A stretch of 38,978 nucleotides of DNA from Candidatus Woesearchaeota archaeon. GTDB lineage: Archaea > Nanobdellota > Nanobdellia > Woesearchaeales > UBA10216. The position numbers were made by a program, and so were the translations under genes. Below the pieces are notes generated by a model. It saw only the letters and a list, made by a program, of their open reading frames with translations, did no database searches and was not told the DNA's origin. Each line of letters starts with the position of its first letter. Within the stretch, counting starts at the first letter, position 1. Location: positions 1-38,978 of the forward strand of contig NZCN01000002.1 of the NCBI GenBank assembly GCA_002688315.1. Direction: 5' to 3'. Below are positions 1-38,978 of this stretch, one piece after another.

Positions 1-1
1 A

Positions 2-58
2 AAGTGTAAAAGTCCATATTGGAATAAACCCAGAGTGAGAAAAATCAAGAAGAAATAA
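2..58 (+). CDS. C-terminal end of a zinc-ribbon protein (5' partial)
   Basis: Reading from base 2 gives a basic C-terminus, KCKSPYWNKPRVRKIKKK, before a TAA. The Cys-Lys-Ser-Pro-Tyr-Trp pattern followed by Asn/Asp-Lys-Pro-Arg is what I know from the second knuckle of small archaeal zinc-ribbon proteins, where the first cysteine of the CxxC pair would lie just outside the window. The rest of the gene is missing, so no function is assigned. It is not the end of a GyrB-like protein. The following TATA-like element suggests that gyrA is transcribed separately. The reading depends on one short frame, hence the moderate confidence. Confidence 0.55.
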   Translation, partial: KCKSPYWNKPRVRKIKKK

Positions 59-112
59 TTTTTTTAGCTAAAATAGCTCCCGCTTACTTAACAATACATA
101 TTTACCCAAACC

Positions 113-120
113 TTTTTATA
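113..120 (+). promoter_or_regulatory. TATA box (box A) of gyrA, with hairpin near the predicted 5' end
   Basis: TTTTTATA is the best box A upstream of gyrA. It predicts transcription from about base 143, giving a leader of about 44 nt, unlike the leaderless neighbours. The predicted leader starts with the perfect stem GTCGA-GAAA-TCGAC (143-156), capped by a GNRA-type tetraloop. No clear Shine-Dalgarno sequence precedes the ATG at 187. Confidence 0.5.
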
Positions 121-186
121 CCTCTATTTCTTTATGTTTATCGTCGAGAAATCGACTAATTTTACCTACCTTTTTTAGTCAGAAAA

Positions 187-2634
187 ATGACCGAAAATCA
201 GCCTCAGGATCAACGAATTGTACAGCGTGAAATTGAAGATGAAATGAAGGTTTCTTACCTTGATTACGCTATGTCTGTGTTAGTTAGCAGAGCGCTTCCT
301 GACATAAGAGACGGTCTAAAGCCTGTTCAAAGGCGCATTCTTTACACAATGTTCAGGCTTGGTTTGCTGCATAACAAGCCTACTCGTAAATCTGCAACTG
401 TTATTGGAAACACCATGGCTCGCTATCATCCGCATGGTGATATGGCTATTTACGATGCTCTTGTTAGGATGGCGCAGGATTTCTCATTGCGCTACCCTTT
501 AGTTGATGGACAAGGTAACTGGGGTAGTATTGATGGAGACAGAGCAGCAGCTTTTAGGTATACTGAAGCGCGTCTAAAAGCAATTGCAGAAGAGCTTCTT
601 TCAGATATTGACAAGGAAACTGTTGATTTTATTCCTAACTTTGATGGCTCGCTTAAAGAGCCTGTTGTTTTGCCTTCTAAATTTCCTAATCTTTTAGTTA
701 ATGGCAGTTCTGGTATAGCTGTTGGCATGGCAACAAATATTCCTCCTCATAATCTTAAAGAAACAACAGATGCTGTAATTAAGCAGATTGACAATCCAGA
801 CATTTCTATCAAAGAGCTTATGGAAGTAATGCCTGGCCCTGATTTCCCAACAGGAGCTATTGTTAGAGGAAAAGCAGGAATCACAAGCGCATACAATACT
901 GGCAGAGGTTTGTTGAGAGTAAGGTCAAAAACTTCAATTGAAACAAAAAAAGACCGCAATGTTATAATTGTTTCAGAAATTCCTTATCAAGTCAACAAGT
1001 CAATTCTTCTTGAGGAAATTGCAGAGCTTGTAAGAAGCAAAGTAATAACTGATATTTCAGATATCAAGGATGAGAGTGACAGAGAAGGCATGCGCATTGT
1101 AATTGAGCTTAAGAAAAATGCTAACTCTGATGTTGTCTTAAACCAGCTTTTTTCCCGTTCAAGGCTTGAATCAACTATTCCTGTTGCTTTGATTGGCTTA
1201 GTTGATGGAAAGCCAAGAACTTTGAGCTTAAAACAGCTTATCCAGGGCTTTATAACGCACCGTAAGAGCGTTGTTACAAAACGTTGCACTTTCGAGCTTA
1301 ACAAGGCTACTGAACGGCTTCATATTGTTGAAGGCCTTATTACTGCATTGAAAAACATTGATGCTGTTGTTAATGCAATTAAGGCGTCTAAGGACACTAA
1401 TGCTGCCAAAATTTCGTTAATGCAAAAATTTGAACTGTCTGAAAAGCAGGCAGTTGCTGTTCTTGATATGAGATTGCAAAAGCTTTCTTCTTTAGAGCAG
1501 CAGGCTTTAAGGGATGAAGAATCTCAGCTTAAGTTAAAGATAGCTGAGCTAAAAGAAATTCTTGGCTCAGAGCAAAAAATAATGGATATAATAAAATCAG
1601 AACTTATTGAAATGAAAGATAAGTATGGTGATGAAAGAAGAACGCAGATTGAGGATGTTGAAGAAGAAGAATTTGTTCGGGAAGACATGATTAAGCCTGA
1701 GGAAGTTGTCATGACAATAACTCATTCAGGTTATGCTAAGCGAACATCTATAGACCACTACAAGCAGCAGCATCGTGGCGGAAAAGGAGTGATTGCAGCC
1801 TCAACAAAAGAAGATGACTTTGTAGAGCAGCTTTTTGTTGCAAACACGCACTCATACATTCTTTTCTTCACAAATCGCGGCATAGTTCATTGGCTTAAAG
1901 TATTTGAGATTCCTGATGCTGGACGCAACGCCAGAGGCAAGGCTATTGTTAACCTTCTCAACCTTGGTGAAGGCGAGGAAATTACTGCTTTTGTTCCTGT
2001 TATGGAATTTAATCATGGAAACTTTTTGGTTATGGCAACAAGGAATGGCACGATAAAGAAAACAGAGCTTTCTGCTTACTCTAATCCAAGGAAAGGCGGC
2101 ATAATTGCAATAACTTTGGAAAAAGATGATGAATTAATAAGCGTTAAGCTTACCGACGGAAGCAATGAGATTATTCTTGCAACAAAAAACGGGCATGCTG
2201 TTCACTTTAAAGAATCTGATATCAGAACCACAGGAAGGTCTGCTAAAGGTGTTAGAGGCATTAGGCTTAGAGAAGATTCAGTTGTAGGAATGGTTGTTTC
2301 TGAGAAACCAAAGAGCCTTCTTACAGTCTGCGAAAAAGGTTATGGCAAGCGCACTCCGATAAGTGATTACCGTCTGATAAACAGAGGCGGTTATGGTGTT
2401 ATAAACATTCAGACATCTGAAAGGAATGGCAAAGTAGTTGGCATAGCTTCTGTTTCTGAGGAGGATGAATTGATGTTCATAAGCAGACATGGAATTATGA
2501 TAAGAGTTCCTGCCAAATACATTTCAGTTATTGGAAGAAACACCCAGGGCGCAAGAATAATGCGGTTAAAAGCAAATGACAGTGTTGTTGCAGTTGCGAA
2601 GATAGTGAAAGAAAACAACAACACTCAGCATTAA
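187..2634 (+). CDS. gyrA: DNA gyrase subunit A
   Basis: This is the breakage-reunion subunit of type IIA topoisomerase; with GyrB it introduces negative supercoils using ATP. The N-terminal part carries the family hallmarks: [20 protein letters not shown] near residues 34-53, the YHPHGD loop at 80-85 and the catalytic tyrosine Y125 in FRYTEARL. A long coiled-coil region (about 370-490) leads to the C-terminal beta-pinwheel. The GyrA box appears as QHRGGKG near residue 530, one substitution from the usual QRRGGKG, which argues for true gyrase rather than topoisomerase IV. At 815 residues it has normal length. Gyrase in archaea is of bacterial origin, which fits a DPANN genome. gyrB is not in the window. 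The start at 187 fits the family N-terminus. Confidence 0.97.
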
Positions 2635-2636
2635 CC

Positions 2637-2644
2637 TTTTATAC
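2637..2644 (+). promoter_or_regulatory. TATA box for the THUMP methyltransferase gene
   Basis: TTTTATAC lies three bases after the gyrA stop and is centred about 26 bp before the ATG at 2666. This spacing predicts a leaderless mRNA and an own promoter despite the tight packing. Confidence 0.55.
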
Positions 2645-2665
2645 TGAATTTTCTTTCTTTATTGC

Positions 2666-3790
2666 ATGAAAGCATTCGCAATTACTAATCAGGGTATTGA
2701 AAGCATTGCTGCTTCTGAAATTAAGGAGCTAGTTACTGCAACCAATATTGATGATAGTAATCATGTAATAACTTTTGATGTTAAAGATTTCAAGGATTTG
2801 TGTACTTTAACTTACTCTTCCCAGTCAATTTCAAGAGTTTGCTATTTAATTTGCGAGTTTGATGTTGCTAAATCTCTTGCAGCTACTACTAAAACTTTGC
2901 AGCAAAAAATAAAAAGTTTCAAAATAACTGATTGGACAGAAAAAGATTTTGTAGTTGAATGCCAGAGGCTTGGCACTCATGATTTTAACAGTGGTGATTT
3001 TTCTGATGCTGCAAATAACTTGATTTCTGAAGAAAAAATTAATTTCAAATCACCAAATTTAAGATTGTTTTGCTACATCAAAGATAACAAAGGCTATTTT
3101 GGCGTTGACATTGCTGGTTTTGACTTGAGCAAGCGCGAGTATAGAATCTTTGGCCATGCTTCTGACTTGAAAGCTCCTGTTGCTTATGCTTTAGTGAGGT
3201 TAACAGATTACAAGCAAAACACTAGTTTACTTGACCCTTTTTCCCGTTCAGGAGCAATAGCAATTGAGGCAGCTTTGTTTTCTGCAAGTTTTCCTGTAAA
3301 CTATTATCGTAAAGATAATTTTGCTTTTCTAAGCTTAAAGCCTTTTTCAAAGATAGATTTTGATAACTTTTTTGAACTTATTGATAAAAAAATAAAAACA
3401 AAGAAGCTGAAAATCTATAATTGTAGTTCTTCAATTGGGCATGTAAGATCTTCTGAGAAAAATGCAAAGGTAGCAGGCGTTAACAAGCTTATTAACTTTG
3501 CAAGAGTTGACGCTGAATGGCTTGAGTTAAAATTTGCAAAAATCGATGCAATAGTTTCCTATCCTCCATTGCTGTCAAAAAATAGTAATGTTGCAAATAT
3601 AAAGAAACTTTACTCTGAGTTCTTTTATCAGGCAAATTTAATCTTGTCAAAGAAAGGCAAGATAGTGTTAGCAGCTAAAGACGCAAATGCGTTGAAAAAT
3701 GCTGCTGCAAAGCATAACTTCAAGCTTTCAGAAACAATCCAGTTTAAAATGGGTGAGGAAGAAAGGGTTGCGCTTGTTTTTACGAAGTAA
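2666..3790 (+). CDS. THUMP-domain RNA methyltransferase homologue (RlmL/Trm14-like), altered motifs
   Basis: The protein has a ferredoxin-like/THUMP N-terminal half (starts MKAFAITNQGIESIAASEI) and a Rossmann methyltransferase half from about residue 165, the order seen in RlmL/Trm14 enzymes that make N2-methylguanosine in RNA. The fold landmarks are clear: KREYRIFGHASDLKAPVAYA before motif I, LLDPFSRSGAIAIEAAL at 188-204, and NAKVAGV near 267-273. Two catalytic-site motifs deviate. The family DPFCGSGT is DPFSRSGA (190-197), and the NPPYG motif IV is SYPPL (298-302), so the asparagine that normally contacts the target base is missing. It may be a diverged enzyme or a non-catalytic RNA-binding paralogue. 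Its 3' end overlaps the convergent glycosyltransferase gene by 11 bp. Confidence 0.8.
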   Translation: MKAFAITNQGIESIAASEIKELVTATNIDDSNHVITFDVKDFKDLCTLTYSSQSISRVCYLICEFDVAKSLAATTKTLQQKIKSFKITDWTEKDFVVECQRLGTHDFNSGDFSDAANNLISEEKINFKSPNLRLFCYIKDNKGYFGVDIAGFDLSKREYRIFGHASDLKAPVAYALVRLTDYKQNTSLLDPFSRSGAIAIEAALFSASFPVNYYRKDNFAFLSLKPFSKIDFDNFFELIDKKIKTKKLKIYNCSSSIGHVRSSEKNAKVAGVNKLINFARVDAEWLELKFAKIDAIVSYPPLLSKNSNVANIKKLYSEFFYQANLILSKKGKIVLAAKDANALKNAAAKHNFKLSETIQFKMGEEERVALVFTK

Positions 3791-5150
3791 TTGTTGCAAT
3801 TTTGCTTGATTTGACTTGGTTTCCTTTTTTGTTGAGTAAGAACCATTGCATTGATTTCCCCATAAGAACGCGGATTATGCCTATGTTAACGTGGTATGTT
3901 ACTATTAGTCCAATGCTAAATGATGCAATCAGCATGTGTGGGATTTTTTTCCAGTAGCCTATTTTTGATAGGCTGTATATTCCTGCAATTAATAGTCCGC
4001 TTGTAACCATTATGTTGCGTCCTGTTTCTAAAAAGAATTTGGCAAAGTTGATTGATTGCGGTTCATGTGTTATTATGCTTAACATTCCAACAATCAGGAC
4101 AGCTGCTAAAGCAGTGCTTAGCAAGTAGCCTGAAAAAATGTAGCTAACAAGCAGCTTCTCTTCTAAATTTAGTTTTTTGCCTAAAAATAGTTTCCTAGCA
4201 TGCTCTCGTAGCGAGAAAATAACTCCGTAAGCCCAGCGCTTTTGCTGTCTGTAAAGGTCGCCTGGCTTAAATGGCACTTCGTTTTCGCATTCAAGTTCAG
4301 GAAGGTACTGGATTTTTTTCCCGTTTTCCAGCAGTCTTAAGCTGTATTCAATATCTTCTGTTAGGCTGCCGTGTTCCCATCCGCCAAGATTTTCTAAAGT
4401 TGATTTTCTTACTGCTTCTGCTGAACCACATAATACGCTTAGCCTCTTTCTTTTGTTGAAAAATGGCAATGCTAGGTGATGGAAAATTGCCCCGATGGTT
4501 GACCCAAGTACTGATACCAGGTTTTGGTTCGCATTAGAGAATTTCCATCTTGCTTGCACGCCTTCGATAACGTTGTCGTGTTCCATTGGAGCTACAATGC
4601 GGTTGATAAAGTCTTTTGGTGGCATGAAATCAGAGTCAAATAGCACTAGGTATTTTCCTTTTGAGTGAGGAAGCAGGTTGTTCAGGTTTCCTGCTTTGTA
4701 GCCTGAGTTGTTTTCTCTTTTGAATGCTTTTACAATAGCGTGCTTTTCTGCGAATGATTTTATTTGTGCTGAGACTTCTGGCTTGTCACTGTCATCTCCT
4801 ATAAGAATTTCATACTTGTCTTTTGGATAGTCAAACTCAAGGCACTTTTCTGCACATCTTAGCGCTGCTAGTTCGTTTCTTGTTGGAATTTGGACTGTTA
4901 CAAAAGGAAAGTTTTCCAGCTTTTTTTCTTTGTAAGGTTCTTTCTTGTTGAACATGATGTATATTGTTGTGAGCAGATATATTGCAGATATTAACATAAG
5001 AACAAATAAAAGTGCATAAAACATGTTGTTGAAGATGACATGAAGAAAATCAAGTATAGGCCTTCCTAGCTCATTGTACTGCTTAAAGAACAATTCCCCC
5101 ATTCCAGCTGATTTTTGCATTATCAACTGCCAGCTTTCTATAAACGCCAT
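3780..5150 (-). CDS. Processive GT2 glycosyltransferase, cellulose/poly-GlcNAc synthase-like
   Basis: This is a membrane-integrated family 2 glycosyltransferase that would polymerise a sugar from a nucleotide donor and probably pass it through the membrane. It has N-terminal membrane segments (about 35-68), then the GT-A domain with DD (119-120), FDSD (171-174), TED (264-266) and the QQKRW signature (302-306) that marks processive synthases such as BcsA and hyaluronan synthase. Three or so further membrane helices follow (about 328-425). It lies 8 bp downstream of another QxxRW glycosyltransferase gene and is probably cotranscribed with it. The donor and product cannot be read from the sequence. 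The start at 5150 has no Shine-Dalgarno sequence, so translation may be coupled to the upstream gene. Confidence 0.88.
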   Translation of the reverse strand: MAFIESWQLIMQKSAGMGELFFKQYNELGRPILDFLHVIFNNMFYALLFVLMLISAIYLLTTIYIMFNKKEPYKEKKLENFPFVTVQIPTRNELAALRCAEKCLEFDYPKDKYEILIGDDSDKPEVSAQIKSFAEKHAIVKAFKRENNSGYKAGNLNNLLPHSKGKYLVLFDSDFMPPKDFINRIVAPMEHDNVIEGVQARWKFSNANQNLVSVLGSTIGAIFHHLALPFFNKRKRLSVLCGSAEAVRKSTLENLGGWEHGSLTEDIEYSLRLLENGKKIQYLPELECENEVPFKPGDLYRQQKRWAYGVIFSLREHARKLFLGKKLNLEEKLLVSYIFSGYLLSTALAAVLIVGMLSIITHEPQSINFAKFFLETGRNIMVTSGLLIAGIYSLSKIGYWKKIPHMLIASFSIGLIVTYHVNIGIIRVLMGKSMQWFLLNKKGNQVKSSKIATITS

Positions 5151-5158
5151 TTTTATTG

Positions 5159-6367
5159 TTATTTAACATAAAACTTTGTTTTTAACACTTTAAATTGCAG
5201 GAGACTTATAAATATTACCATATTTAAAACAATCGTATAGGGAAAGTAAAAAAACAAGGCTAAAATGTTCCTTAAGTGAAGTTTGTCCTTAAACATGAAT
5301 ATACCCATTATAATCATTAGTGAGCTTATTATTCCTGCTATTACTCCAAATATGCTATAAGTAGATATGCCCCATTCTGGGATCTTATATAACACATAGA
5401 ACGGTCCTGAAAGGGAAAACCATCTGAACAGGTAAGCAAGCATTCCTCCTTCTGGAAGCCAGTAATTGACTTGGTAAATTATTATAGGCAAGGAAAGGAA
5501 CGCGTAGAAGCTCCACCAAAACTGGTTTACAAAAAGGAATAAGATTGAGGGTGATTTTTTCAGCTGCCTGTTTTTAGATAGTGATTGGATGCCGCCTTGC
5601 CACCACCTGCTGCGCTGCTTGTAAAATCCTTTTAGAGTATCAGGAGCAACTGTGCTTGCTACTGCCTTATCTACACTATAAGTTCGATAGCCTGCTTGGT
5701 TAATCTCTAAGGATATGTCCATGTCTTCAGTTAGAGTGTCTTTCTTAAAGTAGCCTACTTTTTTAAGAACAGATTTGCGGTAGACAGATAAAGCTCCAAA
5801 AAACCACACACCGTTATTGAATACTTTAGAGAAACTTGTTCGGATTATATTGTGATAATAATATTCAATGTTCTGAAACATTCCTAAAATGCTGTTTCTG
5901 TTCTTTACCTTAAACACAGCTGTAGTTGCTCCTATTCCTTTATCAGAGAATGGTTTTACTATTTCTCTTATGCAGTTTTTTTCAGGAACTGTATCCGCAT
6001 CCAGTGCTATTATGAATTCATGCTTCGCAGCTTTAGCACCGAGCGTAAGCGCTTCCGACTTTCCTTTATGATTCTGAGAAAGCAGTTTAACAGGATAGCC
6101 TTTTGCTATTTCTGCTGTTCTGTCTGTAGAGCCGTCATCAACAACTATGACTTCCATCTTTGGATAATTGCTTGAGAAAACTGCATCCAGGCAGGCTTTG
6201 ATGTTCTTTTCTTCGTTGTACGCTGGAATGACAACGCTTGCGTCAGGTGTGAACTCCGGATATTTTCTGTGTATAAACAAAGACGCAACGTAAACTGCAA
6301 AAATAGTCAGGATAAATACCAGTAGGAGAAAGAACAAAATACTGCTAAAAATCATGACGATTTCCAT
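5159..6367 (-). CDS. Processive GT2 glycosyltransferase (QxxRW type)
   Basis: This is the second processive family 2 synthase of the tandem. One N-terminal membrane helix (about 5-32) precedes the catalytic domain, VVIPAYNEEKNI at 45-56, VDDGSTDRT (76-84), LDADT (122-126), TEDMD (213-217) and QRSRW (251-255). Three to four membrane helices close the protein. The layout is like PgaC/IcaA poly-N-acetylglucosamine synthases. Its paralogy with the next gene suggests a heteropolymer or two polymers, which is an inference. The start is ambiguous. A TTTAAA box near 6391-6397 would give a leaderless start at 6367, whereas TTATAA near 6380 would favour the ATG at 6355, five codons later. Confidence 0.88.
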   Translation of the reverse strand: MEIVMIFSSILFFLLLVFILTIFAVYVASLFIHRKYPEFTPDASVVIPAYNEEKNIKACLDAVFSSNYPKMEVIVVDDGSTDRTAEIAKGYPVKLLSQNHKGKSEALTLGAKAAKHEFIIALDADTVPEKNCIREIVKPFSDKGIGATTAVFKVKNRNSILGMFQNIEYYYHNIIRTSFSKVFNNGVWFFGALSVYRKSVLKKVGYFKKDTLTEDMDISLEINQAGYRTYSVDKAVASTVAPDTLKGFYKQRSRWWQGGIQSLSKNRQLKKSPSILFLFVNQFWWSFYAFLSLPIIIYQVNYWLPEGGMLAYLFRWFSLSGPFYVLYKIPEWGISTYSIFGVIAGIISSLMIIMGIFMFKDKLHLRNILALFFYFPYTIVLNMVIFISLLQFKVLKTKFYVK

Positions 6368-6404
6368 ACAACCCCTGTGTATTATAAACGTTTTAAATGT
6401 TTCG

Positions 6405-6740
6405 TTAAAGCAATTTTTTAGCTTTCAGCACTAGCAATACTATTACAATAATCGCTGGAAAGGTAAATTCTGTTACTTGTGAAAAAAGTTTTGTGCTAAT
6501 ATTTAATCTGCTTTGCAGAAAATTCAAAAACCCAAAATAAAACGGTATGCTTCCTAGGAATATGCCTAACAAAGCTATTATCTTTCCTTTTTTTTGCTTA
6601 TGCTTGATTTCTTTCAGTGCTTCTGTTCCAAAGTATATTGCTACTGCTCCAATAATGTAATTCAGAAGTGGAATCACAACAAATAAGCTGAGTATTAACG
6701 CAATAATTGCGTTTCTACTTCGTTTTTTTTCTTTTTCCAT
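6405..6740 (-). CDS. Small membrane protein, DUF4190-like
   Basis: A 111-residue protein with a basic N-terminus (MEKEKKRSRN) and three or four hydrophobic helices (about 10-37, 52-72, 88-108). The pattern AIIALILSL ... AIYFGTEALKEIKHKQKKGK resembles DUF4190-type membrane proteins, whose function is not known. It sits between two groups of glycosyltransferase genes. A box ATTTAAAC at about 6763-6770 is centred 27 bp before the start and predicts a leaderless transcript, so it begins a transcription unit that may run into the processive GT genes. Confidence 0.6.
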   Translation of the reverse strand: MEKEKKRSRNAIIALILSLFVVIPLLNYIIGAVAIYFGTEALKEIKHKQKKGKIIALLGIFLGSIPFYFGFLNFLQSRLNISTKLFSQVTEFTFPAIIVIVLLVLKAKKLL

Positions 6741-6789
6741 TTGCCTGAGGCTAAATCAACACTATTTAAACGTTTCTTAAGCTAAAGAA

Positions 6790-7476
6790 TTACCGCAGCA
6801 CTGCTCTAATAAGGGAAATAACCTGTTTCCTGCCTATTTTTGACTCTCCGCCTTTTCGTTCGCCGAAAGTGTAGTAAACATTTGCTATTTTACTCCTTCC
6901 GCAGTATCTCAGCAAGTCAAAAAGCACCTTATAACCTCTCTTTTCAAATTTTTCTTCCTTTCCTGCCAGAACATTCCTAAACAAAGCTCTTTCCATTCCA
7001 AAAAAACCTGACATAGGATCTTTAACATACCTTCCAAGCCTTAGCCTTGCAAGATTTGTTGCAACACTTGACATAAGCTTGCGTTGCAAAGGCCATTTTC
7101 CAACTACTTTTGCTCTTGTTCCAATAACTATCTGATTTCCTGCCCTTAGTTTTGCAATTATTTCTCCTATTTTTTCTGGTGGGTGCTGCAAATCACCGTC
7201 TATAACAACCAAATATTCTGTCTCCGCGCTTTTAACAGCATCCACAACACTTGCAGTCAGCCCATGTATGTTTTCACTGCTTCTGTCCAGCAATTTCACG
7301 TTTTTATTACTTCTATTAATCTTATTAACAATCTCTTTAGTGCCGTCAGTAGAACCGTCATCAGCCACTATTGCTTTTATTCCTCCATAGCTGCTGCTTA
7401 TTATCTTAATTAAATCAGAAATGTTTTTCCCTTCATTCAATGTTGGTATTATTACAGTTACATTAGAATAGTTCAT
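6790..7476 (-). CDS. GT2 glycosyltransferase, dolichol-phosphate mannose synthase (DPM1)-like
   Basis: A 228-residue GT-A enzyme that lacks membrane helices, as in soluble-type DPM1. It starts VTVIIPTLNEGKNI (6-19), then VADDGSTDGT (37-46) and the DxD element VIDGDLQHPP (91-100); DPMSGFFGMER about residues 153-163 is the usual acceptor-side motif of this subfamily. Members transfer a hexose from GDP- or UDP-sugar to a polyprenyl phosphate on the cytoplasmic face, providing lipid-linked donors for membrane glycosyltransferases such as the PMT-like proteins at 21907 and 38477. The exact sugar is not determinable. A TATA-like element near 7496-7506 predicts a leaderless start. Confidence 0.85.
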   Translation of the reverse strand: MNYSNVTVIIPTLNEGKNISDLIKIISSSYGGIKAIVADDGSTDGTKEIVNKINRSNKNVKLLDRSSENIHGLTASVVDAVKSAETEYLVVIDGDLQHPPEKIGEIIAKLRAGNQIVIGTRAKVVGKWPLQRKLMSSVATNLARLRLGRYVKDPMSGFFGMERALFRNVLAGKEEKFEKRGYKVLFDLLRYCGRSKIANVYYTFGERKGGESKIGRKQVISLIRAVLR

Positions 7477-7507
7477 TATGAAAAGAAGATATTAGCAGTA
7501 TAATAAA

Positions 7508-7966
7508 TTAATTGCCTTTTCTTTTTTTAATTTTAATCATGTCTCCAAGCGTCATTTCTGCGCTGCTCTTTTGCTGAGTTACTGGTTCGTCTTTTAACTC
7601 CTCAACAAGCTTTAATCCAAGCATTTTTTCCAGTTTTCTTGCTCTTTCTAGTGTTGGAACAATTGCTCCTGTTTCAAGCTTATGCAAAATTGATTCTTTT
7701 TCCGCAATCTTACTTGCAAAATCTTTTTGATTTAATCCAAGCTCTTCACGTTTTCTCTTCAAAAGCTCTCCAAAGTTGCTAACAACGTCTTCCATTGCTT
7801 CTGTTGTCTGCATTACTGGCTTGTTTTTCTTCTTTTCCTCGACGGCAATTTGTACTTTGCCAATTACTTTTCCATATCCACCACATCCATGGCAAACAGT
7901 CATTTCGCTGCCTTCAACTATTGCTTTAAACAATTCAGCTTCCTTTCCGCATAAGTCGCAGTTCAT
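7508..7966 (-). CDS. Multiprotein bridging factor 1 homologue (zinc ribbon + XRE helix-turn-helix)
   Basis: Archaeal MBF1 has a short N-terminal zinc ribbon and a Cro/C1-type helix-turn-helix, and both are present. The cysteine pairs are C3/C6 and C25/C28, and the HTH spans about 67-120 (FGELLKRKREELGLNQKDFA). MBF1 in eukaryotes bridges TBP and activators; in archaea it is ribosome associated and a possible translation or transcription factor. The Lys/Arg-rich end (MIKIKKRKGN) suits nucleic-acid binding. The gene lies 13 bp after the lipoprotein gene, and GGTG in the gap may serve as ribosome binding site, so the two could be cotranscribed. Confidence 0.92.
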   Translation of the reverse strand: MNCDLCGKEAELFKAIVEGSEMTVCHGCGGYGKVIGKVQIAVEEKKKNKPVMQTTEAMEDVVSNFGELLKRKREELGLNQKDFASKIAEKESILHKLETGAIVPTLERARKLEKMLGLKLVEELKDEPVTQQKSSAEMTLGDMIKIKKRKGN

Positions 7967-7979
7967 AGAAACACCATTA

Positions 7980-8276
7980 TTAGCTTTTCAGGTTCTCCAA
8001 GCACGACAAATAATCTTCTGTTTGCGCCCAACTGCACTGTCCTTCAACGCAGCCGCAGTTAGTTTGCTCCAGACAACTATATTCCTCTCTGTATTCGCAC
8101 GTTGTTATTATCATAGGAGCTTCCTCTGCAGTCGTGCAAACCTGCCCTGAGCACCCTGCAGCAGCACAGTCTGCATCAGTACTGCATTCAGCCTCTAGAT
8201 TTACTTTATCTTCAGTTTGACATCCTGCAAAAACTAATGCTAAGCTCAATACAACCAACAAAAAGAAAGCTTTCAT
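7980..8276 (-). CDS. Small cysteine-rich lipoprotein, eight-cysteine-cluster-like
   Basis: A 98-residue secreted protein. The N-terminus is a signal sequence ending in a lipobox-like VFAGC (cysteine 19). The mature part has ten further cysteines, including CSTDADC, GCSGQVC, CGC and GQCSW, a pattern like the archaeal 'eight-cysteine-cluster' proteins of unknown function. It is probably anchored outside the membrane and held together by disulfides. The gene has a leaderless promoter that appears to be shared with the divergent YjbQ-like gene: one A/T-rich box lies midway between the two start codons. The ligand or role is unknown. Confidence 0.7.
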   Translation of the reverse strand: MKAFFLLVVLSLALVFAGCQTEDKVNLEAECSTDADCAAAGCSGQVCTTAEEAPMIITTCEYREEYSCLEQTNCGCVEGQCSWAQTEDYLSCLENLKS

Positions 8277-8298
8277 AGAAAAAACACATACAGCTTAA

Positions 8299-8310
8299 TT
8301 ATTTATATTT
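8299..8310. promoter_or_regulatory. Shared TATA region for divergent leaderless genes
   Basis: TTATTTATATTT reads as a box A on both strands. It is centred near 8304, 28 bp from the plus start (8332) and 28 bp from the minus start (8276). This symmetry suggests one bidirectional TBP site, though two overlapping boxes are equally possible. Confidence 0.5.
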
Positions 8311-8331
8311 AATCCTCTTACCACCTTTAAA

Positions 8332-8565
8332 ATGCATGAATTTAGCTTTTTCACGACGAGAAATGAAGAGATGGTAGACTTAACAAAACAAGTGCAAAAA
8401 ATTGTAAACATTATAAAACAATCAAAATTAGATGTTTTAACCTCACTTTCCAACATGGTGCCTAAAAAGGTTAATTACAAGCATGATGCGGTTGATGGCA
8501 ATGCATCAGCCCAAATCAAATTAGCCATCTTAGAACCTTCCGAAACTCTCACTTTCAAAAAATGA
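8332..8565 (+). CDS. Shortened YjbQ/UPF0047-family protein
   Basis: The 77 residues align with both ends of the YjbQ core: EFSFFTTRNEEMVDLTKQV matches the N-terminal strand and helix, and DVLTSLSNMVP...YKHD..DGNASAQIKLAILEPSETL matches the middle to late part. Two blocks known in full-length (about 130-140 aa) members are absent: roughly 28 residues containing the HTT motif, after residue 30, and the C-terminal strands with the GTWQ motif. There is no frameshift remnant; the reading frame is clean and ends in an ATGA overlap with the adenylate kinase gene. YjbQ proteins have a secondary thiamine-phosphate synthase activity. Without the HTT block that activity is unlikely. It is either a minimised protein with another role or a decaying gene kept for coupling. 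Confidence 0.7.
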   Translation: MHEFSFFTTRNEEMVDLTKQVQKIVNIIKQSKLDVLTSLSNMVPKKVNYKHDAVDGNASAQIKLAILEPSETLTFKK

Positions 8566-9068
8566 CTCTAAAATTACTTGCAGTAACAGGAACACCAGGG
8601 ACTGGCAAGTCTACAATAGCTAAAAAGCTCTCACTTTTGCTAGATTATGCGTACTTAGATGGCAATTTACTAGTGAAATCAGCTAAAATAGCCAAAAGTT
8701 ACGATAAAAAGCGTAAAACCGCTATTGTAGACTCCTCACTTTTCACTCATGAAGTACTGAAAGTGAGAGATATTCATTCTAAGAAGGGCTTTAAAGGCCT
8801 TATAGTGGACTCTCACTTAGCTCATTTTCTGCCTTCTAAGGCTGTTTCTGCCTGCATTGTGCTCACTTGTGATTTGAAGATGCTGGAAAAAAGGATGGCT
8901 AAAAAGGGCTTTTCCAAATCCAAAATTCGCGAAAATTTGGATGCTGAAATTTTTGATACAATCTTGGTTGAAGCAACCGAAAAAAAGCATAAAATTTTCA
9001 AATTTGATACAACAAAAATAACCGAAAAAGACATCAAAAATCTCGCAAAACAGCTAAAAAAGCTTTAG
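8562..9068 (+). CDS. AK6/Fap7-type adenylate kinase
   Basis: A 168-residue P-loop kinase of the AK6 (hCINAP/Fap7) family, which has both adenylate kinase/ATPase activity and a role in small-subunit ribosome maturation. Walker A is GTPGTGKS (10-17). The family motif VDSHLAHFLP lies about residues 87-96, followed by the lid region KRMAKKGFSKSKIRENLDAEI. The ATG overlaps the stop of the YjbQ-like gene (ATGA), so expression is coupled. Its TAG stop runs straight into the first unit of the TCCGGA array. Length and motifs are normal for archaea. Confidence 0.9.
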   Translation: MTLKLLAVTGTPGTGKSTIAKKLSLLLDYAYLDGNLLVKSAKIAKSYDKKRKTAIVDSSLFTHEVLKVRDIHSKKGFKGLIVDSHLAHFLPSKAVSACIVLTCDLKMLEKRMAKKGFSKSKIRENLDAEIFDTILVEATEKKHKIFKFDTTKITEKDIKNLAKQLKKL

Positions 9069-9128
9069 TCCGGAGTTAGTCCGGATTAGGTCCGGAAACT
9101 AGTCCGCGTTTTGGTCCGTTTCCGGACT
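9067..9128. repeat. Phased TCCGGA array in the convergent intergenic region
   Basis: TCCGGA occurs at 9069, 9080, 9091 and 9121, with degenerate copies at 9103 (TCCGCG) and 9115 (TCCGTT). Steps are 11, 11, 12, 12 and 6 bp, close to one helical turn. Each core is itself palindromic. The outer units AGTCCGGA (9067-9074) and TCCGGACT (9121-9128) can also pair as an 8-bp stem. The array occupies most of the space between the kinase stop and the end of the winged-helix gene. It could bind protein, or end transcription from both sides. Confidence 0.75.
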
Positions 9129-9133
9129 AAAAA

Positions 9134-9721
9134 TTAAGCAGAAATTAGCACTTTTCTGCCATTTTTCTGTTGATTTTTAATCAAACCTTGATACTTCAAT
9201 TCTTTCATGTAATCATAGAACGCAGTTCTTCCGCAAAGTTGCTTTTCTTTGACAATTACCGTCTCAACTTGCTTAGTTGTATAACCGCCTCTTTCAACTA
9301 AATCAAGAATTTTTTGCATGATATATTCCTTTCTTTGAGGCCTAATCATGCTTGCAATCTTGCTTACAAACGATTTCTCGGAAGCGGACCTATTTTTCGG
9401 TTCGGAAACTAGTCCGGATTCCGGTCCGGACTTGGTCCGGACTTGGGCTGAAATTGCAGTATTTTGGGCTGTTTTTACGTTTTCTTTTAGCTCTTTTATT
9501 TCATCTTTTAATGCTTCAATTTTTGCATCGTGTTTTCCAAGCTCATGCTGAATTTGCTGATGCGTTTTTTCATTTTCTTGCTCTTTTTTTCTGAAATAAT
9601 TTAGCCAAGAAAAAGTAAGCCTTTTTTCAGATTTAATTTTTTCAAACGCTTCGGTTAAAGCGTGGTCCAGCTCTTGCCAGTGGTGGTCGTGTTCTGAGAA
9701 TATTCTAAAAGGATTCCACAT
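9134..9721 (-). CDS. Coiled-coil protein with C-terminal winged-helix-like domain
   Basis: No named family is recognised. The order is: a His-rich start (EHDHHWQELDHAL), a charged coiled coil about 45-92 (HQQIQHELGKHDAKIEALKD), a flexible linker about 92-112 (VRTKSGPESGLVSEPKNRS), and a basic winged-helix-like region about 118-195 (YIMQKILDLVERGGYTTKQV ... TAFYDYMKELKYQGLI). The linker is encoded by a second TCCGGA array. The design suggests an oligomeric DNA-binding protein, soluble and without membrane segments. A TTATTTAAATA box 27 bp upstream, shared with the divergent NFACT gene, predicts a leaderless transcript. A regulator of its own locus is an inference from the repeats. Confidence 0.75.
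   Translation of the reverse strand: MWNPFRIFSEHDHHWQELDHALTEAFEKIKSEKRLTFSWLNYFRKKEQENEKTHQQIQHELGKHDAKIEALKDEIKELKENVKTAQNTAISAQVRTKSGPESGLVSEPKNRSASEKSFVSKIASMIRPQRKEYIMQKILDLVERGGYTTKQVETVIVKEKQLCGRTAFYDYMKELKYQGLIKNQQKNGRKVLISA
9401..9441. repeat. Second TCCGGA array, inside the winged-helix gene
   Basis: TTCGGA at 9401 and TCCGGA at 9413, 9425 and 9436 recur at 12, 12 and 11 bp. The 14-mer CGGAAACTAGTCCG at 9403-9416 is identical to 9093-9106 in the intergenic array, so the two arrays are related. AGTCCGGA and TCCGGACT (9411-9432) form a possible 8-bp stem with a 6-nt loop. The array encodes the Gly/Ser/Pro-rich linker. Confidence 0.75.
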
Positions 9722-9742
9722 ATCCTCTTTTTGTGAGCAAAC

Positions 9743-9754
9743 TTATTTAAATAC
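9743..9754. promoter_or_regulatory. Bidirectional TATA region, winged-helix / NFACT genes
   Basis: TTATTTAAATAC is centred near 9748, 27 bp from the minus start (9721, leaderless). On the plus strand it predicts a start of transcription near 9775, leaving a short leader that holds the GTGAGG ribosome binding site (9775-9780) of the NFACT gene. Confidence 0.5.
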
Positions 9755-9784
9755 TTTGCCTTCGCAGAGTAAAAGTGAGGTTTT

Positions 9785-10885
9785 ATGAAGCATTTATCTG
9801 CTCTTGAAGTGCAATATATGGCTGCTGAGCTGCAGCAGCTTGTGAAGGCCAAGCTTCAGCAGATGTATCAGCCAGCTAAAAATAAGCTTATTTTGCAGTT
9901 TCATGTTAGAAACAAAGGTCGTGCAATACTAAAAGTGAGTGTTCCTACAGCTGTTTATATCGCTTCTGAGAAGGAATCTAATGCAAAAGTGAGCGGATTT
10001 TGTTCTTTGTTGCGAAAAAAGCTCAATAACAGCATTTTGACAGCTATCTCACAGCCTGGTTTTGAGAGGATAATTATACTTGAATTTTCGTCCAAAAACA
10101 GCCCATTTAGCCTTATTTTCGAGCTTTTCAGTAAAGGAAACATTATTCTTACCAATGACTCTAAAATCATTGCAATTCAGGAGAAACAGCACTGGAGCAG
10201 TAGGGAACTTAAGCTAGGCACAGAATACAAGCTTCCCCCAACTGTGAATGATCCGCATAGTCTCGACGACAAACAACTAATAAAGCTGCTAAAAAACACG
10301 AATAAAACAGACATTGTCAGATTCTTGGCAATAGAACTCAGCCTCGGCGGTGTGTATGCTGAAGAACTTTGCATTATTTCGAATATCGACAAGAAAACAA
10401 AGCCCGCAACAGTAACCTCTACAGCTGCCAAAAAGCTATTTCAGTCACTCAAAAAGTTACTCAATTCAGAACCTTTTCCGTCGGTAATCTATGAAAACAG
10501 CAAGCCAATTACTGCAGTTCCAATTGCTCTCAACCACTACAAAAATAATGAGAAAAAACAATTCAAAACATTTAGTGAAGCGCTTGAAGAAATCTCCACA
10601 GCTACTGCTGAGAAGCCTTCCAGATACGATTCTGAAATTTCCCGTCTGAAAGCTATCATAGCGCAGCAGCAGGAAACAATCTTAACTGGCATGAATTCAG
10701 CAGAGAAAAACAAGCGTGCTGGAGAGCTAATTTACGAGCATTACCAGGAAGTAAAAGAACTTCTGGAAGCTGTCAACACAGCACGAAAACAAGGCGGCTG
10801 GCAAGCAGTAAAACAACTCCAAAAAACCAATAAAAAACTTAAAAGTATCGACGAGAAAAGTGGTAAAATTGTGGTTGATGTTTAA
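9785..10885 (+). CDS. NFACT/Rqc2 (NEMF) homologue lacking the C-terminal half
   Basis: Rqc2/NEMF/RqcH proteins bind stalled 60S/50S subunits with peptidyl-tRNA and drive C-terminal tailing. The N-terminal NFACT-N domain is clear (MKHLSALEVQYMAAELQQLV; SGFCSLLRKKLNN; QPGFERIIILEF), followed by the HhH-like region (about 165-240) and the first coiled-coil arm (about 275-350). The protein stops at 366 residues, whereas family members of about 550-700 continue with the second arm and the NFACT-R domain. Residues E94-R95 occupy the place of the Asp-Arg pair needed for tailing in other members, so Asp is replaced by Glu. A GTGAGG Shine-Dalgarno lies 5 bp before the ATG. The stop overlaps the convergent gene by 4 bp. 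Truncation by assembly error cannot be excluded. Confidence 0.85.
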   Translation: MKHLSALEVQYMAAELQQLVKAKLQQMYQPAKNKLILQFHVRNKGRAILKVSVPTAVYIASEKESNAKVSGFCSLLRKKLNNSILTAISQPGFERIIILEFSSKNSPFSLIFELFSKGNIILTNDSKIIAIQEKQHWSSRELKLGTEYKLPPTVNDPHSLDDKQLIKLLKNTNKTDIVRFLAIELSLGGVYAEELCIISNIDKKTKPATVTSTAAKKLFQSLKKLLNSEPFPSVIYENSKPITAVPIALNHYKNNEKKQFKTFSEALEEISTATAEKPSRYDSEISRLKAIIAQQQETILTGMNSAEKNKRAGELIYEHYQEVKELLEAVNTARKQGGWQAVKQLQKTNKKLKSIDEKSGKIVVDV

Positions 10886-11301
10886 GCTGGATTAACATCT
10901 GTATCGTATCTTCTCTGATCATCTGATTGTGCACCTGCTTGATATTCCGGTGATTGTCCTAATGCTTCTATACTGTCAGAAAGCTCGTCTTTTCTGTGAT
11001 GTGCCATAGCACCCCTTATTGCCGAGTACATGCCAAAAACTGAAAGCGCACCACCGACACCTGCTGCGATTGTACCCCCAATAATCATAGCAACCTCGTT
11101 TGATATAAACGTGTGTGCGTATAAGGTTTCACCCACATTAGCAATTCCAGTTATACCAACACCTAAAAAAGTCAATCCCACACCTCCAAAAATCACTGCA
11201 TTCCGTACGCTTTCATCACCACGGGCAACCCAGTTACCCCTCTCTTCCTCTAGCCTCTCAACTTCCGCTACTCTGTCGTCGACGGATTGTGGTTGTTCCA
11301 T
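10882..11301 (-). CDS. Two-helix membrane protein of unknown function
   Basis: A 139-residue protein with a charged N-terminus (about 1-30, EVERLEEERGNWVARGD), two glycine-rich membrane segments (about 34-55 and 71-97), and a polar C-terminal tail rich in Gln, Asp and Arg. There is no signal peptidase site and no recognisable domain. The last four bases are shared with the end of the NFACT gene on the other strand. TTATATAAA near 11332-11340 is a plausible TATA box and would leave a leader of about 8 nt. Confidence 0.6.
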   Translation of the reverse strand: MEQPQSVDDRVAEVERLEEERGNWVARGDESVRNAVIFGGVGLTFLGVGITGIANVGETLYAHTFISNEVAMIIGGTIAAGVGGALSVFGMYSAIRGAMAHHRKDELSDSIEALGQSPEYQAGAQSDDQRRYDTDVNPA

Positions 11302-11372
11302 TTTTATTCACTTTCAGACAAACACACACTCTTATATAAATCTTTCTATTTGTTACTACTCTCAAGATACAA

Positions 11373-11903
11373 TCAATAATAAAACTCAAACTTTCTTGCA
11401 GCTGCTGCCTCGTGTTTTGCCCTGAATTTGCCGTAAAGCTCGACGAAAACGTCTTGCTCTGGAACTATTCCTGCAGCAGTTATTAAGTCTGCCAGCAAGT
11501 ATCCAGAATAATCCTGCTCTGGCTTGTACTCGAGGAGATTCTTGAGTGTGTGGCTGCAGAGAAAGCCATTGTTAATCGCAATTACAATGTTCTTACCATT
11601 GCTTTTCTTAACACTCAAATCATCAAAATTAACTGCAAAATCATCTGTTTTCACGTCGTGGTTACGCATTTCAAGCTTTATCAAATCAGCTGCTATTCTT
11701 TTGAAATCATTGTCTCTGATATGTTTTCCTATGTTTGTAATTCCCAAGAAATTAGCTAAACTCTCACTTTTCACTTTTTCAGGCTTATGAACCTTGCCAA
11801 GATACTTTGCTACTTTTTGGCGCCCTCCTCGCTGAGTCCAGCTGTTTTCAACCAAATAAGCGTATTCGCTGCCAGAAATCTTCTTAACCCGTACAAAAGC
11901 CAT
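11373..11903 (-). CDS. Unknown protein with transposase-like N-terminal beta domain
   Basis: The first 40 residues (FVRVKKISGSEYAYLVENSW ... RQKVAKYLGKVHKP) look like the small beta domain that begins IS1634/IS4-type transposases, where it reads 'YLVES ... K.RQ..l.yLGk'. No DDE catalytic domain follows. Instead there is a mixed alpha/beta region ending in KHEAAAARKFEFYY. I therefore do not call it a transposase or a remnant; similar stand-alone proteins exist in archaeal genomes. Its function is unknown. ATTATATATC at 11927-11936 sits 27-28 bp upstream and predicts a leaderless transcript. Confidence 0.6.
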   Translation of the reverse strand: MAFVRVKKISGSEYAYLVENSWTQRGGRQKVAKYLGKVHKPEKVKSESLANFLGITNIGKHIRDNDFKRIAADLIKLEMRNHDVKTDDFAVNFDDLSVKKSNGKNIVIAINNGFLCSHTLKNLLEYKPEQDYSGYLLADLITAAGIVPEQDVFVELYGKFRAKHEAAAARKFEFYY

Positions 11904-11976
11904 TAAACTTTTTTAGGCACCAGGTGATATATAATACTTGCGATATGGATGAATATTTAGCTTTGTCGACGAGAAA

Positions 11977-12627
11977 CTAACGCTTATTTAAAACTGCATA
12001 CAACTGCTTCAGGTATTTTTGTTCTACAAACACGTACTTCTTTAATTCCTTGATCGTTTTCTCAGCGTCTAACAACACCAAGTTGTCGCCGTGCTGGTGT
12101 TGCCAAATAACTTCGTCAATTAAGTATTGCCAGTCGAAACGCTTATCTTTTTTTGCAATGGTAAGGATGTCTTCAAAGTCTTTGTCTCGCTCAGTTACAG
12201 ACTTAAGCAGAACAATGAATTCTTTCCTCAGTACCTTAATACGGAGATTACGTTTTCCTTTAAAGTCATGGACCGCATAAACATCTTCCCTCATCTTTGG
12301 ACTGATTGCAGTCTTAAAGACTTTCTTAACGAACAAGTCAAATCTTATGTCATACCTCGTGTACATCAGGGGTTTGTACTTATCCTTTAGCTTTTCAGGA
12401 ACGTAGATGTTACTCAGTCCTGTTTCCCAGAAGCCTAGCTTTTCAAGTGCTTTGATGAACTCGGCTCTGTCCTCCTCATGGTCAAACAGTAAATCTACAT
12501 CTTTTGTTTCATCTTTGTAGCCGTAGAACATCATTGCATTGCCTCCAAACGCCCAGCATTCCATGTCTTTTGCTATGCTGTCGCTTATTAGCTTGAACAG
12601 TTCAAGCTGGTCTTCATGGGTTATCAT
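11977..12627 (-). CDS. Minimal nucleotidyltransferase, DUF6036/AbiEii-like
   Basis: The sequence FGGNAMMFYGYKDETKDVDLLF (27-48, shown here in part: GGNAM and TKDVDLLF) contains the GG helix and the DxD metal site (D43, D45) of minimal nucleotidyltransferases, the fold used by AbiEii/MenT toxins and DUF6036 proteins. The C-terminal half (ILTIAKKDKRFDWQYLIDEV) is helical, as in that group. It is translationally coupled to the preceding HTH gene by an ATGA overlap, which is the arrangement expected for an antitoxin-toxin or regulator-enzyme pair. Toxicity is an inference. The substrate (tRNA, protein or nucleotide) is not determinable. Confidence 0.65.
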   Translation of the reverse strand: MITHEDQLELFKLISDSIAKDMECWAFGGNAMMFYGYKDETKDVDLLFDHEEDRAEFIKALEKLGFWETGLSNIYVPEKLKDKYKPLMYTRYDIRFDLFVKKVFKTAISPKMREDVYAVHDFKGKRNLRIKVLRKEFIVLLKSVTERDKDFEDILTIAKKDKRFDWQYLIDEVIWQHQHGDNLVLLDAEKTIKELKKYVFVEQKYLKQLYAVLNKR

Positions 12628-13229
12628 CTCATTTCCTCCAAATCTTTTTGGTTAAATGGTATGTAAACATGCCACTTTTCTGAAATTTGCGGAAAGTTTT
12701 TCTTTTTGAGTTGTGATAGCTTGCGCCAGCGGCCGTGACCGTTATGGTAGTAACGCCTAGGCATGCGTTTAATTTTGAAGCTGAGTCTCGCAACATCATA
12801 TAGTGCTCCTACTTTCTGCCAGCAATCCTTCTCCTTTGCCAGCCTGTAAAGCTTTGACCAGTCGGTAATGTGGCTGAATAGCCGCATGCTTGCAAGTATT
12901 ACTCTGAAGCTGTTTGTTTGCAGCGCATCCACTAACGCTTCCTCAGGGCCGTAGGTTCCGTGCACTTGGTGATCATACCATTCTGCTATTTTCATTGGTG
13001 AATACTTGTTTATGATGTCAAACATTCCTTTTTCCCTCGGCCGTTGCTTTCTCATTGTTATTTTGTACAGTCTTTTCCTTCTGCCTCCGCCACTTACAGT
13101 TACATAACCTTCTTTCTTTAGCTTGCTGAGCATGTTGAGTGCAGACTGCCTGCTAATGCCAAGCCGCTCAGTTGCTGTTTCCGCTGTATGCAGTCCTTCC
13201 AGTTTACGTAACGAGTTATCACTCTTCAT
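12624..13229 (-). CDS. Helix-turn-helix partner protein of the nucleotidyltransferase
   Basis: Residues 1-55 form a winged helix-turn-helix (LHTAETATERLGISRQSALN, then KKEGYVTVSGGGRRKRLYKI as the wing), followed by a basic domain rich in Tyr, Trp and Arg (HGTYGPEEALVDAL ... RYYHNGHGRWRKL). This is the layout of antitoxins that repress their own operon and bind the toxin with the second domain, as in AbiEi, though no sequence match to that family is claimed. A CTTTAAATAA box at about 13250-13259 is centred 26 bp upstream, predicting a leaderless mRNA. The gene overlaps the nucleotidyltransferase by 4 bp. Confidence 0.65.
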   Translation of the reverse strand: MKSDNSLRKLEGLHTAETATERLGISRQSALNMLSKLKKEGYVTVSGGGRRKRLYKITMRKQRPREKGMFDIINKYSPMKIAEWYDHQVHGTYGPEEALVDALQTNSFRVILASMRLFSHITDWSKLYRLAKEKDCWQKVGALYDVARLSFKIKRMPRRYYHNGHGRWRKLSQLKKKNFPQISEKWHVYIPFNQKDLEEMR

Positions 13230-13371
13230 AATATTAAGTAAATAGAAGTATTATTTAAAGTTTTTGGTTTTTATGTTATGTTAGAAAAAACTAAATACAA
13301 AGGTTATTTTTAATGTTTTTGTATGATGAAAATAAATAAAATTAAAACCGATCCCACGGTTTAAAAAAAGT
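13230..13371. other. Non-coding spacer between the HTH gene and the 5S rRNA
   Basis: This AT-rich stretch of 142 bp holds the HTH promoter at its left end and the 5S trailer with a terminator-like stem-loop at its right end. I see no gene or tRNA in it. Confidence 0.5.
13345..13362 (-). terminator. Stem-loop in the 5S rRNA trailer
   Basis: On the minus strand AAACCG-TGGGAT-CGGTTT forms a 6-bp hairpin with a 6-nt loop, preceded by a T-run and followed by U-rich RNA. It lies 9 bases after the 5S 3' end. The segment TGGGATCGG is complementary to nine bases of the 5S itself, CCGATCCCA. Confidence 0.5.
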
Positions 13372-13517
13372 GATGAACAGCGACCTCAATTTCCCACACA
13401 ACGTGCAGTACACATGAGAACGTGCGTCCGCTTAACTCTCTCGTAAGCCAGTATTACTGAGCTTAATCCGAGTTCGAAATGGGATCGGGTGTACCCAGAC
13501 GGCTATGACCGTTCATC
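13372..13517 (-). rRNA. rrf: 5S ribosomal RNA, with an extra stem-loop
   Basis: On the minus strand the RNA starts GATGAACGGTCATAGCC and ends GAGGTCGCTGTTCATC. The ends pair as helix I (GATGAAC with GTTCATC). The conserved core CCCGATCCCATTTCGAACTC followed by GGATTAAGC is the helix III loop of 5S, and the later TGTACTGCAC ... GTGTGGGA is the loop E/helix IV region. At 146 nt it is about 25 nt longer than usual. The excess is a self-contained hairpin, GCTTAC-GAGAGA-GTTAAGC (13430-13448), between helix II and helix V. The gene stands alone, with its own TATA box and no 16S or 23S nearby, as in many archaea with unlinked 5S genes. The ends are set by helix I and could differ by a base or two. 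Confidence 0.92.
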
Positions 13518-13538
13518 AAGAAATAGGATTTTTACTTG

Positions 13539-13548
13539 ATTTATAAAC
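13539..13548 (-). promoter_or_regulatory. TATA box of the 5S rRNA gene
   Basis: On the minus strand GTTTATAAAT is centred near 13544, 27 bp before the predicted 5S 5' end at 13517. This supports the assigned end of the RNA. Confidence 0.65.
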
Positions 13549-13560
13549 TTTACGTCAGAA

Positions 13561-14184
13561 CTAATTTTTATTGACTGCAAAATTATTTAGTGTCATAACT
13601 AAATTCTTAAAAACAATTCTTTGACGTCTGGTTAAACCAATTGCTTCCCACGTATGAGGACTTTCAATTATTCTGAAATCAGCATCTTCGTCCACTATTC
13701 GCATAGTGTACTCGTGCATTAACTCTGGAGGTAAGCATACATTTGAAGGCATTTTAAAGTAACCAAGTTGCCCAATTCGCATAGCAATATAACGAGTATC
13801 TTCATTCTCTGCTGAGCTTATTTGATGTGGTTTGATAACTAAGCCATTGCTAAAAGGAAAACGATCTATTGTAATTTTACCACCCTCTACATCTGGCGTA
13901 CTAGTGATGCCATTTCTTGAGTCTTCTAATCTGCGTAAAGTATGCTCAATATCAGGAATTTTTGTTAAACCTTCAAAGTCTGTCAGAGTTTGTTCCAATA
14001 CTTGGCGTCTTAGTTTGGGGTTTATCATTTTAAGATTTATGCCGTTGCCCATAGACGGATGATAAGGTGGAATTTCAACCTGATCTATAATAGGGTGTCC
14101 TGCTCCATTAGACGTATAAGTTACTCCAACAGGAAATTGTTCATTTGTTAACATCAAGTTAGGGTTATTTGCCATTGTTATCAT
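13561..14184 (-). CDS. Unknown soluble protein
   Basis: I do not recognise this 207-residue protein. It has no signal peptide, membrane segment or known motif. It is a mixed protein with a proline-rich first part (EIPPYHPSMGNGINLKMINP) and a helical, basic end (GLTRRQRIVFKNLVMTLNNF). TTATAAAA at 14203-14210 is a TATA candidate. It fits either ATG 14184 or, with a short leader, ATG 14175. The gene ends close to the 5S promoter. Its neighbours are also orphans, and the stretch looks like accessory DNA. Confidence 0.55.
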   Translation of the reverse strand: MITMANNPNLMLTNEQFPVGVTYTSNGAGHPIIDQVEIPPYHPSMGNGINLKMINPKLRRQVLEQTLTDFEGLTKIPDIEHTLRRLEDSRNGITSTPDVEGGKITIDRFPFSNGLVIKPHQISSAENEDTRYIAMRIGQLGYFKMPSNVCLPPELMHEYTMRIVDEDADFRIIESPHTWEAIGLTRRQRIVFKNLVMTLNNFAVNKN

Positions 14185-14279
14185 TGGCGAATCGAGAACC
14201 AGTTATAAAACTAACTATAAATGAATCTGACTTTGTTCAGTATAACCTTTCTCAGCGCACAAATCACGTACTCGCCCGA

Positions 14280-14621
14280 CTATAGAACTAAGTTCGTCAC
14301 TATATCAGGACCCCAGACAATAAAAGTATTTTTATTAACGATTAATTTGCCTTCTTTTTCTACGCCACGCATATGCGTTATTCCAAATTCTTCACGTTGA
14401 TATGTCTGAACTGTTCCTACGCCTACAACTGTCGTTGCTGGGTATAAAGACCTTGAATTAGTTTCTGGTTTTTCTAACAAGTTTGCTATGTCATTTTGAT
14501 TTAAATCAGGAGCTGCCAGTGGCATACCGTCTGTTTGAATAGTATTGGGTCCTACAGGTCTAGAATTTACTACTGTTCTAGTTTCAATCCTTTCATCAGA
14601 AACTTTAGGTGGTTGCATCAT
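14280..14621 (-). CDS. Unknown small protein
   Basis: A 113-residue soluble protein of unknown family. The first half is polar and probably disordered (SDERIETRTVVNSRPVGPNT). The second half alternates hydrophobic residues (ATTVVGVGTVQTYQ, KLIVNKNTFIVWGPDIVTN) as in a small beta fold. TTTATAATAAC (minus strand, about 14652-14662) could be the TATA box, with a leader of about 9 nt. Two adjacent ATG codons (14621, 14618) are possible starts. The 95 bp between this gene and the next one downstream show nothing beyond a promoter. Confidence 0.5.
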   Translation of the reverse strand: MMQPPKVSDERIETRTVVNSRPVGPNTIQTDGMPLAAPDLNQNDIANLLEKPETNSRSLYPATTVVGVGTVQTYQREEFGITHMRGVEKEGKLIVNKNTFIVWGPDIVTNLVL

Positions 14622-14665
14622 TCTTGATCTTATTTAAGATAATGCTTTTGTTATTATAAACTTAA

Positions 14666-15460
14666 TTATTTAACTCTCTTCACATCCCCAGCGTTGTGTA
14701 TGTGTTGTTCTTTTTCTGCTGAGATGTGGCCTGATAATAACCGTAGTTTTGCAAGCTTTGGAAACACGTCGTACTCAAGACTTTGCTCTGTGTAATTAAA
14801 AATATCAGGTGTTGCTACAAATATCGGCGAGAAAACAAGATAGACATCTGTTTTCTTTGGCTTCTGTACGAATTCAAGTATTTTATCTCCTTCCATCATT
14901 ACTGTTCCTTTCTCCTGCGGGTTTGCTGCTGTTGTAAGCATTAAAGTTGCAACTGTATTCTGCTTTATGTGCCTATTCCATAATTCTTCGAGGTTAATTT
15001 TCTCAAACAGAACATGCCCGTAAATTACAAGAAAATTTGTTTTCAATTTTCCTTTAACAAGGTTTAATGTATCTCCGCTTCCTTTGCTTTCTTTCTCTTC
15101 CACATAATTTATTTTAACACTGTAGCTGCTTCCGTCTTTTACTATGTCAAAAACTTTGGTAAGGACTTTCTGCCTAGCAACAACATATATTTCTTTGAAC
15201 CCGTTTTCCCGAAGCTTCTTTATTGCGAGCTCTATCACTGTAGAATCTTTTATTTGAGCTGTTATTCTGTAGCCTTCATTTATTTTGAGTTTTGATTCAT
15301 CCCCTCCACTTAAAATAACAGCAATTTTATTCTCTCCCAACGCGTTTTTTGCAAGAAACTCAACAGCTTGCGATCTGTTTCTGATTACTATGTTGTCAAT
15401 AATAGCGTCTATATCTTTCAAAATATTCTCATCCAAGGTAATGCTTATCTTTTGCTTCAT
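14666..15460 (-). CDS. RHH DNA-binding domain fused to a degenerate NDP-sugar nucleotidyltransferase
   Basis: Residues 1-42 are a ribbon-helix-helix domain (KISITLDENILKDIDAIID, then RNRSQAVEFLAKNAL). From residue 45 a nucleotidyltransferase fold of the mannose-1-phosphate guanylyltransferase/RfbA type follows (NKIAVILSGGDESKLKI; IELAIKKLRENGFKEIYVVA; FLVIYGHVLFEKINLEEL). The catalytic signature GGxGTRL is replaced by GGDESKL (52-58), and the metal-binding Asp of the 'GD' motif is His149. The enzyme part is therefore probably inactive and may sense a nucleotide sugar. The gene faces the ugd operon. Its ATG is preceded by AAGGGGAAGG as ribosome binding site, and its likely TATA (AAAATAAC) lies in an inverted repeat. 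I infer a ligand-responsive repressor of itself and/or ugd. Confidence 0.8.
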   Translation of the reverse strand: MKQKISITLDENILKDIDAIIDNIVIRNRSQAVEFLAKNALGENKIAVILSGGDESKLKINEGYRITAQIKDSTVIELAIKKLRENGFKEIYVVARQKVLTKVFDIVKDGSSYSVKINYVEEKESKGSGDTLNLVKGKLKTNFLVIYGHVLFEKINLEELWNRHIKQNTVATLMLTTAANPQEKGTVMMEGDKILEFVQKPKKTDVYLVFSPIFVATPDIFNYTEQSLEYDVFPKLAKLRLLSGHISAEKEQHIHNAGDVKRVK

Positions 15461-15498
15461 GTTCCTTCCCCTTTAACGCTGACTATGGTCTTTGACTT

Positions 15499-15544
15499 GT
15501 TATTTTCTCTCCCCCATAACTTTGTAAGGGGAAGATAAAATAAC
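15499..15544. promoter_or_regulatory. Imperfect inverted repeat, candidate operator
   Basis: The arms 15499-15515 and 15528-15544 pair at 15 of 17 positions around a 12-nt centre (GTTATTTTCTCTCCCCC against GGGGAAGATAAAATAAC). The left arm overlaps the probable TATA element of the RHH-nucleotidyltransferase gene. RHH dimers typically bind such symmetric sites. Confidence 0.55.
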
Positions 15545-15545
15545 T

Positions 15546-15559
15546 TTAGCTTAAGCTAA
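15546..15559. promoter_or_regulatory. 14-bp perfect palindrome upstream of ugd
   Basis: TTAGCTTAAGCTAA is a perfect palindrome two bases beyond the inverted repeat, and about 75 bp upstream of the ugd TATA box. It is a second candidate site for the RHH protein. Confidence 0.45.
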
Positions 15560-15633
15560 GATGCATCAGCTTATGCGGTGTAAAGCTTTGAAGTATATAA
15601 ACCTATCGGATAAAGTAGGATAACGGTAAGATA

Positions 15634-15640
15634 TTTATAT
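15634..15640 (+). promoter_or_regulatory. TATA box of the ugd operon
   Basis: TTTATAT is centred 29 bp before the ATG at 15666, predicting a leaderless mRNA and deciding this start. Two direct copies of GGATAA (15608 and 15618, 10 bp apart) lie just upstream. Confidence 0.6.
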
Positions 15641-15665
15641 CTGGGTTTTGTCTTTATCTTTTAAT

Positions 15666-16964
15666 ATGAAAATTGCTATTGTTGGAACTGGATACGTTGG
15701 ATTGGTTACAGGCGCTTGCCTTGCTAACTTTGGTAATGATGTTATTTGTGTTGACATTGATGATGAACGCATTTCTAATTTGCGTCGCGGCATTCTGCCT
15801 TTTTTTGAGCCTGGTCTTCGTGAGATTGTTGAGCAAAATATTGCTCAGAAAAGGTTAATGTTTACTACAGATAGCCAGCTTGCTATTGAAAACTCTGAAA
15901 TTATTTTTATTGCTGTTGGAACTCCGTCTGATAAGGATGGAAAAGCTGATTTAAGTTCTGTTTTCCAGGTTGCAGATACTGTTGCAAAGTTCATTAACGG
16001 CTATAAGATTATTGTTATGAAGAGCACTGTTCCTGTTGGAACTTCTCATAAGCTTAAAGAGCATTTAACAGAAAAAATGAAAGGTGAGCATGAGTTTGAT
16101 GTTGTTTCAAACCCTGAATTTTTGAGGGAAGGTGAGGCTATCCAAGATTTTACTGTTCCTGACCGTATTGTTATTGGGACTGATAATGGAAAAGCCAAGG
16201 AAATAATGACTTCTCTTTACAAGGCTATTGAAAGGACTGGAAGGCCAATTGTCTTTACAGATGTTAAGACATCTGAACTTATTAAATACGCTAGCAACGG
16301 TATGCTTGCTTCCCGTATCTCTTTTATGAATGAGCTTTCTCATTTGTGCGAGAAAGTTGGTGCAGATGCTAAGATGGTTGCAAGAGGCATTGGCCTTGAC
16401 AACAGAATTGGCTCTAGGTTTTTGCAAGCTGGTGTTGGTTATGGCGGCAGTTGTTTTCCAAAAGATGTTCGTGCTTTAGCTCAGACTTTGAAAGAACATG
16501 GCTGCAGTACTGACATGCTTACTGCAATTGAATCTGTTAATGAGAGACAAAAACTTTCTCTTATTCCAAAGATTAAAAATCTTGTTCCTGATTTGAATGG
16601 GAAAAAAATTGCAATTTGGGGTTTGTCTTTCAAGCCAAAGACAGATGACATGAGGGAAGCGCCTTCAATTGTTATTATTAATGAGCTTCAGAAACTTGGC
16701 GCTGTTATAACTGCTTTCGACCCTGTCGCAGAGCAAGCTGCTAATAAAATTCTGAAGGATGTTACTTTTTCAGATACACCTTTAAGTGCTTTGGAAGAAG
16801 CGCATGCGTTGGTTGTTGTTACTGAATGGGATTTATTCAGAGAGCTTGACAAGGAAAAAATGAAGAGCTTGATGGCTGCTCCTAATGTTATTGATGGAAG
16901 AAACATGTACGATCCTGAGGATTTAAAATCTCTTGGATTTAATTACATTGGAGTTGGGCGATGA
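15666..16964 (+). CDS. ugd: UDP-glucose 6-dehydrogenase
   Basis: It oxidises UDP-glucose to UDP-glucuronate with two NAD+. The N-terminal Rossmann motif is MKIAIVGTGYVGLVTGACLA, so the start is ATG 15666 rather than an upstream TTG. Catalytic residues are in place: K207 in SELIKYASN and the nucleophile C263 in GYGGSCFPKDV. The C-terminal UDP-binding domain includes WGLSFKPKTDDMREAPS. The length of 432 residues is standard. It leads a translationally coupled operon, as its TGA overlaps the ATG of the next gene. It supplies UDP-glucuronate to the UDP-xylose synthase in the same operon and probably to the 4-epimerase at 20976. Confidence 0.97.
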   Translation: MKIAIVGTGYVGLVTGACLANFGNDVICVDIDDERISNLRRGILPFFEPGLREIVEQNIAQKRLMFTTDSQLAIENSEIIFIAVGTPSDKDGKADLSSVFQVADTVAKFINGYKIIVMKSTVPVGTSHKLKEHLTEKMKGEHEFDVVSNPEFLREGEAIQDFTVPDRIVIGTDNGKAKEIMTSLYKAIERTGRPIVFTDVKTSELIKYASNGMLASRISFMNELSHLCEKVGADAKMVARGIGLDNRIGSRFLQAGVGYGGSCFPKDVRALAQTLKEHGCSTDMLTAIESVNERQKLSLIPKIKNLVPDLNGKKIAIWGLSFKPKTDDMREAPSIVIINELQKLGAVITAFDPVAEQAANKILKDVTFSDTPLSALEEAHALVVVTEWDLFRELDKEKMKSLMAAPNVIDGRNMYDPEDLKSLGFNYIGVGR

Positions 16965-17698
16965 AAGCGGTCATTACCTGCGCAGGTTATGCATCGCGTT
17001 TGTGGCCTTTGACTAAGGATACTCCTAAGCCTTTGCTTGAAGTGAAAGGCAGGCCTATTATTGAGCATATCATAGATAAGATTACTGAAATTTCTGAGGT
17101 TGATGGAATTTATGTTGTTACTAACGAAAAGTTTTCCAACAATTTTGAGAATTGGCTTCAAGGAAAGTCATTTAAGGTTCCAATTAAGATTTTGAATGAC
17201 AGCACTACAAGTAATGATGATCGTCTTGGCCAAGTTGGAGATATTCAGTTTGTTATAGAGAAAGAAAACGTCAATGACGATTTTTTAATAGTTGCTGGTG
17301 ATAATTTGTTTAACTTTTCTTTGATGCCTTCTTTTGAAGCTTTCAAAAATAATACTAATATTGTTAATCCTTTGTGGGAATCTAAAAGCTTCAAGGCAGC
17401 TCGTGAGTCTGGAAGTGTTGTTTTAAATGAAGATGACAATTCTTTTTCAGAGTTTATGGAAAAAGCGCCTAATCCTAAGTCAACTTTGCTTTCTCTTGGA
17501 ATATATTTTTTTCCCAAGCAGAAGTTAGAGTTGATTAAGCGTTACATTGACGAAAAAAACAATGCTGACAAGATGGGTTACTTTCTTACCTGGCTTATGC
17601 AGCAGGAAAAAGTTTTCGGCCATGTTTATCTTGAGAAATGGTTTGACATTGGCTGGATTGAAGCTTTGGAGGAAGCAAGACAGAAGTTTGGAACATGA
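16961..17698 (+). CDS. NDP-sugar pyrophosphorylase (sugar-1-phosphate nucleotidyltransferase)
   Basis: A 245-residue GT-A-like nucleotidyltransferase: [20 protein letters not shown] is the nucleotide-binding loop, and [19 protein letters not shown] follows with the conserved lysine. IVAGDNLF near residues 108-115 carries the metal-binding aspartate. [13 protein letters not shown] and [10 protein letters not shown] match the archaeal/bacterial 'AAGYATRLYPLT' subfamily, which includes glucose-1-phosphate thymidylyl- and uridylyltransferases. In this operon UTP:glucose-1-phosphate uridylyltransferase is the natural role, because UDP-glucose feeds ugd. That specificity is inferred. Unlike the divergent RHH fusion it keeps its catalytic motifs. 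ATGA and ATG/TGA overlaps couple it on both sides. Confidence 0.88.
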
Positions 17699-18624
17699 AA
17701 ACAGTTTTAATTACAGGCGGGACAGGATTTATTGGAAGCCATTTTGCTAAATTTTTGCTTGAGAAAGGCTACCGTGTTATTGCTGTTGATAATTTTTTGA
17801 CAAGTAATGAATCAAACATCAAGGATATTAAAGAAAATCCTAACTTTAAATTAATCAATCATGATATTTCTCTTCCTTTAGAGATTGATGAAGATGTTCA
17901 TTACCTTTTGCATTTTGCAAGTCCTGCAAGCCCTGTTGATTATTCTCAACTTCCAATCCAGACACTTAAGGTTGGTGCGTTGGGAACTCACAATGCTCTT
18001 GGAATAGCTCGCGCTAAAAATGCTGTTTTCATGCTTGCTTCAACTTCAGAAGTTTACGGCGATCCGTTAGTTCATCCTCAGCCTGAGTCTTACTGGGGTA
18101 ATGTTAACCCAACTGGGCCACGTGGCGTTTACGATGAAGCCAAACGTTTTGCTGAAGCAATGACCATAGCTTACCATAAAATTCATAAGATTGATATCAA
18201 AATTGCCCGTATCTTTAACACGTTCGGACCAAAAATGAGGAAGAAAGACGGCAGAGCAGTTCCGAATTTCATTACACAGGCTTTAGCCAACCAGCCAGTA
18301 ACAGTTTATGGCGATGGCTCACAAACAAGGAGCTTTTGTTATATTTCTGATTTGATAGAAGGGCTTTACAAGCTGATGCTTTCAGATGTTAATGAACCTG
18401 TAAATATTGGAAATCCTAACGAGTATACAATTCTTGATTTAGCGAAGAAGATAATTCAGCTTTCAGGAAGCACTAGTGAAATAGTTTTCAAAGACCTCCC
18501 TGTTGACGACCCAAAAACAAGATGCCCTAATATTACCAAAGCTAAAACAATTCTCGAATGGCAGCCAACAATCGGAGTAGACGAAGGATTAACGAAGACT
18601 ATTGAATGGTTTAGAACAAGTTAA
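17695..18624 (+). CDS. uxs: UDP-glucuronate decarboxylase (UDP-xylose synthase)
   Basis: An extended SDR enzyme with the NAD-binding motif GGTGFIGS (8-15). The UXS signatures are strong: ASPASPVDY (75-83), [13 protein letters not shown] (91-103), [19 protein letters not shown] (116-134), and the catalytic pair Y146/K150 in [12 protein letters not shown]. It converts UDP-glucuronate to UDP-xylose by oxidation, decarboxylation and reduction. The length (309) is typical. Its ATG overlaps the stop of the pyrophosphorylase gene, so UDP-glucose, UDP-glucuronate and UDP-xylose synthesis are made from one coupled message. Xylose-containing surface glycans are the likely destination. Confidence 0.93.
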
Positions 18625-18920
18625 TCTAAAAGTTCTGTTAAACCTTCATTCTTTCTTTCAGCTCTATATTCTTTTGCTTCAGGATTAAGTCCATGTGGAT
18701 ATACATCAACTTCTACTCCTGCTCGCCTAAGAACTCCTGCAACCCATCTACCTTCACGACCTGTAGCGTAGCCAAATGTAGAAATTCTGCCGCTTCCGCT
18801 ATTCGAAAAATAAGGTGGTAGCTCCCCTCGATTCACAATTTCCCAGATAGTCTTATAGCCTTCACTATCTGAATGTGTTGTTTCAACTGTAGTTGTTCCG
18901 TTCCACAAGGGGCTTGCCAT
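18621..18920 (-). CDS. Unknown small protein
   Basis: A soluble 99-residue protein, [20 protein letters not shown] at its start and a basic/acidic end. ATG 18920 is chosen over an upstream GTG because an ATTTAAAAAA box (about 18941-18952) is centred 27 bp away, giving a leaderless mRNA. The stretch [18 protein letters not shown] followed by AKEY has a weak likeness to the end of the orphan at 37857 (RWVAEGYGRETYDELT ... RGVEIEIRLL). It overlaps the convergent uxs gene by 4 bp. Function unknown. Confidence 0.55.
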
Positions 18921-18957
18921 TTTTTTTGAAAACTTCACTATTTTTTAAATTTTTTGG

Positions 18958-19356
18958 CTAGTGTTCTCCAAATACCCATTTCTTGCTTGCTATGAAATTA
19001 ATTATTGATAACAATAGCGCGACTAAAACTATTGTAGTTAAGTAATGTGCTGCTTTGACTTCTTGCTGTGAAATGTTAGCCAGTGTTTCTGTGCTTGCAT
19101 AAACCAAAAGCCAGTTAACTATGACCATGACAACAAAAACAGAGAAAAACCTTGCAAGCCTGAGTTTCCATTTGCTCAGCTTGTTAAAAGTTATTTTGCG
19201 GTGATACAAAAACTTGAAAGTCAATCCTATGCCAAGTCCGAATGCGTAAGAAAATCCATACCAAAGCTTGAAAACTTCTGTTAGCAAAGTTGTTGTAAGC
19301 ATTGTTAAAAAAACTCCTATCCCTCCGCCTATTATAAAAATCAGGTATTTTTTCAT
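18958..19356 (-). CDS. GtrA-family membrane protein
   Basis: A 132-residue protein with four membrane helices (about 4-24, 33-50, 67-90, 101-124). It has the GtrA pattern: an early GxxG helix (IGGGIGVFLTML), FKFLYHRKITFNK after the second helix, and the final NFIASKKWVFGEH. GtrA proteins are thought to flip or handle polyprenyl-phosphate-linked sugars, and usually sit with a GtrB-like GT2, which is present two genes upstream (19974). The start follows the methyltransferase stop directly, so the three genes form one operon. Confidence 0.85.
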   Translation of the reverse strand: MKKYLIFIIGGGIGVFLTMLTTTLLTEVFKLWYGFSYAFGLGIGLTFKFLYHRKITFNKLSKWKLRLARFFSVFVVMVIVNWLLVYASTETLANISQQEVKAAHYLTTIVLVALLLSIINFIASKKWVFGEH

Positions 19357-19968
19357 TTAAGCCCCTTTTTTCCAAATGATTACAAAAGCTGGAGTTAAGA
19401 AATTAAGATTTTTTCTAATGGTTTTTTTGTATATCATGTAAGGAAAATATCCAAGCATTGCAGCATTCTGAAAAATATTTCTCATGTTTTTTTCACCAAA
19501 AAAATGTTTGTGGTCTGGATTTTGTATTTTTTGTGGAGACAAGCCTATCAAGGATAAAGCGCGGTATACCCAACATTTGCTGTTTGGAGTTGTTAATACC
19601 AATAAACCTTCTGGTTTTAGAACACGCATCATTTCTTTGGCAGATGCTTCTGGATTGTCCAAATGTTCGATTACTTCGCTGCACCAAACAAAATCAAAAC
19701 TGTTTGTTTTGAATGGTAATTTTTTATTGCAGTCAACTACCCTGCATTTTTCATATGCTTTTTCTATGTCAATGCTCGTTACTTTATACCCTTTTTTCTC
19801 AAGCCTTCTTGACTGGGTTCCTTCTCTGCAGCCAACATCTAAAGCTGTTTGTCCTGGCTTAGGTTCTGGAACTGCTTTGTATGCTATAAGTTTTCCTTTT
19901 GTTTTTAAGCGCATGCCTTCCTGTCCTAAATCAATAGGAAGTTTTCTCATTAATTTGAATAAGCCCAT
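19357..19968 (-). CDS. SAM-dependent methyltransferase (Methyltransf_11 type)
   Basis: A class I methyltransferase with motif I ALDVGCREGTQSRRLEKKGY (residues about 42-61), an acidic motif II (SIDIE), and FDFVWCSEVIEHLDNP as motif IV. The end (YFPYMIYKKTIRKNLNFLTP) is basic and hydrophobic, suggesting contact with a membrane or a lipid-linked substrate. It lies between a polyprenyl-phosphate GT2 and GtrA, so a glycan or lipid-carrier intermediate is a likely target, but the substrate is unknown. Confidence 0.82.
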   Translation of the reverse strand: MGLFKLMRKLPIDLGQEGMRLKTKGKLIAYKAVPEPKPGQTALDVGCREGTQSRRLEKKGYKVTSIDIEKAYEKCRVVDCNKKLPFKTNSFDFVWCSEVIEHLDNPEASAKEMMRVLKPEGLLVLTTPNSKCWVYRALSLIGLSPQKIQNPDHKHFFGEKNMRNIFQNAAMLGYFPYMIYKKTIRKNLNFLTPAFVIIWKKGA

Positions 19969-19973
19969 TTAAA

Positions 19974-20897
19974 TCAGAGTGTTCTTTTAATCGAGTAGGA
20001 AGTTTGCCCTTTGTAATGTGTTTTTACTAGTATGTCTGCCATAAAACCAAACAAAACAAATTGTGTTCCTAAAACCACTAAAAGCACAGCAAGCAACAGC
20101 AAAGGTCTGTTGGCTAATGATGCTCCTGTGAGAACTTTTAGTGCTACTAAGTAGATTCCCATGGCAACTCCTAGAAAGCTGAAAAACAATCCAAGCCCTC
20201 CGAAAAGGTGTATTGGTCTGGTTGAGTACTTTGTCCAAAATTTAATTACAAGTATGTCTAAGAATCCTTTTAGCAATCGCTTGAAATTGTACTTTGTTTT
20301 TCCTGAATGTCTTGGTCTGTGTCTTACAATGACTTCTCCTACATCAAATCCTTTCCACATAAGAAGTGAAGGAATAAAGCGGTGCATTTCTCCGTACAAG
20401 TCAAGGCCGTTTAGTGCTTCTTTGCGAATCACTCTTAGAGTGCATCCTGAATCATGGATTTTTTCTCCTGTCAGTCTTTTTCTGAAAAAGTTTGCGATTT
20501 TTGAAAAGAATTTTTTGAAGAATCCGTCTGCTCTGTTTTTTCTCCATCCGACGACAGCATCGTGATTTTGAAGTTCAGAGAGCATTCTTGGAATATCTGC
20601 AGGGTCATTTTGCATATCTGCATCCATCGGAATGACTATTTTTCCTTTTGCATGCTTAAAGCCAGCGTCCATTGCTGCTGTTTGCCCAAAATTTTTCCTG
20701 AATTGTATAAGATGGATGTTTTTGTTCTTTTTATTAAGCGCAATAACTCTCTCAGTAGTTGAATCTGTGCTGCCGTCATCTATGAAAATGATTTCATACT
20801 GCTTTCCCTGAAGAACTTTAACTATTTCATCAGCCAGCGGCTCTATGTTTTCTTCCTCGTTGTACGCAGGAATCACTACAGAAAGTTCTGTTGACAT
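19974..20897 (-). CDS. Polyprenyl-phosphate GT2 glycosyltransferase with two C-terminal membrane helices
   Basis: It carries the GT-A core with LSVVIPAYNEEENI (5-18), IDDGSTDST (39-47) and MDADMQNDP (91-99), then SGCTLRVIRKEAL and MHRFIPSLLMWKGF of the DPM/GtrB/ArnC group. Two membrane helices (about 232-256 and 266-290) anchor it. Such enzymes transfer a sugar from a nucleotide donor to dolichyl or undecaprenyl phosphate at the inner face of the membrane. It starts an operon with a methyltransferase and GtrA. An ATTTAAAT box at 20922-20929 is centred 28 bp before the ATG, predicting a leaderless transcript. Confidence 0.9.
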   Translation of the reverse strand: MSTELSVVIPAYNEEENIEPLADEIVKVLQGKQYEIIFIDDGSTDSTTERVIALNKKNKNIHLIQFRKNFGQTAAMDAGFKHAKGKIVIPMDADMQNDPADIPRMLSELQNHDAVVGWRKNRADGFFKKFFSKIANFFRKRLTGEKIHDSGCTLRVIRKEALNGLDLYGEMHRFIPSLLMWKGFDVGEVIVRHRPRHSGKTKYNFKRLLKGFLDILVIKFWTKYSTRPIHLFGGLGLFFSFLGVAMGIYLVALKVLTGASLANRPLLLLAVLLVVLGTQFVLFGFMADILVKTHYKGQTSYSIKRTL

Positions 20898-20947
20898 ATC
20901 AGAGGGGTGTCGTGGGAGACTATTTAAATTTTTGGAAAGAAAACCTA

Positions 20948-20955
20948 TTTATATT
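20948..20955 (+). promoter_or_regulatory. TATA box of the 4-epimerase gene
   Basis: TTTATATT is centred 25 bp before ATG 20976. The divergent GT2 gene has a separate TTTAAA box at 20923-20928, so this 78-bp gap holds two independent leaderless promoters. Confidence 0.55.
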
Positions 20956-20975
20956 GTCATTAATTCTCAAAGTTT

Positions 20976-21917
20976 ATGGCAATTCTTGTAACTGGTGGGG
21001 CTGGGTTTGTTGGTTCTCATGTTTGCGAGGAGTTAATTAAGACAACTCAAGTAGTTTGTGCTGATGTATTTGATTCTAATTATCCTGAAAGCGTAAAGCG
21101 AAATAACATTGCTTCAATGATTGGCAATGATAATTTTAAGTTAGTTGAGATTAATATAACTAATAAAACTGCTCTTGAAACGTTATTCCAAGATCATGAG
21201 ATAGAGTCTGTTATTCATTTGGCTGCTAAAACTGGTGTAAGACCTTCAATTGAGAATCCTAAGATTTATTTTGACGTGAATGTAAACGGCACTTTGAATA
21301 TTCTTGATGCGTGCCGTAAGTATGATGTTAAAAAAATAGTTTTTGCTTCTTCCTCAAGTGTTTACGGTTCTGTTGAAACGCCTTTTTTAGAAAGTGGATT
21401 GACTATTCCTGATTCTCCTTATGGTGTTAGCAAGCTTGCAGCAGAAAACTTATGCAGAATTTATAACAAGTTACACGGCATTAATGTAGTTTGCCTGCGT
21501 TTCTTTACTGTTTACGGTCCTCGAGGCAGGCCTGACATGGCTCCTTATATTTTTACTGAAAAGATAAGCAAAGACGAACCTATCAAAGTGTTTGGTGATG
21601 GCTCTAGTATTAGAGATTACACTTATGTTAAAGATGTTGTAGATGGTGTGTTAAAAGCACTGAATGCTGACCTTGGTTTTGAAGTTATTAACATCGGAAA
21701 TTCCAATCCTGTAAAACTGCTTGATTTTATTGCGATCATCGAAAAACTTGTTGGAAAGAAAGCTAACATTCAGCATGAAGCTGAGCAGCCTGGTGATATG
21801 GGAGCAACTTTTGCTGATATGACCAAAGCAGAAAAGCTTCTTAATTTTAAGCCAACAACTTCTATTGAGCAGGGAATGGCTGAGTTTGTAAAGTGGTATA
21901 ATGAAACTATGAAGTAA
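20976..21917 (+). CDS. UDP-glucuronate 4-epimerase-like SDR
   Basis: A 313-residue extended SDR. The NAD motif is GGAGFVGS (7-14), followed by LAAKTGVRPSIENP (82-95) which is typical of UDP-glucuronate 4-epimerases and close relatives, SSSSVYG (125-131), and the catalytic Y149/K153 in SPYGVSKLAAE. LRFFTVYGPRGRPDMAPYIF supports the same subgroup. It would interconvert UDP-glucuronate and UDP-galacturonate, drawing on the product of ugd. UDP-glucose 4-epimerase is an alternative. The gene overlaps the convergent PMT-like gene by 11 bp. Confidence 0.85.
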   Translation: MAILVTGGAGFVGSHVCEELIKTTQVVCADVFDSNYPESVKRNNIASMIGNDNFKLVEINITNKTALETLFQDHEIESVIHLAAKTGVRPSIENPKIYFDVNVNGTLNILDACRKYDVKKIVFASSSSVYGSVETPFLESGLTIPDSPYGVSKLAAENLCRIYNKLHGINVVCLRFFTVYGPRGRPDMAPYIFTEKISKDEPIKVFGDGSSIRDYTYVKDVVDGVLKALNADLGFEVINIGNSNPVKLLDFIAIIEKLVGKKANIQHEAEQPGDMGATFADMTKAEKLLNFKPTTSIEQGMAEFVKWYNETMK

Positions 21918-23649
21918 TATTGTAGACAAAAATAGTGTGCCCGATTATTTCTATTGGTTCGTAGCTGCCTAGCCAGTCATAGCATGACTTGTTTTGCATG
22001 AACACGCTTTCTCTGTTTGTTATGCTTATTGCTATTATTCCTGTTGTTTTACCGCAGCTTTCAGTGTAATTTTCTTCTAAATCTTTTTCTGAGTGTGCAA
22101 AACCTGGAACCCACGAAAGGAAAAATGGGGAAGCAAGGTATTCGTAATCAAGGTAAGCTGCTGGGTCTGTTGTTCCCAGATAGCTTAACTTTATGTCTAA
22201 ATTATTTTGTTTTGCATAATCTGAAAGGCCTTTTAAGTCTTGGCCTAGGTCAAGATTTGCTCCTAGAAAATATTCGTATCCTTTGTCATCATCAACAGCT
22301 TCATTAAAGTATGATATATAATGAGGAAATGCCAACAAACTAGCAATAATATACCATGCAATAAGTGCATACACTAAGTATTGTAATGGTTGTTTTGACA
22401 GCGCTAGTCTTCCCATGAATACAGGTAAGAAAAGGAAAACAGGCAGAACATGCTGTATGCCTGAGCCTATGTTTACAATCACAACAAATGCAATGTAGTA
22501 TATGAGTACAGGCAGAAGAAGGAATAGTTTGTCATTCTTATAGTTCTTTTTGTTGATGAAAATCATGGCAATGCTGATTGCAAGCAGGATAAGGAAAGCT
22601 ATTGGAACTTTTACTAAGAATTCAATAATGTGGAAATACCATACACTTCCTTCGTGAGTCTCTCCTAAAAAAAAGCTTGGCTTTGAGCCTGTTGCTGAGA
22701 TAAACATTTGCGCAGAAGTTCCTACAAAATAAGATGGGGCAGGCAATGGCATTTTTTCAATTAAAAAAGAAGCAGTATTCTGAAAATTGTCAGGAACATT
22801 TTCATATACCAAGTCAGTATAGCGTTGAGGAGCTCCGCTTGAATAGCTTCCAACATCAAAGCCGTAAGCACTCCAGACAACAAAGAATGCAATGATTAAT
22901 ATTATTATCATGCTGATTATAAATGATATTTCGCTTAATCTCAGTTTTTTTGGTAAATATTTTTTTAATCGTGGAAAGTCATAGGATTTTCTTGATAAAA
23001 ACCAGAATATGGCAATAGATAGATAGATTGGCAAAAATAGTATTGCTGTAAATTTTGATGACATGGCAAGGCCAAAGAAAAGTCCTGTAAGCAACAGGTT
23101 TGCGATTCCTGACTTTCGCATCAACTTCCAAAGAAAATAAACACTTATGAATGCAAATGCTGAAACAGAAAAGTCTGTCATTATGAGTGCAGACCAGCCA
23201 AGTATTACTGGCATGAAAGAATAGAGCAGCAATGATATTATGCCTGCTTTTGCTCCATAAAGTTCTTTTGACCACATATAAATTACAAGTCCTGTCAGCA
23301 TAGCTATTATTATGAATGGCAGCCTTCCTAGAAATATGAACAGTTTGCTGTCAATGCCTGAATTGTAGAGAAACTCTTGGGCGCAACCATAGTAAAGAAA
23401 ATCTTTGCAATACTGGTTTTCAAAAGGAAATTCTTTTCCTGCGATTAGCAAAGGTATTGCAGATAATTCATAAGTTAATGGTGGATGACTTGTTCCAAGG
23501 CGGTAATCGTTTGTAAGCAAAAAATAATATCCTGTAGAAAGATGGTTGTTTTCTTCAAAAACTGCTGAGTTTTGCGTTGAAACTCCTACAAGAATCCCTG
23601 CAAAAGCCAGCAAAACAATGAAAGCTGCAACATCAAACTTATTAACCAT
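21907..23649 (-). CDS. PMT/ArnT-like membrane glycosyltransferase (GT-C)
   Basis: A 580-residue GT-C enzyme with about ten membrane helices. The first outer loop is EENNHLSTGYYFLLTN ... GTSHPPLTYE, the usual place of the catalytic acidic residue and the HPPL element in PMT_2/GT39-like proteins. Later loops (SYFVGTSAQMF, GSVWYFHIIEFLVKVP) and a soluble tail with YISYFNEAVDDDKGYEYFLG fit the family. It would transfer a sugar from a polyprenyl phosphate to protein or glycan outside the cell. The ATG at 23649 is preferred to an upstream TTG because TTATAAAA (23674-23681) lies about 27 bp from it. Confidence 0.85.
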   Translation of the reverse strand: MVNKFDVAAFIVLLAFAGILVGVSTQNSAVFEENNHLSTGYYFLLTNDYRLGTSHPPLTYELSAIPLLIAGKEFPFENQYCKDFLYYGCAQEFLYNSGIDSKLFIFLGRLPFIIIAMLTGLVIYMWSKELYGAKAGIISLLLYSFMPVILGWSALIMTDFSVSAFAFISVYFLWKLMRKSGIANLLLTGLFFGLAMSSKFTAILFLPIYLSIAIFWFLSRKSYDFPRLKKYLPKKLRLSEISFIISMIIILIIAFFVVWSAYGFDVGSYSSGAPQRYTDLVYENVPDNFQNTASFLIEKMPLPAPSYFVGTSAQMFISATGSKPSFFLGETHEGSVWYFHIIEFLVKVPIAFLILLAISIAMIFINKKNYKNDKLFLLLPVLIYYIAFVVIVNIGSGIQHVLPVFLFLPVFMGRLALSKQPLQYLVYALIAWYIIASLLAFPHYISYFNEAVDDDKGYEYFLGANLDLGQDLKGLSDYAKQNNLDIKLSYLGTTDPAAYLDYEYLASPFFLSWVPGFAHSEKDLEENYTESCGKTTGIIAISITNRESVFMQNKSCYDWLGSYEPIEIIGHTIFVYNITS

Positions 23650-23748
23650 GAACAACAAGCTAATCTAAGCTCATTATAAAAGTTTTTTATAGCTGAATAT
23701 AGCTGAAAATAGTTAAGCTTAAAAGTCAACCTAGCTTCACTTTGTCAC

Positions 23749-24210
23749 ATGTCAGATACAAATATTAGTGGTTTAGCCAGCACTTTGTTCACTCAGTTAG
23801 AAATAACTCCAGAAGGCGAAGAACCCATTACAGGAGTTTATGCTGGTGGTGTAAGAATTACTTATTCTCCTGTTAAGGACAGAATGTATGTTCATATCGA
23901 TGATGGTGAAGATGATGAAGAAGCTTCGAGAGAAGAAGTTGAATTCTGGGAAGAAACACCGATGGGGTGGGTTAGTTATTTTAATCCGGAGCCTGAGCAT
24001 CTTCCTGTTATTATAGATGAGCAAGCGATAAGAACTAGCAATTCAGCAGCTTTTCTTGCATCATTCATCGACAGAGTAAATAAAATGGTTGATAACGGTC
24101 ATCCTGCAGTTTATCACACTCAAAAAATACCATTAGAATACCTGCCTGCATTTACAGAGCATTTCGTTACCCATTTTACGCAGCAAATGCAAACTGTTTC
24201 AGAGGCTTAA
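23749..24210 (+). CDS. Unknown acidic protein
   Basis: A soluble 153-residue protein with a very acidic middle (HIDDGEDDEEASREEVEFWE) and helical end (TEHFVTHFTQQMQ). No motif or family is recognised. A CTTAAAAG box near 23717-23724 is about 28 bp before the ATG. The 3' end overlaps the convergent gene by 35 bp, which is long for this window, so both ends are probably real but share sequence. Confidence 0.55.
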   Translation: MSDTNISGLASTLFTQLEITPEGEEPITGVYAGGVRITYSPVKDRMYVHIDDGEDDEEASREEVEFWEETPMGWVSYFNPEPEHLPVIIDEQAIRTSNSAAFLASFIDRVNKMVDNGHPAVYHTQKIPLEYLPAFTEHFVTHFTQQMQTVSEA

Positions 24211-24967
24211 TAACTCTGATTTTTCCGTGATAGTCAGGAAGTTTCTTTCCTTGTTTGAAAGCTCTTATATAATCATCGTGGGTGAATATATCATAAATTA
24301 AATATCCTCCTTTAGTCTCTCTATATATTATTCTTATTCTTTCTCTACCTTGGGGAAAAGCAAAGAAATCAAATCTATGTAGTTTCTCCGAGTTTCCCAT
24401 AAACCAGTCAGGATCCCTACCAATTCGGCTAAGCCAGCTTTCTATTTTTTTTAATTTGGAACTGAATTCCTTTCTCTTTAGATGCTTCCTGAATTCACTC
24501 GTACAATAAACATTCGGTATTGGCTCAAGTTCTTGTAAGCCTGTGCTTACTTGTACAGCATCTTTTATGTCTTTCTCAAGACCTGTTAAACGAGCCGAAA
24601 GCGTTCTTTTAGCAGAAATTATTTCTCTTTGATCAGAGTCTTTTAAGGCTTCTTGCAATTCAGTTAAGTCATAAAAAACATGTTCTACTTTTTCTCTTAT
24701 TCCTGTTATGAGAGCTTCAAGACGCATAGTTAAAGCCGGGCTTTTCTTCATTAATTCAGGTTTTTTTCTAATAAATTCTGCAACTAAGTGGTGTTCAACA
24801 TTTCTTTCTACGTTCTCCTCTCCAAGCACTCTCTGGAGCTGTTCATGGTGGCCGTCAGCATCATCCAGCTGACTAGCTCTTTTGATTTCATCTTCAGTAT
24901 AGCTCTTCAAAACATCCAGCCAAGCAAGAAATTCAGTTTTTTTACTGCCGGTTAACCATTCAAGCAT
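24176..24967 (-). CDS. Helical protein with a RelE/ParE-like C-terminal domain
   Basis: The first 165 residues are helical and charged (LTELQEALKDSDQREIISAK), possibly coiled coil. The last part (about 180-250) resembles a RelE/ParE fold: KLKKIESWLSRIGRDPDWF as the helical hairpin, then HRFDFFAFPQGRERIRIIYR, ETKGGYLIYDIFTHDDYIRA as the strands, with the 'RIRIIYR...HDDY' rhythm of that group. Members cleave ribosome-bound mRNA or target gyrase. There is no typical small antitoxin gene beside it, so the toxin role is doubtful and the domain call is tentative. It overlaps the acidic protein gene by 35 bp. Confidence 0.5.
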   Translation of the reverse strand: MLEWLTGSKKTEFLAWLDVLKSYTEDEIKRASQLDDADGHHEQLQRVLGEENVERNVEHHLVAEFIRKKPELMKKSPALTMRLEALITGIREKVEHVFYDLTELQEALKDSDQREIISAKRTLSARLTGLEKDIKDAVQVSTGLQELEPIPNVYCTSEFRKHLKRKEFSSKLKKIESWLSRIGRDPDWFMGNSEKLHRFDFFAFPQGRERIRIIYRETKGGYLIYDIFTHDDYIRAFKQGKKLPDYHGKIRVIKPLKQFAFAA

Positions 24968-25001
24968 AGCTCTTTACGTATTTTTATTCTTATAAATCTT
25001 T

Positions 25002-25439
25002 TTATCGTCTTCTCCTTCGTCTTCTAGTGTGTCTTTTTAGTCTATGAAAGACTTCTTCTCCTGAAAGCCTTGCATGCTCTCTTCTGATTGCGTCAACTGT
25101 TCTGCCATGAGCGTGCCGTGGCCTTGCTATTGGCTTGTAGACTGGTGCTGGCCTGTATTTTCTTTCAGGCGGTTTAGGACTTTTAGGAGTTTGTTGAATT
25201 GGCTGCTGTATAAGTGGCGGTTCGCTTGCTGCGTCCTGCTGTTTTCTTCTTTCAAGCTCTTTTTTTGTTGTCCTTATTGGCTCCGTGAGCCTTCTGTAGT
25301 AAAGGTAGCCTACTCCTGCTGCTACTAAAAGAGATACAATCAGCCAGATGGCAAGAGAAATTGCTTTTATTGTTATTGCAAAAACAATCATTAACAAAAT
25401 CAGAATTGCAAAGAGAATTATAACTAACCCCTTTTTCAT
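25002..25439 (-). CDS. Two-helix membrane protein with a proline-rich linker and Arg-rich tail
   Basis: Two N-terminal hydrophobic helices (about 3-22 and 25-46) are followed by a basic, proline-rich linker (PPLIQQPIQQTPKSPKPPER) and an Arg-rich end, with six consecutive Arg. The tail probably contacts nucleic acid or ribosomes at the inner membrane face. Two ATG codons are possible. An ATTTAAATAG box (about 25460-25469) is centred 27 bp from ATG 25439, so that start, with a leaderless mRNA, is preferred to 25454. Family unknown. Confidence 0.6.
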   Translation of the reverse strand: MKKGLVIILFAILILLMIVFAITIKAISLAIWLIVSLLVAAGVGYLYYRRLTEPIRTTKKELERRKQQDAASEPPLIQQPIQQTPKSPKPPERKYRPAPVYKPIARPRHAHGRTVDAIRREHARLSGEEVFHRLKRHTRRRRRRR

Positions 25440-25459
25440 ACTTCTAAATCTCATTTAGA

Positions 25460-25525
25460 ACTATTTAAATGTTGTTGTGTAAGCACGCTAAAGACAGTTT
25501 TACCTTTACAAAAACTATTTATAAT
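25460..25525. promoter_or_regulatory. Divergent TATA boxes, membrane-protein and RPA genes
   Basis: On the minus strand ATTTAAATAG at about 25460-25469 serves the Arg-tailed membrane protein. On the plus strand TTTATAAT at 25518-25525 is centred 26 bp before the RPA ATG at 25547. Both predict leaderless mRNAs. Confidence 0.5.
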
Positions 25526-25546
25526 CAGTGCTTTCCTGTTTTTTTG

Positions 25547-26710
25547 ATGATGAAGCTTTCTTATGAGCAGGCTGTGGCAAAGATAAAAGAGCATTCTAGT
25601 CTCGGTGAGGAAGAAATAAAGTCTAACATTGATGCTAAGCTTAATCAGTTTGCTGGCTTGGTCAGCAAGGAAGGAGCTGCTCATATTTTTGCCAATGAGC
25701 TTGGAATCAAGCTTATAGATCCTACTGCTGTAAGCAAGCTTAAGATTAACAACATTATGGCAGGCATGCAAAATGTTGAAGTCTTAACAAAAGTTCTTGC
25801 TGTTTTTCCTGTAAGACAATTTAATTCCAAAGGAAGGGAAGGCCAGGTTGGCTCATCAATTTTGGGTGATGAGACTGGAAATATTCGCGCAGTTTTCTGG
25901 AACGAACAAGCCAATAAGCTTGCATTCCTAAATAAGGGAGACGTATTAAAAATTAAAGGTGTTTATGTTAAGGAAAACCGAGACAATTCTTTGGAGCTGC
26001 ATTTCAATGACCGCAGCACAATGGTTGTGAATCCTCCTGGCGAAACTGTGGAAGCTCAGGAGTTCAAGCGCGAAACTCCAAAGAAGCGCATTAATGAAAT
26101 CGCAGACACTGACAGGTTTGTTGAGGTTTTTGGCACTGTGGTGGAAGTTTTTGACTTGAGATTTTATGAAGTGTGCAATAAGTGCGGCAAAAGAGCAAAG
26201 CCAGAAGAAAACAATTACATGTGCCCAGAACATGGTGCTGTTAGCCCTGATTATTCTTATGTCCTTAATGTTTTCCTTGATGACGGCACTGCTGCTGTTA
26301 GAACTGTTTTTTTCAGGAATGTTGCTGAAAAATTCCTTAAGAAAACTGCTGAAGAACTTCTTGCTTTTAGGGAAGCTCCTGAAGCATTTGAGCAGATTAA
26401 GAATGACTCTTTGGGAAGCTTCATAAAAATAAACGCAAAAGTCAACAAGAACGAGATGTTCAACAGGATTGAATTAATAGCTAATGAGCTTGAAGAAGCA
26501 AAGCCTGAAGACGTTCAATTGCCGGAGAGTACTGCAACCAAATCAACTGCTTCTACTGAAGCTACTTCAGCTCCAGAAGAAACTAAGGCAACTGCTGAAC
26601 CTGTTGTTCCTGCTGCTCCAGCTCCTGAAGCTCCTGCCACTCCTACTACTCCTGCTGACGCTACTCCTGCTGCTGAAAACATTCAGGCCAGCAGTGAAGC
26701 TAATAAGTAA
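25547..26710 (+). CDS. rpa: Replication protein A, single-stranded-DNA-binding (zinc-finger type)
   Basis: A 387-residue archaeal RPA. OB folds lie around residues 72-165 (SILGDETGNIRAVFWNEQA) and 185-290 (TDRFVEVFGTVVEVFDL). The second holds a zinc site C210, C213, C226, H229 (CNKCGKRAKPEENNYMCPEHG, seen in part). An Ala/Pro/Glu/Thr-rich tail (about 335-387) is a flexible arm of the kind used to recruit partners. The true start is ATG 25547 because a TTTATAAT box lies 26 bp upstream. An upstream TTG would add an unlikely hydrophobic extension. It protects ssDNA in replication and repair and would cooperate with RadA encoded at 30244. Confidence 0.9.
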   Translation: MMKLSYEQAVAKIKEHSSLGEEEIKSNIDAKLNQFAGLVSKEGAAHIFANELGIKLIDPTAVSKLKINNIMAGMQNVEVLTKVLAVFPVRQFNSKGREGQVGSSILGDETGNIRAVFWNEQANKLAFLNKGDVLKIKGVYVKENRDNSLELHFNDRSTMVVNPPGETVEAQEFKRETPKKRINEIADTDRFVEVFGTVVEVFDLRFYEVCNKCGKRAKPEENNYMCPEHGAVSPDYSYVLNVFLDDGTAAVRTVFFRNVAEKFLKKTAEELLAFREAPEAFEQIKNDSLGSFIKINAKVNKNEMFNRIELIANELEEAKPEDVQLPESTATKSTASTEATSAPEETKATAEPVVPAAPAPEAPATPTTPADATPAAENIQASSEANK

Positions 26711-26712
26711 AA

Positions 26713-27180
26713 ATGATGTTTGTTTCCCATTTTCTGTTTGGAATTCTTTCTGGTTATTTTGCATGCAATTTTCTTAACTGCGATAATACTTTCTTATTTG
26801 TTTCAATAGCTGCTGTTGCTTCATCTTTTCCTGATATAGACCACGTAAGCTCAAAGATAAGCCGAAAGCTTCCTCCGTTTGCAATTGTTTCACATTCTTT
26901 ATTCGCTCACCGCGGCTTTATACATTCCTTATTCCCGCCATTGCTTTTGTACTTTATGATATTCAAAATTGATTCAGCAATAGCAGCAGCTGTTTTAGTT
27001 GGTTATATCTCACACTTGTTATTGGATGCAACAACAACAAGAGGTATACGCTTCTTTTACCCATTGCCTTTCAAAATAAAAGGCTTCATAAGAACAAACA
27101 GCTTTGCTGAAAAAATAGTCACAATGCTACTATTAATAGTGATAATTACCATTGTAGTTATGACATTATTTATAAAATAG
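26713..27180 (+). CDS. YdjM/DUF457-family membrane protein (metal-dependent hydrolase-like)
   Basis: A 155-residue protein with four to five membrane helices. The family motifs are present: SHFLFG at the start, SSFPDIDHVSSK (38-49), AHRGFIHSL (65-73) and YISHLLLDATTTRGI (98-112). The His/Asp residues in these could bind metal at the membrane face. The biological substrate of the family is not settled. It starts two bases after the RPA stop and is likely cotranscribed with it. Confidence 0.82.
   Translation: MMFVSHFLFGILSGYFACNFLNCDNTFLFVSIAAVASSFPDIDHVSSKISRKLPPFAIVSHSLFAHRGFIHSLFPPLLLYFMIFKIDSAIAAAVLVGYISHLLLDATTTRGIRFFYPLPFKIKGFIRTNSFAEKIVTMLLLIVIITIVVMTLFIK
27169..27176 (+). promoter_or_regulatory. 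TATA box of the coiled-coil gene, inside the preceding gene
   Basis: TTTATAAA overlaps the last codons of the YdjM-like gene, and is centred 26 bp before ATG 27199, predicting a leaderless mRNA. Confidence 0.5.
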
Positions 27181-27198
27181 CGTACTCTCGCTTTTTTT

Positions 27199-28449
27199 AT
27201 GGGATTTTTCAGTTTCTTAAAGCGGTCTTCTGAAAAAAAGGAAGAAGTAAAAGAGATTAAGCTAGAGCAGTTAGACGAATGGGCAGATTCTTTGTCAAAA
27301 AAAACTATTGAAGACGCAAATTCAAAACTAAGCGTTCTCAGGACAAGTATTACTGAGCAAAAAAATGGTGTGCAGAAAAACCTCCGGATATTAATGAATG
27401 CAGAACTGAAAAATCCAAGCATTCCTGAAAGAGTTAAGCAAATTAGGGAAGGCAACAGAACTACGTACGTGCAAAAAGTGAATTTGCTTCTGGAGCAGGT
27501 TAGTTTTCCTGAAGAGCTTGACAAGATAGTGGTTTTCTGCAATGAATTTGATACTGCTTTGTCTGATTTTAGCAGCAGTACTATGAAGAACTATCAGGTT
27601 CTCCAGCAATTTTTTGAAAACGAAGTTAGTTCTATCTCTGTTAACATTAGAACTCTTGATAGCTTGGTTAAAGAAGTTAAAAAAGCAGTAGAAGATGCTG
27701 GAATTGAAAAGCACACTGAATTAAAAAATAAAGTTGCGAATGTGCAAAAGAAAATAAAGCAAAAGCAGGAAATAAAGGAAAAAACCAAGCTAATGGAAGA
27801 AGAACTTAAAAAAGAAAACGAGCAAATTGAAAAAACTCAAAAAATTCTTCAAGAGCTTGAACAAAGCAAAGCTTATCTGAAATTTAATGAACTAGTTAAT
27901 GAAAAGCAAAAGTTAGAACAAGAAATTGAAGAATTGAAAAATCAATTATTGCATTCTTTTTCAGTTATAAACACTGCTCTGAAAAAATACGAGCGGCTTA
28001 CCTTAGACGATAAACTTGTTCGGGATTATCTGAAAGATTTCTTTAAAGCATTGCTTGAAGACAGCCAGCTTAAAATAGCAGAAGTTATTGATAAAATGAA
28101 AGCGTCCATTGAAAAAGGCGAGCTTGAGCTGAAAGATAAAAAGAAAGTCAAGATACTGCAGGAACTTGATAAACTTAACAAGACTCATTTCGAAGAATTC
28201 TTGAACAAATACTCTGAGTTAGACAAAAAGTTAACTGAGTTAAGCTCAGAAATAGAAAAAGAAGAAGTTTCCAGAGAAGCTGAACAGCTGAAATCAAGCT
28301 TAAGGCAGACTAATTATAGAATTGAGGAAGCTAAGCATAAGCTTCAGCAGAAAACAACGGAATTCGAAGCTATTGATATTGAGCAGTTAAGGAACAATCT
28401 AGAGAAAGACATCAAAGAAAACATTGAAGAAGTGAAAATTACGCTTTGA
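27199..28449 (+). CDS. Long coiled-coil protein of unknown function
   Basis: A 416-residue charged, helical protein. After a short N-terminal FFSFLKRSSEKKEEVKEI comes a helical domain (about 25-150), then heptad-rich coiled coil (about 155-250 and 330-416; EEELKKENEQIEKTQKILQE). The composition recalls SMC/SbcC arms or ESCRT-III-like helices, but there is no ATPase motif and I do not assign a family. It has its own promoter. Neighbours are RPA/YdjM and a DEAD-box helicase, which gives no clear hint. Confidence 0.75.
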   Translation: MGFFSFLKRSSEKKEEVKEIKLEQLDEWADSLSKKTIEDANSKLSVLRTSITEQKNGVQKNLRILMNAELKNPSIPERVKQIREGNRTTYVQKVNLLLEQVSFPEELDKIVVFCNEFDTALSDFSSSTMKNYQVLQQFFENEVSSISVNIRTLDSLVKEVKKAVEDAGIEKHTELKNKVANVQKKIKQKQEIKEKTKLMEEELKKENEQIEKTQKILQELEQSKAYLKFNELVNEKQKLEQEIEELKNQLLHSFSVINTALKKYERLTLDDKLVRDYLKDFFKALLEDSQLKIAEVIDKMKASIEKGELELKDKKKVKILQELDKLNKTHFEEFLNKYSELDKKLTELSSEIEKEEVSREAEQLKSSLRQTNYRIEEAKHKLQQKTTEFEAIDIEQLRNNLEKDIKENIEEVKITL

Positions 28450-28492
28450 TTTTGTTTTGTTAATTACTTTGTAGTGGTTAGAAATAGAAACG

Positions 28493-28609
28493 TTTATATA
28501 GTTGGGCTAAACAACAATTATCACAAAGCATAATTCGTTATGAAAGAGCAATTGCTCAGAGTCCTGACATTTCGCTTTTTCTAGATAAGTGCTAAACATG
28601 AGGTAAAGA
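28493..28609 (+). promoter_or_regulatory. Promoter and structured leader of the DEAD-box helicase gene
   Basis: TTTATATA (28493-28500) predicts transcription from about 28523 and a leader of about 87 nt. The leader holds the hairpin CATAA-TTCG-TTATG (28529-28542, UUCG loop), the palindrome GAGCAATTGCTC (28546-28557) and a Shine-Dalgarno GAGGT (about 28600-28604) before the ATG. Most other genes here are leaderless, so the leader probably has a regulatory role. Confidence 0.6.
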
Positions 28610-29818
28610 ATGAATGTATTTGAAAAGTTTAAATTAAGTAAGCATACAATTGAAGCTATTGAGAAGCTGGGAATAAGTGAGCCGACTGATATACAGAGTA
28701 AATCAATTCCACATATTCTTAATGGGAAAGATGTTATAGGAGAATCAGCTACTGGTTCTGGAAAAACACTGGCTTTTGGCTGTGGTATTGTTGAGAAAGT
28801 AATTCCTGGAGCAGGTCTCCAGTCACTTATACTCACACCTACAAGAGAGCTTGCAGAACAAGTAAAGCATTCGCTAAGGCAATTAGCATACTTAAAAAGA
28901 TTGAATGTACTGCCGATTTATGGTGGTGTAGCCATTGGGCCGCAGATTCGTGATTTGCCAAGAACAGATGTTGTTGTTGCAACTCCTGGCAGGCTGCTTG
29001 ACCATCTTGAACGCAGAACAATTAGCCTTTCAAAAGTTAATATTCTGGTTTTAGATGAAGCAGACCGCATGTTTGATATGGGGTTCATAGAAGATGTTGA
29101 AAAAATTATTAAACATTGTCCTGCTAAAAAGCAAACCATGCTTTTTTCTGCAACAATTCCTCCGCGCATAAAAGATTTGGTTAGAAAGCACATGATTGAC
29201 CCTGTTCAGATTTCAGTAGACAATCAGGTTGATCCAAGCAAGCTTAAGCAGGTTTATTATGATGTTTCGAAAAATCTAAAATTATCTTTGCTTACTCACT
29301 TGCTTGACTCTGAAAAATCAGGTTTGGTTTTGGTTTTCTGCAATACAAGAAGAACAACTGATTTTGTTGTAAAAAACTTGCAAGCAAACAAAATTGATGC
29401 AATCTCCATACACGGCGGCTTGTCTCAAAATAAGCGAAACAGGATTATTAACTCATTCAACAGAGCTAAAGCACATGTTTTAGTTTGCACTAACGTAGCT
29501 GCCCGCGGTCTTCACATTGATAACGTATCTCATGTCTACAATTATGAAATACCAAAAGACCCTAAAGATTATGTTCATCGAATAGGCAGAACTGCAAGAG
29601 CAGGCGAAGCAGGAAAAGCAATCAACTTGCTTTGCGAATATGATTACGATAACTTTTCAAGAATACTTGGAGAGTACAGAAACTTTTCAATTAAAAAAAT
29701 TGACAAGCCATACTTGAAAAGAATAATTGCTATCAGACCTCAACAAGGCAGAAACCGCTTTCCATCACGGCCAAGACCAGCCTTCATCAGAAACAGAGGC
29801 AAAAACAGATTCAATTGA
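28610..29818 (+). CDS. DEAD-box RNA helicase
   Basis: All helicase motifs are present: the Q motif (EPTDIQSKSIP), I ATGSGKT (47-53), Ia PTREL (77-81), Ib TPGR, II DEAD (VLDEADRMFDMGF), III SAT, IV VFCNTRR, V ARGLHID and VI HRIGRTARAG. The C-terminal tail is short and basic, with Arg/Pro/Phe (RNRFPSRPRP), suited to RNA binding. At 402 residues it is a compact member like bacterial/archaeal DeaD/RhlE. It unwinds short RNA duplexes in ribosome assembly or mRNA turnover. The long structured leader recalls cold-regulated deaD genes in archaea. Confidence 0.95.
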   Translation: MNVFEKFKLSKHTIEAIEKLGISEPTDIQSKSIPHILNGKDVIGESATGSGKTLAFGCGIVEKVIPGAGLQSLILTPTRELAEQVKHSLRQLAYLKRLNVLPIYGGVAIGPQIRDLPRTDVVVATPGRLLDHLERRTISLSKVNILVLDEADRMFDMGFIEDVEKIIKHCPAKKQTMLFSATIPPRIKDLVRKHMIDPVQISVDNQVDPSKLKQVYYDVSKNLKLSLLTHLLDSEKSGLVLVFCNTRRTTDFVVKNLQANKIDAISIHGGLSQNKRNRIINSFNRAKAHVLVCTNVAARGLHIDNVSHVYNYEIPKDPKDYVHRIGRTARAGEAGKAINLLCEYDYDNFSRILGEYRNFSIKKIDKPYLKRIIAIRPQQGRNRFPSRPRPAFIRNRGKNRFN

Positions 29819-29905
29819 GTTCTACATAAAAATACCACTGGACACTGGACATGGGTGGATAGGGTTTATAAAGGACTTATGTTATACTATATGATTACAT
29901 TTGCC

Positions 29906-30181
29906 AAGGGAGGAGGAAAGAAAATGCAACCAGAAACAAAATTTAAGGCAGGAGGCGTCTCAGCTACTATATGGCAGAACACTTCTGCAAAGGGAAATTA
30001 CGCCACAGTTACGTTGTCCAGGTCCTACATGGACAAGGATAAGAATTGGAAAGAAACCAATTCATATAAAGTAACTGACCTGCCAAAAGTTGCTTTGGTG
30101 CTTTCTAAAGCATACGAGCATTTGCAGCTTAATAAAAAAGCAACGCAAACACCGCAGGTTATGGAACAAAAAATAGTGTAA
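29906..30181 (+). CDS. Small beta-rich protein upstream of radA, possible ssDNA-binding
   Basis: The coding part runs from ATG 29924 (85 residues), preceded by the strong Shine-Dalgarno GGAGGAGG at 29909-29916, which is included in this entry and decides the start. An earlier GTG frame is not used. The protein has four strand-like segments (TKFKAGGVSATIWQN; YATVTLSRSYMDK; TNSYKVTD) and a helix (LPKVALVLSKAYEHLQL). This order resembles small PC4-like nucleic-acid-binding proteins of archaea and phages, but the assignment is tentative. It lies just before radA, so a recombination or ssDNA role is a reasonable inference. TTTATAAA near 29874 is the likely TATA box. Confidence 0.65.
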   Translation, partial: KGGGKKMQPETKFKAGGVSATIWQNTSAKGNYATVTLSRSYMDKDKNWKETNSYKVTDLPKVALVLSKAYEHLQLNKKATQTPQVMEQKIV

Positions 30182-30189
30182 CTGAAATT

Positions 30190-30206
30190 ATTTTTTTTAT
30201 TTTTTT
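30190..30206 (+). terminator. Oligo-T terminator candidate
   Basis: Two T-tracts (eight and seven T) follow the stop of the small beta protein within 10 bp. Archaeal RNA polymerase ends transcription at such U-rich stretches without needing a hairpin. Read-through into radA remains possible. Confidence 0.45.
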
Positions 30207-30243
30207 ATAGTTTATGCAAAAAATTTATAATGAGGTGAGGTAC

Positions 30244-31284
30244 ATGAAAAAACAAGAAGCAATTGTTGTTGAAGAGGGGGTTATTGAATTGGAAAAAGAA
30301 GAAACTCAAGAAATTCAGGAAAGTGAACCTGAATCTGTTAAATCAGAAGATGTAAAATCTGAAGATGTTAATACTATTCCTGGAGTAGGCGCTGCAACCG
30401 CAGAAAAACTCATTAGCAGTGGTTACGATACTTTACTTAGCATATCTGTTACCAGCCCTCGCGAGCTTGTTCAGGTTGCAGGTGTTACTGACGCAACTGC
30501 AAGAAAAATGATTCAATACGCTCGCGAAAAACTTGACCTTGGTTTTGAGTCAGGTGAAGATGTTCTTAAGAAAAGAGAAACTATCGAAAAAATTTATTCT
30601 GGAAGCAAAGCACTTGATAATCTTCTCGGCGGAGGCTTTGAGACTCGTGCAATCACAGAAGCGTATGCGTCGTATGGGTCCGGGAAAACTCAAATAGGCC
30701 ATGCTTTGGCAACTAACTGCCTAAAGCAATTTCCTGATTCAACTGTTGTTTACATTGACACAGAATCCACTTTCAGACCTGAAAGAATTATTTCCATTGC
30801 CAAGAATATTGATTTAGATCCTGATGATGCTCTCAAAAGAATTAAAGTAGCTCGTGCTTTCAATTCTGACCACCAGGTTATTCTTGCTGAAAAAGTTGAA
30901 GAGCTGATAAAGAACGGATTGAATGTAAAGCTTGTTGTTGTTGATTCACTTACAGCTCATTTCAGAGCTGAATTTGTTGGCCGTGGTACACTGGCAGATA
31001 GACAACAAAAAATCAATAAACACTTGCACACTTTAATGAAGCTTGCTGAACTGTATAACCTTGCTGTTTACGTTACTAATCAAGTAATGTCTAAGCCTGA
31101 TGTTTTCTTTGGAGACCCTACAGAAGCAATTGGCGGTCACATTGTAGCGCATGCTTCAACCTACAGAATGTATTTGAGGCGCGGCAAAAAAGGAAGCAGG
31201 GTAGCAAAGCTTGTTGACTCTCCTAACCTTCCAGAAGGAGAAGCCATATTCAACATCACTGAGACAGGGATAAAGGATGTTTGA
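30244..31284 (+). CDS. radA: RadA recombinase
   Basis: Archaeal Rad51-family ATPase that forms filaments on ssDNA and catalyses strand exchange. The N-terminal helix-hairpin-helix domain is at 42-100 ([20 protein letters not shown]), and the polymerisation and ATPase core follows. Walker A reads ASYGSGKTQ (142-150), with Ala142 where GEFGSGKT has the first Gly. Walker B is [14 protein letters not shown] (230-243). VTNQV and the end [12 protein letters not shown] are standard. A GAGGTGAGG ribosome binding site (30232-30240) decides for ATG 30244 over the ATG at 30214. The length of 346 residues is normal. An acidic, Glu-rich N-terminal extension (about 1-40) precedes the HhH. Confidence 0.95.
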
Positions 31285-31542
31285 TAAAAAATTAAATAGA
31301 ATCGAAAAATCTGGAGACTTACCTACCCTTCTGACTAGGTCATCATCAACTGGCATTTCCCCTTGGCTAAACATGCCTCTGCTCTCTTGGGCGTAAATGT
31401 TCTCAAAGGTTCCATGCTCTAGTAACAGTCGTCTTGTCCCCCTGTCGGCACTGACTGATCCTACTCCCAGTTTTCTCGCACGTATTAATACGGCATGGTA
31501 TAGAGCTTCTCGCTTAGGTTCAGAGTCTGGAAAATAATTCAT
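31156..31542 (-). CDS. Unknown protein overlapping the 3' end of radA in antisense
   Basis: A 128-residue frame. The first 80 residues ([40 protein letters not shown]) look like a real soluble protein, and this part fills an otherwise empty 269-bp gap. The Shine-Dalgarno GAGG overlaps the TGA of the upstream glycosyltransferase gene, 9 bp before the ATG, indicating coupled translation. The last 43 residues run antisense to the radA C-terminus and may be an artefact of a lost stop. Codon choice (CTA, GGG, AGG) differs from the neighbours. No family recognised. Confidence 0.5.
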
Positions 31543-31553
31543 TTATGAAAACC

Positions 31554-32435
31554 TCATCTCTTCCTACTATCAGCATAAAACCCGAACAGTATGAACTGCA
31601 GTCCAATTACAATTAACAGCACAGTTAGTATTAATGAGGGCGTTTTTCCTATTGCGCCTAGAGTTAGGAATCTGTACAATAGCCAGCTTCCAATAGCAAG
31701 CCCTGCTGTTATGAAAACCATTCCTATTGAGCCAAAGAAGGTTATAGGCGCGTAATCCCTGAACAGTCTTACTAAGTTTGCCCCGCCTCTGATTCCGTAG
31801 TCAAGCGGGCTTTTCATCAGCCTGCTTTTTCCCTCTCTTTTCAGGAATGTTACAGGAACTTCTACTATCTTGAATTTCTTTTTGCTGATTGTTATAATCT
31901 GATCTTGCGTGTAAGTAAATGAAGATGTTATGTTTGCTTCTTCTGCTAATTTCTTTGTAAAAGCCCTGAACCCTGTTTGCGCATCTGAAACAGGCATTTT
32001 TGTTATGTAAGAAACAATTAGGGAAAAAATTCTGTTTCCAAACCTTTTAATTAATGGCATGCCTTCTATTTTTCCTTTAAATCTTGAGCCCAAAGCCAGA
32101 TCCGCGCCTTCCTCTAACTTCTTAAGCAATAGCGGAATTTCTTCAGGCAAGTACTGGCCATCAGCATCAATGTGCACAATCACGTCTGCTTTTCTTTCAA
32201 GCGCTTTTTCTAATTCTGTCTTAAATGTAGTCCCTAACCCATAATTTTTGGGATGAGAATAAACAGTTGCACCAGCTTTTTTTGCAACCTCTGCTGTTCT
32301 GTCAGTTGAGCCGTCATTTACGACAATTACCTCGCTTTTATGCTTTAGTTTTTTTGCAACAGTAAAAATTCTCTTTATTATAGAGGCAATAGTTTTCTCT
32401 TCATTATACGCTGGTATTGTAACCACTAATTTCAT
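31554..32435 (-). CDS. GT2 glycosyltransferase, DPM-like with two membrane helices
   Basis: The GT-A core starts VVTIPAYNEEKTI (4-16), with VNDGSTDRT (39-47) and HIDADGQYLPEEI (88-100), then SDAQTGFRAFTKKL of the polyprenyl-phosphate glycosyltransferase group. Two membrane helices (about 232-256, 265-287) close the protein. It transfers a sugar from a nucleotide donor to a polyprenyl phosphate. CTTTAAATATG near 32458-32468 lies 27-28 bp upstream and predicts a leaderless transcript. Its stop codon overlaps the ribosome binding site of the next gene. Confidence 0.9.
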   Translation of the reverse strand: MKLVVTIPAYNEEKTIASIIKRIFTVAKKLKHKSEVIVVNDGSTDRTAEVAKKAGATVYSHPKNYGLGTTFKTELEKALERKADVIVHIDADGQYLPEEIPLLLKKLEEGADLALGSRFKGKIEGMPLIKRFGNRIFSLIVSYITKMPVSDAQTGFRAFTKKLAEEANITSSFTYTQDQIITISKKKFKIVEVPVTFLKREGKSRLMKSPLDYGIRGGANLVRLFRDYAPITFFGSIGMVFITAGLAIGSWLLYRFLTLGAIGKTPSLILTVLLIVIGLQFILFGFYADSRKR

Positions 32436-32497
32436 AATTTTTGGCTAACAGAAGCGGCTTTAAATATGTTATTATTATGAGATTCAAAAAAGAAAAT

Positions 32498-32507
32498 CTT
32501 TAAAAAT
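32498..32507 (+). promoter_or_regulatory. TATA box deciding a TTG start
   Basis: CTTTAAAAAT is centred 28 bp before the TTG at 32531, so the transcript is predicted to begin at the TTG itself. Confidence 0.5.
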
Positions 32508-32530
32508 CAAGACAAAGTAAAAATTTCAAG

Positions 32531-33673
32531 TTGAAACTTTCCAATTTTCTCAGAGAAGTGAAGGATTTTTTCCGGTTTTTCCTTAAAACTCCTAAATCTC
32601 ACAAGAATATTGTTTTCTATTCAGAAAATGCAGGGTATTATCCTTACTTTGAAGGTATTATAAACGAGCTTTTGCAGCGCAATCAGCCTTTCAGTTACGT
32701 AACTTCAGATTCAGCTGACCCTATCCTTAAAACAACAAAAAACATTAAGCCATTTTACATTGGAAAACTGCTTACAATCTTTTTTTCTCTTGTTAACTGC
32801 AAAGTTTTTGTTATAACCTTAACAGATTTGAATCAATTTCACTTAAAGCGCTCAACACATCCTGTTCACTATGTTTATGTGTTCCATTCTCTCTTAAGCA
32901 CGCACATGGCTTTTAGAGCTGGCTCTTTTGACCATTATGATTCTCTGCTTTGTCCTGGCTCACAACAATTAAAGGAAATAAAGAAACGGGAAGAAGTCTA
33001 TAATCTTCCTAAAAAAGAGCTTTTAGAAGCTGGCTATTACCGATTAGAACGCATCCATGAAGCTTATAAGAAGTATAAGAAAAAAGATGAAACCCGCACA
33101 GTTCTGATAGCTCCTTCGTGGGGAGATAAAAACATCATAGAATCCTGCGGCGAAAAACTCATCAAGCTTATTTTGAATGCAAACTATCATGTTATCTTAA
33201 GACCACACCCTGAAACAATAAAGCATAACCCGCAGATTATTGAGTCATTGGAAAAACTTTACTCAACAAACCCTAATTTTGAGCTTGAAAAATCTGTTCG
33301 AACAGATGACTCGCTTCTTAAAGCAGATGTTCTTATCTGCGATTACTCAGGAATCGCATTAGAATATGCTTTTGGCACAGAAAGGCCTGTGCTCTTCCTT
33401 GATGTTCCTAAAAAAATAAAAAATCCTGATTATGAAAAGTTAGGCATAGAGCCTCTTGAACTTGCTCTAAGGTCAAAGATTGGAATAGTGGTTTCTCCTG
33501 AACAGCTGGAAAAAATCTCAGATGCTATTGCTACGCTAATAAGAACAACAGATTCTTACAAAAATCGCATTACCACTCTTCGCAACACTTATATTTACTC
33601 TTTTGGCAAATCTTCTCAAGTAAGCGCCCAACATATCCTAAGCACCTGCCAGAAGAAAGAAACCACCCAATAA
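32531..33673 (+). CDS. CDP-glycerol glycerophosphotransferase-like enzyme, TTG start
   Basis: A 380-residue GT-B-type protein of the CDP-glycerol:polyglycerophosphate glycerophosphotransferase (TagB/TagF) group. Landmarks are VYVFHSLLSTHMAFRAG (115-131), LIAPSWGDK (192-200), VILRPHPETI (221-230) and LICDYSGIALEYAFG (268-282). These enzymes build phosphodiester-linked polymers such as wall teichoic acid. The first ATG is about 125 codons inside, in the middle of the conserved domain, so the TTG at 32531, following a well-placed TATA box, must be the start. No CDP-glycerol-forming enzyme lies nearby, so the true donor is open. Confidence 0.8.
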   Translation: MKLSNFLREVKDFFRFFLKTPKSHKNIVFYSENAGYYPYFEGIINELLQRNQPFSYVTSDSADPILKTTKNIKPFYIGKLLTIFFSLVNCKVFVITLTDLNQFHLKRSTHPVHYVYVFHSLLSTHMAFRAGSFDHYDSLLCPGSQQLKEIKKREEVYNLPKKELLEAGYYRLERIHEAYKKYKKKDETRTVLIAPSWGDKNIIESCGEKLIKLILNANYHVILRPHPETIKHNPQIIESLEKLYSTNPNFELEKSVRTDDSLLKADVLICDYSGIALEYAFGTERPVLFLDVPKKIKNPDYEKLGIEPLELALRSKIGIVVSPEQLEKISDAIATLIRTTDSYKNRITTLRNTYIYSFGKSSQVSAQHILSTCQKKETTQ

Positions 33674-33712
33674 ATATTTAAAGTTGCCATTAGCTCTTTT
33701 TAATAGATTAAC

Positions 33713-34663
33713 ATGAAACGCGTTATTATAACAACAGGCCCTTCATTTTTGTACGATAACATAATCAAAGATAACCACAATGACCACTATATCTACAGAA
33801 TTAACGGTTCCCATGGAACAATTCCTGACATGGAGCATTACATCCAGAATATAAGAAGTCAAGCTCCTAATGCGAAGATTCTGATAGATTTGCCTGGAAA
33901 TAAAATTCGCACAAAAAACCTTCGCAATCCTATACGCCTTTTGAAAGAAAAACCGTTTTTTCTTGGCTTTGATCAGACAAATTTTTCTGATTTTCATAAG
34001 CACATAAAACCTGGCGATAAAGTTTACGCAAATGACAGCATATACAACTTTACTGTTGATGAGATAAAAGACGGCTTTATCAAATTCATTTCACACTCTG
34101 ATGGTATTCTTCACAGCAACAAAGGAATTCACGTAAGAGGCGTTAGCAGTAACCTTCCTTTTTTGTTCCAGAAAGATATGGAAATTCTTGATGTTGTAAA
34201 CCGTTATGCTATCGATTACGTTGCTTTGTCATTTGTTCGCACAGCAGAAGATATTAAGCTAGCCAAACAGCACGTTAAGAATAGTACTATAATAGCAAAA
34301 GTTGAAACTAAGCAAGCTGTTGAAAACCTTTCTGAAATCCTGGATTTAGTAGAACATATTCTTGTTGACCGTGGAGACTTGTCAGCCGATGTTGGTTTGG
34401 TTAATGTCCCGCACCACCAAGCTCGCATTATCAAAGCTGCACAAGAAAAAAACAAGAAAATTTTCCTTGCTACACAATTTTTGAAGAACATGGAGCTCGT
34501 GCCTATTCCTACAATTGCAGAAGTCGTAGATTTAACCAATACTTTGCAAAAAGATATTCATGGCATTCAGTTGTCTGAAGAAACTTCAATTGGCAAGAAT
34601 CCGATAGACTGTTTAAAGCTTATAGAGTCAATTGAAAAATCAATAGAAGAGAATAACAAATGA
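33713..34663 (+). CDS. Pyruvate-kinase-like protein without the C-terminal domain
   Basis: A 316-residue relative of pyruvate kinase. The barrel motifs are recognisable: YRINGSHG (28-35, for MRLNFSHG), LIDLPGNKIRT (57-67), NKGIHVRGV, ALSFVRTAEDI (171-181), IIAKVET with K196 and E198, DRGDL with D222, LATQFLKNM with T254, and IQLSEETSIGKNP (285-297). Catalytic Lys, Glu, Asp and Thr are kept. The K+-site Thr is Leu60, and the usual LSGET is LSEET. The C-terminal domain (about 130 aa) is absent and the lid domain is short. Its TGA overlaps the ATG of the ATP sulfurylase gene, so it probably serves sulfate activation or surface-polymer synthesis rather than glycolysis. The substrate is unknown. 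Confidence 0.8.
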   Translation: MKRVIITTGPSFLYDNIIKDNHNDHYIYRINGSHGTIPDMEHYIQNIRSQAPNAKILIDLPGNKIRTKNLRNPIRLLKEKPFFLGFDQTNFSDFHKHIKPGDKVYANDSIYNFTVDEIKDGFIKFISHSDGILHSNKGIHVRGVSSNLPFLFQKDMEILDVVNRYAIDYVALSFVRTAEDIKLAKQHVKNSTIIAKVETKQAVENLSEILDLVEHILVDRGDLSADVGLVNVPHHQARIIKAAQEKNKKIFLATQFLKNMELVPIPTIAEVVDLTNTLQKDIHGIQLSEETSIGKNPIDCLKLIESIEKSIEENNK

Positions 34664-35787
34664 CAGTCCAGCTAGTTAACGGTTTTCTTAAAGAACAGGA
34701 AAAAAAGAAGAGACTCGATGAATTTAATGAACTGCCTTCTCTCACAGTTAATCAGGATGTTGCCCTTGAGATGGATAAAATTGCTGTAGGCGCGTTTTCT
34801 CCTATTACTGGCTTTCCAGTTAAGGAAGATTACCTTTCTATACTCAAAGAAGGCCGCTTAAGCAATGGCAGCCCCTTTCCTATTCCTGTAACATTGGATG
34901 TGCACCGTGATGATGCAAAAAACTTGGAAGAAAAGTCACTTATAGGCATTAAAGAAGCTTCAGGCAAGCCGCTTGGCCTTCTTTCACTGGAAGAAAAGTA
35001 TGCTCATGACAAAGCTGACCGTTCATTGCGTGTTTTTGGTGTTAACGAATTGAAGCATCCTGGAGTAACATTCGTGCATAATTCTAATGACCTGCTTTTA
35101 GGCGGAAAAGTTAGCTTGTTCAAACGGCCTGATTTTGAGTTTTTGGATCATGACCTTACTCCAGAACAAACTCGAGAACTTTTCAAGAAGCGCGGCTGGA
35201 AAACAATTACCGGCTTTCAGACAAGAAACGTTCCTCATCGCGCTCATGAGCACCAGCAAAAAGTAGCGCTGCAGCTTACCGACGGTCTTTTTATCCATCC
35301 TTTAATTGGCTGGAAGAAAAAAGGAGATTTCCATCCTTCAGCTATAATTAGAGGGTATGAAGCATTAATCAAGCATTATTATCCCTCTAACAACGTTGTT
35401 TTCTCTACTTTAACCACTATTATGCGGTATGCCGGACCAAAAGAAGCAGTATTCCACGCATTGATAAGAAGAAATTACGGATGCACTCATTTTGTTGTTG
35501 GCAGAGACCATGCTGGCGTTCATGGATATTATGATAAATATGCAGCACATAAAATTTTTGAGAAATATCCTGATTTAGGTATAGAGCCTTTGCTGTTTAA
35601 AGGAGCTTATTATTGCAAACGCTGCGCCAGTACTGTCACTGAACAAATCTGCCCTCACACTGGAAAAGATATCATAGAGATTAGCGGAACTGATATTCGT
35701 AATTTTGTTACAAAAAGAGAGCCTGTTCCTTCAGAGCTTATGCGTCCAGAAGTATCTGCTTCCTTGAGCGAAAAAGACATAATTTAA
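34660..35787 (+). CDS. sat: Sulfate adenylyltransferase (ATP sulfurylase)
   Basis: It forms adenosine 5'-phosphosulfate and pyrophosphate from ATP and sulfate, or the reverse. The 375 residues carry the homo-oligomeric Sat hallmarks: PUA-like N-terminal domain with GAFSPITGF (44-52), FQTRNVPHRAHE (186-197, with V-P instead of the usual P-x), IMRYAGPKEAVFHALIRRNY (254-273), VGRDHAGVHGYY (280-291), a zinc-type CxxC...C cluster (C319, C322, C331) and SGTDIRNFV (342-350). No APS kinase, APS/PAPS reductase or sulfotransferase is in the window. It is coupled by ATGA overlap to a pyruvate-kinase-like gene, which is unusual. Sulfation of a surface polymer is an inferred role. Confidence 0.92.
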   Translation: MTVQLVNGFLKEQEKKKRLDEFNELPSLTVNQDVALEMDKIAVGAFSPITGFPVKEDYLSILKEGRLSNGSPFPIPVTLDVHRDDAKNLEEKSLIGIKEASGKPLGLLSLEEKYAHDKADRSLRVFGVNELKHPGVTFVHNSNDLLLGGKVSLFKRPDFEFLDHDLTPEQTRELFKKRGWKTITGFQTRNVPHRAHEHQQKVALQLTDGLFIHPLIGWKKKGDFHPSAIIRGYEALIKHYYPSNNVVFSTLTTIMRYAGPKEAVFHALIRRNYGCTHFVVGRDHAGVHGYYDKYAAHKIFEKYPDLGIEPLLFKGAYYCKRCASTVTEQICPHTGKDIIEISGTDIRNFVTKREPVPSELMRPEVSASLSEKDII

Positions 35788-35800
35788 CTTTAAAGAGGAA

Positions 35801-35810
35801 ACTTTTAAAA
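35801..35810 (+). promoter_or_regulatory. TATA box for the YIDPGTG microprotein operon
   Basis: ACTTTTAAAA is centred about 29 bp before ATG 35836 and predicts a leaderless mRNA covering the microprotein and the following membrane enzyme. Confidence 0.45.
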
Positions 35811-35835
35811 AGCCCAGTTAAAATACATAATAAAA

Positions 35836-36030
35836 ATGAAAAAACCTTTTTTTACATCACTTGCTGTTTTTGCTGTTTTAAGCAAAACCGCGTTTGCTTA
35901 TATTGATCCAGGCACTGGAGCAACAATAATTGGCGGTATTTGGCAATTGCTGATTGCTGTATTTGCAGCCATAGTCGGTGTTTTATTGAAAATATTCTGG
36001 AGACCTATTAAAGGATTATTTAGGAAGTAG
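35836..36030 (+). CDS. YIDPGTG small membrane protein
   Basis: A 64-residue exported or membrane protein: a signal-like N-terminus (MKKPFFTSLAVFAVLSKTAFA), then YIDPGTGATIIGGIWQLL, a second hydrophobic helix (about 38-53) and a basic end (KIFWRPIKGLFRK). Small proteins with the YIDPGTG motif are widespread and often lie next to membrane alkaline-phosphatase-superfamily enzymes, as here. No biochemical role is known to me. The gap to the next gene is 15 bp, so both are in one operon. Confidence 0.75.
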   Translation: MKKPFFTSLAVFAVLSKTAFAYIDPGTGATIIGGIWQLLIAVFAAIVGVLLKIFWRPIKGLFRK

Positions 36031-36045
36031 TATTGGGGAGAATTC

Positions 36046-37854
36046 ATGGCACTGATGAAAAGACTTGGTCTTGCTATCTTTACTGGGATGCTTGTTGGTC
36101 TTGTAGCCGGAACTCTTGAAGTTGCATATAAGATTTTCACCCTTGTTTTTGAATGGTATGAAATATACCAGATATACTTGTTTGCGTTTATCCTATTTGT
36201 ATTTATCTTCCTTATTATTGGCTTATTTTTAGAACTTCTTTTTAGACTGGTTAAAATACCAGTTTCAAGAAATAAGTTAGCGTTTTTTTATTTTGTAACA
36301 TCACTTTATTTGCTTCCATTCATTTACCTTTCCATCTCTTTGAATTTGCTGTGGATACGCTCAGCGCTTCTGGCTCCTAAAAGCATTCTTATTAACTTAT
36401 CTGTTGTTGTGATTTTTGGTATCTTGTACTTTTTAACACTGATTAAAGGAAAAGCAATTGCAAGGCTATTAAACTTTCTTGGCAGTAAAAAAATAAATGT
36501 AATTGCAAAAAACCTTTTGTTTTTCATTATTTTTTTCATATCAGTTTCATTAGTTACAGATGTTTACTCTTTTCAGCAATGGAGCAAAACTGCACAACCA
36601 TCTGATGAGAACTCACCAAACGTGCTTCTCATAACTTTGGATACTGTCAGAGCAGACCATCTTTCTCTTTATGGTTATGATAAAAACACATCCCCTGTTC
36701 TTGCAGAATTTGCAAAAGACGCAGTGGTATTTGAAAACGCGGTTTCAGCAGGCTCATGGTCTATGCCTTCTCATGCTTCTATGTTTACTGGAAACTACCC
36801 TTCCAACCATAACGCTGTTAAAACTCACCAAAAGCTAGACAGCTCGCAATTAACATTGGCAGAAATTCTTAAAGAACGCAAATACAACACTGGCGCTATA
36901 ATCACTGGAGCATTTCTTACAGGAAAATTCGGTTTTAGTCAAGGCTTTATAACTTATAGAGACCGCCTTGACTTTCTTACAGCTCCTGCTTCTTCTTTTA
37001 GCTTGCTGGAACTCTTGAAATTCCTTCCTGTTGATTCAGCTTATTTTGACGGGCTAATAACTGATGAGCAAATGAACCAAGATTTCCTTTCATGGCTTGA
37101 TAAAAACCAGGCGCCGTTTTTTTTCTTTATGCAGTATTTTAATGTTCATGAATTTAGATCCACTCCGGAAATCCTCAAACAATTCACTGGTGAAACAATT
37201 AGTTTTAGCGAAGTTCAGGCTGCATTTGCAACATCCCGCTATGAGCCTGTTGACAAAGAAGTTGTTGAATACATGGAAGCTTTATATGATGCAGCAATCT
37301 TTTTCCAGGACCAGCAATTGCAAAGTCTTTTTCAAAATCTTGAGCAACGCGGTATTTTAGACAATACTATTGTGATAATTACTGCTGACCACGGTGATGA
37401 ATTTTACGAACATGGTTTATTTAGTCATGGCCAAACTTTATACGAAGAAGTCATTCATGTTCCTCTTATTATTCGCTATCCTAAGGAACTAAAGCCTCAG
37501 CGCATTAGCACTCCAGTTGAAACAATGAATGTATTTTCCACTGTTCTTGATTTGCTGAATGCAGAACAGCAAGATGTTGACAGCATAAGCTTTCTTCCTT
37601 TAATTCAAAATGGTTCTTACAATCGTGAATATGTTCTGTCAGAGCTTCATGGAAGAGAATATTTTGGAGAGACAAATCAGAAATCGCTCAGGCAAGGCAA
37701 CTGGAAGCTCATAGAAGTTTATACAGAAAAGGAAACTCTTCCTCCATCGCTTTTCAACCTGGACAAAGATCCTGAAGAGCAGGAAAACCTTTACGATTCA
37801 AACGAAGAAAAAAGAAAAGAAATGCAGGCATTACTTAATGATGTAATTTCTTAA
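36046..37854 (+). CDS. Membrane alkaline-phosphatase-superfamily enzyme (sulfatase-like)
   Basis: Five N-terminal membrane helices (about 8-32, 40-66, 78-100, 113-133, 155-175) precede an extracytoplasmic catalytic domain. NVLLITLDTVRADHLSLYGY (192-211) gives the metal-binding D199. SWSMPSHASMFTG (237-249) is the nucleophile region, with S239 at the Cys/Ser position. ITADHGDEFYEHGLFSHG gives the second metal site. True formylglycine sulfatases need C/SxPSR. Here the motif is SxPSH, so a phosphatase or phosphoglycerol-transferase-type reaction on a surface polymer is as likely as sulfatase. GGGGAG at 36035-36040 is the ribosome binding site. It may modify the polymer made by the CDP-glycerol-type enzyme. 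Confidence 0.85.
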   Translation: MALMKRLGLAIFTGMLVGLVAGTLEVAYKIFTLVFEWYEIYQIYLFAFILFVFIFLIIGLFLELLFRLVKIPVSRNKLAFFYFVTSLYLLPFIYLSISLNLLWIRSALLAPKSILINLSVVVIFGILYFLTLIKGKAIARLLNFLGSKKINVIAKNLLFFIIFFISVSLVTDVYSFQQWSKTAQPSDENSPNVLLITLDTVRADHLSLYGYDKNTSPVLAEFAKDAVVFENAVSAGSWSMPSHASMFTGNYPSNHNAVKTHQKLDSSQLTLAEILKERKYNTGAIITGAFLTGKFGFSQGFITYRDRLDFLTAPASSFSLLELLKFLPVDSAYFDGLITDEQMNQDFLSWLDKNQAPFFFFMQYFNVHEFRSTPEILKQFTGETISFSEVQAAFATSRYEPVDKEVVEYMEALYDAAIFFQDQQLQSLFQNLEQRGILDNTIVIITADHGDEFYEHGLFSHGQTLYEEVIHVPLIIRYPKELKPQRISTPVETMNVFSTVLDLLNAEQQDVDSISFLPLIQNGSYNREYVLSELHGREYFGETNQKSLRQGNWKLIEVYTEKETLPPSLFNLDKDPEEQENLYDSNEEKRKEMQALLNDVIS

Positions 37855-37856
37855 AT

Positions 37857-38294
37857 TCAACCACCTAAATACATTTCTGTTTTTGCACGTTCTGTTAGTA
37901 ATCTGATTTCAATTTCCACTCCCCTTTCAGCTGCTAGATTTTTAACAAGCGTTGTTAATTCATCATAAGTTTCTCGTCCATAACCTTCTGCAACCCATCT
38001 TTCATTAGGTATTGCGCCTTTTTTTTCGTTGTCAAACCATATATTTCCAAAATGTAGTGAACGTTGTTTTTCAGTCCAACTGTACCCCCAATTACTTCTT
38101 CGAACTGGTTCTTTTGGTTTCAGAATTCCTATAACTTTCCTGTTTGGTTTTCCTTGTCTTATTCCAATACGATTCGCTATCTCATAGCCTTCAGCTCTCA
38201 ATGTTTCTGCTATTGTATAAGTTGGACTTTCTACATCATCATCGATTGTTCTTCGAAATATTCTGGGTATTATTCTTGAATAGGCTATCATCAT
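37857..38294 (-). CDS. Unknown basic protein
   Basis: A soluble 145-residue protein, unrecognised. It is basic in the middle (RQGKPNRKVIGILKPKEPVR) with several Trp/Tyr, and ends in a helix (DELTTLVKNLAAERGVEIEI). Two ATG codons at 38294 and 38291 are possible. A CTTTTTTAAAGG box at about 38313-38323 is 27 bp from the second, favouring a leaderless start at 38291. The 3' end is 2 bases from the convergent gene. A weak likeness to the orphan at 18621 is noted. Confidence 0.55.
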   Translation of the reverse strand: MMIAYSRIIPRIFRRTIDDDVESPTYTIAETLRAEGYEIANRIGIRQGKPNRKVIGILKPKEPVRRSNWGYSWTEKQRSLHFGNIWFDNEKKGAIPNERWVAEGYGRETYDELTTLVKNLAAERGVEIEIRLLTERAKTEMYLGG

Positions 38295-38339
38295 TCATGA
38301 CGAATTTGAGGCCTTTTTTAAAGGTTTTTAAAAACAAAA

Positions 38340-38349
38340 CTTTAAATAA
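38340..38349 (+). promoter_or_regulatory. TATA box of the microprotein/glycosyltransferase operon
   Basis: CTTTAAATAA is centred 27 bp before ATG 38372, which predicts a leaderless mRNA that begins exactly at the 33-residue gene. Confidence 0.55.
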
Positions 38350-38371
38350 TTCTTGCCACTCTCCAAGTGAA

Positions 38372-38473
38372 ATGAAAAAGTATTTACTTTTCGCTGCCTG
38401 GATTTTGTTTGTTAATGTTGCTTATTATTTTTATAAAATTCAGGAATTGCTAGGTTATCTGTTGGCAAGGTGA
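38372..38473 (+). CDS. 33-residue membrane microprotein
   Basis: The frame starts MKKYLLFAAWILFVNVAYYF and ends YLLAR, a single hydrophobic helix with a positive N-terminus, so it should insert in the membrane. The well-spaced TATA box 27 bp upstream and the 3-bp gap to the next gene support it as a real first gene of an operon. It may be a partner of the membrane glycosyltransferase. It is too short for a family assignment. Confidence 0.6.
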   Translation: MKKYLLFAAWILFVNVAYYFYKIQELLGYLLAR

Positions 38474-38476
38474 ACA

Positions 38477-38978
38477 ATGTTTGAGCTATTTTATATCTTA
38501 GTTATATTTCTTCTAAGTTTTTCTTTAGGTAAAAAACTATTTTCTTTTTTTAACTGGAAATGGGATTCTTTTGCAGAAGAGCTTGCTTTCTCTCTTGCTA
38601 TAGGATTTGCAACTATTGCTTACTTTATTTTTGCTTTAGGTTTGTTAGGGCTCTTGTACAAGCAAATTTTCTTAGCAATGCTTGTTGTAATTGCTATTGT
38701 TACCTGGAAAGAAATTTTTTATCTTTTCTCAACTGTCAGAAAAACTAAAATAAGCTTGAAAGCAAACTTTTACACTTTGCTTTTGTTATTTTTATTGCTG
38801 CTTGCTTTTTTAAATTTAATCGGAGCTATGGCTCCTGCATACTCATATGATGCTTTAGGCTATCAGTTAGCTGTTCCTAAACTTTGGCTGTCTGAACATC
38901 AAATATTCTCTGTTCCCCACATATTTTTTTCAAACTGGCCTTTTCTTACTAATATGCTTTTTATGCTTGGCTTAGGAA
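38477..38978 (+). CDS. Membrane glycosyltransferase (GT-C, PMT/ArnT-like), 3' partial
   Basis: The frame stays open to the window end (167 residues seen). It has membrane helices at about 3-18, 36-60, 65-76 and 98-117, then the first outer loop APAYSYDALGYQLAVPKLWL (120-139), in which D125 is the expected catalytic aspartate, and FSNWPFLTNMLFMLGLG. This loop pattern (S-x-D-A-L-x-Y-x-L-x-x-P-K) is typical of large GT-C glycosyltransferases that use polyprenyl-phosphate sugars. The start ATG lies 3 bp after the microprotein stop. Confidence 0.75.
   Translation, partial: MFELFYILVIFLLSFSLGKKLFSFFNWKWDSFAEELAFSLAIGFATIAYFIFALGLLGLLYKQIFLAMLVVIAIVTWKEIFYLFSTVRKTKISLKANFYTLLLLFLLLLAFLNLIGAMAPAYSYDALGYQLAVPKLWLSEHQIFSVPHIFFSNWPFLTNMLFMLGLG

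Follow-up and report, generated by a model that had tools for sequence, protein, structure and literature searches.

A ribbon-helix-helix protein with a degenerate sugar nucleotidyltransferase domain as the predicted regulator of a divergent UDP-sugar operon in Woesearchaeales

The window analyzed here, a stretch of 38,978 nucleotides from a Candidatus Woesearchaeota archaeon (GCA_002688315.1, contig NZCN01000002.1), carries on its minus strand, at positions 14666-15460, a gene of 264 amino acids in which a ribbon-helix-helix (RHH) domain is joined to a nucleotidyltransferase (NT) fold. A preliminary description had extended this feature to 15560; the gene itself stands, and 15461-15560 is upstream DNA. 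A scan of a genome collection returned 17 orthologues at 52-77% identity and one at 37%, which excludes chance as the origin of the open reading frame. Nearly all of them are labelled Woesearchaeota or Nanoarchaeota. The record 'Methanosarcinales archaeon AB_1215_Bin_111' (L019/L106) also carries this Woesearchaeal locus and is probably a mislabelled or mixed bin.

The RHH domain occupies residues 1-44 (15329-15460, minus strand). The match of residues 1-45 to the N-terminal RHH model of NikR is weak (E 1.4e-4, far under the cut-off of the model), and Pfam RHH_1 is not reached; the cut-off of the latter (20.5) is exceeded by full-length homologues with the same N terminus (21.8 for L107 and 25.1 for L105). 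The DNA-facing strand residues K2, K4, S6, and T8 lie on one face and are 97-100% conserved in the clade. Residues 46-264 (14669-15325, minus strand) form a degenerate NDP-sugar NT domain containing the motifs GGDESKL, H149, Q199-K200-P201, and H253-I-H255. Pfam NTP_transferase (PF00483) matches residues 47-225 with an E value of 1.9e-16, and the AF2 model, confident in the NT part, resembles VTC1, RmlA, and GMPPB in Foldseek searches (7x8k, E 5e-18). Confidence of the AF2 monomer is low in the RHH part, which is to be expected of an obligate dimer, and no claim made here rests on that part. The proposal that an RHH domain precedes an NDP-sugar pyrophosphorylase fold is thus borne out by the PF00483 match together with the RHH evidence.

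Facing this gene on the plus strand are three genes of UDP-sugar metabolism, identified by Pfam and NCBIfam unless otherwise stated: ugd, encoding UDP-glucose 6-dehydrogenase and the predicted target of regulation (15666-16964); an NT without an RHH domain, UDP-glucose pyrophosphorylase-like and with its catalytic motifs kept (16961-17698); and the UDP-glucuronate decarboxylase, or UDP-xylose synthase, gene uxs (17695-18624; matched to PDB entries 2b69 and 4gll, E about 1e-105). By the established pathway, the operon can supply UDP-glucose and, from it, UDP-glucuronate and then UDP-xylose. The divergent UDP-sugar genes that had been described, an intact pyrophosphorylase included, are therefore present at 15666-18624, and a search for the same architecture and its neighbors in other genomes found the association with sugar-nucleotide genes to be conserved. 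At 36 of 50 loci encoding a degenerate RHH-NT, ugd is directly divergent from the regulator gene, and at four more it lies within five genes; the remaining 10 have no divergent ugd nearby. A divergent ugd accompanies other RHH-NTs at only 2 of 35 loci. At 24 of the 50, an NT close to that of the window is likewise part of the operon. In three genomes (L057, L061, and L106; e.g. L106:758-1666), a protein of 302 amino acids without a Pfam or NCBIfam match is encoded between regulator and ugd; a Nudix-box-like stretch, GAINPINDFGFDYTVKRELYEEA, was seen in it by eye. Elsewhere in the window, two overlapping minus-strand genes at 11977-13229 encode a winged-HTH-like protein (12624-13229) and a product with a GGNA...DVD motif like that of minimal/AbiEii-type nucleotidyltransferases (11977-12627). 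Library matches for this pair, possibly a toxin-antitoxin system, are weak.

Between the two divergent genes lies a putative operator (15604-15633), recognized by alignment and genome scans, that consists of three 8-bp half-sites placed 11 bp apart: TATCGGAT at 15604-15611, GTAGGATA at 15615-15622, and GTAAGATA at 15626-15633. Its left edge adjoins a TATA-like box of the regulator gene, GTTTATATA on the minus strand (15594-15602), and its right edge a TATA-like box of ugd, ATTTATA on the plus strand (15633-15639), from which ugd starts nearly leaderless; the former is conserved at the same edge in many loci, and the latter is conserved likewise. The intergenic layout from 15594 to 15639 can thus be written TATATAAAC-n-TATCGGAT-AAA-GTAGGATA-ACG-GTAAGATATTTATA, an array set between two divergent TATA-like boxes. 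In an alignment of 35 loci, half-sites 2 and 3 are identical in 33-35 of the loci at most of their positions, and the outer flanks vary freely. Operator scores in these loci range from 26 to 34 (of a possible 34), compared with a maximum of 22 for shuffled sequences. Sites are weaker or rearranged in the deepest degenerate loci (L101-L104).

No second site rose above the control level when the window's own genome was scanned for the pattern, so that the site is unique there and a regulon extending beyond ugd was rejected. In another genome (G067), a second full operator-like site with a TATA-like box (L151:5064-5082; G067:C11:52563-52581) occurs besides the one at ugd; it lies in an intergenic stretch, with no open reading frame of at least 90 amino acids reading away from it. 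The leader of the regulator gene is long (15461-15600, minus strand) and folds into a strong hairpin (z -4.5); similar inverted repeats are found in the leaders of L059 and L066, and a 44-nucleotide stretch of it is repeated at 80% identity at G000:C2:88071-88114.

The element follows the regulator gene across genomes. Of 371 genomes of the phylum, 35 contain its exact core, and 33 of these carry a degenerate RHH-NT gene. Among the 147 genomes with ugd at E<=1e-60, and allowing at most one mismatch, the operator stands ahead of ugd in 40 of 45 that have the regulator gene but in only 2 of 102 that lack it. These counts were tallied by hand from tables of gene, site, and ugd occurrence, and the former takes in one truncated regulator copy (L150) and three cases with one gene between site and ugd. 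Fisher's test gives p 6e-28, or 2e-24 minus those three cases, values that are optimistic because relatedness is ignored. Exceptions with a site and no regulator gene are G334, where the contig ends about 145 bp past the site, in the expected place of the regulator, and G203, a genome that is 91% complete. In G182 and G229, the regulator is encoded on another contig and the exact operator is still found at ugd. Twenty control ugd promoters from genomes without the regulator gene, two of them shortened by contig ends, score 15-21, like shuffled sequences; together with the count of 2 in 102, this rules out the element as a mere core promoter element.

A further line of evidence comes from the RHH-NT family as a whole, in which the half-site ahead of each gene varies with the DNA-facing residues 4, 6, and 8 of the protein it encodes. 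The combination KST occurs with GTAGGAT in 35 of 48 cases and RTT with GTATGAT in 10 of 19 (chance about 1-2%); GTAATAC accompanies RSS in 5 of 5 and RST in 5 of 9 (chance again about 1-2%). When only loci with a single type of site are considered, K4 favors GTAGGAT by 33:1, R4/T6 favors GTATGAT by 9:3, and R4 with Ser or Cys at position 6 favors GTAATAC by 11:0. Phylogenetically independent contrasts all agree in direction but are too few, numbering two and three, and the proposed code rests on 2-3 supported independent contrasts. Under such a code, K4/S6 would prefer GTAGGATA and R4/T6 would prefer GTATGATA. The divergent association, the near-invariant operator, its tracking of the gene, and the half-site change linked to the RHH domain lend strong support, at the level of sequence, to the earlier suggestion of a DNA-binding regulator of sugar-nucleotide genes, and comparative evidence argues strongly for a transcription factor that is autoregulated and acts at a single promoter.

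A profile search of the 371 genomes revealed about 50 degenerate RHH-NTs and many further RHH-NTs besides. In the family tree, the window type and related groups lacking the GTR loop form a clade of 55 rows (SH-aLRT 100) beside mainly GTR-retaining RHH-NTs. Further losses of the loop occur inside that mainly GTR-retaining group (L110, L121/L127, L125, and L128); the number of catalytic losses is approximate because the tree is a quick one with support that is moderate in places. A separate group of GTR-less RHH-NTs combines R/S/S strand residues with upstream GTAATAC half-sites (L069:1286-2110, L058:1524-2345, L079:14345-15175, L112:14182-15009, and L105:7477-8307), and in the first three of these loci a window-type regulator lies within about 8 kb. 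The window's own genome encodes a GTR-retaining paralogue (L002; G000:C6:4436-5272) with an RHH domain and the GGIGTRLQP, PK, and NAD motifs. A phosphomannomutase/phosphoglucomutase gene follows a few bases 3' of it (region G000:C6:4436-6611, L107), and sequences like GTATGAT/GTAAGAT half-sites lie upstream, so this paralogue may combine enzyme activity with control of its own gene. The presence of such a protein in the same genome makes a PutA-like enzyme-repressor the probable ancestor of the regulator. Its origin from an enzyme, proposed at the outset, is supported by the position of the GTR-less clade beside RHH-NTs that keep the loop.

The residues of the NT pocket were tabulated for 49 members of the degenerate family. 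The GTR loop is absent throughout, with Glu at position 55 in 41 of 49; the lysine of the PK site is usually replaced by Arg, or otherwise by another residue (YR in the window protein); and the second metal Asp, at the WxDxG position, is His253 in 42 of 47, usually within an H-I-H motif. Position 149, the first metal Asp of the GD motif, is still Asp in 42 of 49. Both replacements named in the preliminary description, GGxGTRL by GGDESKL and the GD Asp by His149, are thus present in the window protein, which with H149 and H253 lacks the canonical residue at either metal position, but His149 is particular to the clade close to that protein and is not a hallmark of the family. Because the residues that define an active nucleotidyltransferase were checked and found not to be in place, the protein is not classed as one, and very probably its NT domain no longer carries out nucleotide transfer. 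The GTR-retaining RHH-NTs need not all be active either, since the second metal position is Pro in 5 and Ser in 3 of the 21 examined. In the degenerate family, G127, K200, and T172 are invariant, G185 is nearly so, and position 199 of the EKP motif is Gln in 45 of 48 members; it is Glu in all 21 GTR-retaining RHH-NTs and in all 29 NTs without an RHH domain. The pocket therefore looks retuned rather than decayed, and the fixed residues together with the conserved E199Q replacement suggest ligand sensing. From the fixed pocket and the pathway controlled, we favor a nucleotide sugar or NTP as what is sensed.

It is very likely that the protein is a dedicated transcription factor derived from a sugar-nucleotide enzyme, which binds the putative array, controls both the ugd-NT-uxs operon and its own gene, and responds to a ligand held in its pocket. 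Sequence comparison supplies the architecture, the loss of catalytic residues, the pairing with ugd, the element, its tracking of gene and ugd, and its change with the RHH residues; from these we infer physical binding of the operator, repression, a ligand, and feedback by an end product. In the proposed mechanism, RHH dimers would read the three 8-bp half-sites at their 11-bp spacing between the divergent TATA boxes, and occupancy of the array would control the regulator's own gene and the operon. Dimers bound there would obstruct the TATA/BRE region that adjoins the array on either side, and since the DNA beside both TATA boxes would then be covered, repression is the most likely outcome. 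The old active site would bind most likely a nucleotide sugar of the pathway, or else a sugar phosphate or NTP, and the ligand would change DNA affinity by either releasing or strengthening binding. A regulon of one promoter over UDP-glucuronate and UDP-xylose synthesis makes a nucleotide sugar of this path the natural signal.

That the regulator might activate the operon instead of repressing it seems unlikely. The array does lie immediately 5' of the TATA box of ugd, a position from which an archaeal activator can recruit TBP or TFB. Half-site 3, however, runs into that box, and half-site 1 is separated by 1 bp from that of the regulator gene, an arrangement that suits blocking of both promoters. 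An objection of another kind is that the NT domain could be an oligomerization scaffold without any sensing role, the protein then being a constitutive autoregulator of the ugd promoter. The disappearance of the catalytic residues would agree with this, but the domain is kept at high identity, with G127, K200, and T172 invariant and G185 almost invariant, and the specific E199Q and HIH features are fixed rather than drifting; we regard this, too, as improbable.

Much less probable still is that the protein remains an enzyme or has become a non-catalytic regulatory subunit of the neighboring pyrophosphorylase, with an RHH domain serving assembly only and the element belonging to another regulator or to the core promoter. 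One catalytic residue does persist, in the form of D149 in 42 of 49 members, and the dead paralogue GMPPA, which regulates a live one, is a precedent (PMC11228364); in addition, the operon encodes an NT close to that of the window at 24 of 50 loci. Against this, GTR, the PK lysine, and the second metal Asp have been lost together, and the element is missing at ugd in 100 of the 102 genomes without the regulator gene, tracks the RHH residues across the family, and is also found upstream of RHH-NT genes with no adjoining ugd.

Whether the woesearchaeal RHH-NTs as a whole make up a wider class appears evenly balanced: all would be regulators that sense sugar nucleotides, the GTR-retaining ones being at once working nucleotidyltransferases and repressors of the operons that encode them (trigger enzymes, often next to a phosphomannomutase gene), catalysis having been lost several times independently to give pure sensors, with an operator code set in each group by RHH strand residues 4, 6, and 8.

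To our knowledge, how uncultivated DPANN archaea regulate their genes has hardly been studied. The present analysis names a predicted regulator together with its exact putative operator, one operon as the target, and a few candidate ligands, which one purified protein and a short DNA would suffice to test. It also points to a transition from enzyme to sensor of which plausible intermediates survive, among them the GTR-retaining paralogue encoded in the window's own genome, and to a natural series in which DNA specificity can be related to RHH residues. A search of mostly non-subscription literature turned up no account of an RHH-sugar-nucleotidyltransferase regulator.

Several known systems share features with the regulator, which would work like an RHH ligand-responsive regulator. 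NikR likewise has an N-terminal RHH domain followed by a ligand-binding domain, and the RHH part matches weakly by sequence; in NikR, however, sensing falls to an ACT-type domain that binds nickel, where the regulator has a nucleotidyltransferase domain. RmlA, VTC1, and GMPPB resemble residues 46-264 in fold and sequence, whereas the regulator lacks the catalytic loop, the PK lysine, and the second metal Asp and has gained an RHH domain. Trifunctional PutA provides the precedent for an RHH-enzyme fusion as an autogenous repressor (PMC5293562): there, too, an N-terminal RHH domain sits on a metabolic enzyme fold and the protein represses the genes of its own pathway, but the fold is another one and PutA is active, whereas the regulator is without catalytic residues, which makes the GTR-retaining RHH-NT paralogues the closer parallel. 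GMPPA is a dead nucleotidyltransferase able to sense a nucleotide sugar (PMC11228364), and so a catalytically dead paralogue of NDP-sugar nucleotidyltransferases acting as a sensor, as we infer for the regulator; unlike it, GMPPA has no DNA-binding domain and acts by binding the enzyme GMPPB. The regulator appears to combine the principles of PutA and GMPPA in one chain.
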